Position numbers and translations under genes: made by a program
The notes under the pieces: model-generated
Database searches by the model: none
The model's input: only the letters and a program-made list of their open reading frames with translations
Told to the model about the DNA's origin: nothing
Part shown: in pieces, positions 1-63,718 of the stretch
Layout: each line of letters begins with the position of its first letter
Position numbering within the stretch: the stretch's first letter is position 1
Assembly: GCA_016871495.1 (NCBI GenBank)
Contig: VHDF01000022.1
Coordinates: 1 to 63,718 of the forward strand
From: Verrucomicrobiota bacterium
GTDB taxonomy: Bacteria; Verrucomicrobiota; Verrucomicrobiia; Limisphaerales; VHDF01
Reading direction: 5' to 3'
Length of the DNA stretch: 63,718 nt

Positions 1-671
1 CCCCAAACTCCATCCCGCGAATCATGAATGGGAACCAGTTTCTTGCCCGCCGCGTCCACCTTGCACAAGACCGCCTTCTTCGGCGACGCGGCATCCACCA
101 GGCTGCAATACTCGTTGGGGTGATGGATTTCTCCTTCCGGCAGATCGAGTTCCTCGCGGACCTTGAATTGCGCGATCAAATCCGCCGTCACCACCCGCTC
201 GCTCAACCCCGTGTAGAGATCTTGCAGTTCCACCCGGTCGTTTTCGTAGTCCTCCGCCGCCAATCCCAGGGTATCCGCCTTGATCCGCAGATTGATATCC
301 TTGGTCACCAGGATGGTTGGCACGTCCGCATGCGCTCTCTGCAGCGCCAGCGCTTGCGCGATGATTCTGCTGTCCACGCTTTTGTCGCTTTGCCCGCCGT
401 TGCCCGGCATCCCGTCTTTGTCTTGAAAGACAATCTTGAGCACCCCCCCGTTCTGTAACGGCACCCCCTCGCTTAACCGGCCCTGGCCGCGCAAACTGTC
501 CAGCATCCTGGACACGGACCGCGCATTCTGGCCCAACTCGCTGCGCTCACGCTTGAAGCGATCGATCTCCTCGATCACTTCGATGGGAATCAACACATGG
601 TTCTGTTTGAACCGCAGAAGCGAGTTGGGATCGTGGAGGAGAACATTGGTGTCCAGGAGGTAATTCTTCAC
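1..671 (-). CDS. PhoH-like ATPase with N-terminal PIN domain (3' end beyond window)
   Basis: Reading the minus strand from GTG at 671 gives a continuous frame to the window edge (about 223 codons). It opens with MKNYLLDTNVLLHDP, the acidic N-terminal motif of a PIN nuclease domain, followed by VIPIEVIEEIDRFKRE-like sequence and a later LVTKDINLRIKAD segment, also typical of PIN folds. PIN fused to a PhoH P-loop ATPase is the YlaK-type family, linked to RNA metabolism. The ATPase half would lie outside the window, so the fusion is inferred. The GTG start overlaps the TGA of the upstream GST gene (GTGA), which fixes the start and implies translational coupling. Confidence 0.8.
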   Translation of the reverse strand, partial: MKNYLLDTNVLLHDPNSLLRFKQNHVLIPIEVIEEIDRFKRERSELGQNARSVSRMLDSLRGQGRLSEGVPLQNGGVLKIVFQDKDGMPGNGGQSDKSVDSRIIAQALALQRAHADVPTILVTKDINLRIKADTLGLAAEDYENDRVELQDLYTGLSERVVTADLIAQFKVREELDLPEGEIHHPNEYCSLVDAASPKKAVLCKVDAAGKKLVPIHDSRDGVW

Positions 672-1333
672 GTGCGACGCTGAATTTGAATCTGATGCAT
701 GCGTTGATGCCAGTTCGCCACCCGGGGCAGCCGCCTCGGCATCGTGTAATGGCCTGAATAAAGAAAATTGGCGAGCATGCCGTAAAGATCGAAATCGACG
801 AAGAGCGGACGCTCCGTCAGCAGAAACGTGCGCTGCTCCAACATCCGCTCGCAAGGCCCCAAGGCCGCCTCCAGCCGTCCCAGCCAGAGCTTCTGCTCGG
901 ACCGCCATTGCTCCAAGCATCCGCGCCCGAATTTGCGCTCCTTGTGCCTCACAAACCGGCACCGGTCCGAGGGTTCCACCATCTCCTCCCAGTAAATGTC
1001 ATTGAGCCGGAATCCCGCATCCTCCACCGGCCCCTCGCAATGCCGCCACAACACCTGCTGCACGCCCTCCCAATCCGGCGGAAACAACCCAAGCTGAAAC
1101 TTGGATTCCAAATACTTCGCGATCACCTGGGAATCCGCGTCCGTCTCGAAGATGACCTGGCTCCCATCCTTCAACACCGGGACCTGGTAATAACGTTCCT
1201 TGGTGAGCTTCCAAACCAAGTCCCGGTCGCCATTCGGGATGTTTCGCACTCGAAAAGGAATGCGCGCCGCCTCCATGATCCGGCGCTGGACCAGACAAAA
1301 CGGGCTCCACGGAAATTGAATCAACTCCAGCAT
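668..1333 (-). CDS. Glutathione S-transferase family protein
   Basis: A 221-residue protein with a thioredoxin-fold GST N-terminal domain (residues about 1-80). FPWSPFC near residue 7 sits where the catalytic Ser/Cys motif of GSTs lies, and VPVLKDG...IFETDADSQVIAKYL matches the glutathione-binding cis-Pro and E/S-x-D region. The C-terminal half is helical, as in GSTs. Substrate is unknown. It lies 7 bp downstream of the sialidase-like gene and overlaps the start of the PhoH-like gene, so it is an operon member, though its link to these neighbours is unclear. Confidence 0.75.
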   Translation of the reverse strand: MLELIQFPWSPFCLVQRRIMEAARIPFRVRNIPNGDRDLVWKLTKERYYQVPVLKDGSQVIFETDADSQVIAKYLESKFQLGLFPPDWEGVQQVLWRHCEGPVEDAGFRLNDIYWEEMVEPSDRCRFVRHKERKFGRGCLEQWRSEQKLWLGRLEAALGPCERMLEQRTFLLTERPLFVDFDLYGMLANFLYSGHYTMPRRLPRVANWHQRMHQIQIQRRT

Positions 1334-1340
1334 GCCGGGT

Positions 1341-2471
1341 TCAACGCATTGCCAGCTTCCGCGGATCGACCACCACGTGCCGGATCTTTTGCCGCTTCCA
1401 AGTGTAGGTCAGGTGGACTTTTCCATCCCGCGTTTGCAGAATTGCCGGATACGAGAACTCTCCCGGCTCGGATTCCAAAACCCAAGAACTCTCCCACGCC
1501 ACGCCGTCCCGGGACAAGGCGAGGTTCAGCGGACTGCGCCCGCGCGGGGTATGATTGTAAATCACCAATTGCCGCCCGTCCTTCAGGGTCACCGCGTCCA
1601 AACCACTGTTCGGATTGGGCAAAGCGGTCCGGGTCATTGGACCCCAGGTGCGCCCTCCATCCTCCGACCAGCTCTGCGTGACCGCTTGCTGCCGGCTGCG
1701 ACACAGGATTTGCAAGCGCCCCTCCGGGTGGAACAACACGGCCGGTTGAATGGCTCCGAATTCCTTGCCATCGTTCAGAACCTCGGTCTTCTTCCATTGC
1801 CGCGCGTCGCGCGTGCTTTCCATGTGGACGCGCCACCCCTCGTGCTCGGTGCTGGAAGGACAAAGCAACGTCCCGTCCTTCAACCAAACCGCCTTGTTCT
1901 TGATGGGCCCCAAAATGCCCTCGGGCAAACGGCGCGGCTCAGACCAGGTGCGCCCTTGATTCGAAGATTCTATCATCATGCCCCACCACTGCCGTGGATT
2001 GGGCCCCACTTTGTAAAACAACCAGGTCTTCCCTGACGACGTCTGCGTCAGGACGGGGTTCCAGCACGGGAAACGCCTGCCGTCGGACTGTTTGCCATCG
2101 GCCACCTCTACCGGTTTGGTCCAGGTACCACCCTGGAGCCGGGCAACCCAAATGCCCACGTCCGGGTTGCCCTCGGCGGTGCCGCCGAACCACGAAGCCA
2201 GGATTCCCTCACGCGTCTCCACGAGAGTGGAAGCATGGCAGGAAGGGAAGGGAGCGGTCTCGTAAATGAACCGGCTCGACAGCACGGGTGAAGCTCCTGA
2301 GGACTGGCTCCCTGTCCCGCGCCCGGCGCAACCAGTGGCGCCCAACCACACGAAGACCGCGAAAACCGCCCCCCCTTGCCTGAGCCAAGTGCCGGCCAGA
2401 GCCAAACTCCTCCTGGGAGTCGCTCGCGCCTTCAACCCGGCTCGATGGGTGACAGCCATTTTGAAGAACAT
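1341..2471 (-). CDS. Sialidase-like (BNR repeat) lipoprotein
   Basis: A 376-residue secreted protein. The N-terminus has a basic stretch, a hydrophobic core and a lipobox (GATGC, Cys about residue 48), so it is probably an outer-surface lipoprotein. The mature part resembles exo-alpha-sialidase-like six-bladed propellers: CHASTLVETREGILASWFGG is the typical first blade, and Asp-box-like SxDGGRTW and SNQGRTWSEP motifs follow. It may hydrolyse sialic acid or another glycan; many homologues in this phylum are uncharacterised. Its ATG overlaps the TAA of the upstream SASA esterase by one base (TAATG), pointing to co-translation and a joint glycan-processing role. Confidence 0.75.
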   Translation of the reverse strand: MFFKMAVTHRAGLKARATPRRSLALAGTWLRQGGAVFAVFVWLGATGCAGRGTGSQSSGASPVLSSRFIYETAPFPSCHASTLVETREGILASWFGGTAEGNPDVGIWVARLQGGTWTKPVEVADGKQSDGRRFPCWNPVLTQTSSGKTWLFYKVGPNPRQWWGMMIESSNQGRTWSEPRRLPEGILGPIKNKAVWLKDGTLLCPSSTEHEGWRVHMESTRDARQWKKTEVLNDGKEFGAIQPAVLFHPEGRLQILCRSRQQAVTQSWSEDGGRTWGPMTRTALPNPNSGLDAVTLKDGRQLVIYNHTPRGRSPLNLALSRDGVAWESSWVLESEPGEFSYPAILQTRDGKVHLTYTWKRQKIRHVVVDPRKLAMR

Positions 2472-4015
2472 TACCGCTTCGGCTTCGTCACCATCGGGAA
2501 GTCATCCGTTCGGAACGGCGAAGCCGGCAGCCCAGCGCTGTTGTAAAGGTTCACCACCGGGAACTCGTGCCATCCGAACCGAACCGCCACAGGAAGCGGC
2601 ACGTCCGGACTCTCCACCACCACTTTTTGGCCCTGGATCGCCGCTTTGGCCCAGACGAATTTCTTGTCCGCGCCCGCGATCGAGAAACCCGTCAGCTCTC
2701 CTCCGCGCGCTTCCAGCCCATTCCCGACATGCGAAAAGTCGATTTCAATCCGGCTCCCTTTCCTGGCCATCGAACGGTAAATGGGTCCGCTGTGAAGAAT
2801 CTTCTCGCCATAGGCAATGCGTCGAGCCGCCAAGGCGAGCCGCTCGCCGGCGGGAGCTTTCTTCGCGGGATGGATGTCGTCCTTGTCCCCGGCATCGGTG
2901 ATCACGGCCATGCCAACTCGCGGCAAGGTTGTGGTGGCCAGGGCCTGCGCCTCGCGTAACTCGGCCCAATCACTCTCCACCGGTTCCTTCGTGATCTCCT
3001 CCAGGCTGCGCTTGCGATTCTTGTCCCAAGGCGCCAGTTGCACCAACAGGAAGGGGAACGGTCCCTGACCCCAATCGTCCCGCCAATTTTGAATCATGTC
3101 GGCGAACAACGAACGGTACTGATGAGCCCTTCCTGCATTCGACTCTCCCTGATACCAAATGGCGCCTTGCACCGCGTACGGAATCAAGGGGGCAATCATG
3201 CCGTTGTAAAGCTCGCCCGGCGTCCAAAACGGAGGCTGAGGTGGCTTGGCGTCACCCGCCGTCCCCGCCTGCTTCGCGGCTAAAAACTTTTCCCGATCCT
3301 CGACGAACTTCGAGTAGGCGTTGTTGTAATTCTCGATGATGCTCGTCCGGTAATCGTCCTTCGCGCTCAGAAGATCATGCCGTATCCAGGCCTCGGCGGG
3401 AGAGCCGCCCCAGGAGGTGTGGATCAATCCCACCGGCACGCCGAGTGCCTTTTGCAAATCCCGCCCGAAATAATAGGCCACCGCTGAAAAACTCTTCACC
3501 GTCTCCGGCCCCGATTCCACCCACTTGCTGGGCACGTTCGCAGCCGGACTGGCTGATTTCCGCTTGGGCACCGTGTAAAGCCGGAGATTCGGATTTGCCG
3601 AATTCGCGATGTCCTGATCGGGCTGGAACGATCGGGTCATCGGCCATTCCATGTTGGACTGGCCCGAACAAAACCAAACCTCGCCCACCAGCACATCACG
3701 GACTTCCAATCGATTGTGACCCGCGACCTTGAGCGTTTCCGGCCCGCTCGCCTTCTGGGGCGGCAATTTCACCATCCACTTGCCGTCCTTGGTGGTCGCG
3801 CTCAGTTTGACCCCCCGAAATTCCACGGTGACCTTCTCGCCTTCGTCGGCCCATCCCCACACCGGCACGGGGCGTCCTCGCTGCATGACCATGTGATCGG
3901 TGAACAAGGAGGAAAGCCGGACGTCGGCGGAGGCTTGGCCGGCGAGCCCAAGCAGGGCCACCCCGGCGGCCCGAAGGGAAAACCATGGAAAGAAGAGGTG
4001 GCGCTCGGAAATCAT
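2471..4015 (-). CDS. Sialate O-acetylesterase family (SASA, SGNH) protein
   Basis: 514 residues from ATG 4015. The start was chosen because the longer in-frame extension to 4486 reads through intergenic repeat A1 and codes for nothing recognisable. The protein begins with a signal peptide (hydrophobic LRAAGVALLGLAGQASA). Its domain opens with LSSLFTDHMVMQRGRPVPVWG, then block I FCSGQSNMEWPM (nucleophile Ser), WYQGESNAGRAHQY and a late DIHPAKKAPAGERLALAAR (catalytic Asp/His). These are the hallmarks of the 9-O-acetylesterase family, which removes acetyl esters from sialic acid or plant glycans. It is the first gene of an operon with the sialidase-like lipoprotein. Confidence 0.88.
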   Translation of the reverse strand: MISERHLFFPWFSLRAAGVALLGLAGQASADVRLSSLFTDHMVMQRGRPVPVWGWADEGEKVTVEFRGVKLSATTKDGKWMVKLPPQKASGPETLKVAGHNRLEVRDVLVGEVWFCSGQSNMEWPMTRSFQPDQDIANSANPNLRLYTVPKRKSASPAANVPSKWVESGPETVKSFSAVAYYFGRDLQKALGVPVGLIHTSWGGSPAEAWIRHDLLSAKDDYRTSIIENYNNAYSKFVEDREKFLAAKQAGTAGDAKPPQPPFWTPGELYNGMIAPLIPYAVQGAIWYQGESNAGRAHQYRSLFADMIQNWRDDWGQGPFPFLLVQLAPWDKNRKRSLEEITKEPVESDWAELREAQALATTTLPRVGMAVITDAGDKDDIHPAKKAPAGERLALAARRIAYGEKILHSGPIYRSMARKGSRIEIDFSHVGNGLEARGGELTGFSIAGADKKFVWAKAAIQGQKVVVESPDVPLPVAVRFGWHEFPVVNLYNSAGLPASPFRTDDFPMVTKPKR

Positions 4016-4079
4016 GGCCTCACTGCAACCAAAGGCCGCTCCTGCGTCAACCTTGAAACCGCGGTGGGCCGGGAGGTCG

Positions 4080-4290
4080 GTGCATCCAGAGGTTGTCGGT
4101 GACCGGGTCGTCGTGGTAACGCAGACAGCCCTGTCTGCTGTGGCGCAGGCTGCCCAGCCTGCGGGGCGACGAAGGGACCAGGCGCGTGAAGTGCATGGAG
4201 GGCCTCGTTCTTCACCCGCCGGGCCGACTGGCAGTCGGCGATACGGCAGGCTGGGCAGCCTGCGCCACACTACAGACCACTTCGGGATGC
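4080..4290 (+). repeat. Intergenic repeat family A, copy A1
   Basis: One of five copies of a roughly 210-bp element that fills the spacer 4016-4434 (no gene seen there). It is a string of hairpins: GCAGACAG/CTGTCTGC at 4121-4138, GCAGGCTG/CAGCCTGC at 4145-4162, GCCGACT/AGTCGGC at 4223-4239 and GCAGGCTG/CAGCCTGC at 4246-4263. Both ends carry a ggatgca-like sequence. Copies A2-A5 lie at 5389, 12848, 13961 and 42766. Confidence 0.85.
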
Positions 4291-4307
4291 ACGGCCGGGA
4301 GGTCGGT

Positions 4308-4352
4308 GCATCCGCAAGTTTTGGGAGCGCGCCGTTCACGGCGCTTTTACGC
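4308..4352 (+). repeat. Repeat family D, copy D1
   Basis: A short element containing GGAGCGCGCCGTTCACGGCGC, directly after A1. In reverse complement the core gccgtgaacggcgcgctcc recurs at about 57705 and 60680, and a diverged form occurs at about 23650. The core is itself nearly palindromic (GCGCCGT/ACGGCGC). Confidence 0.6.
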
Positions 4353-4434
4353 TCGCGCCCATCGGCCGCGGCGATCTCCTCCCGCTCCAGCGCCCGCCCT
4401 GGGTGGAAGCCTTCGCTTTGAGAAGCGTTGCCGA

Positions 4435-5295
4435 TTAAGGATAGGTGCCTTCCTTGATGGAGACGGTCGTGTTCTCGGACATCCACAACACGTCGGGCAA
4501 CGAGTCACCCGCCGGGCCGAGCGGCAGCGCGAGCACGGGGTTTCCATTCCGAACCGGCACCTTGATGCGGGAACCGCGCCACTTGTGAATCTCCGAATGG
4601 CCATCGGCAAAAGAAAAACCGCACGCGCCATTGTGATAGGAAGCCGGCACATCGATAATCTGCGCGTTCTTGGCACCGGGAAGCGCCATCTGAACCGCGA
4701 ACGCAGGGTCGTTGACACTGTCGGGATGTTCATCCACCAGCACCCAGGTCTTGACCGGATTCACGATCGAGCTCGCTTTGCCATACACGCGCCAAGTCGA
4801 CCCTGGCAGCCAGGTTCCATCGTCGAAGACCTGGCTCATGGAGTTGCTGCGCACCCTCGGAACTTTCTGGCCCGAGCTGTTTCGGACCGTGACCTTGTCC
4901 GCCGGACATTTCCAGATCGACAGGCTCTGACCGATGTAGGGCATGAGTGGGCTCTTGACGATATCCACGTTCGGATCCCAGTTCGCGGGCGCGCTCGAAT
5001 AGTCCACCCACCCCTTCACCCACACCGTGCGCCTGGGAACCGGAATGTCGCGCGACAGCGTCAGATGGTCGTCCGAATCATCCGCATAAAGCCTCCATCC
5101 CAGCATCATTTGGCGCAGGTTGTTCAGGCAGCCGATGCCTTGCGCCTTGGTTTTCGACTTCGACAGCGCCGGCAACAGCATGCCTGCGAGGATCGCGATA
5201 ATGGCGATAACGACGAGCAACTCGATCAAAGTGAAGCCCCGCCGGGAATTGCAGGGAGCCTCCGAAGGGAAGAGGGCGGTTCTCATGGTTTTCAT
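4435..5295 (-). CDS. Prepilin-type N-terminal domain secreted protein (pseudopilin-like)
   Basis: 286 residues from ATG 5295, which has AGGA just upstream; an upstream ATG at 5319 is possible. A short basic leader (CNSRRG) precedes FTLIELLVV and a roughly 20-residue hydrophobic helix, the class III signal cleaved by prepilin peptidase PilD. The body has conserved [19 protein letters not shown] and a late [20 protein letters not shown] motif, the H-x-G-x-x-FADGH signature of the DUF1559-like families expanded in Verrucomicrobiota and Planctomycetes. Function is unknown; surface or type II secretion-associated pseudopilins are presumed. It is bracketed by repeats A1 and A2. Confidence 0.85.
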
Positions 5296-5388
5296 GGATC
5301 CTGGAGTCTGAGTGAGCATCCAAGTGTTCTTCCTTCTCCCGTCGAAGATCAATCACGAAAACGAACGTGGCGAAGGAGCCGGTGCCTC

Positions 5389-5494
5389 CCGAAGTGGTCT
5401 GTCGTGTGGCGCAGGCTGGGCAGCCTGCGCCACAGCAGACAGAGTTGTCTGCGTTACCTCGACGGCCCGGTCACCGATAACCTGCGGATGCGCC
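5389..5494 (-). repeat. Repeat family A, short copy A2
   Basis: A minus-oriented, internally deleted copy of family A (about 105 bp). It keeps the outer GCAGGCTG/CAGCCTGC hairpin and the GCAGACAG/TTGTCTGC hairpin but lacks the middle GGCCCGGCGGGTGAAGAA segment. It lies in the 530-bp gene-free spacer 5296-5824. Confidence 0.75.
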
Positions 5495-5649
5495 GGTCGT
5501 TCAGTAGTTCTCATTTTAGCCTGGGGCGCGGCGTTCCACCGCCGTCCCACGTTTTCAGAGGGTGATCAAGATGGGCTGCGGTGGAACGCAGCCCTCCCGG
5601 CGTGGTTCCTCGTCCCAAGGCGAGTCCAAGATGGGAGGTGACGATTCTT

Positions 5650-5756
5650 CAACCTCCCGACTAACTTGATGGTGAACTGAATCACCTTTCCGCACCCCGG
5701 CCCGGCGGAGTTCTTTTGCTGGAAACGGCAATTCAGCAGCGTCCAGGTGCGCCAAG
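5650..5756 (+). repeat. Repeat family B, copy B1
   Basis: Starts with CCTCCCGACTAACTTGATGG and continues through CCGCACCCCGGCCCGGCGGAG to AAACGGCAATTCAG. The same order of blocks recurs at 16825 (+) and 37062 (-), with a partial copy at 26682. Its reverse-strand translation gives a recurrent spurious peptide (NSAGPGCG...FTIKLVGR), so short ORFs here should not be called genes. Confidence 0.8.
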
Positions 5757-5820
5757 TCCTTTGCCGCCCAGATTTTGCGAGAGATCGATGCTGATCAATT
5801 CCCTTTTCCAGGCTGACCGA
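5757..5820 (+). repeat. Repeat E, copy E1
   Basis: Contains CTTTGCCGCCCAGATTTTGC, a GATGC-GATCA block and TTTTCCAGG. A similar 65-bp segment occurs at 63355-63420. Both copies lie immediately beyond the 3' end of a minus-strand gene. Confidence 0.55.
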
Positions 5821-5824
5821 TTGG

Positions 5825-7273
5825 TCAGGCAAACACGTCTTGGATGACGCGCGCGCCCTCGAATCCCGTAAGTCGTTGGTCCAGTCCTTGAAAGCGGTAG
5901 GTCAATTTTTCGTGATCAAGCCCCGCTGCGGCCAGCAAGGTGGCATGCAGATCCCGAACGTGAACCTTGTCCACAGCGGCGCGAAGGCCGATCTCGTCCG
6001 TCTGGCCGTAATGGAATCCGCCCCGCAATCCTCCTCCGGCCATCCACACGGTGAACGCGTGCGGGTTGTGGTCGCGACCCGGCTTGTCGCCCTTTTGGGA
6101 GACGGGGAGGCGTCCGAATTCGCCGCCCCAGACCACCAGTGTCTGGTCGAGAAGGCCGCGTTGCGCGAGGTCTTCCAGCAGCGCCGCCACGGGTTGGTCG
6201 GTTTCGCCGGCGAATCCCTTGTGGTTGCCCACGAGATCGGCGTGGCAATCCCAGCTCAGTTGATTGTCCATGCCGCCGGAATAGATCTGAACGAAGCGAA
6301 CGCCACGTTCGACCATGCGCCGCGCGGTGAGGCATTGGGCGGCGAAATGCGAGCAATGTTTGAGATCGAGCCCGTAGAGTTTCCGGATGTGTTCGGGTTC
6401 TCGCGTCACGTCGAAGGTCTCCGGGGCGGCCGTCTGCATGCGGTAGGCGAGCTCAAAACTCTCGATGCGCGCCGCGAGTTGATGTTCCAGGGCGCCCTTG
6501 GGCAGCGAGCGCTGATTGAGTTTTCCGAGCAGGGAAAGTTGAGCACGCTGCTGGTCTTCCGTCAGGTCGGACGGCGGTCTTAAATTATCCATGGGCTCCC
6601 CTTGTGGGCGCAGCCAGGTTCCTTGATAAACGCTGGGGAGGAATCCCGCGGTCCAGTTGTTGGCGTTCCCTTTGGGAAGACCCCGATTCATGGGATCGCT
6701 CATGACCACGAAACTGGGCAGGCAATCGCTCTCCGAACCGAGCCCGTATGTGATCCAGGAACCCACAGACGGAAACCCCATGCGCGTCGTGCCGGTGTTC
6801 ATCATGAACAGGGCCGGGGAATGATTGTTCGACTGTGTCCAGCAGGAATGAAGGAACGTCATTTTGTCGGCATGCCTGGACAAGTGGGGAAACAATTCGC
6901 TGATCCAGGTGCCGGACTGCCCGTGCTGCTGCCAAGCGAATGGGGATTTCATGAGCGGTCCCACGGCGTCCTGAAAAAAGCCGGTCTTGTTGTCGAAACC
7001 GTCGAGCTTCACCCCGTCTTTCTTCACCAGTTCGGGTTTATAGTCCCAGGTGTCCACCTGACTGGGGCCCCCGTTGGCGAAAATCCAAATCACGGATTTT
7101 GCCTTTCCGGGGAAATGAGGTTTCTTGGGCGAAAGCGGGTTGGCGATACTGGCGAGGGCATCGGAGCGGTCGAGCATGCTCGCCAGGGCGACCCAGCCCA
7201 AGCCGCCACCTGCTCGTTGCAACCAGGCGCGCCGGTTCAGGAATTCGGGCTGGGAGGGGAAACGGTGGTTCAT
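5825..7273 (-). CDS. DUF1501 family protein (sulfatase-like fold, secreted)
   Basis: 482 residues from ATG 7273, which lies 13 bp after the stop of the PSD1 gene; a start at 7303 would overlap it. The N-terminus NRRAWLQRAGGGLGW is twin-arginine-like, suggesting Tat export. The body has the DUF1501 signature KSVIWIFANGGPSQVDTWDYKP, an alkaline-phosphatase/sulfatase-superfamily fold, with late WGGEFGRLP and DHNPHAFTVWMAGGG motifs. DUF1501 genes nearly always sit beside PSCyt/DUF1553 genes in Verrucomicrobiota and Planctomycetes, as here; the pair is thought to act in periplasmic degradation of complex organics, but no substrate is established. Confidence 0.88.
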   Translation of the reverse strand: MNHRFPSQPEFLNRRAWLQRAGGGLGWVALASMLDRSDALASIANPLSPKKPHFPGKAKSVIWIFANGGPSQVDTWDYKPELVKKDGVKLDGFDNKTGFFQDAVGPLMKSPFAWQQHGQSGTWISELFPHLSRHADKMTFLHSCWTQSNNHSPALFMMNTGTTRMGFPSVGSWITYGLGSESDCLPSFVVMSDPMNRGLPKGNANNWTAGFLPSVYQGTWLRPQGEPMDNLRPPSDLTEDQQRAQLSLLGKLNQRSLPKGALEHQLAARIESFELAYRMQTAAPETFDVTREPEHIRKLYGLDLKHCSHFAAQCLTARRMVERGVRFVQIYSGGMDNQLSWDCHADLVGNHKGFAGETDQPVAALLEDLAQRGLLDQTLVVWGGEFGRLPVSQKGDKPGRDHNPHAFTVWMAGGGLRGGFHYGQTDEIGLRAAVDKVHVRDLHATLLAAAGLDHEKLTYRFQGLDQRLTGFEGARVIQDVFA

Positions 7274-7286
7274 CTTGGATCGAGGG

Positions 7287-10200
7287 TTAGGGGATGTAGG
7301 CAAACTCGTTCAGGCCGAAGAGTACCTGGCAAAAATCGGCGAGGGCCAGCACGCGAGCCTCGGCCTTGCCCTGGCCTTCATGACTCTTCCATTGAGCGAG
7401 CACAAAATCAGAACTCTCACGCAGTTCGTCGGAGGTTGGACTCCGTCCGAGCGCGCGTCGGAATCCGATCGAAATCGGGTTGGCGATACTGGATCCCGAT
7501 GGATGTTCGAGCGCCAGGGAGCGGGCGAACGCTTTGGCCCAATCACGGACTTGCGGGCCGTTCATGAGGAACAGGGCTTGCGGTGCGACCGTGGTGGTGG
7601 GACGGGCGGCTTGGCTGACGAGCGGTTCAGGCAGATCGAAGGCCACCATCGATCCGACCAAGCGGCTTCGTTTGACGGTGAAGTAGATGCTGCGCCGCCG
7701 ACTCGTTTCGTCGAACGTGCCCGGTCCGAAGGGAGTGCGATCCAGGACACCGCTGACCGCGAGCATCGAGTCCCGGATGGCCTCGCCTTCCAATCGCCGC
7801 GGAGTTCGGCGGGTCCACGTCCGATTTTCGGGGTCCGCGGATTCCTTGCGCGGGTCGGGGGCCGCGCTTTGGAGGTAGGCCGCGCTGGTCATGATCAATT
7901 GATGCACGGGTTTCAAGCGCCAGCCGTGCCGGATCAGTTCGGAGGCCAGCCAGTCGAGCAGGTCGGGATGCGTGGGGGCTTCGCCGGTCTTGCCGAAATC
8001 GTTGGGAGATCGGACCAGGCCCTCACCGAAATGATGCTGCCAAAGCCGGTTGACGATGACCCGCGCGGCCAGGGCGCCGGCTCCGTTTTCCGTGTCGGTC
8101 ATCCAACGGGCCAGGGCGCTGCGGCGGCCGGAGAATGGGGCGTTGGTGGGCGGCGGGCTCACCCAGAGATTCGTCCCCGGGGAGAGGACTTGAAGGAATT
8201 GTTGTTCCGCGACGCCATTTTTCAGGTCGGTGTTTCCTCGTTTGAGAATGTAGGTTTCCTTGAAGAAATCGGCGCCTTGGGAGTGCATGCGCAACGCCGG
8301 AAAGCCTTCGCCGCAGATCAGGGCGTCGACGCGTCCGTCCGGTTTTTTCTTCCGGTGCGCGTCCGTCACCGCCGCTTGAGCACGCCATGCGGGGTTGGAG
8401 AGCTTCCACCAATCAAACAGTACTTTTCGGTCCGCGGCTGTCAGATGCTTTCGGAAATCCGGAGAGCCAGATCGAGCCAGAATCGCCCCCACCGCGGGCG
8501 GCATGACCGGGCCGTCCAAGGATGGAACTGCGGCGTCGGTGACGGAGAGACGCGGGCGCCCGATGTGATGGCGGGTGTTGACTTTGAAAACGAGGCGAAC
8601 GGTGAGGGCCGTTCCCGCTTCAGCCAGGATCGGAGTCCCGAGGGTGAAGACCGCCGATTGATCCCGGCCCAACTGTGGATCCACCGCCCAGCCCGTCTTG
8701 TCGTTGTCGTCGAGGCTCCCCTGCACGCTCAAGTTCGAACGGTTCTGTTCGAACGTGGCCGCGGCTTTGGTCACGGGCACCTCGCGTGGCTTGGCTTCTC
8801 CCGGGGATCTCACGGCGAGGGAAACGCGGCTCAGGCCGAAATTGCCGTTGTCCGCCCGGCCGGGTCCATTGGCCTTGAGGCTGGGATCGGCCATCGCATC
8901 GAGGCGAAGTCCGGTGATGCTTCCCGCTGGGAGCGGGGCGATGAAAGTATACTCGTCCGCGTCCGCGTTCTTGCCTTCGGCGAGATAAGAACCGTCCTCG
9001 AGTTTGCGCAGCGTCGCTCCGCCCTTCGAGACGGCGTTCGTCCATTCGATCAGGCGCCACTCGGGTTTGGGCGCGCTTGAGGAGTAATCGGCGAGCCAGC
9101 GATGGAAGGGAGTCGAAAGCTGTTTCTCCACCCGGGCCAGTTGGCGGTCCAGCGGCTTGAGCGCAGCTTCCCAAAGCACCATTCGGCGGCGGGTCGATTC
9201 GGGGTCGAGGTCCAGGGGAATGACGCTGCGGACCGTGGTCGTGAAGGTGGAAAGCATGCGATAGTAATCGGCGGTCGGAATGGGGTCATATTTATGATCG
9301 TGACAGCGCGCGCAGCCCACGGAAAGCCCCAGGAAGGCGAGGCTGGCGGTGGAGAGCATGTCATCCATGGCGTCGTAGCGCGTTCGCTCGACTTCATTGG
9401 CCGTGATTTGGGTGGGAAAGACTCCGGCCCCGAGAAAACCGGTCGCGGTGAGGGCGAGCGGGTCTTGCGGCGCCAATTCATCGCCGGCCAATTGCCATTG
9501 GAGAAAGCGGTCGTAAGGCATGTCCGCATTCAGCGCTTTAATGACGAAGTCCCGGTAGTGGAACGCGCCTTTTCGGTCGTAATCGTGCTCGAAGCCGGAG
9601 CTTTCGGCGAACCGGGCCACATCGAGCCAGTGCCGGGCCCAACGTTCCCCGTACTCCGGGCCCTCCAGCCATCGTTCGATCAGCTTTTCCCAATGGCTGG
9701 GGGAAGGCCTTTGCTGAAACTTAGCGATCAGGGATTCCGAGGGCGGGAGGCCCGTGAGATCCAGGCTGCCTCGGCGCACCAACGACCGGGGATCCGCGAC
9801 CGGAGCCAGCGGAAGCCGCGAGTCTCGGGCTGCGTGGAGGAGAAAACGATCGATGGGGTGGGGCGGCGCCCCTCGCCACGCGGGCGGAGAGAGTTCTTTC
9901 TTCAGAGGACGAAAGGCCCACCACTGTTTGTCAGACTCGGAAACCACGGAGGCCAGGCGCGGCGGAAGTTTCCCCTCGACCAGCGGACGATCGTAGGGGG
10001 CGCCCAGGGAGATCCACTGTTCGATGAGGGCCAGATCTTCCGGGCCCAGCTTGGGCTTTTTCTCGGGCATGTGAGGTTCTTCCTCGTGGCGGAGAAGTTT
10101 GAGCATCCGGCTCTGGGAGGGTTGGAAAGGCACCACCGCGATACCCTCCGAACCGCCGCGCAACAGCCCTTCCCGTGTGGCGAGGTCGAATTCCCCTTTG

Positions 10201-10412
10201 GTCTTCTCGCCTCCATGGCAGGGAAGGCATTGCTCGACGAGCCTGGAACGAATCGTCTTGGCAAAGAGCTCGGTTCCCTTGGCCAGCCGCTCCGGATGAT
10301 CCGCAGGAACCTCCTTGGCCGCCGCCGGCAAGAACGCCAGTCCAACCAGAAAAACTCCGAGCAAGACCCGAAACCCCGCGCGGGGAAACATGATGTCGAG
10401 GATCTGAAACAT
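7287..10412 (-). CDS. PSCyt1/DUF1549/DUF1553 (PSD1) cytochrome-type protein
   Basis: 1041 residues from ATG 10412. An earlier ATG at 10433 exists, but AGAAGGAG sits 6 bp before 10412 and decides the start. A signal peptide is followed by a PSCyt1 domain with the haem-attachment motif CLPCH (residues about 60-64). DUF1549 (PSCyt2) follows, with YGERWARHWLDVARFAES and a second CxxCH-type motif, CARCHDHKYDP. The PSD1/DUF1553 domain is at the C-terminus. Between these lies a beta-rich insertion. This is the standard partner of DUF1501, encoded 13 bp downstream. Probably periplasmic; redox substrate unknown. Confidence 0.9.
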   Translation of the reverse strand: MFQILDIMFPRAGFRVLLGVFLVGLAFLPAAAKEVPADHPERLAKGTELFAKTIRSRLVEQCLPCHGGEKTKGEFDLATREGLLRGGSEGIAVVPFQPSQSRMLKLLRHEEEPHMPEKKPKLGPEDLALIEQWISLGAPYDRPLVEGKLPPRLASVVSESDKQWWAFRPLKKELSPPAWRGAPPHPIDRFLLHAARDSRLPLAPVADPRSLVRRGSLDLTGLPPSESLIAKFQQRPSPSHWEKLIERWLEGPEYGERWARHWLDVARFAESSGFEHDYDRKGAFHYRDFVIKALNADMPYDRFLQWQLAGDELAPQDPLALTATGFLGAGVFPTQITANEVERTRYDAMDDMLSTASLAFLGLSVGCARCHDHKYDPIPTADYYRMLSTFTTTVRSVIPLDLDPESTRRRMVLWEAALKPLDRQLARVEKQLSTPFHRWLADYSSSAPKPEWRLIEWTNAVSKGGATLRKLEDGSYLAEGKNADADEYTFIAPLPAGSITGLRLDAMADPSLKANGPGRADNGNFGLSRVSLAVRSPGEAKPREVPVTKAAATFEQNRSNLSVQGSLDDNDKTGWAVDPQLGRDQSAVFTLGTPILAEAGTALTVRLVFKVNTRHHIGRPRLSVTDAAVPSLDGPVMPPAVGAILARSGSPDFRKHLTAADRKVLFDWWKLSNPAWRAQAAVTDAHRKKKPDGRVDALICGEGFPALRMHSQGADFFKETYILKRGNTDLKNGVAEQQFLQVLSPGTNLWVSPPPTNAPFSGRRSALARWMTDTENGAGALAARVIVNRLWQHHFGEGLVRSPNDFGKTGEAPTHPDLLDWLASELIRHGWRLKPVHQLIMTSAAYLQSAAPDPRKESADPENRTWTRRTPRRLEGEAIRDSMLAVSGVLDRTPFGPGTFDETSRRRSIYFTVKRSRLVGSMVAFDLPEPLVSQAARPTTTVAPQALFLMNGPQVRDWAKAFARSLALEHPSGSSIANPISIGFRRALGRSPTSDELRESSDFVLAQWKSHEGQGKAEARVLALADFCQVLFGLNEFAYIP

Positions 10413-10465
10413 GCGATGCTCCTTCTCTAACATCGTCGGCTGAGAATGCCAACCCGGATCGCGGA

Positions 10466-12325
10466 CTACTTCTCGATCACAAAATGGTCCCGGATCGTTC
10501 CGTCGATGTCGTAGGCGCGATAAACCAGCCTCGGACCGGAGACTTGCAGGTCGATCACTTGATAGGTGGCGATCTTGGTGAATCCTTGTTCCGTGTAATC
10601 GCGCGGGTCCTGGTCGTAGTGCTTGGTCCCCGACACCGACACAATGTAAATGGTGCCCTTCTTGGGGTCGTTGACCCGCTTGCTGTTTTTCAAGGGATAG
10701 GTGCGAAGGTAGGCGTGATCATGCCCTTGCAGCGCGAGGTCGACGTGATGTTTGTCGAAGATCGGGGTCCATGCGTTGCGCAACGCCTTGTTGTCCCGCT
10801 TGGGCGCCGAGGCATAGGCGGGGTGATGGTACGACACGAATTTCCAGGTGGCTTTGCTGCGGCTCAACTGCATTTCGAGCCATTCGGTTTGGGATTCCGG
10901 GGGAAGGTTCGAATCGAGGATCAAAAACAAGGCGTTGCCGTAATGGAGAGCATAGGCGCGCTCGGGCCGGACGCCCGCCGGACCGTTCCGCGGCAAGTCG
11001 AACAGTTTCAAATAAAGCTCGGGCTGCCCTCCCTGGCATTCGTGGTTGCCGAGGACTGGGACCAGCGGACGGTTTTCGTACACACCGCGCGCGTTGAAAA
11101 GCAGGCTGTCCCAATCGTCGCGCTCGGCGCCGCGGTTCACGAGATCCCCGGCCATCAGATAAAACGCCACGTCAGGTCTTTCGCGGTAGGCGTTCTTCAC
11201 CAGCGTGCCCCAGCGGTCGAGTCCATTTTGGGCGTCGCCCATGTAAACGAAGGAGAAAGGCGCGTCTCCCGCCGGCGCGGTCGTAAATTCCGCCAGCTCG
11301 GTCCAATCGTCCCGGCGCCCGGTGCCGATGGAATAGACATAGCGTGTGCCGGGTTCCAATCCCACCAGACGCGCCGTGTGCCAGTGCACCGAAGGATCAT
11401 TGATGACGAAGGGTGTTTCAATGCGTTCCGTGGCCGCTCCAACCTCGCGAAGGGGCGAAGCATGGAATCGATGGTAGTCGGACTTCTTCTGAAATCGAAC
11501 CCGGCCCTTCTTGATGCGGGGTCCGGTCCGCCACTGAATGCTTTGGGTCGTTCTCGGATCGCCGGCCCAAGTCAATACCGCCAGATCGGGACGGTCTGAA
11601 CTCGGGTGATCCGTGGTGGTGAGAACGTTCACCAGTTTGCAGTTCGAGCGCGAGGCATACACCGTTTGAATCAGGGTGCTGCCGGCGAGTGCCTCAGGCA
11701 GTTTCTCGAACTTCTCGTCGCGATCGACGTAAGGTTTGAGGCCGGGGATCGCAGGTTGGACGCGGAGTTGGCCGGGATAAAGGTCGGAGATTTCGAGCGC
11801 GGCGCCGTCGGATTCTGGTTTCACGAAGACGGCGTAGTGGCGTCCCGATCCGTCGATGGAGTTGACTCCCAGTTCTACTTCCCCGGCGGGAAAGGAGCGT
11901 TTCCACAGGTCCCATTCATAGTCTCCACCGGCCTTGAATTTCTTCCCGAACTTCGTGAACCCCCTTTCTTCAAGCCAGAAGGGTTGTTTGCCCAGGCCGG
12001 CATCCCGGACCACGATGATTTCAGACGGAACCTGGATCCGAAATCGAAGGTGCTTGGAGGCGAGAATGCGGCGTTCTTCCGGAGTCAGCGCGGCGAGAAC
12101 CTGAGACACGCTTTGCGTGCGGACTTGTGCCACGGTCCAGGTCTTCTTGAATCGAGCCACGATGCCGGCGCTGGTGTCATGGATGGAAAGATGGATCGCA
12201 TCATGCGCCCAGGCAGGTCCGGCCGCGGAGAGGAGCATTCCAGCCCAAGCCAGCCAAGCGCGAACGACACGGACGCCCGGAATGGAACCGCGAACATGCG
12301 GCTTCGAAAGTTGCGGTGCAAACAT
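10466..12325 (-). CDS. Secreted purple-acid-phosphatase-like metallophosphoesterase
   Basis: 619 residues from ATG 12325, with a signal peptide ending near AGPAWAHD. A fibronectin/PAP N-terminal-like domain (about residues 230-330) precedes a calcineurin-like metallophosphoesterase domain. Its metal-binding blocks are all visible: YMGDAQNG, AGDLVNRG, VLGNHE, SYHHPAY and QGHDHAY. This order is typical of PAP-type enzymes that release phosphate from esters outside the cytoplasm. About 200 N-terminal residues do not match a domain I recognise. It precedes the PSD1 gene by 53 bp in the same direction. Confidence 0.83.
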   Translation of the reverse strand: MFAPQLSKPHVRGSIPGVRVVRAWLAWAGMLLSAAGPAWAHDAIHLSIHDTSAGIVARFKKTWTVAQVRTQSVSQVLAALTPEERRILASKHLRFRIQVPSEIIVVRDAGLGKQPFWLEERGFTKFGKKFKAGGDYEWDLWKRSFPAGEVELGVNSIDGSGRHYAVFVKPESDGAALEISDLYPGQLRVQPAIPGLKPYVDRDEKFEKLPEALAGSTLIQTVYASRSNCKLVNVLTTTDHPSSDRPDLAVLTWAGDPRTTQSIQWRTGPRIKKGRVRFQKKSDYHRFHASPLREVGAATERIETPFVINDPSVHWHTARLVGLEPGTRYVYSIGTGRRDDWTELAEFTTAPAGDAPFSFVYMGDAQNGLDRWGTLVKNAYRERPDVAFYLMAGDLVNRGAERDDWDSLLFNARGVYENRPLVPVLGNHECQGGQPELYLKLFDLPRNGPAGVRPERAYALHYGNALFLILDSNLPPESQTEWLEMQLSRSKATWKFVSYHHPAYASAPKRDNKALRNAWTPIFDKHHVDLALQGHDHAYLRTYPLKNSKRVNDPKKGTIYIVSVSGTKHYDQDPRDYTEQGFTKIATYQVIDLQVSGPRLVYRAYDIDGTIRDHFVIEK

Positions 12326-12453
12326 CAACGGAGGCTAGCTCCCGGCGAGGGCTGAAGGCTATGAAGTTTTGGCGAATTTCGAGCGACAAACAGGACGCGG
12401 GAACACGGCAGTTTTTTCTCGCGTGAAGCGGAGGCGGGCTGGATTCTGGGGCC

Positions 12454-12837
12454 ATGGGACCGTTCCAAATCATTTTCAATCCGACCAGCGCGGCGGAATT
12501 GGCGCGCATGCCGAAGGATTTGCAGCTCTCCATTCTGGGTGAATTTCGGGGCTTCCCCCAGGAAGTCGTCGCGAAGGATGGAGAAAGCTTCGGGAAGTTG
12601 GAGCGTCAAAACCGGGTGCTGCATCGGTTCCGAATCGGCGATTACCGCCTCTATTTCGAACGTCATCCCCTGGGGGTCGTGGTTCATCGCATCTTGAGCA
12701 AGAACTCCCTCAAGGATTTTCTTTACCGGTCCAGTTTGCCCGTGGGCGAGGACGAGGCATTGCAGACGAATCCGAAGTTCTGGGAATTGATCGAGTCCGC
12801 CAAGACGGGTGGAAGAAGCAAGTCCGCCTCCTCCTGA
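12454..12837 (+). CDS. RelE/ParE-type toxin-like protein, orphan
   Basis: 127 residues. FNPTSAAELARMPKDLQLSIL followed by LRVLHRFRIGDYRLYFER-like sequence matches the compact RelE/ParE mRNA-interferase or gyrase-inhibitor fold, where a central R-x-G-x-Y-R-x-x-x-E strand pair carries the active residues. A C-terminal 30-residue basic/Ser tail is extra. No antitoxin-like ORF lies on either side: upstream is the divergent metallophosphatase and downstream is repeat A3. It is therefore a solitary toxin-like gene or a domesticated one. Confidence 0.6.
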   Translation: MGPFQIIFNPTSAAELARMPKDLQLSILGEFRGFPQEVVAKDGESFGKLERQNRVLHRFRIGDYRLYFERHPLGVVVHRILSKNSLKDFLYRSSLPVGEDEALQTNPKFWELIESAKTGGRSKSASS

Positions 12838-12847
12838 CCTGCCGTGC

Positions 12848-13196
12848 AACCCGAAGCGGTCTGTCGTGTGGCGCAGGCTGCCCAGCCTGCCGTATCGCCG
12901 ACGGCCCGTCGGCCCGGCGGGTGAAGAACGACGCCCTTCCATGTTCTCCACGCGCCTGGCCCGGATCATTCATCCTGAGCTTGAATCCGCGACCGTGTGC
13001 CGCGTGAGGGCACGCGGCCTACCATCGCGCCTGCCTCTGTGTTTGGAGGCCCGGTGTCATCACCGGGCGTCCCGTGCATGAAATAGGCGGCCTGGTTTCC
13101 TTCGTCGCCCCGCAGGCTGGGCAGCCTGCGAAACAGCAGACAGGGCTGTCTGCGTGACCACGACAACCCGGTCACCGACAACCTCTGGATGCACCG
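12848..13196 (-). repeat. Repeat family A, copy A3 with internal insertion
   Basis: A minus-oriented family A element whose two halves are separated by about 130 bp of unrelated sequence (roughly 12963-13097). Both outer GCAGGCTG hairpins, CGCCGACGG/CCGTCGGCC and GCAGACAG/CTGTCTGC are present. It occupies most of the gene-free stretch 12838-13269. Confidence 0.8.
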
Positions 13197-13206
13197 CCTG
13201 ACCTGG

Positions 13207-13237
13207 AAAGCAAACGCGGCGCTCCTGGGAGCGCCGC
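13207..13237 (-). terminator. Probable intrinsic terminator of efp
   Basis: On the minus strand a 10-bp GC-rich stem (GCGGCGCTCC/GGAGCGCCGC, 13216-13237, two-base loop) is followed by GTTTGCTTT. It lies about 30 bp beyond the efp stop. The U-run is interrupted, so this is a moderate call. Confidence 0.5.
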
Positions 13238-13269
13238 CTTCAAAAACGGTTAGGGAAACGGAAAGGCGC

Positions 13270-13827
13270 TTAGGCGCGCTCCATGTATTTCCCGGTGCGC
13301 GTGTCGATCTTGATCTTTTCGCCGGTCTTGATGAACAAGGGCACCTGCAGGGTGATGCCGGTTTCCAGGGTGACGGGCTTTTGCACGTTGTTGGCGGAGT
13401 CGCCGCGGATGCCTTCAGGGGCGTCCGTCACGGTCAGGACCACACTGGCGGGCAATTCGATCGAGACCGCCTTGTCCTCGACATAGGTCATGGTGACCGG
13501 AGCGTTTTCGATCAGATAATTCTTGGCATCCCCCACCAGTTCGGGAGGGAGGGTGGTTGATTCAAACGTTTCGGGATCGCTGAAAACGTAGTCGTCGCCG
13601 TCCATGTAACTGAACTCCATCTTCCGCGTCATCATCGGCACCACTTCGACCTTCTCGGTGGAACTGAAACGCACGTCGGCGGACTTGCCGGTCTTGATGC
13701 TCCGAATGCTGGCTTGGACGAACGCGCGCAAATTGCCCGGGGTGCGATGCTGGGTGTCGAGGACAACGGCAATGTCGCCATTGTAAATGATGGCCATGCC
13801 CCGGCGAAGATCGTTGGCTGACGGCAT
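13270..13827 (-). CDS. efp: Elongation factor P
   Basis: 185 residues from ATG 13827; an upstream in-frame extension to 13923 has no family match. The three beta-barrel domains of EF-P are complete (KOW-like 1-65, OB 66-130, C-terminal 131-185), ending in the conserved TGEKIKIDTRTGKYMERA-like motif. EF-P binds between the P and E sites and relieves stalling at polyproline. The domain I loop tip reads HRTPGNLRAFVQ: the position of the modified Lys34 of E. coli EF-P is Asn, so beta-lysylation is not possible at that site. The gene is monocistronic, with a likely terminator downstream. Confidence 0.93.
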   Translation of the reverse strand: MPSANDLRRGMAIIYNGDIAVVLDTQHRTPGNLRAFVQASIRSIKTGKSADVRFSSTEKVEVVPMMTRKMEFSYMDGDDYVFSDPETFESTTLPPELVGDAKNYLIENAPVTMTYVEDKAVSIELPASVVLTVTDAPEGIRGDSANNVQKPVTLETGITLQVPLFIKTGEKIKIDTRTGKYMERA

Positions 13828-13960
13828 AATGAATCTCTTCGAAAATCGTGTTTCTGACCGCGTGCTTCCCGCTCTGAGTGGAAGCGGAGCCCGCGAAGCT
13901 ACCCAAGCACTTCTCGATTGCAAGCCCTGAGTTTTGTCAACTTCTTGCCGCCGCGCATCC

Positions 13961-14166
13961 CGAGGTGGTCCGTCGTGTGGCGCAGGCTGCCCAGCCTGCT
14001 GTATCGCCGACGGCTCGTCGGCCCGGCGGGTGAAGAAGGAGGCCCTTCCATGCTCTCCACGCGCCGGTTTCTCGGCGTCGCCCCGCAGGCTGGGCAGCCT
14101 GCGAAACAGCAGACAGGGCTGTCTGCGTTACCAGGACAACCCGGTCACCGACAACCTCTGGATGCT
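13961..14166 (-). repeat. Repeat family A, copy A4
   Basis: A complete minus-oriented copy (about 206 bp) without the A3 insertion. It fills the gap between efp and the prepilin-like gene (13828-14261), in which no gene is seen. A3 and A4 are in the same orientation and flank efp. Confidence 0.85.
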
Positions 14167-14261
14167 CCGTTCTTCCCGTCCTGCCTCCCCCCTGTGCCTC
14201 GGGTTGTCCGGTTGACTTTTGTTTTCGCAATGGGGAGCTTTAAGGCGTCACCTGAGCCACC

Positions 14262-15107
14262 ATGAAAATCTTGAATGTCACCGTCTCGATCCCCGGTCTG
14301 AATCGTCAAACCCGCCTTTGTCCTGGCCGGTTCAAGCCCTGCTCCGGCTTCACTTTGATTGAACTCCTCGTGGTGATCGCCATCATCGCCATCCTCGCCG
14401 GGATGCTGCTCCCCGCACTCGGCAAAGCCAAAAAGGCCGGCCAGGGCGCCGTCTGCAAGAGCAACATGAAGCAGATCACGCTCGGCATGATCATGTATTC
14501 CGACGACAATGCGGATGTGCTCCCGTGGGCCACCGGTGGCGTCGATGAGAATCTCACGGCCGATTGGGTTTGGGGCGGGCAGGATCGAGCCGCCCTCGAC
14601 AACCGCAACAACTACATCCGCACCCCCCGGAGCTTTGGGTTTCACGCGGAGGCCGGATCCATTTTTCCCTTCGTCATGGGCCAGGGGCTGGTGCGCCCCT
14701 CCACGGGGAACAATGTCGATAATTACACCAACTCCTTCAAAGTTTACCAATGCCCGAGCACGGGCACGATCGGGCAGGCTTTGCGCGTGAACTTTTCCAT
14801 GAACGGCATGATTGATGGACGGGACGGGAAAGGTCAGCCGCCGAAAGGCGTGCGGGCCACCTCGGTCATCAATCCTTCCAAGAAGTTTATGCTCATGCAG
14901 GAGGATCCCAAGGCCATGGTGAATGCCAGCGTCAGCCCGGGGGGGTCGGTGGACGACTGGCCGCTTACCCTTCATAACGGCGGATTGAACAATGGCTTTG
15001 TCGACGGTCACGTGGAGTTCATGAAGGACAAGGTGCTTCGCCCCATCGTGGCGGGCACGAATCAGCGGCTCACGGCCGGCCGGTTCGATCCGAGGTCGGC
15101 GGATTAG
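14262..15107 (+). CDS. Prepilin-type N-terminal domain secreted protein (pseudopilin-like)
   Basis: 281 residues. A 28-residue leader precedes [10 protein letters not shown] and its hydrophobic helix, the prepilin peptidase signal. [21 protein letters not shown] and a late [20 protein letters not shown] (H-x-G...DGH motif) define the same DUF1559-like class as the protein at 4435-5295. The leader is longer than usual. Only three bases separate its TAG from the TTG start of rtcB, suggesting a shared transcript, although a functional link is not evident. Confidence 0.85.
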
Positions 15108-15110
15108 CGC

Positions 15111-16505
15111 TTGAATCAGCATGATCTGATCCGGCTTGGAGTGCCCTCGGGCGAGGCGACTCGCCGGGCCTTGGATTTCGTCACCCGATACATCCTCAAA
15201 GGGCTCGATCGAACCCAGCTTTCCCAGGACATCGAGCGGGTCGTGCGCGATCCGGCCTCGTTTGTGGACGATCCCCTGCGAGGTGCATTGGCCAGCGCTT
15301 TGGTGCGGGCAAGGCCCGCGCTTCGATCTGAAAGCGCCCCCTGGAAATCCTGGGGCCGGGATCTCGAACCTCAAGCCATCCAGCAACTGGCGCGCGCCTG
15401 CCAGCTTCCCGTGGCTGCCGCCGGAGCTTTGATGCCGGACGCCCACCTGGGCTACGGATTACCCATCGGGGGCGTTTTGGCGGTGGAGAATGCGGTGATT
15501 CCCTACGCGGTGGGCGTGGATATCGCCTGCCGCATGCGATTGACCGTCACCGACTTCCCGGTCCGCGATTTGGACCGCAAACGAGACCGTCTGATCCGTG
15601 CCATCGAGGAGGAAACGCGCTTCGGCGTGGGCGCTTCCTTTCAAGACCGTCGCGAACACGCCGTCATGGATTGCGATTGGAACGTGAGCCCGGTCACCCG
15701 CGAAAACAAGGATCGCGCCTGGAAACAGCTGGGGACAAGCGGGAGCGGCAATCATTTCGTCGAGTTCGGTCTCTTCAGCCTCGAGAACGCGGTGGAAGGA
15801 TTGCCCCCGGGTGAGTATGTCGCCTTGCTCAGTCATAGCGGGAGCCGTGGCACCGGCGCGGCGGTGTGCGATCGTTACAGTCAACGCGCCATGGATCTCC
15901 GCGGGGATCTTCCCAAGGAGTACAAACACTTGGCCTGGCTCGAGCTCGCCAGCGCGGATGGACAAGAATATTGGGCGGCCATGGAGCTGATGGGGGAGTA
16001 TGCGTCCGCGAATCACGCATTGATTCACCGCCACATCGTCGAACATTTGCGCGTCGAAGTTTTGTTGCAGGTGGAGAATCACCACAACTTTGCCTGGAAG
16101 GAACGCCACGTCATCGGAGGGAAGGAGCGCGAGGTGGTGGTGCATCGCAAAGGCGCGACGCCCGCAGGCGAGGGGGTCATGGGCATCATTCCGGGTTCCA
16201 TGGCCACGCCGGGGTTCCTCGTGCGCGGCAAGGGAAATCCGGAATCCTTGCACTCCGCTTCGCACGGCGCCGGCCGCATCATGAGCCGCTCGAAGGCCGT
16301 GGAATGCTTTGAATGGAGCAAGGTCAACCGGACCTTGAAAGAACGGCATGTGCACTTGATTTCGGCGGGATTGGACGAAGTGCCCATGGTCTATAAGGAC
16401 ATCCATCAAGTGATGGCGGCGCAAACCGATTTGGTGGACGTGTTGGGCCAGTTCGATCCGAGGATTGTCAAAATGGCCCCGCAGGGCGAGAGACCGGAGG
16501 ATTGA
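15111..16505 (+). CDS. rtcB: RNA-splicing ligase RtcB family protein
   Basis: 464 residues starting at TTG 15111. An in-frame TAG at 15105 forbids any earlier start, and the N-terminus aligns with the family only from here. RtcB joins RNA 2',3'-cyclic phosphate or 3'-phosphate ends to 5'-OH using GTP and Mn2+. Visible motifs are PDAHLGYGLPIGGVLA, GVDIACRM (metal Cys/Asp), GSGNHFVEFG, SHSGSRGTG, ENHHNFAW, GSMATPGFLVRGKG and HSASHGAGR with the guanylylated His. IACRM in place of the usual IGCGM places it in a divergent RtcB branch. No archease or RtcA lies nearby. Confidence 0.9.
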   Translation: MNQHDLIRLGVPSGEATRRALDFVTRYILKGLDRTQLSQDIERVVRDPASFVDDPLRGALASALVRARPALRSESAPWKSWGRDLEPQAIQQLARACQLPVAAAGALMPDAHLGYGLPIGGVLAVENAVIPYAVGVDIACRMRLTVTDFPVRDLDRKRDRLIRAIEEETRFGVGASFQDRREHAVMDCDWNVSPVTRENKDRAWKQLGTSGSGNHFVEFGLFSLENAVEGLPPGEYVALLSHSGSRGTGAAVCDRYSQRAMDLRGDLPKEYKHLAWLELASADGQEYWAAMELMGEYASANHALIHRHIVEHLRVEVLLQVENHHNFAWKERHVIGGKEREVVVHRKGATPAGEGVMGIIPGSMATPGFLVRGKGNPESLHSASHGAGRIMSRSKAVECFEWSKVNRTLKERHVHLISAGLDEVPMVYKDIHQVMAAQTDLVDVLGQFDPRIVKMAPQGERPED

Positions 16506-16515
16506 ACCGGGTTGG

Positions 16516-16588
16516 TACCCCCACCAGGAATTGAACCTGGATCAACGGTTTAGGAAACCGCTGCTCTATCCATTTGAGCTATGGGGGC
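16516..16588 (-). tRNA. tRNA-Arg (anticodon CCT)
   Basis: The minus strand folds into a 73-nt cloverleaf. The acceptor GCCCCCA pairs with TGGGGGT (first pair G-U), the D-arm is GCTC/GAGC, the anticodon stem GCGGT/ACCGT encloses loop TTCCTAA (anticodon CCT), and the T-arm is CCAGG-TTCAATT-CCTGG. The discriminator is A, and CCA is not encoded. It reads AGG codons and is convergent with rtcB, 10 bp away. Confidence 0.93.
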
Positions 16589-16824
16589 GACCCACTTCAG
16601 CCAAGCCACGGGCGCCTGAAAAGTGAGGCCCGAGCATGGCGCCTTGTCACCCATTCCTGCAACCCTGCACGGCGCAACGCTCGGAGGTTGCCGGACCGCG
16701 GGTGACTGCGGACCGTCAGGTGAAGGTCATCCGTGGGCGTTATTATTGTTTTGCCCCATGGGGCGGCAAGTAGTTTCGCCCTTCTTCAGGACTGCCGGCA
16801 AGCGTTGCCTCTTAAAACAGAAGT

Positions 16825-16931
16825 TGAACCTCCCGACTAACTTGATGCTCAAGTTACTCATCATTCCGCACCCCGACCCGGCGGAGTTCTTTTGCTAGAA
16901 ACGGCAATTCAGCTGCGTCGAGATGCGCAAA
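16825..16931 (+). repeat. Repeat family B, copy B2
   Basis: Begins GAACCTCCCGACTAACTTGATG, then CCGCACCCCGACCCGGCGG and AAACGGCAATTCAGCTGCGTC. It is the second full plus-oriented copy of family B. It lies in the roughly 1030-bp gene-free stretch 16589-17619, in which I see no convincing coding region. Confidence 0.8.
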
Positions 16932-17129
16932 AGCCAGGAATCCCAACGGGATTCCGTCCCGAAGCCCAAGGTAGCTCGTTCCTCGCAACCGTGGGCTGGA
17001 GGACACAATCCCTTTGGGATTGAAGGCGGGATCCCGTCGCCATGGGCATCACCCATTCCGTGACCCATTGAGAAAACACAACGAAGAACGAGGCCGATCC
17101 TTGATGGATCTGGTGAGTGCTTCGTCTTG

Positions 17130-17292
17130 GGAGCGCGACTGTGCTGAAAAGCCAGTCGCAGCCGCGTCGCCAGCCCGGGACGCGTTGAAAAACCGAGATC
17201 GTCTCGACGTTCGGGCATTGCTGCGGCTGGTCTGCGACACAGCCGCGCTCCGGCGTGTTCGGAGCGCGACGGTGCTGAAAGCCAGTCGCAGC
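17130..17292 (+). repeat. Repeat F: two direct copies of a 32-bp unit
   Basis: GGAGCGCGACTGTGCTGAAA at 17130 and GGAGCGCGACGGTGCTGAAA at 17261 both continue with (A)GCCAGTCGCAGC. They are separated by about 100 bp that also holds a related GTCTGCGACACAGCCGCGCTC. The pair lies 330-490 bp upstream of the phosphate operon. No Pho-box-like sequence was recognised here. Confidence 0.6.
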
Positions 17293-17619
17293 AGCCCGCG
17301 CAGGATCAATTTGCTTTGGGGGGACGATTACCCAGGGCATCCTGATGGCCCGGATCGATCTGACCTTGAGGGGATGGTGGGTATCCTTCGGGAACAGCCA
17401 CCGCACAGGAATCAGTGGCCCGGACGGCGGGTTGAAACGAGGCTTGCGAGCATTGTTGCGCCAACGGGAGCAACGACCCGGATGCGGGTTGAGTGACCCG
17501 AGGTTGCGATTTGGACAAGTGGGCGAGCTCGTCGAGTGTTTTTGATGCGCGGCGCGGGAATTCCCCGTTGCAGCGAGTCTGGTGCTCGTGCATTCTCACG
17601 CCGATCCAGGCAATCCAGG

Positions 17620-18717
17620 ATGAGCACTTATTACGAGGCTACCTTGCAGCGCGATATCGACCGGATTCGCGCGGCTGTCACGGAAATGGCGCGCCTTGCG
17701 GCTGATGCCCTCGACGCCTGCTTGCGAGCGCTTGAGGCCCGCGATCGACGGCTCGCCTATTCCGTCATCCTCCGGGACCGGCGGATCGACACGCTGGAGC
17801 GCGAGATCGACCACCTTTGCCTTGAGTTCCTCGTCCGACAACAACCGGTGGCGAAACACCTCCGCTTCGCCTACGTCACCATCAAGCTCAACCAGGAGAT
17901 CGAGCGGGTCGGTGATTACGCCGAAAGCATCGCGCGGCAGATCCTGAAACTGTCGGGTATGGATGCCGCCCCGCTGCTGGAACGTTACCGGGAAATCGCC
18001 GGCCTGGCGGTGCCCATGTTTCGCGACGCCGTGCGCGCCTATCTGACCGAGGATGCCGACCTGGCCCGGCGCGCCAGCCAGATCGAGGAGGAGGTTGACG
18101 CCCTCAAGAGCGTGATCAACGCGGAGCTGTTCCAGTTGCGCCAGTCCAACCAAATCCCGCTGGAGGCGCTGACGCCCTTGATGACCATCGCGCGGCGCTT
18201 CGAGCGCGTCTCCGACCAGGCGAAAAACATTTGCGAGGAAGCGCTCTACTTCGTCACCGGCGAGTATCAGAAGCACGTGGGTGGAGACACCTGGCGGGTG
18301 CTCTTCATCGACGAACACAATGCCTGCCGCAGCCAGATGGCTGAGGCCATCGCCAATTCCCTCGGCCAGCCCCAGTTCATGTTCGCCAGTGCAGGACTGA
18401 ATGCCGCGCCGTTGGACACACGGACGGTCCCTTTTCTCGAAGGTAAGGGCATCCCCGTTTCCCGCTCTCAGCCGCGAGCGATTGAAAGTGTTCCGAACCT
18501 GGAGCGTTACCAGATCATGGTCGCGCTGGCCCGCGAGGCCAAGCGCGCGTTCCCTGTGAAAACGAAATCCATCTGTCTGGATTGGAGCATTCCCGACCCG
18601 TCGAAGGCCACTGGCTCCGCCGAGGAAATCCAGAAGGCCTACGAAAACGCCTACCAGGCGCTCTGCCTGCAAATCGAGGATCTCGTCGAAGGGATCCTGG
18701 GCGACAAAATCGATTAG
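17620..18717 (+). CDS. phoU: PhoU-type regulator fused to an ArsC/LMW-PTP-like domain lacking the nucleophile
   Basis: 365 residues from ATG 17620; an in-frame extension back to 17536 is unsupported. Residues 1-215 are PhoU: two three-helix bundles with metal-binding motifs EIERVGDYAESI (about 93-104) and RRFERVSDQAKNI (about 192-204). PhoU mediates phosphate-dependent inhibition of Pst and the PhoR kinase. Residues 225-365 match the arsenate-reductase/low-Mr tyrosine phosphatase fold, with VLFIDEHNACRSQMAEA at 227-243. Family members read VLFVCxHNACRSQMAE, so the catalytic Cys is Asp231 (codon GAC, two bases from Cys). Asn234, Arg237 and the late general-acid region IPDP remain. The domain probably binds an oxyanion without catalysis. 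First gene of the pst operon, 12 bp before pstS. Confidence 0.88.
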   Translation: MSTYYEATLQRDIDRIRAAVTEMARLAADALDACLRALEARDRRLAYSVILRDRRIDTLEREIDHLCLEFLVRQQPVAKHLRFAYVTIKLNQEIERVGDYAESIARQILKLSGMDAAPLLERYREIAGLAVPMFRDAVRAYLTEDADLARRASQIEEEVDALKSVINAELFQLRQSNQIPLEALTPLMTIARRFERVSDQAKNICEEALYFVTGEYQKHVGGDTWRVLFIDEHNACRSQMAEAIANSLGQPQFMFASAGLNAAPLDTRTVPFLEGKGIPVSRSQPRAIESVPNLERYQIMVALAREAKRAFPVKTKSICLDWSIPDPSKATGSAEEIQKAYENAYQALCLQIEDLVEGILGDKID

Positions 18718-18729
18718 TGAACCGCGATT

Positions 18730-19659
18730 ATGACCAAGCCAAACTCACTCCTTCGGGGCATCTGCGATAGTGCCACCCTGGCCCTCGCCTGCGTCGTTTT
18801 TCTGTCCGGTTGCGGAAAATCCGGCACGCAATCCTCCTCCGGCGGAGGCTCCGAAAAGAAAACCACGGTGGCCAACATCGGCTCCGACACCATGGTCAAC
18901 ATCGCGGCCGCCTGGGCCGAAGCCTACGGCGCGGTGGACAAGACCGTCCTCATCGAAGTCAATGGCGGCGGCTCCGGCGTCGGCATCAAGGGCCTGATCA
19001 ATGGCACCGCCGAAATCGCCAATTCCAGTCGCCACATCGAGGACAAGGAGAGGGCCGAGTTGAAGGAGAAACGCCAACTGGACGCCAAGGAATTCATCGT
19101 CGGCATCGACGCGCTCTCCATCTACGTCCACAAGGACAATCCCCTCAACGAGATCACCATGGAGCAACTCGGCGAGATCTATCGATCCGACGGCAAGATC
19201 ACGAAGTGGACAGAACTCGGCGTTTCGAGCATCCCGGGCGGCAAGGGCGATGAGATTATTCGCGTCAGCCGCCAGAACAACTCCGGCACCTACGAGTATT
19301 TCAAGGAAGTGGTGGTTGGGAAAAGGAACGAATTCAAGCTCGGCTCGCTCGATATGAACGGCTCGAAGGACGTGGTGGAACTCGTCGGCAAGACCCCCAA
19401 TGCCATCGGCTACTCCGGCATGGGCTACGCGAATCCCTCCGTGAAAACGATCAAGGTCGCGAAGAAGAAGGGGGATCCGTATGTCGCGCCGAGCATCGCC
19501 ACCACTCAGGACAAGTCTTATCCCATCGCCCGCCCCATGTTTGTCTACACCGCGGGTGAACCTGCGCCGCACCTGAAGAAATACATCGACTGGACGTTGT
19601 CCGAGGAAGGCCAGAAGCTGCTCCTGAGCACGGGCTACGTGCCAGTCCCCAAGAAGTGA
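18730..19659 (+). CDS. pstS: Phosphate-binding lipoprotein PstS
   Basis: 309 residues. A hydrophobic signal ends in the lipobox LSGC (Cys about 28), so it is membrane-anchored on the outer face of the inner membrane. The mature part is a type II periplasmic binding protein of the PstS/PBP-like-2 class. GSDTMVNIAAAWAEAY and GGGSGVGIKGLINGTAEIANSSR are the phosphate-binding loops, and SRQNNSGTYEYFKE is the third anion-binding segment. Length is typical. It supplies phosphate to PstCA and sits between the PhoU fusion and pstC. Confidence 0.93.
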   Translation: MTKPNSLLRGICDSATLALACVVFLSGCGKSGTQSSSGGGSEKKTTVANIGSDTMVNIAAAWAEAYGAVDKTVLIEVNGGGSGVGIKGLINGTAEIANSSRHIEDKERAELKEKRQLDAKEFIVGIDALSIYVHKDNPLNEITMEQLGEIYRSDGKITKWTELGVSSIPGGKGDEIIRVSRQNNSGTYEYFKEVVVGKRNEFKLGSLDMNGSKDVVELVGKTPNAIGYSGMGYANPSVKTIKVAKKKGDPYVAPSIATTQDKSYPIARPMFVYTAGEPAPHLKKYIDWTLSEEGQKLLLSTGYVPVPKK

Positions 19660-19762
19660 TTTCAGCACGGGCCGCGACGCCGCGGCCACCTGGACCCTGA
19701 CGGCTCTCGCATCGCTCCCGACGATCCTGGCAAGCCCGTCGCAACCCCGACTGACCGCTCGC

Positions 19763-20674
19763 ATGGCCCCACCCACCGCCCCGCGCCCCGCTCGCAGCGC
19801 CTTCGCTCTCGTCGGGGAGCGTGTCGTCGAATCGCTGGTTTACCTTTGCGGCATCAGTGCCATCGTGTTCGTGTTCGGCATCTTCTTTTTCGTTTTCAAG
19901 GAGGGCGCGCCCATGTTGGGCAAACTCAATTTTGCGGAGTTCTTCCTCAGCAAGGAATGGATCCCCACCTCCTCTGTCCAGCCCAAGTACGGCATCGGCG
20001 CGCTGATCGTCGGCACCTTGAGCGTGACCTTCCTGGCGATGTTCATCGCGGTGCCGTTCGGCCTCGGCGCGGCGGTGTTTGTCTCCGAGTTCTGCTCCGG
20101 CAAAGTGAAGGAGACGCTGAAGATCGTCATTGAACTGCTCGCGGCGATCCCGAGCGTGGTTTGGGGCTTCATCGGCCTCAGCGTCATGAACCGGGTCATC
20201 ATCGGCTTGTTCGATGTCCCCGTGGGCGTGAACCTTCTCAACGCCGCTCTCCTCCTCGCGCTCATGAGTGTGCCCATCATGGTCAGCATCGGCGAGGATG
20301 CCCTCAAGGCTGTCCCCGACAGCTACCGCGAGGCCGGCATCGCCCTCGGTGCGACAAGATGGCAACTGGTCTATCGCGTCCTGCTGCCCGCAGCCAAGAA
20401 CGGGCTCCTGGCGGCGGTGCTGCTCGGCGTCGGACGCGCCATCGGAGAAACCATGGCGGTGCTGATGGCCACGGGACACTCGATCAATATTCCGCAATCG
20501 ATTTTCGATCCCGTCCGCACGCTCACCGCCACCATCGCCGCCGAACTGGGCGAAACCTCGCAAGGATCGAACCACTATCAGGTGCTGTTCCTCATCGGTG
20601 TCGTGCTCTTCTCAATCACGTTCGTCGTCAATTTCCTGGCCGACCTGGCGGTGAAAGGCGTCAAGAAGCAATAG
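19763..20674 (+). CDS. pstC: Phosphate ABC transporter permease PstC
   Basis: 303 residues with six predicted membrane helices; the first is LVYLCGISAIVFVFGIFFFV. The cytoplasmic EAA loop is clear as YREAGIALGATRWQLVYRVLLP, where the coupling helix contacts PstB, and IGETMAVLMATG is the usual PstC helix 5 sequence. It forms the channel with PstA. The 103-bp gap after pstS shows no gene. Confidence 0.92.
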   Translation: MAPPTAPRPARSAFALVGERVVESLVYLCGISAIVFVFGIFFFVFKEGAPMLGKLNFAEFFLSKEWIPTSSVQPKYGIGALIVGTLSVTFLAMFIAVPFGLGAAVFVSEFCSGKVKETLKIVIELLAAIPSVVWGFIGLSVMNRVIIGLFDVPVGVNLLNAALLLALMSVPIMVSIGEDALKAVPDSYREAGIALGATRWQLVYRVLLPAAKNGLLAAVLLGVGRAIGETMAVLMATGHSINIPQSIFDPVRTLTATIAAELGETSQGSNHYQVLFLIGVVLFSITFVVNFLADLAVKGVKKQ

Positions 20675-20800
20675 CATGAGCGTCCCTGGTCACTGCGCGC
20701 CCCATCACCAAGCCGCCCGGCCGTTCCGGTCCGGCCCGACCGCGCGCCCAAGGCTTTGCGCTTTTGCGTTCCTGCGGGGGACTTGCGGGAAGGATTAAGC

Positions 20801-21697
20801 ATGTTCACCGAGACTCCATTCATCCGTAAAAAAAGGCGCCTCGAACTCATGGCGAAGTGCTTCTTCGGCGCGATGGCCGCGGCCATGGTCATTCCGCTTT
20901 TCCTCATCATCGGCTACATCGTGGTGAAAGGCGCGCCTGCCATCTCGTGGGAATTCCTGACCGAGAATCCGCGCGGAGGCGGTGCCAGAGGAGGCATCTG
21001 GGCCGCGATCGTTGGCACCTTCTACATCGTCTTCTTCTCGCTGGTGATCTCCGCGCCGATCGGCGTGCTGGCCGCCGTCCATCTGAACGAATACGCGAAG
21101 GAAAACTGGTTCAGCCGCATGGTGAACCTGGCCGTCGTCAACCTCGCCGGCGTCCCCTCCATCGTGCATGGCCTGTTCGGCGTCGGCGCTTTCGTCTATT
21201 TCGCCAACTTCAATCAAGGAAAGAAATCCATCATCGCCGCCGCGCTCACGCTGGCCGTGATGACGCTGCCGGTCATCATCGCTTCGACCAAAGAGGCGCT
21301 CGCCGCTGTGCCGCGCCAGTTCCGTGAAGCTTGCTGGAACGTCGGCGCGACCCGCTGGCAGACCATCTGGAGCATCGTCCTGCCGAACTCGATCAGCGGC
21401 ATCCTCACCGGCGTCATCCTTCAGGTCAGCCGCACCGCCGGGGAGACCGCGCCCGTCATGCTGACCGGGGTCGCCACCTACAAATTGCTCGAAAGCACCG
21501 GCCTGTTTCTCTACCACCCGGTCAAGGACCAGTGCATGGCGCTCTCCATGCACCTTTACTACATCGCCACGCAGGCGAACAACGTGCCCCCCGCCACACC
21601 CTTCGCCATCGCCACGGTGCTGATTGGCGTGGTGTTGATCGTGAACGCCGCCGCCATCGCCTTTCGCGTCTATCTTCGTTCCCGCAAGAAGTGGTAA
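20801..21697 (+). CDS. pstA: Phosphate ABC transporter permease PstA
   Basis: 298 residues from ATG 20801, preceded by GGAAGGA at good spacing. The upstream in-frame TTG at 20756 is rejected for that reason. Six membrane helices are evident, and the EAA loop reads FREACWNVGATRWQTIWSIVLP. The C-terminus is basic (RVYLRSRKKW). It pairs with PstC; the stop lies 5 bp before pstB1. Confidence 0.92.
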   Translation: MFTETPFIRKKRRLELMAKCFFGAMAAAMVIPLFLIIGYIVVKGAPAISWEFLTENPRGGGARGGIWAAIVGTFYIVFFSLVISAPIGVLAAVHLNEYAKENWFSRMVNLAVVNLAGVPSIVHGLFGVGAFVYFANFNQGKKSIIAAALTLAVMTLPVIIASTKEALAAVPRQFREACWNVGATRWQTIWSIVLPNSISGILTGVILQVSRTAGETAPVMLTGVATYKLLESTGLFLYHPVKDQCMALSMHLYYIATQANNVPPATPFAIATVLIGVVLIVNAAAIAFRVYLRSRKKW

Positions 21698-21702
21698 ACG
21701 CC

Positions 21703-22470
21703 ATGCCTGCTGCCGTGACCAGAAAAATCGAAGTCGAAAACCTCCGCACCTTCTACGGGGCCAAGGAGGTTCATCACGGCCTCTCCTTCCACATCGAGCC
21801 GAACGAAATCTTTGCCATCATCGGACCCGCGCAATCCGGCAAGACCACGCTCCTCCGCGCCATCAATCGCACGCTGGAATTCACCGCCGACTCCCGCATG
21901 ACCGGGACCATCAAGGTGGACGGCGAGGACGTGAAGAAGATGCGCGACGTCTATGGCCTGCGGCGCAAGATCGGCATGGTCGCCCCGCTGCCGGTCGGCC
22001 TGCCGTTGACGATCTACGACAACGTCGCCTTTGCCCCTCGCTCCGCCGGCATCCGCGACCGGAGGTTCCTCGATGCACACGTCGAGCAATGCCTGCGCCA
22101 GGCCGCCCTGTGGGATGAGGTGAAAGACCGCCTGGACTCCCTGGGCACGAAGCTTTCGGGCGGACAACAGCAACGTCTGACCATCGCCCGCGCCCTCAGC
22201 CACCGGCCGGAGATTCTTTGCCTGGACGAATTCAGCATCGCCATCGACCCCGTCACCACGATGCGCATCGAGGACGTGCTCAAGGAGCTCAAGGCGCACA
22301 TGACGATCATCCTCGTCACAAACCTGGTGCAACAAGCCCGCCGCCTCGCCTCGCGCACGATGTTCCTTTGGAATGGGGACATCATTGAACTGGACACGAA
22401 CGAAGTCATGTTCAGCGAAACGCCGAAGGACCGGCGCACCTACGAATACGTGAACGGCATTTTCGGATGA
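21703..22470 (+). CDS. pstB: PstB-type ATPase 1, degenerate Q-loop and H-switch
   Basis: 255 residues from ATG 21703. Walker A GPAQSGKTT (41-49) is intact, the signature LSGGQQQR (151-158) is perfect, and Walker B ILCLDE (171-176) keeps Asp175 and Glu176. However, the Q-loop region of PstB, normally GMVFQ, reads GMVAP (91-95), and the switch region, normally VTHNMQQA, reads VTNLVQQA with Asn207 for His. The D-loop also differs (SIAID rather than SALD). A homodimer of such subunits should hydrolyse ATP poorly. Each of its losses is intact in the adjacent PstB2, suggesting an obligate heterodimer. 97 bp separate it from pstB2. Confidence 0.9.
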   Translation: MPAAVTRKIEVENLRTFYGAKEVHHGLSFHIEPNEIFAIIGPAQSGKTTLLRAINRTLEFTADSRMTGTIKVDGEDVKKMRDVYGLRRKIGMVAPLPVGLPLTIYDNVAFAPRSAGIRDRRFLDAHVEQCLRQAALWDEVKDRLDSLGTKLSGGQQQRLTIARALSHRPEILCLDEFSIAIDPVTTMRIEDVLKELKAHMTIILVTNLVQQARRLASRTMFLWNGDIIELDTNEVMFSETPKDRRTYEYVNGIFG

Positions 22471-22503
22471 CGACGTTTCACGCAAGGGCGCAAGGGGAGA
22501 TTG

Positions 22504-22524
22504 GCGGAGTGAGGGGCACTCCGC
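22504..22524 (+). other. Small hairpin between pstB1 and pstB2
   Basis: GCGGAGTG/CACTCCGC stem with a five-base AGGGG loop inside the 97-bp spacer. No U-run follows, so it is not a clear terminator. It could set relative expression or mRNA stability of the two ATPases. Confidence 0.4.
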
Positions 22525-22567
22525 TATTCGGCGGCATCCTGGTGTCCTGGCGCGAAATCTGATTTGC

Positions 22568-23341
22568 ATGACTCAGCCCGTTGACTACGCCATCACCACG
22601 CGAGACCTGAAGCTTTGGTACGCCAAGTTCCAGGCGCTGCTCGGCATCACGGTCAACATCAAAAAGGGGCAGATCACGTCGCTCATCGGCCCGTCCGGCT
22701 GCGGCAAAACCACGCTGCTGCGCTGCTTCAACCGCGTCAACGAGCGCTATGGCTACGTCACCACCACCGGCGAGATCAAACTTCACAACAAAAACATCTA
22801 CGACCCGGACGTCTCGCTCATCGAGCTGCGCAAAAGCGTCGGCATGGTCTTCCAGCGGCCTAATCCACTCCCTCTCTCGGTCTATGAGAACGTCGTATTC
22901 GGCCTCCGTATCCACGATGACCAGGGGCTGAAAAAGTCCGATTATGACAACGCCGTGGAGAAGGCGCTGACCGAAGTCGGCTTGTGGAAGGACCTCCAGG
23001 ACCGTCTCGACATGAAGGCCACCAGCCTTCAACTCGAACAGCAGCAAAAGCTCTGCATTGCCCGCCTCCTGCCGCTCAAGCCTGAGATCATCCTCATGGA
23101 CGAGCCGTGCAGCGCCCTCGACGTGAACGGCACCCAAGCCATCGAGGAACTGATGTTCGCTCTCAAGGGCCGCTACACCATCGTCATCGTCACTCACAAC
23201 ATGGCGCAGGCCCGGCGCTCCAGCGATGAATGCATTTTCATGCTCATGGGCGAACTCATCGAGCACAGCCTCACCACCGAACTCTTCCTCGCCCCCAAGA
23301 ACCCCCGGACCGCCGAATACATCGAGGGCCGGTACGGCTGA
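22568..23341 (+). CDS. pstB: PstB-type ATPase 2, degenerate ABC signature
   Basis: 257 residues. Walker A GPSGCGKTT (41-49), Q-loop VGMVFQRPNP (Gln96), Walker B IILMDEP (Asp178, Glu179), D-loop SALD and switch VTHNMAQA (His210) are all canonical PstB. The signature that should read LSGGQQQRLCIAR instead reads LQLEQQQKLCIAR (154-166), so Ser and both Gly of LSGGQ are gone. This subunit can bind and orient ATP but cannot complete the partner's site. It is complementary to PstB1: the only fully canonical composite site would combine PstB2 Walker/Q/H elements with the PstB1 signature. Last gene of the pst operon. Confidence 0.92.
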   Translation: MTQPVDYAITTRDLKLWYAKFQALLGITVNIKKGQITSLIGPSGCGKTTLLRCFNRVNERYGYVTTTGEIKLHNKNIYDPDVSLIELRKSVGMVFQRPNPLPLSVYENVVFGLRIHDDQGLKKSDYDNAVEKALTEVGLWKDLQDRLDMKATSLQLEQQQKLCIARLLPLKPEIILMDEPCSALDVNGTQAIEELMFALKGRYTIVIVTHNMAQARRSSDECIFMLMGELIEHSLTTELFLAPKNPRTAEYIEGRYG

Positions 23342-23639
23342 ACCACGGGATCGCTGCGATTCTTAAGCTGCTGCACGCGGCCTGCGCCAGCGCCACCGCC
23401 AATCTCGTTTCGCACACCCACCTGGGCGCTGAATGCGCGCGATCCGGCTCACGACCATACAACGGGCGAGGACTCAGTGAATGGACCGAAAGGTGCAGAA
23501 CCGCCCGCCGAAACACTTCGTTGGTGGTCAACGCTCACAAGGCAACCATGGACAAGCCGCGAGGGTGGGATTTCCTGGTCGACCTGCTGGTGCGCCGTGA
23601 GGAGAGGGATCAGGCTTGGGACGGCGTCTGACCGCGCGC

Positions 23640-23692
23640 GGAACCGCCGCGAACGGCGCGCCCCGAGAACTTGCGGATCCACCGCAAAATGA
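23640..23692 (-). repeat. Repeat family D, copy D2 (diverged)
   Basis: Carries gaaccgccgcgaacggcgcg and AACTTGCGGATCCACC, which match the reverse complement of D1. It lies in the 428-bp spacer 23342-23769 between pstB2 and the RidA gene; apart from this element I see nothing recognisable there. Confidence 0.5.
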
Positions 23693-23769
23693 GATCTGCC
23701 GGGATCGAGTCTTGCTGTGTGGACGGAGGCGTGAGATTCATGAGAAGTCACCAATCAATCTGAACCTGC

Positions 23770-24204
23770 ATGAAAACCAGAAATCTTACTCTCCTCCTCC
23801 TTTTCGTCTCCCTGCTGACCGGGGCTTTTCTCTGGGCGCAAAAATCCGTTCCTCTCAGCACCCTGCCTTTCAGTCCGGCGCGGAAGGCAGGCCCCACCCT
23901 CTATGTCAGCGGGCAGGTTCCGCGCACCGCGGAGGGACAGGATGTTCGCCAGTCGGTGGAGGCGGAAACCCGACAAGTGATGGAGAACATCGGACGCATC
24001 CTGAAACAGCAGGGCTATACCTGGGATGACGTGGTGAACTCCACGGTTTACCTGAAGGACATCAACGACTATCAGGAGATGAACAAGGTTTACGCCTCCT
24101 ATTTCAAGAATGGGTTCCCGGCACGGGCGACTGTGGGTGGTGTTGAAATCGTGTTTGGTTTCCGGGTTGAAATCAGCTGCATCGCCTACAAGGAATCCAA
24201 ATGA
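23770..24204 (+). CDS. Exported RidA (YjgF/YER057c/UK114) family protein
   Basis: 144 residues. Residues 1-23 form a clear signal peptide (MKTRNLTLLLLFVSLLTGAF...), unusual for a family that is normally cytosolic. The rest is a full RidA fold: LYVSGQVPRTAEGQ, a central TRQVMENIGRILKQQGYTWDD, STVYLKDINDYQEMNKVY and FPARATVGG with the Arg that binds the substrate carboxylate. RidA hydrolyses reactive enamine/imine intermediates released by PLP enzymes. Its stop overlaps the start of the next gene, a PLP-fold enzyme that also appears exported. Confidence 0.87.
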   Translation: MKTRNLTLLLLFVSLLTGAFLWAQKSVPLSTLPFSPARKAGPTLYVSGQVPRTAEGQDVRQSVEAETRQVMENIGRILKQQGYTWDDVVNSTVYLKDINDYQEMNKVYASYFKNGFPARATVGGVEIVFGFRVEISCIAYKESK

Positions 24205-25505
24205 AATCCATCGCCTCAGGAACAAGCGCGGAGGACAGGCGGCCATCGGTGTTGAACCGTCGAAGTCTCCTCTCCCGGCTGGGTGCTGCCGCGATGTTTG
24301 CGGGAATGTCGTTTCCTCAGGAGAGTCTCCAGGCCCGATCACTGCCCTCCAGGGAAATGCTGAACCGGGATCCGGATCGCTATTGGACCCGGATACGTTC
24401 CCAGCAGTTTCTGTTGCCGGAATGGAGGGTGTTTTTGAATCCGGGCAGCCTTGGTCCGATGCCGCGGCCCGTTCTGAAGGCGGTCTTTGATTCATTGACC
24501 CGGGTCGCTGAGTTCGCGAGCGATCAGACCGTGCGATGGGGATATGAGACCCTGGATGAGGAGAGGGTGGAGATGGCGGCGTTCTTGAAGTGCCGCAAGG
24601 AGGAGCTGGCCTTCACTCATAATTGCACCGAAGCGATGAGTTACATTGCCGCCGGCCTCGAACTGAAGGCCGGGGATGAGGTTTTGACCACCAACCAGGA
24701 GCATGGGGGGGGAACGGCCTGCTGGAGGTTGAAGGCCGCACGAGCGGGGGTCGTTCTTCGTGAGATCGCCATCCCGGTGACCCCGAGGAGACCGGATGAA
24801 TTGATGGCGCCGCTGGTGGCCGCCATGGGACCGAAGACGCGGGTGATCAGTTTCAGCGGCCTGACCACAACGACCGGATTGATCATGCCGGTGCGGGAGA
24901 TCTGCCGGGCCGCCCGGGAGCGGGGCGTGATTTCAGTGGTGGATGGAGCCCACATGGATGGACAGATCCCGGTCAACCTCCATGAACTGGAGTGCGATTA
25001 CTTTGCCGGGAGTCCGCACAAATGGCTGTTTGCACCGCCGGGTTGCGGGTTGCTCTACGGGCGCGGGGAGATGCTGGACCACTTGTGGCCGAGCATTGTC
25101 TCCTCGGGCTGGGATAACAAGGAAGGTCTGCGTGGGGCGCGATTCATGATGGTTGGCACGAACAGTCGTTCGACGATCGATGGGATGATGGCGGGGTTGC
25201 GATTTTTCAAGAGCCTGGGTGAGGAGGAGATCTATGCGAGGATTCACCATCTCGCGAAATATGCGCGCAGCGAAGCCGCCCGGCGTCCTTACCTTGAGGT
25301 CGTGACACCGGATGATTCGCGCTTTTACGGTTCGATTCTTTCGATCAGGTTCAAACAGGAGAAACTCGACCCGGTCTGGGCTGCACTCAGGGCAAAGCGA
25401 GTCTATGTGCTCGGAGGACAGCGATTGAGGTTGTCCTTTCACGTGTATACGCGGCGTTCGGACATCGATACCTTCTTCCAAGTCTGCGACGGCATCCTGG
25501 CCTGA
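24201..25505 (+). CDS. Exported class V aminotransferase-fold PLP enzyme (probable Tat substrate)
   Basis: 434 residues overlapping ridA by ATGA. LNRRSLLSRLGAAAMFAGM (about 18-36) is a twin-arginine signal with a hydrophobic stretch. The catalytic part is class V: FLNPGSLGPMPRPVL, THNCTEAMSYIAAGL (cofactor phosphate site), VISVVDGAHMDGQIPVNL (Asp to the PLP pyridine) and YFAGSPHKWLFAPPG with the Schiff-base Lys. Related families are isopenicillin N epimerase-like proteins and periplasmic PvdN. Tat export fits a cofactor loaded before translocation. Substrate is unknown. The overlap with exported RidA suggests the pair handles imine products in the periplasm. Confidence 0.85.
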   Translation: MKSIASGTSAEDRRPSVLNRRSLLSRLGAAAMFAGMSFPQESLQARSLPSREMLNRDPDRYWTRIRSQQFLLPEWRVFLNPGSLGPMPRPVLKAVFDSLTRVAEFASDQTVRWGYETLDEERVEMAAFLKCRKEELAFTHNCTEAMSYIAAGLELKAGDEVLTTNQEHGGGTACWRLKAARAGVVLREIAIPVTPRRPDELMAPLVAAMGPKTRVISFSGLTTTTGLIMPVREICRAARERGVISVVDGAHMDGQIPVNLHELECDYFAGSPHKWLFAPPGCGLLYGRGEMLDHLWPSIVSSGWDNKEGLRGARFMMVGTNSRSTIDGMMAGLRFFKSLGEEEIYARIHHLAKYARSEAARRPYLEVVTPDDSRFYGSILSIRFKQEKLDPVWAALRAKRVYVLGGQRLRLSFHVYTRRSDIDTFFQVCDGILA

Positions 25506-25558
25506 ACGTTGGGATGGGGCGCTGGTTGAAAGGGAAGGATGACGAGGAGGCAACACGA

Positions 25559-26680
25559 ATGAATTCGAAAGGAATCAGGTGCTGGACGGTTGTCCTGATG
25601 TTGGTCCTTCAGAGCGGTGCGATGGGGGCGGGAATGGTGCTCGCTCCGGAGGCGGTGTTGGAGCGGATTGGGTTTGGATCGTGTGCAAAGGAGGATCGAC
25701 CGCAACCGATCTGGGAGGTTGTCGTCACCAACCGGCCGCAACTGTTCCTTTTTCTGGGGGACAACATTTATGGCGACACGACCAACCTCACGATTCTTCG
25801 CCAGAAGTGGGGTTTGCTCGGAGCCCAGCCTGGTTTTCAAAAACTCAAACGCACCTGCCCGTTGCTGGCCACCTGGGATGACCACGATTACGGGGCGAAC
25901 GATGCGGGTGCTGATTTTGTCCTGAGGAGGGAATCCCAAGCGGCTTTTCTGGACTTTTTTGAAGTTCCGGCTGGGGATCCGAGACGCACGCGGGACGGGG
26001 TTTATCATTCCGTCGTGGTTGGTCCTGCCGGGCGGCGGGTACAAATCCTACTGCTGGATGCGCGATTTTTCAGAAGTCCGCTGAAAACGGGATTCAAGCC
26101 GGGAGAACCCGGTGAAGGTTACCGGGGTCCGTACGCACCGGAGACATCTCCGTCGGCCACGGTGTTGGGCGAAACCCAATGGCGATGGCTGGAGGCCCGG
26201 TTACGCGAGCCGGCGGAATTGCGGTTGATCTGTTCCGGGGTGCAGGTGATTCCTGACGAACATGGATCGGAGATGTGGGGCAACTTTCCGCTGGAGCGCC
26301 GCCGGCTGTTTGAAGTGATCGCCCGGACTCGCGCGAACGGGGTGGTGTTTCTCAGTGGCGACCGGCATCTCGCCGAAATCATGAGGCTTCCACCGGAGAA
26401 GTCCGGGGTAAGTTACCCGCTGTACGAGGTGACTTCGAGCAGTTTGAATGTCCCGAGCGGAAACCTGACGCGGGCCGGGGTCCGGTTTGCCAACGAGATC
26501 AACTCCTATCGTCAGGGATTGACCTATTTTGATACCAACTACGGCATGATACTCATCGACTGGACGCAGACACCCCCGGTGGTTCGACTGCAGGTTCGCG
26601 ATGAGAAGGACACGGTGGTTCTGCAGCAACGGATCCGGCTGGGCGCCACTGTGGAGGACGTACGACCTGTGCCTCGGTGA
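25559..26680 (+). CDS. PhoD-like alkaline phosphatase family protein, secreted
   Basis: 373 residues from ATG 25559, chosen because GAGGAGG lies 7 bp upstream. A signal peptide (VVLMLVLQSGAMGAG) leads into RIGFGSCAKEDRPQPIW, the PhoD family entry motif. FLFLGDNIYGD, LLATWDDHDYGANDAG, ILLLDARFFRS and FLSGDRHLAE are the metal-binding and catalytic blocks. PhoD enzymes release phosphate from phosphodiesters and monoesters. It lies 53 bp after the PLP enzyme and 3.3 kb after the pst operon, so it may serve phosphate scavenging, but no Pho box was recognised. Confidence 0.88.
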   Translation: MNSKGIRCWTVVLMLVLQSGAMGAGMVLAPEAVLERIGFGSCAKEDRPQPIWEVVVTNRPQLFLFLGDNIYGDTTNLTILRQKWGLLGAQPGFQKLKRTCPLLATWDDHDYGANDAGADFVLRRESQAAFLDFFEVPAGDPRRTRDGVYHSVVVGPAGRRVQILLLDARFFRSPLKTGFKPGEPGEGYRGPYAPETSPSATVLGETQWRWLEARLREPAELRLICSGVQVIPDEHGSEMWGNFPLERRRLFEVIARTRANGVVFLSGDRHLAEIMRLPPEKSGVSYPLYEVTSSSLNVPSGNLTRAGVRFANEINSYRQGLTYFDTNYGMILIDWTQTPPVVRLQVRDEKDTVVLQQRIRLGATVEDVRPVPR

Positions 26681-26681
26681 T

Positions 26682-26718
26682 CCTCCCGACTAGCTTCAGT
26701 GTCAAGTGAGTCGGGAGG
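26682..26718. terminator. Hairpin from partial repeat B (B3), likely bidirectional terminator
   Basis: CCTCCCGACT (26682-26691) pairs perfectly with AGTCGGGAGG (26709-26718) around a 17-base loop. It sits exactly between the convergent stops of the PhoD-like gene (26680) and hypE (26720). The left arm is the start of repeat family B, so a mobile-repeat fragment appears to serve as the 3' boundary of both genes. U-tracts are weak. Confidence 0.5.
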
Positions 26719-26719
26719 T

Positions 26720-27769
26720 TCAACAAATCCTCGGCAACTGTTCGCCACTGAGCAGGTCGAGCACGCGGGCGACGCCAAGGCGATTTTTGAGTGTGACCAG
26801 GCCGGGTGTGCCGGCGCTGACGGTTCCGATGAAACCGGCGCCGGCTCCGAGAGGGTGGGCGTGCAGGAGGTCGAGCGCGCGCGGGAGGTCGCGCGGAGCG
26901 ATGAAGGCTGCGAAGCGGCCTTCGTTGGCCACGTAGAGCGGGTCGAGGCCAAGTATTTCGCAGGCGCCGCGCACCTCCTCCCGAACGGGAACGGCGCTTT
27001 CGTCGATGTCCACCTGCACGCGGGCGGCCATCGCAATTTCATTCAGCGCACTGGCGAGACCGCCGCGGGTAGGGTCGCGCAGGCAGTGGATTTCAACGCC
27101 GGCGTCAAGCAGCGCCAACACGGGCGCGGTCAGCGGCGCGCAGTCGCTCTCAATCGTGCTCTCGAACTGGAGACCTTCGCGCACGGACATGATGGCCAGG
27201 CCGTGCCGGCCCACGTCGCCGCTCAGCAGTACCGCATCACCGGGCGTCACGCACGTGGGTGCAATCACGACGTTGTGTTCGACCACGCCCAGGCCTGCCG
27301 TGTTGATGAACAGTCCGTCGCCCTTGCCCTTGTCCACCACTTTGGTGTCGCCCGTGACGAGTTCGACGCCGACAGCGTCGGCGGCTTGTCGCATGGACAG
27401 TGCCACGCGATGCAGCGTCTCCGTCGGCAATCCTTCCTCGATGATGAACCCGGCGCTCAACCACCGCGGACGCGCGCCGCACATGGCGAGGTCGTTGACC
27501 GTGCCGTTCACTGCCAGCGTGCCAATGTCGCCGCCGGGGAAGAAGAGTGGACGCACCACATAGGAATCCGTCGTGAAGGCGAGACGCTGACCGCCCACTT
27601 CAATCACCGCGCCGTCGTGACGCGGGTCGAGGTTCGGGTTGCCAAACGCGGGCAGGAACAACTTCTCGATGAGCTGTTGCATGAGCCGTCCGCCGCCGCC
27701 GTGGGCGAGCAGCACGTTGGGATAATCCGGCAATGGAATCGGACAATGGGCGGTGAATTCGGGTTTCAT
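26720..27769 (-). CDS. hypE: Hydrogenase maturation protein HypE
   Basis: 349 residues from ATG 27769. HypE dehydrates the carbamoyl group donated by HypF to make the cyanide ligands of [NiFe]-hydrogenase. [16 protein letters not shown], the PurM-like ATP-binding [55 protein letters not shown] and the C-terminal PRIC with the essential cysteine are all present, so it looks functional. It lies 4 bp after hypD. No hydrogenase structural gene is in the window, and hypF upstream is broken. Confidence 0.93.
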
Positions 27770-27773
27770 GGCG

Positions 27774-28870
<1,097 letters not shown>

Positions 28871-28874
<4 letters not shown>

Positions 28875-29140
28875 GGCGCGGGCTTGCCGGTCGCATCGGG
28901 CTGCAGTTCGGCCAGTTCGTCCATCTCGCGCAGGTAATGGAAGACGCGTTGCGCCTCGGCTTCGTCCACGCGGCTGAGGGCCACGCCGACATGCACGATG
29001 ACGTAATCGCCGACCTGCGCCTCCGGGACGAAGGCGAGGTTCACTTCCTTGACGATGCCGCCAAAGCTCACGCGCCCGGCACGCTGCAATGGATCGCCAG
29101 CGGCGATGCTCAGCACTCTTCCTGGAATGGCTAGGCACAT
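28871..29140 (-). CDS. hypC: Hydrogenase maturation chaperone HypC
   Basis: 89 residues beginning [12 protein letters not shown] with the essential Cys2. [34 protein letters not shown] covers the rest of the HypC/HupF OB-like domain. It shuttles iron between HypD and the hydrogenase precursor. Its start overlaps the out-of-frame hypF tail by 10 bp and its end overlaps hypD. Confidence 0.93.
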
Positions 29141-31165
29141 GGTGTTCGCTCCCGCGCCAGGAACCTTCGGGCGGCTGACACTTGACCCAAGGCGAGGCCG
29201 CCTTCGTTGGGCGGCACGCGTTGATGCCAGCAGGGTTGGAAGCCCTCCTCGGTCAGACGTCTCACCGCGCGTTCGGTGAGTGGCCTATTCTGGAAGCAGC
29301 CGCCCGTGAGCGCCACGCGCCAGCATCGGGCGCAGTGTCCGCAATTCGTCCCCGGAAAACGCGGCGAGCGTCGGCAGGCGCGTCCGCGTGAAGGCCTCCT
29401 CGCCGAGGAATTCGTAAAGCAAACCCAGCGCGGCTCGGCGCGGCTCGCGCGTCGCCTGCTCACCCCCCGGCAAGCGGAACGGGCGCAAATGCGCGACGCG
29501 CTCGAAGTCATTGTCCGTCACGCACAGGAACTCGCCGCCCCAGATCGTGCCATCGCTTCCGTAGCCCGTGCCGTCCCAGCACACGCCGAGCACGGGCGGT
29601 TCGAGTTCGTTCTCGGCCATGCAGGACAGGACGTGCGCGTAGTGGTGTTGCACGGCCATGAAGCGTGCGCCGGGCGATTGCGCCGCGCGCTCTCGGGCGA
29701 ACTGTGTCGAGAGATAATCCGGGTGTTGGTCGGCAACGAAGACGTCCGGTTGAACGTCGTAGAGTTGAGGCAAGTCGGCGGCGACGCGGCGGAAGGCAGC
29801 CAGCGCCGGGGCGGTTCCCAAATCGCCGATGTGCTGGCTCAGGAAAGCCTGCTGACCGACGGACAGCGCGACGGTATTCTTCAAGTGCGCGCCCACGGCC
29901 AGGATCGTTTCGGATTTGAGCGAAACGGGCCATGGCGCGAATCCGCGCGCCCGGCGCAGCACGAGTTCGCGTCCGGCGACCACGCGCACGATGGAGTCAT
30001 CGACGGGCCGCGTGATGGGCCGGTTATGGACGAGGAAGAAGTCGGCGATTCCGGCGAGGCGTTGCAACGCTTCGCGTTCGTCCGTGCAAATCGGCTCATC
30101 GCAGCGGTTGCCGCTCGTGGCCACGATCGGGAAGCCCAGTTCGGCCAGCAGCAAGTGATGCAGCGGCGTGGAGGCCAGCATCACACCGAGATAAGGATTG
30201 CCGGGCGCAACGGCGGTTGAGATTTGAGACTTTGGATTTGAGAATTCGGATTCGCGGTGGCGGTGCAGCAGCACGATGGGCGCTTCCGGCGAGCGAAGCA
30301 GGCGTGCTTCGAGCGGCGAGACCTCGCATGGCCCGCGCACCGACTCCAGCGACGGAAACATCAGCGCCAACGGTTTCTCCTCGCGATGTTTTCGTTCGCG
30401 CAGCCGGCGTACGGCTTGTTCATCGTGCGCGGCGACCATCAGATGGAATCCCCCCAAGCCTTTCACCGCGACAATCACTCCCTGTCGGATCGCAGCGGCG
30501 GCGGCCCGCAGGGCGGTGTCGCGGGTCTCCAGGCGTCTGCCGTCCGGGTCCCAAAGTTCGAGATGCGGGCCGCAGGCCGGGCAAGCGTTGGGTTGGGCGT
30601 GGAAACGGCGGTCGCGCGGGTCGTCGTATTCGGCCTGGCATTGCGCGCACATCGTGAACGATTTCATCGCGGTGTTGGCGCGGTCATAGGGCAGCGCCTC
30701 GATGATCCTGAAGCGCGGCCCGCAGTGCGTGCAGTGGGTGAACGGATGGCGAAAGCGGCGGTTCGCCGGGTCGAAGATGTCGCGCTCGCAGTCCGCGCAA
30801 ATCGCGAGGTCGGGCAACAGGAGTGCCGTCTTGTCGCCATCGCCGCAGCTGGTGCGAATCTCGAACGAGCCGAAACCCACGGCGTCGAGCCACGCCGCCT
30901 CCAGACTTTGGATCGAACTGTGCGGCGGCTTCTCCCCTTCGAGGCGCAACAGAAACTCTTCCACGTTCGCTCGAGCGCCCTCCACTTCGACGCCCACGCC
31001 TTGCGGCGAGTTATTGACCCAGCCCGTCAGTCCCAGTTCGGCAGCCAGACGATGGACGAATGGCCGGAAGCCCACGCCCTGCACCGCGCCGCGAATCGTC
31101 ACGCGCAGACGGATCGGTGCTCCGCTTCTTGTCGTCAGCGGGCTGGGCGGCGCGCCGGTCATCAT
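29131..31165 (-). pseudogene. hypF: Carbamoyltransferase HypF, internally deleted and frameshifted
   Basis: Starts at ATG 31165 (ATGA overlap with hypA). The acylphosphatase domain (RGAVQGVGFRPFVHRLA), double zinc-finger (CADCERDIFDP...CTHCGPRF...CAQCQAEY...CPACGPHLELW), YrdC domain and first half of the Kae1-like domain (VQHHYAHVLSCMAEN, GVCWDGTGYG) are intact. The frame ends after LRPMLARGAHGRLLPE at 29285. The true C-terminus (VALTGGCFQNRPLTERAVR ... [14 protein letters not shown]) continues in another frame to 29131. About 140 residues between these blocks are missing; the join lies near 29310-29330 in a repeated gcgtggcg context. The product should be inactive in carbamoyl transfer unless this is an assembly error. 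Confidence 0.85.
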
Positions 31166-31340
31166 TCCTCCACATCCACACTGTCGAGCAGGATGTCCTG
31201 CGCTTTCGCGTCGTTTGGGTTGGGATTGAATAGGATCTCGAGCTCCGCCCCGTCGGCCACCGTGCCGACGGCGGCTTCGTTGAAGTGTTCGCGGAAATGC
31301 TCGGGCGAGATGTGGCAGAGTGCGCCGAGCCGCACGCGTG
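31162..31340 (-). pseudogene. hypA: HypA-like maturation factor, 3' remnant
   Basis: In the frame ending at TGA 31164-31162 the sequence reads VRLGALCHISPEHFREHFN ... GTVADGAELEI ... ILLDSVDVEE. This is the C-terminal half of a short HypA-like nickel-insertion protein found next to group 3 hydrogenases. The initiator, the nickel-binding MHE N-terminus and the first strand are absent; just upstream the frame turns into out-of-frame hydG. It overlaps hypF by ATGA. Confidence 0.6.
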
Positions 31341-31591
31341 GTGTGCGTGAGCGGCGAGGGATCCACCGGATTGCCGCTGATGGAAATGGGCACTTCGCCG
31401 ACCCCGAAGACGTAGAGCATGTTGAACTGACCGGGGGCGAAGACGAGGGGCTGGGCGTCGCCGACCGGCGCGAGCGCCAGGGTGAACGTATCCGCCGTCT
31501 CCTTGCGCACCTGCTCGACGCGCCAGGGCGTCGGCAGCATCGGCTCCGTCGTGAAGTGCGGGCTGGCGTGTGGTTCAAGCGCGCGTTCCAT
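31331..31591 (-). pseudogene. Hydrogenase/sulfhydrogenase gamma (FAD/NAD-binding) subunit, 5' remnant
   Basis: From ATG 31591 about 86 codons encode the start of a HydG/HyhG-type flavin subunit of bidirectional [NiFe]-hydrogenase: VEQVRKETADTFTLALAP, FAPGQFNMLYVFGVGEVPISISG and LTHTTRA. Homology stops at LTHTTRA, where the ferredoxin-reductase domain should continue with VGAVT, and sequence passes into hypA out of frame. The join lies in CGCGTGCGG near 31331-31340. This frame stays open into hypF, producing a misleading 768-codon ORF that is not a real fusion protein. Confidence 0.7.
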
Positions 31592-31609
31592 GAAAGTTGC
31601 CAGGTCATT

Positions 31610-32593
31610 TCAAAGCAGCCACGCCGCCAGCGTGAAGTAGAACAAAACCGTAAACATGTCCGTCAACGCCAGCGTGACCGGCCCGGCGGCAATCTTCGGG
31701 TCGAGTTTAAGCGCGTGGAGGAGGGTCGGGATGCTCAGACCCAGTAAACAGGCGGTGCCCAGCGAAAGCACAATCCCGCCGCCGATCACCAGTGCCGGCA
31801 TCGCCGTGCCCCGCCACAGCCAGGCAATCGCCGTCACCGTCGCGCCGCACACCGCTCCCAACAGCAATGCGGTGCCGGCCTCCCGCCGAGACGCCCGCGC
31901 ATACCAGCGCCACGTGGGTCGCATGAACCGCAGCGCGTGAATTGTGACAGACATGGATTGCATACTGACGCTCTCGCCCAATCCCAGGACCAGGGTCAGA
32001 AAAAAGGCGAGCACCAGGCTTTTGGCCAGCGTCAACTCGAACGCGCCGACCAGGAACGCGCAGACTGTTCCGCTGGTGATCGTGGCCAGCAACCAGGGGA
32101 ATCGAAATCGAAACGCGCGCCACGGCGACGCCTCCCGCACTTGGGAAACGTGAAAACCGATCGCCTCAAACACTTCGTCGATCCGCTCCTGCTCGGTGAG
32201 ATTGAAAACTTCATCCGTGAACAAGCTCAGATCGACCACGCCGATGACCCGGCGCTGCTCATCCACAACGGGAAACGCCAGAAAACGGTGCAATTCGAAC
32301 ATTTCACATGCTTCAAACAATGTTGCCGTCTGGGGAATCGCCACCACTCTCGGGGCCATGATCTCCGCCAGCCGTTGCTCCAATGATGCCGTGAGTAAAC
32401 GGCGAGTCGGCACGACGCCGACCAGGCGCTGCTCTGCATCCACGACGTAGAAATAGATAATCTTCTCTCCAACGCCGCGTTGGCGGATCTCATGCAACGC
32501 CCCTGCGACGGTCAGCTCAACCCCCAACACGGCGAAGTCCTTCCGCGCATGGCTCAGGACGGGTTCGGTCAGATGGTGTGTGTGTTCTCTCAT
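31610..32593 (-). CDS. MgtE-like magnesium transporter (CBS pair + membrane domain, no N-domain)
   Basis: 327 residues from ATG 32593. Residues about 20-150 form a CBS pair (IIYFYVVDAEQRLVGVVP, FLAFPVVDEQRRVIGVVD). The membrane part has five hydrophobic segments, with SMSVTIHALRFMRP and LKLDPKIAAGPVTLALTD; the latter contains the MgtE pore motif around P-x-x-A-x-P/GPxxxxxxD. The N-terminal superhelical regulatory domain of full MgtE is absent, so gating may differ or the gene may be shortened. The start overlaps the P-type ATPase stop by ATGA. Confidence 0.8.
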   Translation of the reverse strand: MREHTHHLTEPVLSHARKDFAVLGVELTVAGALHEIRQRGVGEKIIYFYVVDAEQRLVGVVPTRRLLTASLEQRLAEIMAPRVVAIPQTATLFEACEMFELHRFLAFPVVDEQRRVIGVVDLSLFTDEVFNLTEQERIDEVFEAIGFHVSQVREASPWRAFRFRFPWLLATITSGTVCAFLVGAFELTLAKSLVLAFFLTLVLGLGESVSMQSMSVTIHALRFMRPTWRWYARASRREAGTALLLGAVCGATVTAIAWLWRGTAMPALVIGGGIVLSLGTACLLGLSIPTLLHALKLDPKIAAGPVTLALTDMFTVLFYFTLAAWLL

Positions 32594-33150
32594 GCCATGG
32601 CCATGGTGCGCGCCCGGCGGCGGGCGAGGAATTCGCGAACCTCCTCCACCCAAAGCACGAGGCTGGCGACCGCGCCAATCAGGAAGAAATGGGTCACCGG
32701 GATGGGCACGGTGTGGAAGATGCGGTTCATCGGTTCGGTGTAGATGACTAGGAAGTGCAGCACGTTGCCCAGCGCCAGACGTCCAATCAGCCAGTAGTTC
32801 TTGAGGATGCTGAGGTTCAGAGCCGACTTCAGTTCGCTCCGGCAGTTGAGCACGTTGAACCATTGGCAGACGGCCAGAACGGTGAAGGTCTCGCTCCGCA
32901 CCAGCTCGAACGGCGCACCGGTCGAGGTTCGCCAGACATAGTAGCCGAAGGCCGACAGCGCCATCGTGGGCGTCATCAGCAACACCTGTTTGAGCATCGT
33001 GCGGTTGAGCAGCGGCTCGCTTTGCTGGATGGGCGGACGCTTCATTTCATCGCCTTCCGGCGGTTCCATGATGAGGTTCACCGTCACCGTTCCTTCGGTG
33101 ACGATGTTGATCCACAGAATCTGCACGGCGGCCAGCGGCAGAGGTCTTCC
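32590..33150 (-). pseudogene. Cation-transporting P-type ATPase, C-terminal fragment
   Basis: About 185 codons remain. PLPLAAVQILWINIVTEG is the membrane helix 6 region of P2-type Ca2+/Mg2+-type ATPases and is followed by EPPEGDEMKRPP and four hydrophobic helices of the C-terminal transmembrane domain. The phosphorylation (DKTGT), nucleotide-binding and actuator domains are missing. Homology fades upstream of about 33150 into unrelated sequence ahead of the divergent PEPCK-like gene. Without a promoter or catalytic core it is a 5'-truncated relic marking one end of the island. Confidence 0.8.
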
Positions 33151-33283
33151 CTGGTGGCAAGGCCGTCCTCCAATCTTTCTCGCTTGATGGGCTCGCCTGC
33201 CCTTGCCGTCGCGCAGGCTTGATTCTAGGGTTGCGTGTGGTTCGCGCTCCGCGATCCGCGTGCTTAAGCGTCCGGTTTCGATT

Positions 33284-34144
33284 ATGAATCCTTTTCGACA
33301 GGCCGGGTTGGAAGGGCCTCCTTCACCCGAAGCCGAACAACGGCTGCACTATTACTTGCGATTGAAGTTGCGTGACTTGGGGTGCCCCGTGCCTCCGGAC
33401 CGTGACGACGATCCTCTTTCGGAATTGATGGCGGGGCTGCTTTCGCTCAACCGGGAGAAAGACCGCTTGCCGTCGAGTTATCTGTGTCCGGTGGACAGCC
33501 GCCTGCAAACGTTTCTCTACGACTACTTGCAGGAGGTCATGGTCCCGCCGCGGCTGCCGGGGCGCACCTTGGTGCTGGACCGATACGGCTTGGCGCGGCT
33601 GCTTTCCCTCCCGCCTGATCGCGACGAGTACCAGTCGGATATTGTGGAAACCTACCGCCTGAGGCAGGGGGTCCTGCATAATCCGAAGAGTGACCGGCGC
33701 ACGACGGAAGGTATTTTTCATGTGACGGAGGGTGGGTTGCCGATTCCGGACGACAAGAGGGCGGTGCCTAAAGTGGTGTTTGGCAATCTGCTGCGATGGG
33801 CTTTTTCGCCTCCGAACGCCCTGCTGCGCCTGCCCTATACTTCGACTCAGCTTAATCAGGCGGAGTGCTTTGTGTCGCTGCTTTTGCGGCCTGTGATTTG
33901 TCCTGAAGCTCCGGGTTTCGTCTCCGAAAAATCGAGGGAAATCCGATTTTTTGCGCCCGGCAACCTGGTGGGCAATCTTGATTTCGTGGAAAGCATCTTC
34001 GGCAATGCGGGAGATCCCTTCCTCCCTGAGAATGACGCCGGTTTGGACCCCGATCATTGGAGCGGCCACACCGGTTGCGTGGTGTTGGCGCCGCATCTCA
34101 CGGGAGTGACCAAGAAGGATGCCGGCCTCCCGCCGTGGGAATAA
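33284..34144 (+). CDS. PEPCK-like large protein, N-terminal part, ended by in-frame TAA
   Basis: 286 codons from ATG 33284 to TAA 34142. The segment is well-ordered sequence (SLNREKDRLPSSYLCPVDSR, YQSDIVETYRLRQGVLHNPK, NLVGNLDFVESIFGNAGDP) without a recognised domain. After the TAA the same frame continues GCC ACC GAG CGT CAG AGG CGG GAT GGC ATG and on for another 860 codons. The two parts are therefore most likely one gene of about 1150 codons interrupted by a single stop. See the next entry for the functional argument. Confidence 0.75.
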   Translation: MNPFRQAGLEGPPSPEAEQRLHYYLRLKLRDLGCPVPPDRDDDPLSELMAGLLSLNREKDRLPSSYLCPVDSRLQTFLYDYLQEVMVPPRLPGRTLVLDRYGLARLLSLPPDRDEYQSDIVETYRLRQGVLHNPKSDRRTTEGIFHVTEGGLPIPDDKRAVPKVVFGNLLRWAFSPPNALLRLPYTSTQLNQAECFVSLLLRPVICPEAPGFVSEKSREIRFFAPGNLVGNLDFVESIFGNAGDPFLPENDAGLDPDHWSGHTGCVVLAPHLTGVTKKDAGLPPWE

Positions 34145-34171
34145 GCCACCGAGCGTCAGAGGCGGGATGGC

Positions 34172-36742
34172 ATGTGCTGGAAGACTCCCGAGGAGCGCTA
34201 CAACGAGGGCTCGCCCTTCAAGCTCACCGCCCGTGACACCAGCGGCGTGATCGTCACCTTGATCTCAGACAATTACTTCGGCTACTGCAAAAAGGAGGTC
34301 AAAACCCAGATCAGTTTCGCCGCGAATCTGTTCGGCCTCTGTGAAGAGGAGCACGCGGGCGGCGCGCTGGCCTTCCCCAGTTACGATCTCGCCGAGTCCT
34401 TTTCGGGCGCCGAGCATTTAGGCGCGCAGGGGCGCGCCCGTCCGGAAGCGCTGGCACTGCTGGATGGCATCGCCCAGGTCCAGGCGGATGGCATCGCCGT
34501 TGACCAGCGATACCCTGACATCATTTATGTGCCTGAGACGGCTCGGTTCGATTTGAGCAGCCAGTCCGTTTTATGGGAGCATGAAGGCCAGCCCCGCAGC
34601 ATCCGGCTCAAATTGCACCATACCTACGTGCTGCCCTCGGGCTACAAAGTGCATTTGGAGAAGCCCCCGGGCAACCGGGCCTGGCGGCTGATTGGGACCG
34701 TGGCGGAGGGCACGCTTCTGCACAAGTCCTGCACCGTCTCCGGTGGCGGCAAGTCTGAGATTTCCAAGCCGATTGCCGACGCGATCATCCAGGGGTCGGT
34801 GTATGTCGCCGACTTCAAGGCGGATTTCGACGCCGTGGCGGCCTTGTTGGAACGGGATTACTCGGATCGGTTCGCGGACCCGTCCCGCAACGGCGTGGAT
34901 CGCCGCGCGATCCTCAGCTCCCAGCGTTCGCTGGGCTCGGTCATCAAGCTGCTTACGCTCTCGCAGGATTATGCAGAGGTGTTCAACGCCTGGCTGCGGT
35001 CCGTTCCCCAGCACATCAAGGAATTGGTGTATGTGGTGAAACGGTTTTACAAGCCGGAATGGGATGGGCACTGGCGGGACCACTTCAGCGTCGATGTGAT
35101 CAACGGGACGCCGGCCAACGAACTGCGCTGCCATTCCCGCAAGCTCGTTTCGAACTATCTTCGGGTGGGCTTCGAGTCTGGCGGTTCGTGGAGAACCTTT
35201 GGGTTGCGAAAGGATTTCCATCCCGCGTTGAAGATCCAGTTCGAGGACGATATCACGGCATCCGTGGTGGTACCGCGAGAGCGCGTGGAAGGATTGAATC
35301 CTTCCGGCAAGGGCGCTTCCGTCAAATTTGTGAAGCATTGCGAGTTCCGGCTTTTCCAGCGCCCGGACGACGCCATCCATCGCGGCTACGACCAGCAGAC
35401 GGAGAGGGATTTCGCGCGGCCCCGGGGGTTTTTCTCGAACTATGAACCCTTGGATCGGAAGGCCGCCGTCGAAATGCAGGAGGAAGCGGTTGGCTTTCAT
35501 CAATTCACCGAGCCCATGCGAGGCGTCATTGGGGAGATGGCCCGAGGGGAAGGGCCGTCATGGTTTGTCTCCTCCGCCCATCCGCGGCTGGTCGGGGGCA
35601 AGCCTTCGAAGAATGTGCGCTATTTGCAGGTCCGGACGGATCTTCAGTCACCCCGGACCACGCATTTGGCGCTCGTGGGGATTCGATTGAGCCGTGGGCT
35701 GCGCGCGGCTCAGGAGGTTCCCACGCCCGTGGATGCCGTTTTGGCCGGACGCCGGAACAACGCGGGGGAGCCGGGCACCTCGATCCGCAATCTGGCTGTT
35801 TACAATCCGATTCACTACATGGAACTGCCCGAGCTCTTCATGGAGTTCATCTGCAGCATGACGGGCAAGTCGCCCTCGACGACCGGGGCGGGATCGGAGG
35901 GCGCTCTCACGAAAGGTCCCTTCAATGCGCTGCTTCCGATTTATGATTTGAACGCGGCTTTGGTGGGTTATTTGACCACGGGGCACGACGGATTTCTCAC
36001 CTCGGCGGGTTGTGTGGGGCCCAAGACCCGGGTGGATCATGACATCAGTTTACTGGCGCCGGAAGTTTGGTGCCGGATGTCGCCCGCGGAACGAGCCCCC
36101 AAGTTTCTGATGGAGGGCGGTTACCTGGAGCGGTGCGAGGATTTTGAGCACGCGGGACGCCGGGTGCATGCCTCGCGGCTCGGTTACCGCATCACGGGAC
36201 GTTTCGTGAAAACGTTTTGCGGAAGGGTTTTCAATCATCCTCACGAAGTGTTTACGGCCTCGATGCTGAAGCCGGAGTTGCAGGATCCGGAGGCCTTTGC
36301 CGACGGGATGGACAACATTGTCGCCACCCAGCGGCGCGTCGCCGCACACTATTTCAACGATGGCAGTGTCGAGCTGGCGTGTCCGCCCCTGCGCGCCCTC
36401 CTGCAGATCATGCGCGAGGAACCGGCGGATCGGGATCTCTTGCGTGATCCCGAGTTCCGAGCACTTTTCTCCCGCGAATCCATGCTTGCCAGCGAATGGT
36501 ATCTCGAGCGCCTCAGGGCCAGGCAGCGAGTGGACATTCAACTGGGCCAGCGGCACGTGGCGGCGTTGGAGAAATTCCTGGCACGTCCCAATTATGCGGA
36601 AGAAGCGGCGAGATTGGGGATTCGCGGGCGTCTTCGAGTGGCGCGCGCGAACCTGGAACTCGCCAAGTCCCGAAGTTACCTGGATCAGCTCACGGGAACT
36701 TTGGGCGCGGAGCCCTCGATTCATTCCGGTTCATCCTGGTGA
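34172..36742 (+). CDS. PEPCK-like large protein, C-terminal part (possible PPi-dependent PEP carboxykinase)
   Basis: 856 residues from ATG 34172, in the same frame as the N-terminal part. NYFGYCKKEVKTQISFAAN followed by EEEHAGG resembles the GKKCFALRIAS...EGWLAEHM metal-ligand (Lys, His) region of GTP-type PEPCK. VSGGGKSEI (about residue 192) resembles its SACGKTNL P-loop, and VYVADFKADFD may supply the metal Asp. A total length near 1150 residues fits the 130-kDa pyrophosphate-dependent PEPCK class. That assignment rests on these motifs alone. The enzyme would interconvert PEP and oxaloacetate. Other family-like blocks are CHSRKLVSNYLRVGFESGG and MTGKSPSTTGAGSEGAL. Confidence 0.65.
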   Translation: MCWKTPEERYNEGSPFKLTARDTSGVIVTLISDNYFGYCKKEVKTQISFAANLFGLCEEEHAGGALAFPSYDLAESFSGAEHLGAQGRARPEALALLDGIAQVQADGIAVDQRYPDIIYVPETARFDLSSQSVLWEHEGQPRSIRLKLHHTYVLPSGYKVHLEKPPGNRAWRLIGTVAEGTLLHKSCTVSGGGKSEISKPIADAIIQGSVYVADFKADFDAVAALLERDYSDRFADPSRNGVDRRAILSSQRSLGSVIKLLTLSQDYAEVFNAWLRSVPQHIKELVYVVKRFYKPEWDGHWRDHFSVDVINGTPANELRCHSRKLVSNYLRVGFESGGSWRTFGLRKDFHPALKIQFEDDITASVVVPRERVEGLNPSGKGASVKFVKHCEFRLFQRPDDAIHRGYDQQTERDFARPRGFFSNYEPLDRKAAVEMQEEAVGFHQFTEPMRGVIGEMARGEGPSWFVSSAHPRLVGGKPSKNVRYLQVRTDLQSPRTTHLALVGIRLSRGLRAAQEVPTPVDAVLAGRRNNAGEPGTSIRNLAVYNPIHYMELPELFMEFICSMTGKSPSTTGAGSEGALTKGPFNALLPIYDLNAALVGYLTTGHDGFLTSAGCVGPKTRVDHDISLLAPEVWCRMSPAERAPKFLMEGGYLERCEDFEHAGRRVHASRLGYRITGRFVKTFCGRVFNHPHEVFTASMLKPELQDPEAFADGMDNIVATQRRVAAHYFNDGSVELACPPLRALLQIMREEPADRDLLRDPEFRALFSRESMLASEWYLERLRARQRVDIQLGQRHVAALEKFLARPNYAEEAARLGIRGRLRVARANLELAKSRSYLDQLTGTLGAEPSIHSGSSW

Positions 36743-36847
36743 GCGGGAAGGTGAACCTGACAAGGGCCATGGATCCGCGTCGATCGGTTCCTCGCTGTTT
36801 TCGGTGGAATGGGAGGACGGCCCAGCCCGGAGGGCGAAAGACAGAAG

Positions 36848-36867
36848 CCCAGCGATGCATCGCTGGG
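36848..36867. repeat. Perfect 20-bp palindrome downstream of PEPCK-like gene
   Basis: CCCAGCGATGCATCGCTGGG is a perfect palindrome, followed by TTGGGGCAAGCCCAAG, which can form a second small stem. It is 105 bp after the PEPCK-like stop. It could act as a terminator-like structure or be a repeat unit; no U-run follows. The rest of 36743-37061 shows nothing recognisable. Confidence 0.45.
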
Positions 36868-37061
36868 TTGGGGCAAGCCCAAGATCAAGTCCATGGACAA
36901 GGGGATGATTTGCCCACGAATCACACGGATGAAAACGGGTATTCAGTCGGATGGATGAGAATCAAGATTATCGACCGTCTGAATGGAACTCCAGGACCGT
37001 GAGGAATCTTCCATCCGTGTCTTTCTCATCCAGGCCTTCGCAAGTCTTCACCCTGTTCATC

Positions 37062-37142
37062 TGCCGTTTTAAGCAAATAAACTCCGCCGGGTCGGGGTGC
37101 GGAATGCTGCGTAACTTCACCATCAAGTTAGTCGGGAGGATC
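37062..37142 (-). repeat. Repeat family B, copy B4
   Basis: Read on the minus strand it gives TCCTCCCGACTAACTTGATG, GGTGAAGTTACG, TTCCGCACCCCGACCCGGCG and GAGTTTATTTGC. It abuts the stop of the minus-strand gene at 37141. It is inverted relative to B1-B3, and with B3 (26682) it brackets the hydrogenase and PEPCK region. Confidence 0.75.
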
Positions 37143-38148
37143 ACGGCTTGCTGGCGACGGCCCGATAGAAGCGTTGGTTGGAGCGAGGCGCGTCCATGTC
37201 GAGGAAGTCCACCGCACCGCTGCTCGGGGCCAGGGCAGATTGCAAAACGGTCCACGATTTCAAATCGGTGGATGCTTGGATTTGATATTGAACCCCAGGT
37301 TCGCCGAGCACGCGAAGGAGGAATTTGCCATCCGGGAGCCGGCCAACGGCCTCAAGCATGGGCGGAATCACGTCCAGGTATTCCACCGCGACACGGTAAT
37401 TGTCGAAGAGCATGTAGTTGTCGCCCGGTTTCTTGGGGTCGCGCGGCAACCACACGGCGTCGATGTCCGCCAAATCCAGGACCCCGTCGAACTTGGTTGT
37501 GATCGGGCGTCCGTTGACCAAGTTCAGTCCGTTGGCGCTGGCGCTCCAGAGATTGCGCCCGAAATTCATCTGGACGGTGAGTTCGTAGAGCGAATCATTG
37601 GTAAACTGGACTCCTGTGGAGATGAAACCCTTGCCATCGTCCAAACCGTAGGAGACCTGGAGTTCCTGGTTGGCGAAATCGAGGGAGAACAGCCGCTGAC
37701 CTTTGCTGTTATACGCGCTCCATCGAAAATCATCCCGATTCGTGGTGGTGGAATCCTGGATGGCCATCAAGACGCTGAAGGTGACGATTTCCTGGCGTTG
37801 AGGATTGGGTTTGTAATCGAGCGGAACGTAGAGGCTGAGTGAGTCGTCCGGACTCGTAGGAGCCACGGCCCCGAGGTAAGCTTGTTGTCCCAGCCCCTGG
37901 AAATAGTTCGTCACGATTCCGTTTCCGCCCGAGCCGAAACGAGTCCAAAGATTCTGTCCTGCCAGCGTAAACTTCCCGCTGAACCCTTCCGAAGCTTCGA
38001 ACCCGGTTTCATAGAGAACGCGCCCGGCCCCGAGCGCGTTGGAAACAAGGCAGAGCGTGAGGGTCGCGGCCAGGCTGTGACGAAGCGCCCCTCGAATGGA
38101 CGCGGTGAAGCGGGCGATGGAGCGCCACATGGAAAGGGTTCCTTCCAT
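37141..38148 (-). CDS. Secreted hypothetical protein with C-terminal beta-sandwich module
   Basis: 335 residues (ATG 38148; ATG 38130 is an alternative with AAGGA upstream). A signal peptide ends near VSNALGAG. Residues 40-240 are beta-rich and concanavalin-like in texture (LYETGFEASEGFSGKF, NYMLFDNYRVAVEYLD). The last 70 residues, FLLRVLGEPGVQYQIQASTD and RFYRAVA, match the short C-terminal module on many verrucomicrobial secreted proteins. No catalytic residues could be assigned. It may be an exported surface or glycan-binding protein. Confidence 0.7.
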   Translation of the reverse strand: MEGTLSMWRSIARFTASIRGALRHSLAATLTLCLVSNALGAGRVLYETGFEASEGFSGKFTLAGQNLWTRFGSGGNGIVTNYFQGLGQQAYLGAVAPTSPDDSLSLYVPLDYKPNPQRQEIVTFSVLMAIQDSTTTNRDDFRWSAYNSKGQRLFSLDFANQELQVSYGLDDGKGFISTGVQFTNDSLYELTVQMNFGRNLWSASANGLNLVNGRPITTKFDGVLDLADIDAVWLPRDPKKPGDNYMLFDNYRVAVEYLDVIPPMLEAVGRLPDGKFLLRVLGEPGVQYQIQASTDLKSWTVLQSALAPSSGAVDFLDMDAPRSNQRFYRAVASKP

Positions 38149-38153
38149 GAATA

Positions 38154-40520
38154 TTAATTATTGCGACCCCGCTCGCCTGCATTGCCTGAGGAGGAAGAAC
38201 TTGGCGGTGCCGGAGCGGGAGCGGGCGTGGGGCGGGCGGGAATGGAAGAGGCGGGACTGAAAGAAGGTGCGGGACGGCTGGGGGCCGCGGGAGGTGAATA
38301 AGACGGGGCCGCGGGCGCGGGAGCCGGCCGCGGCGGGGGAGCGTTGAAATGCACCCCCGGGATGGGGCGCCCTTGCGGGGCGGGGGCGGGCGCCGTTGGT
38401 GTCGGCGCTGACACGGAGGGATTGGGACGTCCGAAATCCACACCGGGCACGGGACGGCGCGGTACGGCGTTTTGGTTCTGCGGCGGGAAACTGGGCGCGC
38501 TTGGAACCACCGTTGGACGCGGATTGTTGTAGGAACCCGGATTGCGGATGTCCCTGTTGAGGGTGGGAGCGGCAGGCGTTATCGGAGACGGCGAAGCGGC
38601 TGGCGGCGGAGTGGAACTGACGGAATTCGCGGGCGAGCGAACAGGGGGTCGATAAGCCGGGGCTGGGGTGGCGGGGATTGGGGCCGGGCGGACGATGGTG
38701 GGGCCTTGTCGCTCGAAGCTTCGCGAATTGGAGGGAGCGTCGGGGATGGCAACCGGCGCGGTACCCCGCACTTCCTCGCGTTTGGCGGGGAAGGTGGCGG
38801 TGTTCAACGGCGTGTCGGATTGACGAGGGCTTGTTCTTGCCGGGATCGAAGCGGGAATGGAGGTGTTCCGTTGTGGCACGAAGGTGGTGACCGGGGTCGC
38901 TGACCCTCCGCGTTCTTCCGTGCGCCTGACGGTGGAGCCGGTGGATTCGGAGCGGTTGGAGGGGGCGGGAGCGGCGGCAGCCGAAGGGCTGGCGGGATTC
39001 AGCGTTCGCGACCGGGCATTCGCAGGAGCGGCGAGTGGGATGCCCGCCAGACTTGGAATGATGGCGGCGTTTGGTCCGGTGTCGGAGGCGCTGGTGAAAC
39101 CGGATCCTCTTTCGTTCCGTCCATTCCGCTCGGAAGGTCTAGAGAGTTGACCCGAAGCAGGAGGGGGTGGGGAAGCGGGCAAGGCGGGAACTTGCGGGCG
39201 AAACACGGCGAGCGTGGCCCCGTTGCGTTCCAATCGCTCGGCTCTCGCCGTGACGGATTCGCCAGCTCCCACTTCCCGGATTTCCACTTGGCGGATCTCC
39301 TCCCGGCTCGTCTTCTTGACTTCGTCGATGGAAACGCCGCCGTTGACGATCGTATTGTTGTTGCCGTTGATGTAATTGTTGATGACCGTGCTGTTGTTGT
39401 AGGCCTGGACATTCCGGTCGGAGGGAATGAGATGGTGGCGAGGGTGATGACCGTGGAGGCGTCCGGTCGGAACGAACGTGTAGTGGCCGTGCCCGAGTCC
39501 GAATCCGAATCCGACGCTAACCTTCGAACCATGATACGAGAACCCGAGGCCCACGGAATAATCAGCGCCCGGAGGGAGCGGCGCCCAGCCGCAATAGCCC
39601 GAGTTGTACCTCCAAGTGACCCAGGAAGGCCCCCAAACCCGTCCCGGCACCCAGGTCCAGCCGTGATGCGCGGAAAGGTGCCATCGGCCATAATGAAACG
39701 GAGCCCAGCCCCAACTGTAGTCCGATTGCCAATACCATCCGGAGCTCGTCCAAAGCCAGCGTCCATCATCGCAATAGGGGCGCCACCCGACACGGAGCGT
39801 GGCGACCGTGGGGCGCCAGCACCATCCATAGTCGGCTTCATGATACCAGGTGCCGTAGGGACTTAGTGAACTGTAGAAGTAATTGTTGACGACTTGAGGC
39901 GGCGGGGCTGTTAGAGCAGGCGCGGCTTCGGGGGGCGCGACGCTCGTGGTGGCCACGGCGGTCGGGGTGGCGGAGTTTGCGGGAGGGGCCGCGGCGGGCG
40001 GCGGTGATTGGGTTGCGACTTCAATCGCGGACGAGGGAGAATCGGCCGGGACCGTTCCACGGGCGAGGATCTCGCGCCGCCGGTGCATGATGGAGGTGAT
40101 GACGGAATCGGAGAGACCGACGTCCTTGAGAAATACGATTTCGTCCGCCGTGAGATCGGAGGTGAAGTTTTGGCCCACAATGAACTCTTTGAGGACTTCC
40201 TCACCCACGTTGGCATGGGCCAACCGCACGACCTCGAGCAAAGCCGGGGAAAGTTTGACGTTGGGGACGGGCGGCTTGGGCGGTTCAGGAGCCTTTTCCA
40301 CCTCCGCGTTGACGCTCGCGGTCGGAACCGCTGGAGCGGATGCCACGGCGGGAGCCGGGGGAATGGTTGGAGAACTTGCAACCGCAACCGCGCTGGTTGA
40401 ATTCGTCAGAGCGGGGGGAGCCGTTTGCACCCGCACTTCTGATTTTTGGCATCCGGCCATCAACAGCGCCGCGGAGAAGGTGGTCGCTTGAACAACCCTG
40501 AGGTTGGACATGGTTTTCAT
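38154..40520 (-). CDS. DUF6600-type Trp-rich lipoprotein with long Pro-rich tail
   Basis: 788 residues from ATG 40520, chosen because AAGGGTG lies upstream; a GTG at 40529 is possible. A lipobox LMAGC places it at the membrane. After an Ala/Pro linker, NVKLSPALLEVVRLAHANVG begins a small helical domain. Residues about 220-345 are the Trp/Tyr-rich DUF6600-like region (YGTWYHEADYGWCWRPTV, GWAPFHYGRW, GWTWVPGRVWGPSWV, YCGWAPLPPG). A polar NNYINGNNNTIVNGG stretch and a 350-residue Pro/Ala/Ser low-complexity tail follow. Such proteins are common in this phylum without known function; a cell-envelope role is presumed. It precedes the 37141 gene by 5 bp. Confidence 0.75.
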   Translation of the reverse strand: MKTMSNLRVVQATTFSAALLMAGCQKSEVRVQTAPPALTNSTSAVAVASSPTIPPAPAVASAPAVPTASVNAEVEKAPEPPKPPVPNVKLSPALLEVVRLAHANVGEEVLKEFIVGQNFTSDLTADEIVFLKDVGLSDSVITSIMHRRREILARGTVPADSPSSAIEVATQSPPPAAAPPANSATPTAVATTSVAPPEAAPALTAPPPQVVNNYFYSSLSPYGTWYHEADYGWCWRPTVATLRVGWRPYCDDGRWLWTSSGWYWQSDYSWGWAPFHYGRWHLSAHHGWTWVPGRVWGPSWVTWRYNSGYCGWAPLPPGADYSVGLGFSYHGSKVSVGFGFGLGHGHYTFVPTGRLHGHHPRHHLIPSDRNVQAYNNSTVINNYINGNNNTIVNGGVSIDEVKKTSREEIRQVEIREVGAGESVTARAERLERNGATLAVFRPQVPALPASPPPPASGQLSRPSERNGRNERGSGFTSASDTGPNAAIIPSLAGIPLAAPANARSRTLNPASPSAAAAPAPSNRSESTGSTVRRTEERGGSATPVTTFVPQRNTSIPASIPARTSPRQSDTPLNTATFPAKREEVRGTAPVAIPDAPSNSRSFERQGPTIVRPAPIPATPAPAYRPPVRSPANSVSSTPPPAASPSPITPAAPTLNRDIRNPGSYNNPRPTVVPSAPSFPPQNQNAVPRRPVPGVDFGRPNPSVSAPTPTAPAPAPQGRPIPGVHFNAPPPRPAPAPAAPSYSPPAAPSRPAPSFSPASSIPARPTPAPAPAPPSSSSSGNAGERGRNN

Positions 40521-40584
40521 ATGAATCACCCTTATTGACTGGATGAGCTTGTCGTCTATTCAGGACGGGTTATGACGTTGAATG

Positions 40585-42486
40585 TCAACGGGTTATTGGA
40601 GTAGATGCGAGGGAGTGTCCGAGGCCGATGCCTTGCCGGGCGGCCATGGCGGCGAAAGCGCCGTTCTGTTGGAGGAGTTCTTCAAAGGTGCCTCGTTCGA
40701 TGATGCGGCCTTTATCGAGGACGATGATTTGGTCCATTCCTGCCAGCGTAGAGAGTCTGTGGGCGATGCAGACGACGGTGCGATTGGCGGAGAGGCGGTC
40801 AATCGCAGATTGCACCTCGGCCTCGGAACGGGAGTCAAGCGAAGCGGTCGCTTCATCGAGCACCAGGATGGGGGCGTCACGGATGAAGGCGCGAGCAATG
40901 GCGAGGCGCTGGCGTTGTCCGCCGGACAAGGTCAAGCCCTGCTCACCGACGCGGGTATGATACTGTTGAGGCAATTCGAGTATGAAACCTTCGGCGAACG
41001 CGGATCGGGCGGCTTTCTCGATGGCTTCGGGAGAACTCTGCCGGCTTCCGCACGCGATGTTTTCGGCGACGGTTTGATCGAAGAGAACGATTTCCTGGCT
41101 GACGAGGGCCATCAATTGCCGCAGGTCCGAACTGGGGACTCGTTTCAGGTCGAGGCCGTCGATTCGAATGCTCCCGGCGGTCGGATCGTAAAAACGGAAC
41201 AACAGGTTGACGAGTGTGCTCTTGCCGCATCCACTCTCGCCCGCGATCCCGAGCTTCTGTCCTCGCGGGATGCGCAGGGAAACCCCGCGGAGAACCGGTT
41301 CCTTGCCGTAGGCGAAATCGACCTGGTCGAACACGATGTCTCGCTCGAAGGCAGGGAGCGGGGCGGGGCGTTCGGGCTCGACCACGGTAGGTTTTTCCTG
41401 GAGCAGATGCACGATGCGATCCACTCCGACACTGGTTTGCTGGACGAGGACGTGAAGGTTGCCGAGTTTTTTGATGGGTTGAAAGAGCAAGGCCAGGCCG
41501 GTGAGGAACCCCGCCAGATCATCGACCGCGAGCTGTTGTGAAGCGACATAGACGATCAAGGCGCCGAAACCGAGCATGGCGATGGTTTCCACCATGGGAT
41601 TCACGAGTTCCCGGGCCTGAGTGAATTTCATGACGTGATGGACGAGTTCGCGGGAGAGTCGGGTGAAGCGGTCGACTTGCCGGCTTTCGAGTCCGAACGC
41701 CTTGATGACCCGGATTCCGGAGAGCATCTCCACGAGCAGGCTGGACTGATTGATGTTGGCCGAGAGTGATTGGTTGCTGGCCCGGCGCACCTTGCGTCCG
41801 AGAATGACGATGGGCACGACGACCAGCGGGAAGAAGACCGAGGCGGCGAGGGTCATTTTCCAATCGAGAAAGAGGAGGAACAGCAGCACACCGGCAATCG
41901 TCACGGGTTCCTTGATCAAGTCGGAGAGTCCGAGGCTGAGGCACCGTTGCAGCGAGGCGGCGTCGGTGTTCACTCTCGTGAGCAGATCGCCCATGGTGGA
42001 ACGATTGAAAAAATCGAGGGAAAGCGCAGTCAGTTTGCGCAGCACGTCAATGCGCAGGTCACTCACGACTCGTTCGCTCACCCAGGCAAGGCAGTAGGAG
42101 CTGAAGTAACCGATGTAGCCTCTGAACGCGATGAGGAGCGGAAAAAGGAGCAGTCCGCCGACCATCTGCCGGGCATCGACCGGGCGTCCGAATTTCGGGA
42201 GCCAGGGATCCAGTTCCACCTCGTTGAACTGGTGGAGCCGTTGTTCAAGCCGGGCCATGCGGGAGGTCTGGGGAGGGCCCGGTGGAGCCATGGGGGTTGG
42301 GGTGTGCAGGGCAGCCGGGGAGGCTTTCGGTGGGGCCATCCGCCCGATCATCGTTTTCGTGGCCCAAATGAAACTGGCATTGGAAAGGCCGAAAACCACT
42401 CCAAGCAAAATGCCCAAGGCGAACCGCGGCCAGTAACGATGAAGATAGGGCCAGCCGAAACGAAAAATGTTCCGCAAATGCGCCAT
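40585..42486 (-). CDS. ABC exporter, MsbA/MdlB type (fused TMD-NBD)
   Basis: 633 residues. The N-terminal half has six membrane segments with the typical FNRSTMGDLLTRVNTDAASLQ coupling region. The ATPase half shows Walker A GESGCGKST, Q-loop LVSQEIVLFDQTV, signature LSGGQRQRLAIARA, Walker B ILVLDEATASLD and switch VCIAHRLST. All motifs are canonical, so it should work as a homodimer exporting lipids, lipid A precursors or drugs. An extra Pro/Ala/Met-rich loop (about residues 45-75) follows helix 1. It is separated from the DUF6600 gene by about 64 bp, same strand. Confidence 0.9.
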   Translation of the reverse strand: MAHLRNIFRFGWPYLHRYWPRFALGILLGVVFGLSNASFIWATKTMIGRMAPPKASPAALHTPTPMAPPGPPQTSRMARLEQRLHQFNEVELDPWLPKFGRPVDARQMVGGLLLFPLLIAFRGYIGYFSSYCLAWVSERVVSDLRIDVLRKLTALSLDFFNRSTMGDLLTRVNTDAASLQRCLSLGLSDLIKEPVTIAGVLLFLLFLDWKMTLAASVFFPLVVVPIVILGRKVRRASNQSLSANINQSSLLVEMLSGIRVIKAFGLESRQVDRFTRLSRELVHHVMKFTQARELVNPMVETIAMLGFGALIVYVASQQLAVDDLAGFLTGLALLFQPIKKLGNLHVLVQQTSVGVDRIVHLLQEKPTVVEPERPAPLPAFERDIVFDQVDFAYGKEPVLRGVSLRIPRGQKLGIAGESGCGKSTLVNLLFRFYDPTAGSIRIDGLDLKRVPSSDLRQLMALVSQEIVLFDQTVAENIACGSRQSSPEAIEKAARSAFAEGFILELPQQYHTRVGEQGLTLSGGQRQRLAIARAFIRDAPILVLDEATASLDSRSEAEVQSAIDRLSANRTVVCIAHRLSTLAGMDQIIVLDKGRIIERGTFEELLQQNGAFAAMAARQGIGLGHSLASTPITR

Positions 42487-42765
42487 GAATAGCTGGCCGA
42501 CATCCTTCGGGCTTTGTCCGGGGAGTCAACCGCGGATTTCGATGCCCTGTCTTTCCGAATGGCGCCAAGGGGATGGGTGCCGGAGGAGGGGGGAGGTGGG
42601 AAAAGAGGAGACGATGCGCCAGAAATGACTTTTAGCGGGTCAGGAATGGATCACAGCCTGAGCCTGACGACGCGGAACGAGGTTTTGACGAAGCTGACCC
42701 CCACGCCGATCCAGATCGTCTGCGGGCCGCTGCGCAAGGTTGTTCGCACCGGCCCCACCCAACAC

Positions 42766-42977
42766 GGTGCATCCAGAGGTTGTCGGTGACCGGGTTGTCT
42801 TGGTCACGCAGACAGCCCTATCTGCTGTGGCGCAGGCGGCCCAGCCTGCGGGGCGACGAAGGGAACGCGGCGCGTGGAGATCATGGAAGGGCCTCGTTCT
42901 TCACCCGCCGGGCCGACGGGCCGTCGGCGATACGGCAGGCTGGTCAGCCTGCGCCACACGACACACAATTTCGGGAT
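42766..42977 (+). repeat. Repeat family A, copy A5
   Basis: A complete plus-oriented copy, closest in layout to A1. It contains GCAGACAGCCCTATCTGC (one mismatch), two GCAGGCTG-type hairpins and CGCCGACGG-type palindromes. It lies in the 870-bp spacer 42487-43356; the rest of that spacer shows no convincing gene. Confidence 0.85.
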
Positions 42978-43356
42978 GGACGGCACCCCACACGGAAATC
43001 CGCGACCTCACAGTCGGCGGGGAGCACCCGGTTTGGCACAACCCATCTCACGCTCGGATGACAGTCCCGGTTGGCGCACGACAGGGGGGGCGAATCTGGA
43101 ACGACAAAAAGGGGCCACGGTCGTCGGGCTGCGCTCCCTGCTCCGCTGCGGGCGGGCAAGGACCGAGCGACCATGGCACCCAAATGCTTGTGGCGGCTGG
43201 CGGTCCGCTGTGGCGGTTCTCCGCGACCACCGAGGACTTGGCTGGGTCCACCCGGTTTATCAGAAGGCTGGGCCAGAAGTTTATGGGGGAATTCATCGAA
43301 TTGTTTGGCGGTTCCGGCTTGAATGTTGAAAGGGGAGCGGTTGAGTTTGCTGTCCG

Positions 43357-44589
43357 ATGACGCCGACCATTCCGTCTGAATCCTATCCCACTGTGTTGGT
43401 GAAACCGGGCGAGGCCGACCGTCTCCTGGCCGGCCATCCCTGGCTTTACGAGGGTTCCGTGTTGAGGGTGACGCGGGAGGTCAAGGACGGTGAGGTGGTG
43501 CAGGTGAAGGATCATCGCCAGCGGTTGCTGGGCACGGGGTTCTTCAATAGCCGCTCCCGCATTCGAGTACGGCTGCTCGCCCGGGAGCGAGTGCGCGTGG
43601 ACGCTCACTTTTTTGAAACCCGGATCAAGTCCGCGCTCGAACATCGTCGTCGTTGGATGTCCGGCGCCTCCTCGTACCGGTTGGTCAACGCGGAGAGCGA
43701 CGGTTTGAGTGGTTTGATCATCGATTGGTATGAAGGGGTGGCGGTGATGCAGACCTCTTCGCTGGGGATGGACTTGCGGAAACGGGAGATTGTGGAGGCC
43801 TTGAACCGGGTGGCGAAACCGCGGGCCGTGGTGGAGCGGAACGACATGGGGTCGCGCAAATTCGAGGGGATGGAGGACGCCGGCGGTGTGCTGGCGGGGA
43901 GTTTAGAGGAGGCGGAATTGGCCCGTTTGAGTGTGCGGATGAACAATCTGAACTTTGAGGTGAACCTCGCGACAGGCCACAAAACGGGGATTTATCTGGA
44001 TCAACAGCTGAATTATCAACTCGCCGCGACCTTGGCGGGGGGAGGAGCGGTCCTCGACGCGTTTTGTTTTCAAGGAGGGTTCGCGTTACATGCCGCAAAG
44101 TTGGGAGCCTCGAGTGTGTTGGGATTGGACCAGAGTGAGGAGGCGATTGGGGTGGCGCGGCGACTGGCGGAAGTCAACCGGTTGGCGTCCAAGGTCTCAT
44201 TCGAGACCGCCAATGTCTTCGACTGGCTCAAATCCGCGACGTCGGCGGCCGGCGGGAAAACGGCTCCATGTTTCGACCTCATCATTCTCGACCCCCCTTC
44301 GTTCACGCGCAACCGCGCTTCGGTGGGAGACGCTTTGCGCGGTTACAAGGAGATTCACCTGCGCGCGCTCAAACTCTTGAAGCCGGGAGGAGTGCTGGCG
44401 ACCTTCTGCTGCTCGCATCATGTGGACGCGTCGCTCTTCGAGGAAGTCATCCTGGGGGCCGCCTACGATGCGCGGCGGGTGCTCCGGCGGGTGCGTCAGT
44501 TTACGCAGCCGGATGACCATCCGATACTGCCGTCGGTTCCGGAGACGGAATACTTGAAGGGTTTCGCTTACGATGTCGTGGGCCGTTGA
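43357..44589 (+). CDS. rlmI: Class I rRNA large-subunit cytosine-C5 methyltransferase, RlmI family
   Basis: 410 residues. An N-terminal PUA-type domain (VLVKPGEADRLLAGHPWLYEG, residues 12-90) is followed by an RlmI central domain and a Rossmann methyltransferase. SAM motif I is VLDAFCFQGGFALHAAKLGA, motif II is VLGLDQSEEAI, and the catalytic motif is LIILDPPSFTRN, followed by LATFCCSHHV. RlmI methylates C1962 of 23S rRNA in E. coli. Its last 89 bp overlap the 3' end of the convergent RNase D gene. Confidence 0.87.
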   Translation: MTPTIPSESYPTVLVKPGEADRLLAGHPWLYEGSVLRVTREVKDGEVVQVKDHRQRLLGTGFFNSRSRIRVRLLARERVRVDAHFFETRIKSALEHRRRWMSGASSYRLVNAESDGLSGLIIDWYEGVAVMQTSSLGMDLRKREIVEALNRVAKPRAVVERNDMGSRKFEGMEDAGGVLAGSLEEAELARLSVRMNNLNFEVNLATGHKTGIYLDQQLNYQLAATLAGGGAVLDAFCFQGGFALHAAKLGASSVLGLDQSEEAIGVARRLAEVNRLASKVSFETANVFDWLKSATSAAGGKTAPCFDLIILDPPSFTRNRASVGDALRGYKEIHLRALKLLKPGGVLATFCCSHHVDASLFEEVILGAAYDARRVLRRVRQFTQPDDHPILPSVPETEYLKGFAYDVVGR

Positions 44590-45673
44590 TCTCTTGGGGA
44601 GGAAGCATGGCCGGTCGGAGCAGTTCGAGTTGCCACCGCATCAGGGATTGGGACGCTGCCTGCCAATCCCCGGCCAATTGAACGAGGGTGGCCCGGCTGG
44701 CGATGAGGGTGGGATCGAGGCCGGCGTTGTGCGCGGCTTGGTCGCGCAGCGCTTGGATCTTTTCGAAGCGGCTGCGCTCGGCATCGGTCCAGCGCGTGGC
44801 GACCCGCTGCGGGTAGTCAGGCCAGTGTTCCTCCGGGCAGCGCAGGCCCTCCTGGATGGCGGCGAGGCATCCGCTCCTTTTCAGGGAGCTCCAGCGGTGG
44901 GGAAGGGGAGCCTTGTCGGGTGAGAAACCGGGTTGAGTGGCGATCGCGGCGACCGCCACCATCTGTTCGTGACCGAGAATGAAGAAGGGGGGGCGATTGG
45001 TGGTCACCGCTTGATGTTCCCGCCAACGCCAGACTGAGCGAAGCACGGACATGCCGCGCCGGGACAGACGGTGGCAGCCTTTGACTCGCCAAACCTCATC
45101 GGGGTTTTCTTCGGAGGGGCTGGTGCAGGCTGAAATGAGACGCTGGCAGGATTCTTCCAGCCACGCGGACCGGCCCTTGGCTTCAAGTTCGCTCTGCAGC
45201 CGCTCGCTCAAGGCACGCAGGTGGCGGACGTCGTTGAGGGCATATTCGACCATGCGCTCGGTGAGAGGGCGCAGGGCCCAGTTCGCCTTGCGGGAACTTT
45301 TTTCGAGCCGCACCCCCAGGATTTGATCCGCAAGGGAGACGAGCCCGAATTCAGGCCTGCCCAGAAGGCGCGCGGCGATCATGGTGTCCCAGATGGCCTT
45401 CGGAATGAAACCTGCCGTCCGATGCAGCAATCGAAGGTCATAATCTCCGCCGTGGAAAATCGGGGTTCGATCCTTCAAGATTTCCCACAGTGGCGAGAGA
45501 TTCAATGGGGAGAGCGGGTCGACCAGTTCCTCGCCGCTGTCGACTGCGATCTGGATGAGGCAAAGTTTTTCAGGGTAGGCGTGGAGGCTGTCGGCTTCGG
45601 TGTCCACCGCCACGAACGGACTCCGAGCAATGCGTTGGCAGAGCCGCTCCAAGTTGTGGGAGTCCGATATCAC
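44501..45673 (-). CDS. rnd: Ribonuclease D (DEDD exonuclease + HRDC)
   Basis: 390 residues. The 3'-5' exonuclease domain shows Exo I FVAVDTEADSLHAYPEKLCL, Exo II IFHGGDYDLRLLHR and Exo III YALNDVRHL, giving the DEDDy acidic residues and catalytic Tyr. An HRDC-like helical domain (about residues 205-290) follows. RNase D trims tRNA 3' ends. The C-terminal 30 residues, encoded antisense to rlmI, are Pro/Ser-rich and probably dispensable. It lies 9 bp from the kinase gene on the same strand. Confidence 0.88.
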   Translation of the reverse strand: MISDSHNLERLCQRIARSPFVAVDTEADSLHAYPEKLCLIQIAVDSGEELVDPLSPLNLSPLWEILKDRTPIFHGGDYDLRLLHRTAGFIPKAIWDTMIAARLLGRPEFGLVSLADQILGVRLEKSSRKANWALRPLTERMVEYALNDVRHLRALSERLQSELEAKGRSAWLEESCQRLISACTSPSEENPDEVWRVKGCHRLSRRGMSVLRSVWRWREHQAVTTNRPPFFILGHEQMVAVAAIATQPGFSPDKAPLPHRWSSLKRSGCLAAIQEGLRCPEEHWPDYPQRVATRWTDAERSRFEKIQALRDQAAHNAGLDPTLIASRATLVQLAGDWQAASQSLMRWQLELLRPAMLPPQEINGPRHRKRNPSSIPSPEPTAVSDGHPAA

Positions 45674-45682
45674 GAGGCGAGT

Positions 45683-48600
45683 TTACTCCAAGACGAGCGA
45701 GGGCCCAAGACTCGAATTGACCTGGGGGTGCAGAATTTCATCCACCGTTTTCGCCAAAGCGTCGCTGGGCACGGGTTTCGTCAGCAATACTTGAATTCCC
45801 GCCGAATCAGCCGCTTGAGGAAGGCCGCCGTCCAGCAAACCTGTGCACAGGATGACCTGCAGCCGCGGGTGATGGGGCCGGAGGGCTTGAACCAGCTCGA
45901 CTCCCGATAAACCGGGCATGTTGAAATCCGTGATCAGCAGATCGATGGGGGCGCCCTCTCCCAACAAGGCGTCGCGGGCTTGGAACGCATCACCGAACGC
46001 CTGCGTTTGATATCCCAGTGAATGGAGAAACGCCGCTTGACGCCGGGCAAGGTTCTCCTCGTCGTCCACAATGACGACCCGCTCGTTCCGTCCCAAGATC
46101 GGCATTCGTCCAGACCTTCCTTCGACTTGGGGCATCCCATCCGGGGCGGCGGCGGGAAAAAGCAGGGTAAAACGAGTCCCTTGGCCGGGAATGCTCTGGA
46201 CCGAAACGCACGCATCGTGATCGTGCAGGATCCCGTGGACGACGGCGAGCCCAAGGCCGGTTCCATCTCCAGGGGGTTTGGTTGTGAAGAAGGGTTCGAA
46301 GATTCTCGGCAGGATCTCCGGAGGGATGCCTTCTCCCTCGTCTTCGACGGTGAGGGCGACGTAAGGAATGGGCTTCGGATCGGGCCGGAAGCCGTGATTC
46401 GAGCCGTTCGCGCGCCAGGGTTTCAGGGAAAGAAAGAGACGTCCGCCGGAGGACTTCATCGCCGCCACTGCGTTGGAAGCCAGATTGAGGATGACGTGTT
46501 CCATGCGGACCCGGCTGGCCACGACGGTCAGGGCTGGATCAGGTCCTTCGATCTCGATTTCCGGCTGAATACCCGCCGGAAAGCTGGGTCGCAGAAGCCG
46601 GAGGGTTTCCTTCAGCACATCCCCAAGTTGAACGGGGACGCGCGGTTGCTCCTGTTTGCGGCTGAACGTGAGGATTTGATGCACGAGCTCCCTGGCCCGG
46701 TGGGTGGCTTTGACGATGTCGCAGATGGCTTCATAGTTGGGATGGTGCGGGGGAGTGTCCATCACCAACACGTCCACGTTGCCGATGATGGTGGCCAGAA
46801 GGTTGTTGAAGTCGTGGGCAACGCCGCCGACCAGCGTTCCCAAGGATTCCATCTTGTGGGCCTGATAGACCTGTTCTTGCAACTGGCGGCGCTGGTTCTC
46901 AGATTCGACCCGGCTCGTGATATCCCTTCCGATGATGACGCCCCGTTCTTCACCTGCCGCCGTCGAGAATGTGCGGACCGAACATTCCAGCAGCCGCCAG
47001 CCCCCTTCGCGATGTCGGAAACGGAGCACGACCGGCAATTCGCGGGCCCAATTGTTGCTCGCGGCCGCATGGTCTTCCGGATGCACTCGCGCCAGAAAAT
47101 CCCTGCCGAGCAACGCTGATGGCGGATAACCCAGCACGGCTGCCCAACTTGGGTTTGCATAGACCACGCGTCCGTCCGAAGCCACTTCGGCCACGAGGTC
47201 ATTCAAGTTCTCGACCAGACTTCGGTAGCGTTCCTCACTGGCTTTCAACACGGCTTCAACCTGCTTCAAAGAGGTGATGTCGAAAAACGAGACCACCGCA
47301 CCGGTGGGACCGCCTAATCCCGGCATGGCGAAAGGCGAGGAATTCATGGACAACCACAGGAGTTTTCCGCCGGGAGGGCGAATGCCGATCACTTCGTTCT
47401 GCGTCGTCTTGCCTTCCTTCAACGTGCGCGCCATGGGTATTTCCTCCCGGCTCATCGGGGATCCGTCTTCTCTCAAAAAGTGCCAGTCGCGTTCGGCCAG
47501 GAAGCTGTTGCCTTGGGCGCACTCGATGCTTAATCCGAGGATGCGCTCCGCGCTCGGATTGCGATTCAGGAGCATGCCTTGATGGTCCAGAAGGAGCACA
47601 CCCTCCGAAAGGCTGTTGACGATTTCCCTCAAGCGCCGTTCGCTGAGCCGCAGCGCCTCCGCCATCTGGCGGTTGTGCTCCTCGCCCACGGCCAGGCTTG
47701 CGCAATCAGCCGCCGACGCCACGAACATTTCCTCTTCCTTCAGCCAGGTCCGAGGGGCGGTGGACGCTTCCACCGCCAGACATCCGCACCACTCTCCGTG
47801 AAGGTGGATCCCCGCCACCATCATGGGGCGGGAAAGCCCTGTCTCGGCGCCGAAGTCCTGCAGCAAGCGCGCTCCCGGATTGGAAGCAGCATTCTCCGTG
47901 GATAAGCAGCGCGTGCTTTCCAGGATGTCGATCAGCACGCGTGCTCGGTCCAAGGGAATGGACCTTTCCGGCGAGCGCAGGGGATGTTCGAGATCGCGGC
48001 ATTCCTTCCTGGAGAGAGTCGACTCCTTTTCGTCCGGCATCCAGACGCTGGCGCGAACAGCGTCCGCACCCCGCAGGGCGGCTTCGGCGACAGCTCCGAG
48101 GCGCTGGGTGAGATTGCCGTCCTGGAAGGCTCGGTCCCGGACCAGTTCCGTCACCGCATCCCGTGCTCGTTGGAGCGCCTGCCGGCGAATTTCCGCATCC
48201 TTGCGATTTCTTTCGCGATCCGTGACATCCCTCGCGATGCATTGGATTTCGAACGGATGCCCGTCCTTGTGGATATTCCGCGAACTGATTTCCAGAATGC
48301 GGGCCGCCCCCTCTCTCGTACTGGCCTGGACTTGAAAGACCCCCTGGCCCGGGGACTCCCCGGTCCGACCTGTCAACAACAGCTTCAGAATGTCCCGGCT
48401 CTCGGAAGCCAGGAGGGAGTCCAGTCGGACTCCGATCATGCTTGATTCCGAATAGCCCAGAATCTTCTGAACCGCCGGATTAATCCCGGTGATCCGGCCC
48501 TCGAGGTTGAGGGTGAAAATGATATCCGAGGCGTTCTCTGCCATCTCGCGCCAGCGGCGTTCCATCGCCATTTCACTTTCATTGCGCCGCTGGAGGGCCT

Positions 48601-49153
48601 CCGTTTGCCTCTTGACGGTGTTGCGGAGCGAGATCACCCAAAGGGCGCCCAAGCCGCAAGCCAAGGTCAATCCGAACATGATTCGTGGCGCGAAAAAGCT
48701 TCGCGTCCAGGGGGCGCTCGCGATCACGCTCATGTCGCCGGGACTTTGAACCATCAATTGCAGTTCGAGCCTTCCCATGTAGCCTTCATCGGCCACGTCC
48801 GCCACGCCGACCACCTCGATTTCCGCGCCCTCCTCGAATTTCGGCCGGGTGTTGCCAGTCGAGGCGATTCTGCTGCGCGCCTCAAAGGTTGAACCGTAGG
48901 CGCGCAGTCGGAGAGTCAGGAGGTTGCGGCTCCGCTGAACCTCGATCAATTCCCCCCTCGCCCGCACCCGCAAGGCATCGATGTTTCCGTTGAAATTCGA
49001 TTGATCCAGCACCTGCGGCGACGGCATTTCCACCCGGGCACCCCTGCGGACAATGACATGGCGGAGGACGGGGCCGTAGAATCCTGCCACGGGGAATCCC
49101 ACCGCCTCGACGGACTCCCCTGGCGCCAGGGTTTCCCCGGGGGCCAGTTCCAT
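45683..49153 (-). CDS. Hybrid sensor histidine kinase (PAS-GAF-PAS-PAS-HisKA-HATPase-REC), 3' portion
   Basis: 1156 codons are open from 49153, but homologous sequence continues upstream past a TAG, so this is probably the downstream part of a longer gene. One membrane helix ([18 protein letters not shown]) precedes PAS ([20 protein letters not shown]), a GAF-like region, and two further PAS domains. HisKA ([18 protein letters not shown] with the phospho-His), HATPase ([22 protein letters not shown]) and a receiver ([21 protein letters not shown] with the phospho-Asp, LLTKPVP) complete it. It should phosphorylate its own receiver; no separate regulator is adjacent. Signal unknown. Confidence 0.85.
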
Positions 49154-50001
49154 CTTCAGCCCTTGGCCGCCCTTCTGGATGAAGGCGAGTCCGTCCTCTC
49201 CGGCAAAAGTGGTGATGCCTTTGACCCGGACGCGATGGCTTGAAGCGGACGTGGGCGAATACGTCAGAATGCGATCGATGGTTGTCTCCGGGAGGAGAAA
49301 AGGATCCGGAGGAGCATTCTAGAGTAGGGTGACATCCTTGGATTCCTGCACCAAGAGTTCGAAAGCGATCAACTGGTTTCGCCGGGTGAACTTGCTAATG
49401 CAAACACCCACCATGCGAATCTCGCTGTCCAGCCATGCCCGCGGCGTGGCGTCCTCCTTGCCCGCGAAGAGGTAGGCGGTGAACGTCCCGGCCGGGGTAT
49501 GGACATACAGCTCATAGTTGTGGTCCACCCGGCGAAAACCCTGCAGAACCCCACCGCGGAAATCAATTGGGAGTCTTCTTTCCCAGTGAGAAGGCGATCC
49601 AAGCTCGCTGGTTTGGGGGTCGGCCGAGCCTTCGTCCCCAGTTTTACGGCATGATTGGGGATCAGAACCGGGGCGAACCCACCAGCGGTGACGATGCCTT
49701 TAAGCTCAATCCAGTCACCGGCTTCGGCCTGGAACGGAGCGGCTCCCCGGGCCATGGACCAGGAAATGCCGCCGGTCTCGTCCTGCAGAAACTGGGTGTT
49801 GGAAAACGGATCGGAATAAGTCACGACACCGCGAATATGGAAAGGAGGACCGGCTATGGCTTGCTCCCGTGAGAGTTCGAGGGCCTTGCGGATGGAGACG
49901 ATTGGCTCGGGCGATGGAGCGCCCCGCGTGGGTGAGGGAGTCGCAAAGAGGAGCAAGGCAAACCATCCCTGGATCCACCTGACTCTGAACATGGGCTCCA
50001 T
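49154..50001 (-). pseudogene. 5' end of the sensor kinase gene, broken by a frameshift and an amber stop
   Basis: ATG 50001 opens a signal-peptide-bearing frame (RWIQGWFALLLFATPSPTRG) followed by IRGVVTYSDPFSNTQFLQDETGG, the periplasmic OB-like sensor module common on verrucomicrobial kinases. Near 49565-49580 homology moves to the next frame (VLQGFRRVDHNYELYVHTP), consistent with loss of one base in GATTTCC. That frame meets TAG at 49321-49319 and then runs on as NAPPDPFLLPETTIDRILTY into the kinase ORF. Two separate lesions thus divide one gene of about 1440 codons. A shorter kinase may start within 49153. Confidence 0.75.
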
Positions 50002-50061
50002 CGTAACGTATCCCGGGCACTCGGAAAAGTCCTTACTGATCAAACCTTCAGATTGCCGTGT

Positions 50062-50184
50062 ATCCCGATGTTGTTGGTAGGGCGGGCCTGTCCCAGCCCG
50101 CCGCCCACGGGATGCAAAACATCATGCTCCGGCGGCGCGCCGGGACGGACGCGCCCTACCTGCATCACCGGCAACATCGGGATG
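50062..50184. repeat. Repeat family C, copy C1 (MITE-like, inverted termini)
   Basis: ATCCCGATGTTG (50062-50073) and CAACATCGGGAT (50172-50183) are perfect terminal inverted repeats. Internally GTAGGGCG and CGCCCTAC mirror each other, and GGCGGGC/GCCCGCC forms a further stem. It differs from C2 (59608) at very few positions. It fills most of the 50044-50385 spacer. Confidence 0.85.
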
Positions 50185-50385
50185 CACCGTTCAGATTGAA
50201 GGTCTCTCTGCAGGAGGCATCCTGACCTGGCACCCTTCAAGCCGTCGCAGGTCCCGATTGGAGGATCTGGGAGCTGCACGCTCCCAGAGCCCGATCCTGC
50301 CGGGAAAGTCATGACCGGCATGGCCCCCAGGACTTGGAGCCTGGGAGAGAGGCCAAGGAGCGCTGGGAGGCACCCCAAGTGACGA

Positions 50386-52185
50386 TTATCGCAGAGGCGC
50401 TGCTTTCACTTCGAGGTGGAGATCCCGAAGCTGGCGCGGAGTGACGTTGGAAGGCGAGGCGGTCATCAGGCAGGTGCCCTTCGCGGTCTTGGGAAAAGCG
50501 ATCACGTCCCGGATGCTTGAAGTGCCGCACAGCATGGCGACCAGCCGGTCGAATCCAAGGGCAATTCCTCCATGCGGTGGCGCTCCAAACTTGAAAGCCT
50601 CCAGCATGTAGCCAAAACGCAGCGCGGTTTCTTCCGGCGGAATGCGCAAAATCTCCTCGAACACCGTTTGCTGCACGGACGGCTGATGAATGCGGATGGA
50701 GCCGCCGCCCAGCTCGACCCCGTTGACGACGATGTCGTAGTGCTGGCCCCGCACCGCTTTCGGATCCGATTGCAACAGGGGAATGTCGGCCTCAACCGGA
50801 GCGGTGAAGGGGTGATGGCTTGAATACCAGCGCCCCCATTCCTTGTCGTAACTGAGCAGCGGGAAATCCACGACCCACAGGAAGCTGAACTGCTTCGGGT
50901 CCAGGATAAGTTTGCCCTGGCTCTTGAGAAGGTCGGCACAATAGAGCCGGATTTTTCCCAGGATTTCGCATGCCGTCAGCCATTGGTCGGCGGCGAAGAG
51001 GATGAGGTCACCCTCCTCGATGGATAACTTGGACTGCAAGGCGGCGCGCTCTGCGGGGGAGAAGAATTTGACGATCGGCGATTTCCATTCCCCGTTTTCG
51101 ACCTTGATGAAGGCGAGGCCCTTGGCGCCAAAACCTTTCGCGTATTCGGTCATGGTTTCGATTTGCCCCTGGGTCGCGCCGGCCAGGCCGCGTGCATTGA
51201 TCGCCTTGACCACGCCTCCGGCGGCGATGGCGCCGCTAAACACCTTGAAGGATGAGCCTTTGAATTCCTCGCTCAAATCGGCCAGTTCCATGCCGAACCG
51301 GGTATCGGGCTTGTCAATGCCGAACCGGTCGAGAGCCTCCCGAAAACTGAGACGGGGGAACGGGGTGGCAAGATCCATGCCCAGCGCGGTTTTCCAAATG
51401 CGGCGCAGGAGTCCCTCAATCAGCGTGTAGATGTCCTCGCGCTCGATGAAGCTCATCTCGATATCGACCTGGGTGAATTCAGGCTGGCGGTCAGCCCGCA
51501 GATCCTCGTCGCGGTAGCAGCGGGCCAGTTGGAAATATCGTTCCACGCCCGCGACCATCAGGATTTGCTTAAACTGCTGGGGGGACTGAGGCAGGGCATA
51601 GAATTCGCCTGGGTGAACGCGGCTGGGGACCAGGAATTCCCGGGCGCCCTCGGGGGTGGATTTGAAGAGGGTGGGGGTTTCAACCTCGAGGAACCCTTGT
51701 TCGTCGAGGAACTGGCGCGTGGCGATGGCGGTTTTGGAGCGGAGTCGGAGATGGCGGGCCATTTCGGGGCGGCGCAGGTCCAGGTAACGGTATTGCAGCC
51801 GGAGCTCCTCATTGACTTTGGCGGAGACCTCCGGGTCATCGACCGGAAAAGGGAGGACTTCGGAGGGGTTGAGCAACTCGAACGAGGACACGCTCACCTC
51901 GATTTGGCCGGTGGGGATTTTGAGGTTGTCGGTGCCGGAGGGGCGCTGACGCACGGTGCCGCGCACGCGGACGACGGATTCGCTGCGGAGGGAGGCGGCG
52001 CGCTCGAAATCGGGGACGGGGAGGACGGAGGGGTCGAAGACGGTTTGGGTGCGGCCTTCGCGGTCGCGAACGTCGATGAAGAGGAGTCCGCCCAGGTCAC
52101 GGCGGGAGTGAACCCACCCTTCGAGGACGACGGCCGCGCCGAGATGCTCGGGCCGCAGCTCATTGCAATGATGTGTGCGTTGCAT
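50386..52185 (-). CDS. aspS: Aspartyl-tRNA synthetase
   Basis: 599 residues, the usual bacterial AspRS length. An N-terminal OB-fold anticodon-binding domain (VVLEGWVHSRRDLGGLLFID) is followed by the class II core with motif 2 (FQLARCYRDEDLRADRQPEF), QVDIEMSF, the bacterial GAD insertion (about 290-420) and motif 3 (GIALGFDRLVAMLCG). It charges tRNA-Asp, or also tRNA-Asn if non-discriminating; this was not resolved. It is divergent from the tetR-type gene across a 132-bp spacer. Confidence 0.95.
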   Translation of the reverse strand: MQRTHHCNELRPEHLGAAVVLEGWVHSRRDLGGLLFIDVRDREGRTQTVFDPSVLPVPDFERAASLRSESVVRVRGTVRQRPSGTDNLKIPTGQIEVSVSSFELLNPSEVLPFPVDDPEVSAKVNEELRLQYRYLDLRRPEMARHLRLRSKTAIATRQFLDEQGFLEVETPTLFKSTPEGAREFLVPSRVHPGEFYALPQSPQQFKQILMVAGVERYFQLARCYRDEDLRADRQPEFTQVDIEMSFIEREDIYTLIEGLLRRIWKTALGMDLATPFPRLSFREALDRFGIDKPDTRFGMELADLSEEFKGSSFKVFSGAIAAGGVVKAINARGLAGATQGQIETMTEYAKGFGAKGLAFIKVENGEWKSPIVKFFSPAERAALQSKLSIEEGDLILFAADQWLTACEILGKIRLYCADLLKSQGKLILDPKQFSFLWVVDFPLLSYDKEWGRWYSSHHPFTAPVEADIPLLQSDPKAVRGQHYDIVVNGVELGGGSIRIHQPSVQQTVFEEILRIPPEETALRFGYMLEAFKFGAPPHGGIALGFDRLVAMLCGTSSIRDVIAFPKTAKGTCLMTASPSNVTPRQLRDLHLEVKAAPLR

Positions 52186-52262
52186 GCCAAGTTAAAGGGC
52201 GGAGATCTTGGGGCGGGGAGGAGGTGAATTCAAATCGAAATCGAACAGGACCAAGAGCATCA

Positions 52263-52302
52263 ATTTGACTCACACAAATGATTTGACTTACAGTCACACA
52301 AA
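52263..52302 (+). promoter_or_regulatory. Candidate TetR operator/promoter region
   Basis: ATTTGACTCACACAAA (52263-52278) is followed by ATTTGACTTACAGTCACACAAA (52281-52302), the same sequence with a six-base insertion whose centre GACTTACAGTC is palindromic. TTGACT in each resembles a -35 box. The site is 16 bp upstream of the regulator start and in the aspS-divergent spacer, so autoregulation is plausible. No -10 was assigned. Confidence 0.45.
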
Positions 52303-52317
52303 GAGAGGATTTGCAGC

Positions 52318-53040
52318 GTGTCGGCCACGAAGCAACGCAAGGACCGGGAGAGGGCGCAACGGGAGGACTTGATGGTGGAGCAGGCCAGCCGGCTCCTGGC
52401 GCGGGATGGTTTTCAGGATCTGAACCTGGATGAGCTGGCGGGCCAGATCGAGTATTCGAAAGGGACGATTTACCTCCATTTTGAAACGAAGGAGGACCTG
52501 GTGCTGGCGGTGGCGACGCGGGCCTTGCGCGAGCGGGCGGATTTGTTTGAGAAGGCCTCCACGTTCACGGGCCGCACACGCGAGCGCATGCGGGCCATCG
52601 GTTTCGCATGCTGCCAGTTCGCGGTGGCGCACCGGGATTTTTTTCACGTCGAACTGATGCTGCGCTCGAACAGTTTTTGGGGCCGGGCCTCGGAGGGTCG
52701 GAAGCGATTGCACGCCGTCCAGGCGGGACGCCTGTTTCAAATCGTCAGCAGCATCGTCAACGAAGCCGTCCGTCTGGAGGATTTGCCTCCCCGCGCCTCG
52801 CCGCAGGAGGTGACCTTCAGCCTGATCTCGGTGACCATGGGGAGTCATATCGCGGCGATGGAGCCGGACATTCAAATGATCTGCTCGATCAAGGATCCGA
52901 TCGCTGCCGTGCGGCGGAACCAGGATTTGGTCTGCGACGGCTGGGGGTGGAAACCGCTGCTGAAGGATTGGGATTACGCCTCCACCGACCGCCGCATCAA
53001 GGCTCAAGTGTTTCCGGAGGCATCATGGTTTCGAGCGTGA
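52318..53040 (+). CDS. TetR/AcrR family transcriptional regulator
   Basis: 240 residues from GTG 52318, with GAGAGGA upstream. Residues 20-65 are the TetR helix-turn-helix (ASRLLARDGFQDLNLDELA, YSKGTIYLHFETKEDLVLAV). The C-terminal ligand domain is not assignable to a ligand. It is the first gene of a same-strand set with permease, ATPase, adaptor and outer-membrane protein, so it probably represses this efflux system in response to its substrate. Confidence 0.9.
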   Translation: MSATKQRKDRERAQREDLMVEQASRLLARDGFQDLNLDELAGQIEYSKGTIYLHFETKEDLVLAVATRALRERADLFEKASTFTGRTRERMRAIGFACCQFAVAHRDFFHVELMLRSNSFWGRASEGRKRLHAVQAGRLFQIVSSIVNEAVRLEDLPPRASPQEVTFSLISVTMGSHIAAMEPDIQMICSIKDPIAAVRRNQDLVCDGWGWKPLLKDWDYASTDRRIKAQVFPEASWFRA

Positions 53041-53083
53041 AAAATATGACTTGTGGTCAAGAATTCGTTGGGGTCGTGCGGGT

Positions 53084-54223
53084 ATGAATTTTGTCGCCCT
53101 GCGCATGCTCACGGGCGATCGCGCCAAGTATCTGGGGCTGATTTTCGCCATCGCCTTCAGCACCTTCCTGCTCGAGAACCAGACGAGCATCTTCGCCGGC
53201 ATCCTGAGCCGGACGGCCAGCCAGATCAAGGATGTGCCCGAGGCGAGTGTCTGGGTGATGGATCCGGCCACGCAGTATTTCGAGGAGACCAAGCCCTTGA
53301 AAGAGACGGATCTCTTGCGCGTTCGCGGAGTCGAGGGAGTGGAGTTTGCCGTCCGCCTGTTCAAGAGCAATCCGGTGGCGCGCACCGCCTCCGGACGTTT
53401 CTCCCAGACCGTGGTCATGGGTTTGGACGATGCCACCTTGATCGGGGTGCCGCGGACCATGGTGCTCGGGAGCTGGGAGCGTCTCAACGAGCCCGACGCG
53501 GTGGTGATCGATCGAGCGGGCTACGCGTTGCTGTTTCCAGGCGAGCCGCTGGAGCTTGGCCGAAGGTTGGAGATGAACGACCACCAGGCCCGCATTGTTG
53601 GGATTTCGGAGGCCAAGCCTCCTTTCGTGAATTTTCCGGTATTGCACGCCCGCTACAGTGTTGCGGTGCAGTTCCAGGGGCGGGAGCGCCAACAGATGTC
53701 CTTCGTCGTCGGACGCCCGGTGCCGGGACTTTCGGCTGAAACACTGGCTCGCCGCCTTGAGGAGCGCACGGGTTTGCGCGCCCGCACGTCCCATGAATTC
53801 AGCTGGGACTGCATCCTTTATTACATGAAGCACACTGGAATCCCGGTCAATTTCGGCATCACCATTTCGATCGCGGTCATTGTTGGACTGGTGGTGTCCG
53901 GCCAGACCTTCTACCTCTTCACGGTGGAGCATTTGAGGCAGTTTGGAGCCCTTAAAGCGATCGGCGTTTCCGACCGGCGTTTGGCCGGCATGATCATGCT
54001 CCAGGCGGCCATGGTGGGATTCATCGGCTTTGCGCTGGGCACCGGAATGGCCGCGTTGTTCTTTGAGTTCTTCAGCCGGCAACTTCCGACGCGAGGCATC
54101 ATCCTCATGTGGCAAAACGTGGTGGGAGTGGGCGTGTTGATGCTCCTGGTCGTCCTCGCGGCGAGCCTCTTGAGTTTGAGAAGGGTGTGGGTGCTCGAAC
54201 CTGCCGTGGTGTTTCGAGGCTGA
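53084..54223 (+). CDS. ABC transporter permease, DevC/MacB (FtsX-like) family
   Basis: 379 residues from ATG 53084. Helix 1 (YLGLIFAIAFSTFLLENQ) is followed by a roughly 230-residue periplasmic domain and three C-terminal helices with the FtsX signature region (FTVEHLRQFGALKAIGVSDRR). This MacB-type topology occurs in DevC. It partners the ATPase 13 bp downstream. The substrate is unknown; DevBCA exports glycolipids in cyanobacteria, and MacAB exports drugs and toxins. Confidence 0.87.
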   Translation: MNFVALRMLTGDRAKYLGLIFAIAFSTFLLENQTSIFAGILSRTASQIKDVPEASVWVMDPATQYFEETKPLKETDLLRVRGVEGVEFAVRLFKSNPVARTASGRFSQTVVMGLDDATLIGVPRTMVLGSWERLNEPDAVVIDRAGYALLFPGEPLELGRRLEMNDHQARIVGISEAKPPFVNFPVLHARYSVAVQFQGRERQQMSFVVGRPVPGLSAETLARRLEERTGLRARTSHEFSWDCILYYMKHTGIPVNFGITISIAVIVGLVVSGQTFYLFTVEHLRQFGALKAIGVSDRRLAGMIMLQAAMVGFIGFALGTGMAALFFEFFSRQLPTRGIILMWQNVVGVGVLMLLVVLAASLLSLRRVWVLEPAVVFRG

Positions 54224-54236
54224 AACCGCTTTCCGA

Positions 54237-54971
54237 ATGCACCTTCAGGATTCCAACACCCGCGCCGTTCGTTGTTTCGATCTGAAGAAATTCTTTGGCG
54301 ACGGAGACGCCCGCATCGAGGCTCTGCGCGGAGTGAACTTTGAGGCCCAAGCGGGGCAGTTGACCTTTCTGGTGGGCCCGAGCGGATGCGGGAAGACCAC
54401 CTTGATCTCCGTCATCACGGGCCTGCTCGAAGCGAGCGGCGGCCATGTCGAGTTGTTCGGCGAGAACATCGCGAATCGTTCCGCGCACGAACGCATCGTC
54501 TTTCGCCGCCAGTCCCTGGGCTTTGTCTTCCAGCAATACAACCTCCTTCCCGCGTTGACCGCCGCCGAAAATGCGGCCGTCCCCCTGCTCGCTGCCGGAG
54601 TGCCACGCCGCGAGGCCGTGGATCGCGCCCGGGCCATGCTTTCCCGCCTGGGACTCGAGAATCGGGCGTCATCCATGCCGTCCAAACTGTCCGGAGGCCA
54701 GCAGCAGCGTGTCGCGCTGGCGCGGGCGCTTGTGCATGAACCCCGGCTGATCGTTTGCGACGAGCCCACCGCTGCCTTGGATCATGTCACGGGAGAAAGG
54801 GTCATGGAATTGCTCGTCGGGTCAGCCGTCGTTCCAGGCCGGGCCGTTATCGTGGTGACGCATGACAACCGCGTCTTTCATTTCGCCCACACCATCGCGC
54901 ATATGGACGACGGTCGCATCACCAGCGTCGAAGGCGGTCTGCCCTCTGTTTCCAACTCCTTCTCTCTATGA
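54237..54971 (+). CDS. ABC transporter ATP-binding protein, DevA/MacB (LolD-like) family
   Basis: 244 residues. Walker A GPSGCGKTT, Q-loop GFVFQQYNLLPALTAAENA (typical of LolD/MacB ATPases), signature LSGGQQQRVALARAL, Walker B LIVCDEPTAALD and switch VTHDNRVF are all canonical. It powers the FtsX-like permease by mechanotransmission. It overlaps the adaptor gene by ATGA. Confidence 0.92.
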   Translation: MHLQDSNTRAVRCFDLKKFFGDGDARIEALRGVNFEAQAGQLTFLVGPSGCGKTTLISVITGLLEASGGHVELFGENIANRSAHERIVFRRQSLGFVFQQYNLLPALTAAENAAVPLLAAGVPRREAVDRARAMLSRLGLENRASSMPSKLSGGQQQRVALARALVHEPRLIVCDEPTAALDHVTGERVMELLVGSAVVPGRAVIVVTHDNRVFHFAHTIAHMDDGRITSVEGGLPSVSNSFSL

Positions 54972-55981
54972 AGCACTTCCTGCTGCCGCTCTTCGCCGCG
55001 GCCATCCTGGCTCTCGCCACGTTTTCTGTGGTCCGAACCCAGCCCGCCAAGCTCGCTGCCGAACCGTCTTCTCCGCCGCCGCGAGCGGAGTTTACGCACC
55101 GAGTCGCCGCCGTGGGGATCGTCGAGCCTGTCTCGGAAAACATCTCCTTGGCCTCCCATTTGCCCGGGGTGGTGGAGGAGGTCTTGGTGCAAACCGGGGA
55201 TGAAGTGGCGAAAGGCCAGGCGCTGGTCAAACTTGACACCCGCACGCTGAAAGCCGAGTTGGCCGAGCGTGAGAGTGATCTCGCGTTGAAGCGGGCGGCG
55301 GTGCTTTCAGCGCTGGCCCGGGTCCGGAAGGCGGACTCAGGCTATGAGGATGCCAAGCGGCACTGGCAGTTCGCGAACGCCCTGAAGGATTCCCGGAGCC
55401 TCAGCGCGGAGGAGCTGTCGAGGCGAAAGGGTGCGATGGAGGTGATGGAAGCCGAGCGTGAAGCGGCGGAAGCGGAGGTCGGTTGGGCGCGGGCCGCGGA
55501 GGGTTTGGTGATGGTGGCGCTGAACAAGGTTCGGGTGGAATTGGAACGAAGTACCGTGACCGCTCCCAGGGCTGGACGTGTGCTTCAGTTGCGCATCAGG
55601 GCGGGGGAGTTTGCGCCCGCCGGCCCGGCCGCCGATCCGTGGCTGGTTTTGGGTGATGTCTCCGTTCTGCACGTTCGCGCCGACGTGGACGAGCACGAGG
55701 CCTGGCGGGTTAAGCCAGGCGCGCGGGCGGTGGCGCAGGTGCGCGGCAATGCGGCCTTGAGTTTTCCAGCCGCCTTCATCCGATTCGAACCGCTGGTGGT
55801 GCCGAAACGCTCGCTCACGGGATCCAGTTCAGAGCGCGTGGACACTCGGGTGCTCCAGGTGATTTACCGGGTGGACGCGCCGACTTCCTCTTTGATTGTC
55901 GGTCAACAGATGGATGTCTTCATCGAAGCCGATCCCATTCCGGGATCCGCGAACTCTTCCCGCGCCGCAACGAGTTTATGA
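54968..55981 (+). CDS. Periplasmic adaptor (HlyD/DevB membrane-fusion) protein
   Basis: 337 residues. The N-terminal anchor (LLPLFAAAILALATFSVV) precedes a lipoyl/barrel-sandwich half (GVVEEVLVQTGDEVAKGQAL). A helical hairpin (about residues 90-190, Ala/Glu/Arg-rich) and the second lipoyl half (STVTAPRAGRVLQLRIRAGE) follow, then a beta-barrel domain (VDEHEAWRVKPGARAVAQV). It links the ABC permease to the outer-membrane channel encoded next (ATGA overlap). Confidence 0.9.
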   Translation: MKHFLLPLFAAAILALATFSVVRTQPAKLAAEPSSPPPRAEFTHRVAAVGIVEPVSENISLASHLPGVVEEVLVQTGDEVAKGQALVKLDTRTLKAELAERESDLALKRAAVLSALARVRKADSGYEDAKRHWQFANALKDSRSLSAEELSRRKGAMEVMEAEREAAEAEVGWARAAEGLVMVALNKVRVELERSTVTAPRAGRVLQLRIRAGEFAPAGPAADPWLVLGDVSVLHVRADVDEHEAWRVKPGARAVAQVRGNAALSFPAAFIRFEPLVVPKRSLTGSSSERVDTRVLQVIYRVDAPTSSLIVGQQMDVFIEADPIPGSANSSRAATSL

Positions 55982-57480
55982 AGCAACCCGCGACTTGGGT
56001 GATGATCGTTTCCGTGCTTGCGCTCGCGGCGGGTTGCCGGGTGGGCGAGATGGATGTCAGGCCCGCATCAAACTTGCCGGCTCGTTTCATCGAGAGCGGG
56101 AGCGCCTTGGCGGAGGAGGCGCGGGCTCCGGACCAAGGGTTGGAGTGGTGGAAGGTGTTTCGCGACGCCGAGTTGGACGCACGAATGGCGCGGGTGCTGG
56201 AGGCCAACCACGATCTGCGTTTGGCGGGCGCGCGTTGGGAGGAGGCGAGAGCGGCGGCGGGATTGGCGCGGACTCCGCTTCATCCCAAACTGGATGGCGC
56301 GGCGCAGACCGGCCGCTCACGATTGAGCGGGGAGTCGCTCAACGGCAGGCAAATCCGCCAGGCGGGGCAACCGCTCGAGAACAATCTGTTTCACGCGGGA
56401 GTGGATGCGAGTTGGGAGATTGATGTCTTCGGAGCGGTTCGTTGGGGTGCCGAAGCGGCGAGCGCGGATTGGGAGGTGGCCGAGGAACATCGACGCGACG
56501 TCCAGATTCAGGTGCTGGCGGAAACGGGGCTGGCGTGGGTTGATTATGGTGCCGCGACTCGCTTGTCGAAGCTGGCCCGGGATCACGCCCGGGTTCATGA
56601 ATCGACGCTCGCGCTCGCCTCGGATCGGCGCCGGGCCGGGGTGGGAACTGAGTTGGACGAGGCACGGGCTCAAGCGCAATGGCATTCCACCCAGGCCCGA
56701 ATCCCTGAACTCGAAGAGCAAGCCCGGCGAGCTTGGCACCGTTTGGCGGTCCTGGAGGGCCGGCCGGCCTCAGCGACGGAGCCCTCAGAACCGTTGAGCC
56801 CCACTCTTGCTCAAACTGAATTGAGGGTTCCGATCGGATTGCCTTCCGAACTTTTGCAGCGCAGGCCCGACGTGCGGAAGGCGGAGCGGGAGCTGGCCGC
56901 CGCCACCGCCCGAGCGGGATTGGCGCGGACGGAATGGTTTCCACGGTTTTACCTGACCGGTGCCGCCGGACTCGAGAGTGTGGAAGCCTCGGATTTTTTG
57001 GACGGAGGGAGCCGGTTTTGGTCTTTGGGACCCTCGATTCGCTGGCCGATTCTCCACGCAGGGAGGATCCGGCGTCATGTGGAAATCCAGGACGCTCGGA
57101 GAGGCCAGGCCTGGATTCGTTATGAACAGGCGATCGCCAAGGCTTTGGAAGACGTGGAGACGGCATTGGTGGGATTCGGTCGCGAGCAGGAAAGAAACCA
57201 CATGCTGCGGGAAGCCGGGAAAGCGGCAGCCCTGGCCTCACGGCTGGCTTCGGATCGTTACGAGGCCGGTGTCACGGGTTTTCAGGACGTCTTGGAAGCG
57301 CAGCGAGTGGACTTGGAAGCCCAGGCTGGAGTAGTGGAAAGCGATCAAACTTTGGCCAAGCACTTGATTCGATTATACAAGGCGCTTGGCGGAGGCTGGA
57401 GTCCTGTTTCCACCGCGGCATCGCATGGAGCCAAAGGATCCAACGGACTGCCGCTTGATTTGCCATCCGATCCCCAGTAG
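55978..57480 (+). CDS. Outer-membrane efflux lipoprotein, NodT/TolC family
   Basis: 500 residues. Lipobox LAAGC (Cys20) and WWKVFRDAELDARMARVLEAN begin the RND/NodT-type outer-membrane factor. Two TolC-like repeats follow, including LPSELLQRRPDVRKAERELAAATA and the late YEAGVTGFQDVLEAQR. The trimer would form the exit duct for the adaptor/ABC pair, making the operon a self-contained tripartite exporter. Confidence 0.92.
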   Translation: MKQPATWVMIVSVLALAAGCRVGEMDVRPASNLPARFIESGSALAEEARAPDQGLEWWKVFRDAELDARMARVLEANHDLRLAGARWEEARAAAGLARTPLHPKLDGAAQTGRSRLSGESLNGRQIRQAGQPLENNLFHAGVDASWEIDVFGAVRWGAEAASADWEVAEEHRRDVQIQVLAETGLAWVDYGAATRLSKLARDHARVHESTLALASDRRRAGVGTELDEARAQAQWHSTQARIPELEEQARRAWHRLAVLEGRPASATEPSEPLSPTLAQTELRVPIGLPSELLQRRPDVRKAERELAAATARAGLARTEWFPRFYLTGAAGLESVEASDFLDGGSRFWSLGPSIRWPILHAGRIRRHVEIQDARRGQAWIRYEQAIAKALEDVETALVGFGREQERNHMLREAGKAAALASRLASDRYEAGVTGFQDVLEAQRVDLEAQAGVVESDQTLAKHLIRLYKALGGGWSPVSTAASHGAKGSNGLPLDLPSDPQ

Positions 57481-57661
57481 AGCCGCCAAAACCAACCGCG
57501 CCTTCTTCGAACCCCACGGGCTCATGCGGCGACTGAGAACACGTCAACCAACTCTGGAATAGGCTCTCCATGCTCCAGTCGATCTGCCATCACCCGTAAA
57601 GCCAGCGCCGGGATTGGAGGTCAGAAGTCCGCTGGATGCGGGGTGACGCGATTTCAGCTCC

Positions 57662-57735
57662 AGTCTCCTCGGGCCAACCACGTCGTCACGCTGTCCACGC
57701 TGAGGTGCCGTGAACGGCGCGCTCCGAAGGTCACG
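57662..57735 (+). repeat. Repeat family D, long copy D3
   Basis: tcctcgggccaaccacgtcg, CAcgctgtccacgctgagg and tgccgtgaacggcgcgctcc run together here and again, with few changes, at 60636. The core is shared with D1. It lies in the 57481-57890 spacer, otherwise without visible features. Confidence 0.75.
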
Positions 57736-57890
57736 GCTTCACGCCGGGTTCGAACCATGAGTGGAATCACCGAAGTTCATGAAAACAGCGAAGAGGGAAA
57801 TGGGGCAAGATTTCGATCATCTGCAAGATCTCTGTCCCCAGGGAATTCACGCCGTCCCCAGAGAACTTACGCCCTCCTTGCGATTTCTTC

Positions 57891-59426
57891 TTAGCGGCGA
57901 GGTGGCGTCGAGGTCGCGGCGCGGATCGCGGCTTTTACCTCTTCGGAGCCGTCATTCCGGTCGGGAATCTTGGCGCCGGCCGCCAGCAACTGTGTGACCA
58001 CGCCCACGTAATCCCCCGACTTGCAGTGCCAGCCGTGCTGCGAGCCGTGAATAGCCCAACCGAGTGGCGTGCTGGCGAAATCGGCATCCCTGGCTTCGAG
58101 CGGCGGATTGTATCGAAGGAGAACGCGGGCCATGTCCGCGTTGCCATGAAAACTCGCCCAATGCAACGGCGTGGCGCGATGCTGTCCCAATGCGTCGATG
58201 GGCAAACCCGCTTCCAGCATGAGGCGCACGGCGTCGGTTTTGTTGTTGCGCGCGGCGTGGGCGACATGGCGGCGATAGGCTTCGGACAATCGCGCGGTGA
58301 GTCCGGGATGCTCGCCCAACAACGCTCCGACGGCATCCTCGTTCCCCGCCCAGCAGGCGACGATCAGTCGCACTTCGACAGAACTGCGTTCCTGAAGCAA
58401 CCGCGCGACATCCACGTGGCCGAATCGTTCCGCCACTTCGTGCGGGGATGCGTGCCAGCCAAGTGTCCATTGATAAATCGTTCCTCCTGACCTTGATCGG
58501 GATTTAGGGAAGAACTCGTCCGTAACCCGCAGATGGATGCAGCCGGGGTCCGCGTCGAGATGCCGTCGGGTCAATGCCAAGTCACCCAGCGAGGCGGCCA
58601 TGAGCAGGTCGGTTCGACATCCGCGCTGCACCAGGAACCGCGCGATGTCCTGGCGGTCGCTGAGCATGTATTGGGCTGGGGTCGATTCGTGGTCCACGTC
58701 ACGCGCGTCGATCTCCGCGCCGTGATCGAGGAGAAAGGCCGCGATCTCGACGGTACTGGCGAAATGCAGGGGAGTTTGGCCATCGCCTCCGCGGGCATGA
58801 ACCAACGCCGGGTCGGCCTCGACCCGTTCCCGCAGTTTCTCCAAGAAGCCGAGCCGGGCGGCAGCGTGAACATCGATGACCGCTCCGCGCTGGATCGCGT
58901 AGTTCGCGAGTTCTGGCGGCGCTTGGTCCAGCAACCCGAATCCGCCGGCCCACCAACGGCTCCGGGCGTTGATGTCCGCGCCGGCCTCCAGCAAGACGTC
59001 CAGCATGGCGCGACTGCGTACATTGAGGAGGGGGGGCGAATCGAACGGACCGATGGGGTCATTAATGCGGGCTTTGAGGGCGGGGTGACGCTCGAGCACG
59101 AGGCGCAGCAAGGCCGCATCGTCCTCCTTGAAGGCTTCGTGGCATAACTCCATCGGATCGCCCGAATCGAGCCGCACGGCTTCGACGTGTTCCTTGAGCT
59201 TGGTCCAACTTTCAAAGCCGTATTCGCGGGCGATGACGCATTGAGCGTTCGCGAGCGAGATTGACGGGGCGGGGTGAGGCGCGTCGGGAACATCTTGCCC
59301 GCTTTGAGAGCTTTCACGAAACCGCCGCGCTGCGGACGGATCGCCGGCACGGTATGAACGGAGGAGATCTTTGGCCTGATTCTTGAGGTGCTCAAGATTG
59401 GGCCGCGGAGGAAGCGACTGGGGCAT
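57891..59426 (-). CDS. Ankyrin-repeat protein
   Basis: 511 residues, no signal peptide. The N-terminal 75 residues (RPNLEHLKNQAKDLLRSYRA, CVIAREYGFESWTKLKEHVE) form a conserved leader found on many bacterial ankyrin proteins. Ankyrin units follow: GQTPLHFASTVEIAAFLLDHGAEIDARD, STPAQYMLSDRQDIARFLVQRG-like and ATPLHWASFHGNADMARVLL. It probably mediates protein contacts. It is monocistronic, on the minus strand between repeats D3 and C2. Confidence 0.85.
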   Translation of the reverse strand: MPQSLPPRPNLEHLKNQAKDLLRSYRAGDPSAARRFRESSQSGQDVPDAPHPAPSISLANAQCVIAREYGFESWTKLKEHVEAVRLDSGDPMELCHEAFKEDDAALLRLVLERHPALKARINDPIGPFDSPPLLNVRSRAMLDVLLEAGADINARSRWWAGGFGLLDQAPPELANYAIQRGAVIDVHAAARLGFLEKLRERVEADPALVHARGGDGQTPLHFASTVEIAAFLLDHGAEIDARDVDHESTPAQYMLSDRQDIARFLVQRGCRTDLLMAASLGDLALTRRHLDADPGCIHLRVTDEFFPKSRSRSGGTIYQWTLGWHASPHEVAERFGHVDVARLLQERSSVEVRLIVACWAGNEDAVGALLGEHPGLTARLSEAYRRHVAHAARNNKTDAVRLMLEAGLPIDALGQHRATPLHWASFHGNADMARVLLRYNPPLEARDADFASTPLGWAIHGSQHGWHCKSGDYVGVVTQLLAAGAKIPDRNDGSEEVKAAIRAATSTPPRR

Positions 59427-59607
59427 GGAACCTTTCTGCTATCGCCTGGAGTCCGCGAACAGGCAGCATCAAGGTTGTCATGTTGACGACATGGGCAGGT
59501 GGGCTAAGCCCTTTCCGCGGACCGGGACGCGTCCTAAACGCGCGGATAGCAAGCCAGAGCTGTGGAAGGGTGTCAAGGCAGCCCGGCTGAGTTCCCTTTC
59601 CATCCGT

Positions 59608-59733
59608 GCATCCCGATGTTGTTGGTAGGGCGGGCCTGTCCCAGCCCGCCGCCCACTGGATGCAAAACATCATGCTCCGGCGGCGCGCCGGGACGGACGC
59701 GCCCTACCTGCATCACCGGCAACATCGGGATGC
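59608..59733. repeat. Repeat family C, copy C2 (MITE-like)
   Basis: GCATCCCGATGTTG (59608-59621) and CAACATCGGGATGC (59720-59733) are 14-bp perfect terminal inverted repeats. The 126-bp body differs from C1 at only about two internal bases (for example CACTGG for CACGGG), indicating recent copying. It lies in the 1.3-kb gene-free stretch 59427-60734. Confidence 0.88.
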
Positions 59734-60462
59734 GCCGCCTTTCCATTCTGTCTGACTTCCGGAATCAAGTCCTCGGTCTATCCGTGAAAAATTCGCGACA
59801 TCCGCGGTTGGAAAAAGCCTGGCAGGCCTCGAAATCGAGGCTTCGATGCACTCCACTCATGTGTTTTGTGGTTGAAACACGAGAAAGCCCATTGACCGGG
59901 GATGGCGCGGATAGCGAAGGTGGGACATTCAAGATCTCCGTCCCTAGCCGATCTTCGCATCGCCCGGCCCAACCGCGGGTGTGGTCAGCGCCAACCCATC
60001 ATCATCGGCAGGGCGAGGTTCCACCCCAGCCCTGATTTCTCCGCAGGATCCAAGAACGCCAATTGAGCTGCTCACCTACCCTAAAGAATCATTCGCCTGC
60101 ACGCGTGTTGACGGAGTGACGACTCGCTCGATCACCCGGGTTGAGGATTGTCCAGGGCTCGGGTGGAACCTCGCCCTCCCGATCACGATGACGCGCTAAC
60201 TCCGGTCCACTTGACTCACGTTCACCCTCGATGGTTCGGCTGTTGAGGTCAACGGCATGGGGTACGCCAAGCGCACTCCGCTCCCAGTCTCTGCGTCCTT
60301 CGCGGCCTCTGCGCGCGGAAAAGCAAAAGGCCTCGCACCCAACCCGCGACGAACGCAATGGAAACCAGCGTGATCTCGAACCGGCAAAGCGGAACCACGA
60401 CGGCCGAGGTCATCGCGAAGTCCTAGGCGGTTTGAGCGGCGTTGTTCCAGGAGGTGGACGGC

Positions 60463-60566
60463 TCTCACGGAGGCACAGAGACACGGGGAGAAAGCATCCG
60501 AAGCCCGTCTCGTTCACCGGTTCAAGCATGCTTCCCCTCTCTCCGTGCCTTCGTGGTTCCGTGAGA
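60463..60566. repeat. Long imperfect inverted repeat G
   Basis: TCTCACGGAGGCACAGAGAC at the left and GTGGTTCCGTGAGA at the right belong to roughly 35-bp arms (60463-60497 and 60528-60566) that pair imperfectly around a 30-bp loop. The wording resembles the cacggagacacggag-type repeats seen between genes in many environmental genomes. Nothing else is recognised between C2 and D4. Confidence 0.55.
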
Positions 60567-60635
60567 TACCCTTCCTGCTCTGTCTCATCATTCGATTCGA
60601 AGGTTGGGATCACCGAGCCCGAGAACTTTGCCCCC

Positions 60636-60712
60636 AGCGAACTCCTCGGCCCAATCACGTCGTCAAGCTGTCCACGGTGAGGCGCCGTGAACGGCGCGCT
60701 CCGAGATCAAGA
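60636..60712 (+). repeat. Repeat family D, long copy D4
   Basis: ctcctcggcccaatcacgtc, CAagctgtccacggtgagg and cgccgtgaacggcgcgctcc match D3 over about 65 bp. It abuts the 3' end of mtnA (60735), like B4 and E1, which also lie at gene 3' ends. Confidence 0.75.
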
Positions 60713-60734
60713 TCAACACCCCTCCGCGAAGGTG

Positions 60735-61844
60735 TCAAATCGCTCTTGGGCATCCGAGTCGCTGACGATTCGTCCAAAGCGCTTGAGGGGCGATGATGCC
60801 GCGAGGGGTGATGAACCCGGTGATCAGCGCGCCCGGGGTGACATCGAAGCCCGGATTGAGGGCTCTACTGCCAGGGGCGGCGATTCGGACTTGAGTCCGT
60901 CCTGTCCTGCGGTTCCATCCCCAGGCGCTGAGGACTTCCTCGGGGTCGCGTTCCTCGATCGGGATTTGGGCGCCGTTTTCCAGTTGCCAATCGAGCGTTG
61001 AGAGGGGAATGGCGACGTAGAAGGGGATGCCATGGCGGTGGGCGAGCACGGCTTTGGTGTAGGTGCCGATTTTGTTGGCCGCGTCTCCGGTGCGGGCCAC
61101 GACGCGGTCGCTGCCAACGATCACGCAGTCGATTTGACCACGTTGCATGAGGTATCCGGCCGCATTGTCGGCGATCACGGCGTGTTCGACACCGTGTTGC
61201 CCGAGTTCCCATGCGGTGAGGGAAGCGCCCTGGCAGCGGGGTCGGGTTTCGTCGCAAAAGACGACGAAGCGCCGGCCGCGGCGATGGGCTTCGTAGATCG
61301 GGGCGGTGGCGGATCCGACATCAACGAACGCCAGGGCGCCCGCGTTGCAATGGGTCAGAATGCGGTGCCCGTTCTTGACCAGTTGAGCTCCATGCCGGCC
61401 GAGTTCGAGACAGTGGTGGACGTCCTCATCCGCAAACGCCTCCGCCAAGGTGAGCGCGAGTTCGGTGAAGTGGATGGGGGAATCCGCGCTTTCGAGTTCC
61501 GCCAGCATGCTGTTCATGGCGTTGACGGGATCGACGGCGGTGGGGCGCGCTTGGGCGAGAGCGGCACACACCTTCAAGGCGTCCTTTCGCAGTCCGGCAA
61601 GGGTCTTAGCGCGGGAGGCGCGGATGCCTTGGGCGAGTCCGAAAGCTGCGGTGGCGCCGATGGCGCCGGCGCCGCGCACGACCATATCGCGGATGGCCCG
61701 GGCGGTGTGGCGAAAGTCCGAGGTGCGGTGGAAGGCCAGTTGATGGGGGAGCAGGCGTTGATCGATGAGGATCACCTCGTTGCGGCGGGCGTCGAATCGA
61801 ACGGTGCGAATGTCCCGGGGTTGGCCGCGGAGGCGGACGCGCAT
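60735..61844 (-). CDS. mtnA: S-methyl-5-thioribose-1-phosphate isomerase family (eIF2B-like)
   Basis: 369 residues from ATG 61844; the upstream extension overlaps the preceding gene and has no match. MVVRGAGAIGATAAFGLAQG, LTHCNAGALAFVDVG (catalytic Cys), FCDETRPRCQGASLTAWEL and VGSDRVVARTGDAANKIGTY (catalytic Asp) are the MtnA/aIF2B isomerase motifs. The last reads RTGD where classical MtnA has NGD with one residue fewer, a known variant branch, so methylthioribose-1-P or a related deoxypentose-1-P could be the substrate. No other methionine-salvage gene is nearby. It is third in a purC-led operon. Confidence 0.83.
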   Translation of the reverse strand: MRVRLRGQPRDIRTVRFDARRNEVILIDQRLLPHQLAFHRTSDFRHTARAIRDMVVRGAGAIGATAAFGLAQGIRASRAKTLAGLRKDALKVCAALAQARPTAVDPVNAMNSMLAELESADSPIHFTELALTLAEAFADEDVHHCLELGRHGAQLVKNGHRILTHCNAGALAFVDVGSATAPIYEAHRRGRRFVVFCDETRPRCQGASLTAWELGQHGVEHAVIADNAAGYLMQRGQIDCVIVGSDRVVARTGDAANKIGTYTKAVLAHRHGIPFYVAIPLSTLDWQLENGAQIPIEERDPEEVLSAWGWNRRTGRTQVRIAAPGSRALNPGFDVTPGALITGFITPRGIIAPQALWTNRQRLGCPRAI

Positions 61845-61849
61845 GGAGC

Positions 61850-62329
61850 TTACCAGAGGAAGGAAGTTTGTTCGGCGAGCAGACGGTTCCCGTCCCACAG
61901 GGAGGCACGCCACGCGGAGACTTCGCGGGCTTGAGCGAAGGCGTCACCTTCCAGGGTCAGCGAAGTCCAGGTGCGCCGGAATCTCTTGGGTTGCCAGTCG
62001 CGTTCGAGGATTTGGGTGGAACCGTTTCCCAGGCGCAGTTCCATTTTCAATTTCAGGGGACCTGATCCTGAGGCGGAAGGGCGTGGGGAGAGCAGGATGT
62101 CGTAGCGCAGGGCGGAACAGCGTTCAGGGTTGCGCCGGAGTTCGGCCTGGTAAGCATCCCTTTCGAAAAGGCTGGGGGACAGGGCGGCGCGGCCTTGTTG
62201 ATCCAGGAAATGCGGCAGCACTTTCAGGATGGGAGATTTGCCGGTGGGCGAAGGGGTTTCCGCCTGGGCGGCGTAGGCAGTCCCTGCGATGAGACTCCAG
62301 AGGCCGAGAATGATGCTGATCCGGAGCAT
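61850..62329 (-). CDS. Small secreted hypothetical protein
   Basis: 159 residues with a clear signal peptide (IILGLWSLIAGTAYAAQA). The body has no motif I recognise. It is rich in Arg/Leu and contains QAELRRNPERCSALRYDILL and WRASLWDGNRLLAEQTSFLW, suggesting a small beta-rich periplasmic domain. It sits 4 bp after purC and 5 bp before mtnA on the same strand, so it is co-transcribed with them. Confidence 0.7.
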   Translation of the reverse strand: MLRISIILGLWSLIAGTAYAAQAETPSPTGKSPILKVLPHFLDQQGRAALSPSLFERDAYQAELRRNPERCSALRYDILLSPRPSASGSGPLKLKMELRLGNGSTQILERDWQPKRFRRTWTSLTLEGDAFAQAREVSAWRASLWDGNRLLAEQTSFLW

Positions 62330-62333
62330 GATT

Positions 62334-63251
62334 TCAGAGGACGTTCCCGGTCAGGCGCGCGTAGGCTTCCAAATATTTGTCACGAGTCTGGATGACGACA
62401 TCCTTGGGAAGCGCGGGTGCGGGAGGGAGTTTGTTCCAGCCGATTTGTTCGAGATAATCACGCACGTATTGCTTGTCGAAACTCGGCTGGCTGGTGCCGG
62501 GCGTGTAGAGGTTGACGGGCCAGAAACGGCTGGAATCGGGGGTTAAGGCTTCATCGATCAGGATCAAGTGGCCCTGGAAAAGTCCGAATTCGAATTTGGT
62601 GTCGGCGATGATGATGCCGCGTTTGATGGCGTATTCGCGGGCCAGGCTATAGAGCTTGAGGCTGGCTTCTCTGGCTTGTTCGAGCAAAGTGCGATCCATC
62701 AGGCTCCCTGCCTGCTCGAAGGAGATATTCTCGTCGTGTCCGGTTTGGGCCTTGGTCGCGGGAGTGAAGATGGGTTCGGGAAGTTCCGCGGATTCTGCCA
62801 GGTCTTCGGGAAGAGGGATGCCGCAGACGGTGCCGGAGCGCCGGTATTCTTTCCATCCCGAGCCGGCCAGATAACCCCGCACGACACACTCGATGGGCAG
62901 CGGTTGGGCCTTTTCGACGATCATGGAACGGTCCACGAGCGAGGGATCGATTTCCTGAATGACGGACTCTGGGGATTTTCCAGCGAACTGAGCCCGATGG
63001 TTGGGGATGATCCCAGCGGTTTTGTTGAACCAGAAGTGGGAGATTTGACTCAGGACTTCGCCTTTGCGGGGGATGCCGGTGGGCAGAATGCAATCGAACG
63101 CGGAGATACGGTCGGTGGCGACGAACAGGAGGTGATCCCCCAGTTCGAAAATCTCCCGAACTTTGCCGCCGCGCAGTTTCTTCAAGCCGGGCAGCGTCAG
63201 CTCCAGCAGCGGTTCATCGCACATTGGTGGAGAGACTATGGGGAGGCGCAT
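62334..63251 (-). CDS. purC: Phosphoribosylaminoimidazole-succinocarboxamide synthase
   Basis: 305 residues from ATG 63251; ATG 63221 (MCDEPLLEL) is an alternative. KLRGGKVREIFELGDHLLFV is the ATP-binding start of SAICAR synthetase, DRISAFDCILPTGIP and PIECVVRGYLAGSGWKEY are conserved substrate loops, and IIADTKFEFG with IDEALTPDSSRFWP supplies the metal-binding acidic residues. It catalyses ATP-dependent joining of CAIR and aspartate in purine synthesis. It is the first gene of the operon, preceded by the 19-bp hairpin. Confidence 0.94.
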   Translation of the reverse strand: MRLPIVSPPMCDEPLLELTLPGLKKLRGGKVREIFELGDHLLFVATDRISAFDCILPTGIPRKGEVLSQISHFWFNKTAGIIPNHRAQFAGKSPESVIQEIDPSLVDRSMIVEKAQPLPIECVVRGYLAGSGWKEYRRSGTVCGIPLPEDLAESAELPEPIFTPATKAQTGHDENISFEQAGSLMDRTLLEQAREASLKLYSLAREYAIKRGIIIADTKFEFGLFQGHLILIDEALTPDSSRFWPVNLYTPGTSQPSFDKQYVRDYLEQIGWNKLPPAPALPKDVVIQTRDKYLEAYARLTGNVL

Positions 63252-63289
63252 CGACTGAAGCAAGGCTCATGAAGATCCTTGTCACGAAT

Positions 63290-63333
63290 CCCGGATCATG
63301 ACCGAGCCGTCATGGGCTCGGTCATGATCCGGG
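63290..63333. other. Perfect 19-bp inverted repeat with 6-base loop upstream of purC
   Basis: cccggatcatgaccgagcc (63290-63308) and ggctcggtcatgatccggg (63315-63333) pair without mismatch around GTCATG. It is about 40 bp upstream of purC and 90 bp beyond the pepP stop. Neither side has a U-run, so it may be a regulatory hairpin, protein-binding palindrome or repeat rather than an intrinsic terminator. Confidence 0.7.
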
Positions 63334-63354
63334 CGGGGTGATCCATCGAAACTT

Positions 63355-63420
63355 GAGAATGGCCTTTGCCGCCCAGATCCTGCGAAAGTCCGATGCGGAT
63401 CACCTGCCGTTTCCAGGTTT
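63355..63420 (+). repeat. Repeat E, copy E2
   Basis: CCTTTGCCGCCCAGATCCTG, GCGAAAGTCCGATGCGGATC and TTTCCAGG match E1 at 5757. Like E1, it touches the 3' end of a minus-strand gene (pepP stop at 63426). Confidence 0.55.
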
Positions 63421-63425
63421 AAGCT

Positions 63426-63718
63426 TCAGTGTTTCATGAGTGATTCGATCTCCTCCGGTTCGATGGGTATCGTGGCCATGAGGTTGGTATTTCCATCGCG
63501 TCCGACCAGGATGTCATCCTCCAGGCGAATACCAAAGCCTTCGTCCGGAATGTAAATGGCGGGTTCCACGGTCATGACCCATCCGGGTTGTACGGGTTCG
63601 GTGGTGAACCCCACGTCATGGACGTCCAATCCCAGAGGATGGCCTAGTCCGTGCATGAAATAGCGTTTGAACGCCGGCTGTTCGGGCGATTGTTTACGGA
63701 TGTCGGAGGCGGTGATGA
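63426..63718 (-). CDS. Xaa-Pro aminopeptidase-type M24 peptidase, C-terminal end (5' end beyond window)
   Basis: The last 97 codons of a pita-bread-fold peptidase. YFMHGLGHPLGLDVHDVG carries the metal-ligand His, MTVEPAIYIPDEG the metal Glu and GFGIRLEDDILV the second Glu. These are the three C-terminal dinuclear-metal motifs of PepP/prolidase. The substrate-selecting N-terminal domain is outside the window, so the exact subfamily (pepP or pepQ) is not decided. Confidence 0.85.
   Translation of the reverse strand, partial: ITASDIRKQSPEQPAFKRYFMHGLGHPLGLDVHDVGFTTEPVQPGWVMTVEPAIYIPDEGFGIRLEDDILVGRDGNTNLMATIPIEPEEIESLMKH

Follow-up and report, generated by a model that had tools for sequence, protein, structure and literature searches.

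The question raised by this locus is what a phosphatase-like domain that has lost its nucleophile might do when it is attached to PhoU and encoded beside an unusual pair of transport ATPases. The locus lies in a 63,718-nucleotide stretch of DNA from a Verrucomicrobiota bacterium (VHDF01000022.1), referred to here as the window, and its operon is of a type that occurs in many bacterial phyla and appears to be a version, so far undescribed, of the standard bacterial phosphate importer. It has the gene set, the protein families and the PhoU fold in common with the canonical PstSCAB-PhoU system, but differs from it in possessing two non-equivalent PstB proteins with reciprocal motif loss and a PhoU that carries an apparently dead LMWP domain. 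How PhoU detects which state the Pst transporter is in has long been an open question, and a natural system with fixed live and dead ATP sites and a docking domain on PhoU would offer a way of asking to which half of the transporter PhoU responds.

The PhoU fusion and its phosphatase-like domain

The fusion is encoded on the forward strand at 17620-18717 (ATG at 17620, stop codon at 18715-18717) and comprises 365 residues, with PhoU at residues 9-215 and the LMWP/ArsC fold at approximately 222-361. The sequence VLFIDEHNACRSQMAEA is truly present in this ORF (17620-18717, +), and the protein reads WRVLFIDEHNACRSQMAEA from 18292. The preliminary description had proposed that PhoU is joined to an ArsC/LMW-phosphatase domain with Asp in place of the catalytic Cys, and this is confirmed by the reading frame, the profiles, the alignment and the predicted fold. 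The full-length PhoU profile TIGR02135 is passed at 159.7 bits (cut-off 130.25), and E(D)XXXD metal motifs are found in both bundles, with E95..D99 invariant and the second bundle contributing E195..D199, of which D199, together with R196, is invariant. The C-terminal domain scores 43.2 bits against PF01451 (LMWPc, cut-off 23.2), and its top matches among solved sequences are ArsC/LMWP proteins. An AlphaFold2 model of the window fusion has a pLDDT of 93.4 and matches PhoU 1t72 with a Z of 30.6 and Bacillus subtilis ArsC 1jl3 with a Z of 20.6 (Foldseek was also used), with the active-site strand-loop-helix preserved as a strand at 225-231 and a helix starting at 237.

In alignments with solved ArsC proteins, Asp231 (GAC, 18310-18312, +) falls on their nucleophilic Cys, and it replaces the catalytic Cys of LMW-PTP/ArsC, leaving the window domain without the CX5R nucleophile that marks these enzymes, whilst the loop Arg of CX5R is retained as Arg237 (CGC, 18328-18330, +). 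A sequencing error at the GAC codon is ruled out by 129 homologues that also have Asp. Neither the second nor the third relay cysteine of thioredoxin-type ArsC is present in the window protein sequence, and the thioredoxin-type arsenate reductase equivalog is matched at only 54.2 bits against a cut-off of 174.3. Compared with thioredoxin-type ArsC and LMW-PTP proteins (1jl3, 1ljl, 8p5n), the fold, the loop position and a conserved Asn are shared, whereas here Cys has become Asp, the relay cysteines are gone, the Arg is mostly lost across the family and the domain is fused to PhoU. The sequence evidence thus supports the view that the C-terminal domain is a catalytically dead LMWP, or pseudo-LMWP, and with it the lack of chemistry that had been suggested earlier. 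Arsenate detoxification was also considered as a role and rejected, since the protein has neither CX5R nor relay cysteines and the recurring neighbours inspected are PhoR-, PhoB- and Na/Pi-symporter-like.

Conservation of the domain and its lineages

A genome scan, from which 80 loci were kept (L001-L080), and sampling by phylum placed the fusion in 21 of 294 planctomycete, 23 of 398 pseudomonadote and 15 of 247 acidobacteriote genomes, the last comprising 14 non-Cys proteins and one Cys-type. The search for further fusions and the tabulation of the Cys position that had been proposed at the outset gave, for 138 distinct full-length PhoU-LMWP fusions pooled from all loci, Asp in 129, Glu in three, Ser in one and Cys in five. 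Close homologues with Cys were sought as a possible refutation and none was found in the D-type lineage, all 133 members of which have Asp, Glu or Ser. Of the 64 homologues in a first alignment, 63 have the Asp, 58 have Asn234 and all have Trp322, with positions 232 and 233 variable; Trp322 and Ala241 are invariant across the pseudo-LMWP domains aligned. Given that Asp occurs in 129 of 138 fusions while the flanking loop residues vary, Asp231 reflects more than chance, and the family domain is a pseudo-LMWP in which the Asp has been under selection. MAG records titled Akkermansia muciniphila (L001, L002 and L004), titles which may be wrong, carry some of the window's closest relatives.

The remainder of the former active site is less constant. 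The persistence of the Arg, the Asn and the PDP region that had been noted from the window holds there (Arg237, N234, D326), but for the Arg and the PDP acid it does not extend to the family: the CX5R Arg is retained in 21 of 129 D-types and missing in 108, with Leu instead in 60, and the general-acid Asp326 (the 'PDP' acid) is conserved only in the verrucomicrobial and nearby group. Modelling of an Accumulibacter member that lacks the Arg still gives the ArsC fold. As the Arg is mostly lost and the general acid is limited to one clade, the conserved family trait is not an oxyanion pocket.

In domain trees, the D-type proteins fall on one side of a split from the Cys-type fusions and stand-alone proteins, with support of 1.0 for the LMWP domains and 0.947 for the PhoU domains. 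All five Cys-type fusions group with stand-alone proteins, and on this placement they were rejected as recent ancestors of the D-type. These Cys-type PhoU-ArsC fusions (L088-L091, L175/L216) have the same two-domain order as the D-type, but differ in having an intact CX5R, in adjoining a single canonical PstB and in lying outside the D-type clades of both trees. At L088, L089, L090, L091 and L216, PhoU with an intact Cys-type ArsC domain is found beside canonical pst genes, and it is possible that these proteins are active PhoU-arsenate reductases.

The Pst cassette and its two PstB proteins

Within the window the fusion is followed, on the same strand, by the phosphate-binding protein PstS (18730-19659; TIGR02136, 222.8 bits), the permeases PstC (19763-20674; TIGR02138) and PstA (20801-21697; TIGR00974), all three above their family cut-offs, and then by PstB1 (21703-22470) and PstB2 (22568-23341). 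The cassette is flanked by a purple-acid-phosphatase-like metallophosphoesterase (10466-12328, -) and a PhoD-like phosphatase (25514-26680, +), given here as context only. All D-type loci of sufficient length carry PstS, PstC, PstA, PstB1 and PstB2, the exception being a degraded second copy (L210), and those at contig ends show the part of the cassette that would be expected. The order is PhoU-S-C-A-B1-B2 or S-PhoU-C-A-B1-B2. Every complete locus in L001-L080 has the cassette, under MAG titles that include Verrucomicrobia, KSB1, Planctomycetota and Acidobacteriota as well as Proteobacteria, Gemmatimonadaceae, Rhodothermia and Myxococcota, and genes recurring beside it are PhoR-like (12 loci), PhoB-like (10) and Na/Pi-symporter-like (8). 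Since PstS, PstC and PstA pass phosphate-family cut-offs and the neighbours are Pi-related, we infer that the locus encodes a working phosphate importer with phosphate as its substrate. The window's own genome additionally encodes a canonical PstB and PhoU. Of ten genomes checked (E 1e-50; draft assemblies), six yielded no PstB other than the asymmetric pair.

The intergenic DNA of the window contains repeat pairs that are 91-92% alike (12841-12956 with 13950-14065, and 13090-13196 with 14063-14169), a 101-base piece of which has about 40 full-length copies in the genome and gives rise to spurious ORFs. A second dispersed intergenic repeat family lies upstream of the operon (17120-17310) and has 44 mostly partial genome matches.

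The complete ATPase motif set (Walker A/B, Q-loop, LSGGQ and His) is found in neither single PstB and is instead divided between the two. PstB1 has an intact Walker A (GPAQSGKT), signature (LSGGQ, 22153-22167, +) and Walker B Glu (DEF), with Pro replacing Gln in the Q-loop (MVAPLP, 21976-21993, +) and Asn replacing His in the H-loop (VTNLV, 22315-22329, +). PstB2 has an intact Walker A, Q-loop, Walker B and switch His (VTHNM, 23189-23203, +) and a degenerate signature (LQLEQ, 23027-23041, +). The same holds for all 94 distinct PstB1 proteins, which have LSGGQ with the Gln-to-Pro and His-to-Asn changes, and for 88 of the 89 typed PstB2 proteins, which retain Gln and His with LSGGQ changed to L[SQ]L[ED][EQA] (e.g. 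LSLEE or LQLEQ); in the remaining one (L217) His has become Tyr. The 27 canonical PstB proteins in these data all possess the full set. An E. coli PstB sequence served for column numbering only, the motifs being visible without this ruler. PstB1 and PstB2 form clades with support of 0.997 and 0.985 respectively, the latter including the degraded copy, and both fall below the PstB equivalog TIGR00972 (269.6 and 318.9 bits, cut-off 343.2), which is still the best family for each. The suggested coupling of the dead domain to PhoU and its link to the unusual PstB pair are backed by a conserved cassette.

The ATP sites of ABC dimers are composite, one subunit supplying the Walker motifs and its partner the signature. 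Taken together with this shared-site architecture, the reciprocal motif loss predicts that one of the two ATP sites is complete and the other degenerate, and such complementary loss in paired nucleotide-binding domains is what characterises degenerate-site ABC heterodimers. TM287/288, TAP and TmrAB likewise pair a canonical composite site with a degenerate one, but these are exporters, whereas the present system belongs to a phosphate importer family. According to PMC7544095, loss of the Walker B Glu is a hallmark of the degenerate site in exporters; the degenerate site here differs in retaining it.

A reverse test, beginning from the ATPase, found PstB1 in 22 of the 294 planctomycete genomes and the fusion in 20 of these 22; one fusion genome of this sample (G521) has its locus at a contig edge. 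In two planctomycetes (G460 and G529; loci L199 = G460:C132 and L200 = G529:C153) the asymmetric cassette has a plain PhoU after PstB2, with no LMWP domain. These plain-PhoU cassettes indicate that the asymmetric ATPase is the core of the system, usually but not always accompanied by the pseudo-LMWP PhoU; the pair does not strictly require the pseudo-LMWP.

The degraded locus L210 (G723:C75, 5067-7712, minus strand) is a second D-type fusion copy beside a short PstC-like permease and a PstB2-like protein, the latter also recorded as L157, in which the Q-loop, signature, Walker B Glu and His are all lost and only Walker A remnants persist. Pit-like permeases can be read from ORFs nearby. This copy looks like a non-transporting derivative.

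A proposed mechanism and its alternatives

The reading that we favour, and consider reasonably probable, is of an asymmetric Pst-type phosphate importer with an obligate PstB1-PstB2 heterodimer, regulated by a PhoU that bears a non-catalytic pseudo-LMWP docking domain. It builds on features seen directly, namely the sequence, the predicted fold, the conservation of the cassette, the reciprocal motif loss and the loss of the Cys and usually of the Arg. The complete ATP site of the heterodimer would combine the Walker A/B, Q-loop and His of PstB2 with the LSGGQ of PstB1, and the degenerate site would pair the PstB1 Walker motifs, lacking the Q-loop Gln and switch His, with the dead PstB2 signature. 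The degenerate site may bind ATP with no turnover expected, which would confine hydrolysis to one site, although the intact Walker B Glu of PstB1 may allow some residual hydrolysis there. The PhoU half of the fusion would regulate the transporter as in canonical Pst systems. In the LMWP half, the carboxylate of the Asp standing in the nucleophile's place probably occupies the former anion cradle where helix 1 begins, acting as a built-in anion that would lock the loop, and the domain may help to hold PhoU on the asymmetric transporter or on a kinase partner.

The preliminary description had instead suggested an oxyanion sensor, whose dead domain would take up phosphate or arsenate reversibly in the loop and signal to PhoU and PstB. 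The high-confidence ArsC fold would suit such a role, as would the presence of Arg237, N234 and D326 in the window and in most close verrucomicrobial relatives. However, 108 of 129 D-types lack the loop Arg although they retain the Asp, members outside the verrucomicrobial and nearby group have lost the general-acid region, and from established LMW-PTP chemistry a carboxylate at the Cys site would be expected to repel an oxyanion. We therefore do not retain sensing as the general function and regard this explanation as unlikely, whilst sensing is possible in the Arg-retaining minority, the window included. No more probable is a new ligand site in which the Asp serves as ligand to a metal or to a partner protein's arginine. 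An acidic ligand would account for the near-invariant acid (Asp in 129 of 138, Glu in three), but the adjacent acid is not conserved (position 232: E22, R7, G5, K4 and D3 of 46) and the loop has no other invariant acid.

A decayed ArsC/LMWP domain without function would explain why Cys, Arg and general acid have all been lost, yet relics are not retained as this domain is, across many phyla and in 20 of the 22 planctomycete genomes that encode the asymmetric PstB, with Asp and Asn near-invariant and Trp322 and Ala241 invariant; we consider this very improbable. We give equally little credence to two functional homodimeric ATPases with separate jobs. Enterococcus faecalis provides the precedent, with adjacent pstB1 and pstB2 genes in one pst locus, as here, and non-overlapping functions, but in the available text of PMC12096839 the four ATPase motifs are canonical in both E. 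faecalis proteins and no fused PhoU is noted. In the present system, homodimers of PstB1 would have neither the Gln nor the His, and those of PstB2 would be without a signature at either site.

In the open-access papers searched we found no description of a PhoU-ArsC/LMWPc fusion or of an asymmetric or degenerate PstB. That the system represents a class of phosphate importers which is both widespread and undescribed, with one of the ATP sites degenerate for good and the state of the transporter set by a PhoU-pseudophosphatase, is a proposal that we judge evenly poised. If it is true, gating and Pi signalling would run through transporter asymmetry, and in several genomes this would be the only Pst system. 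The system also occurs in Accumulibacter, which is used for biological phosphorus removal, and is apparently the sole Pst in some genomes.
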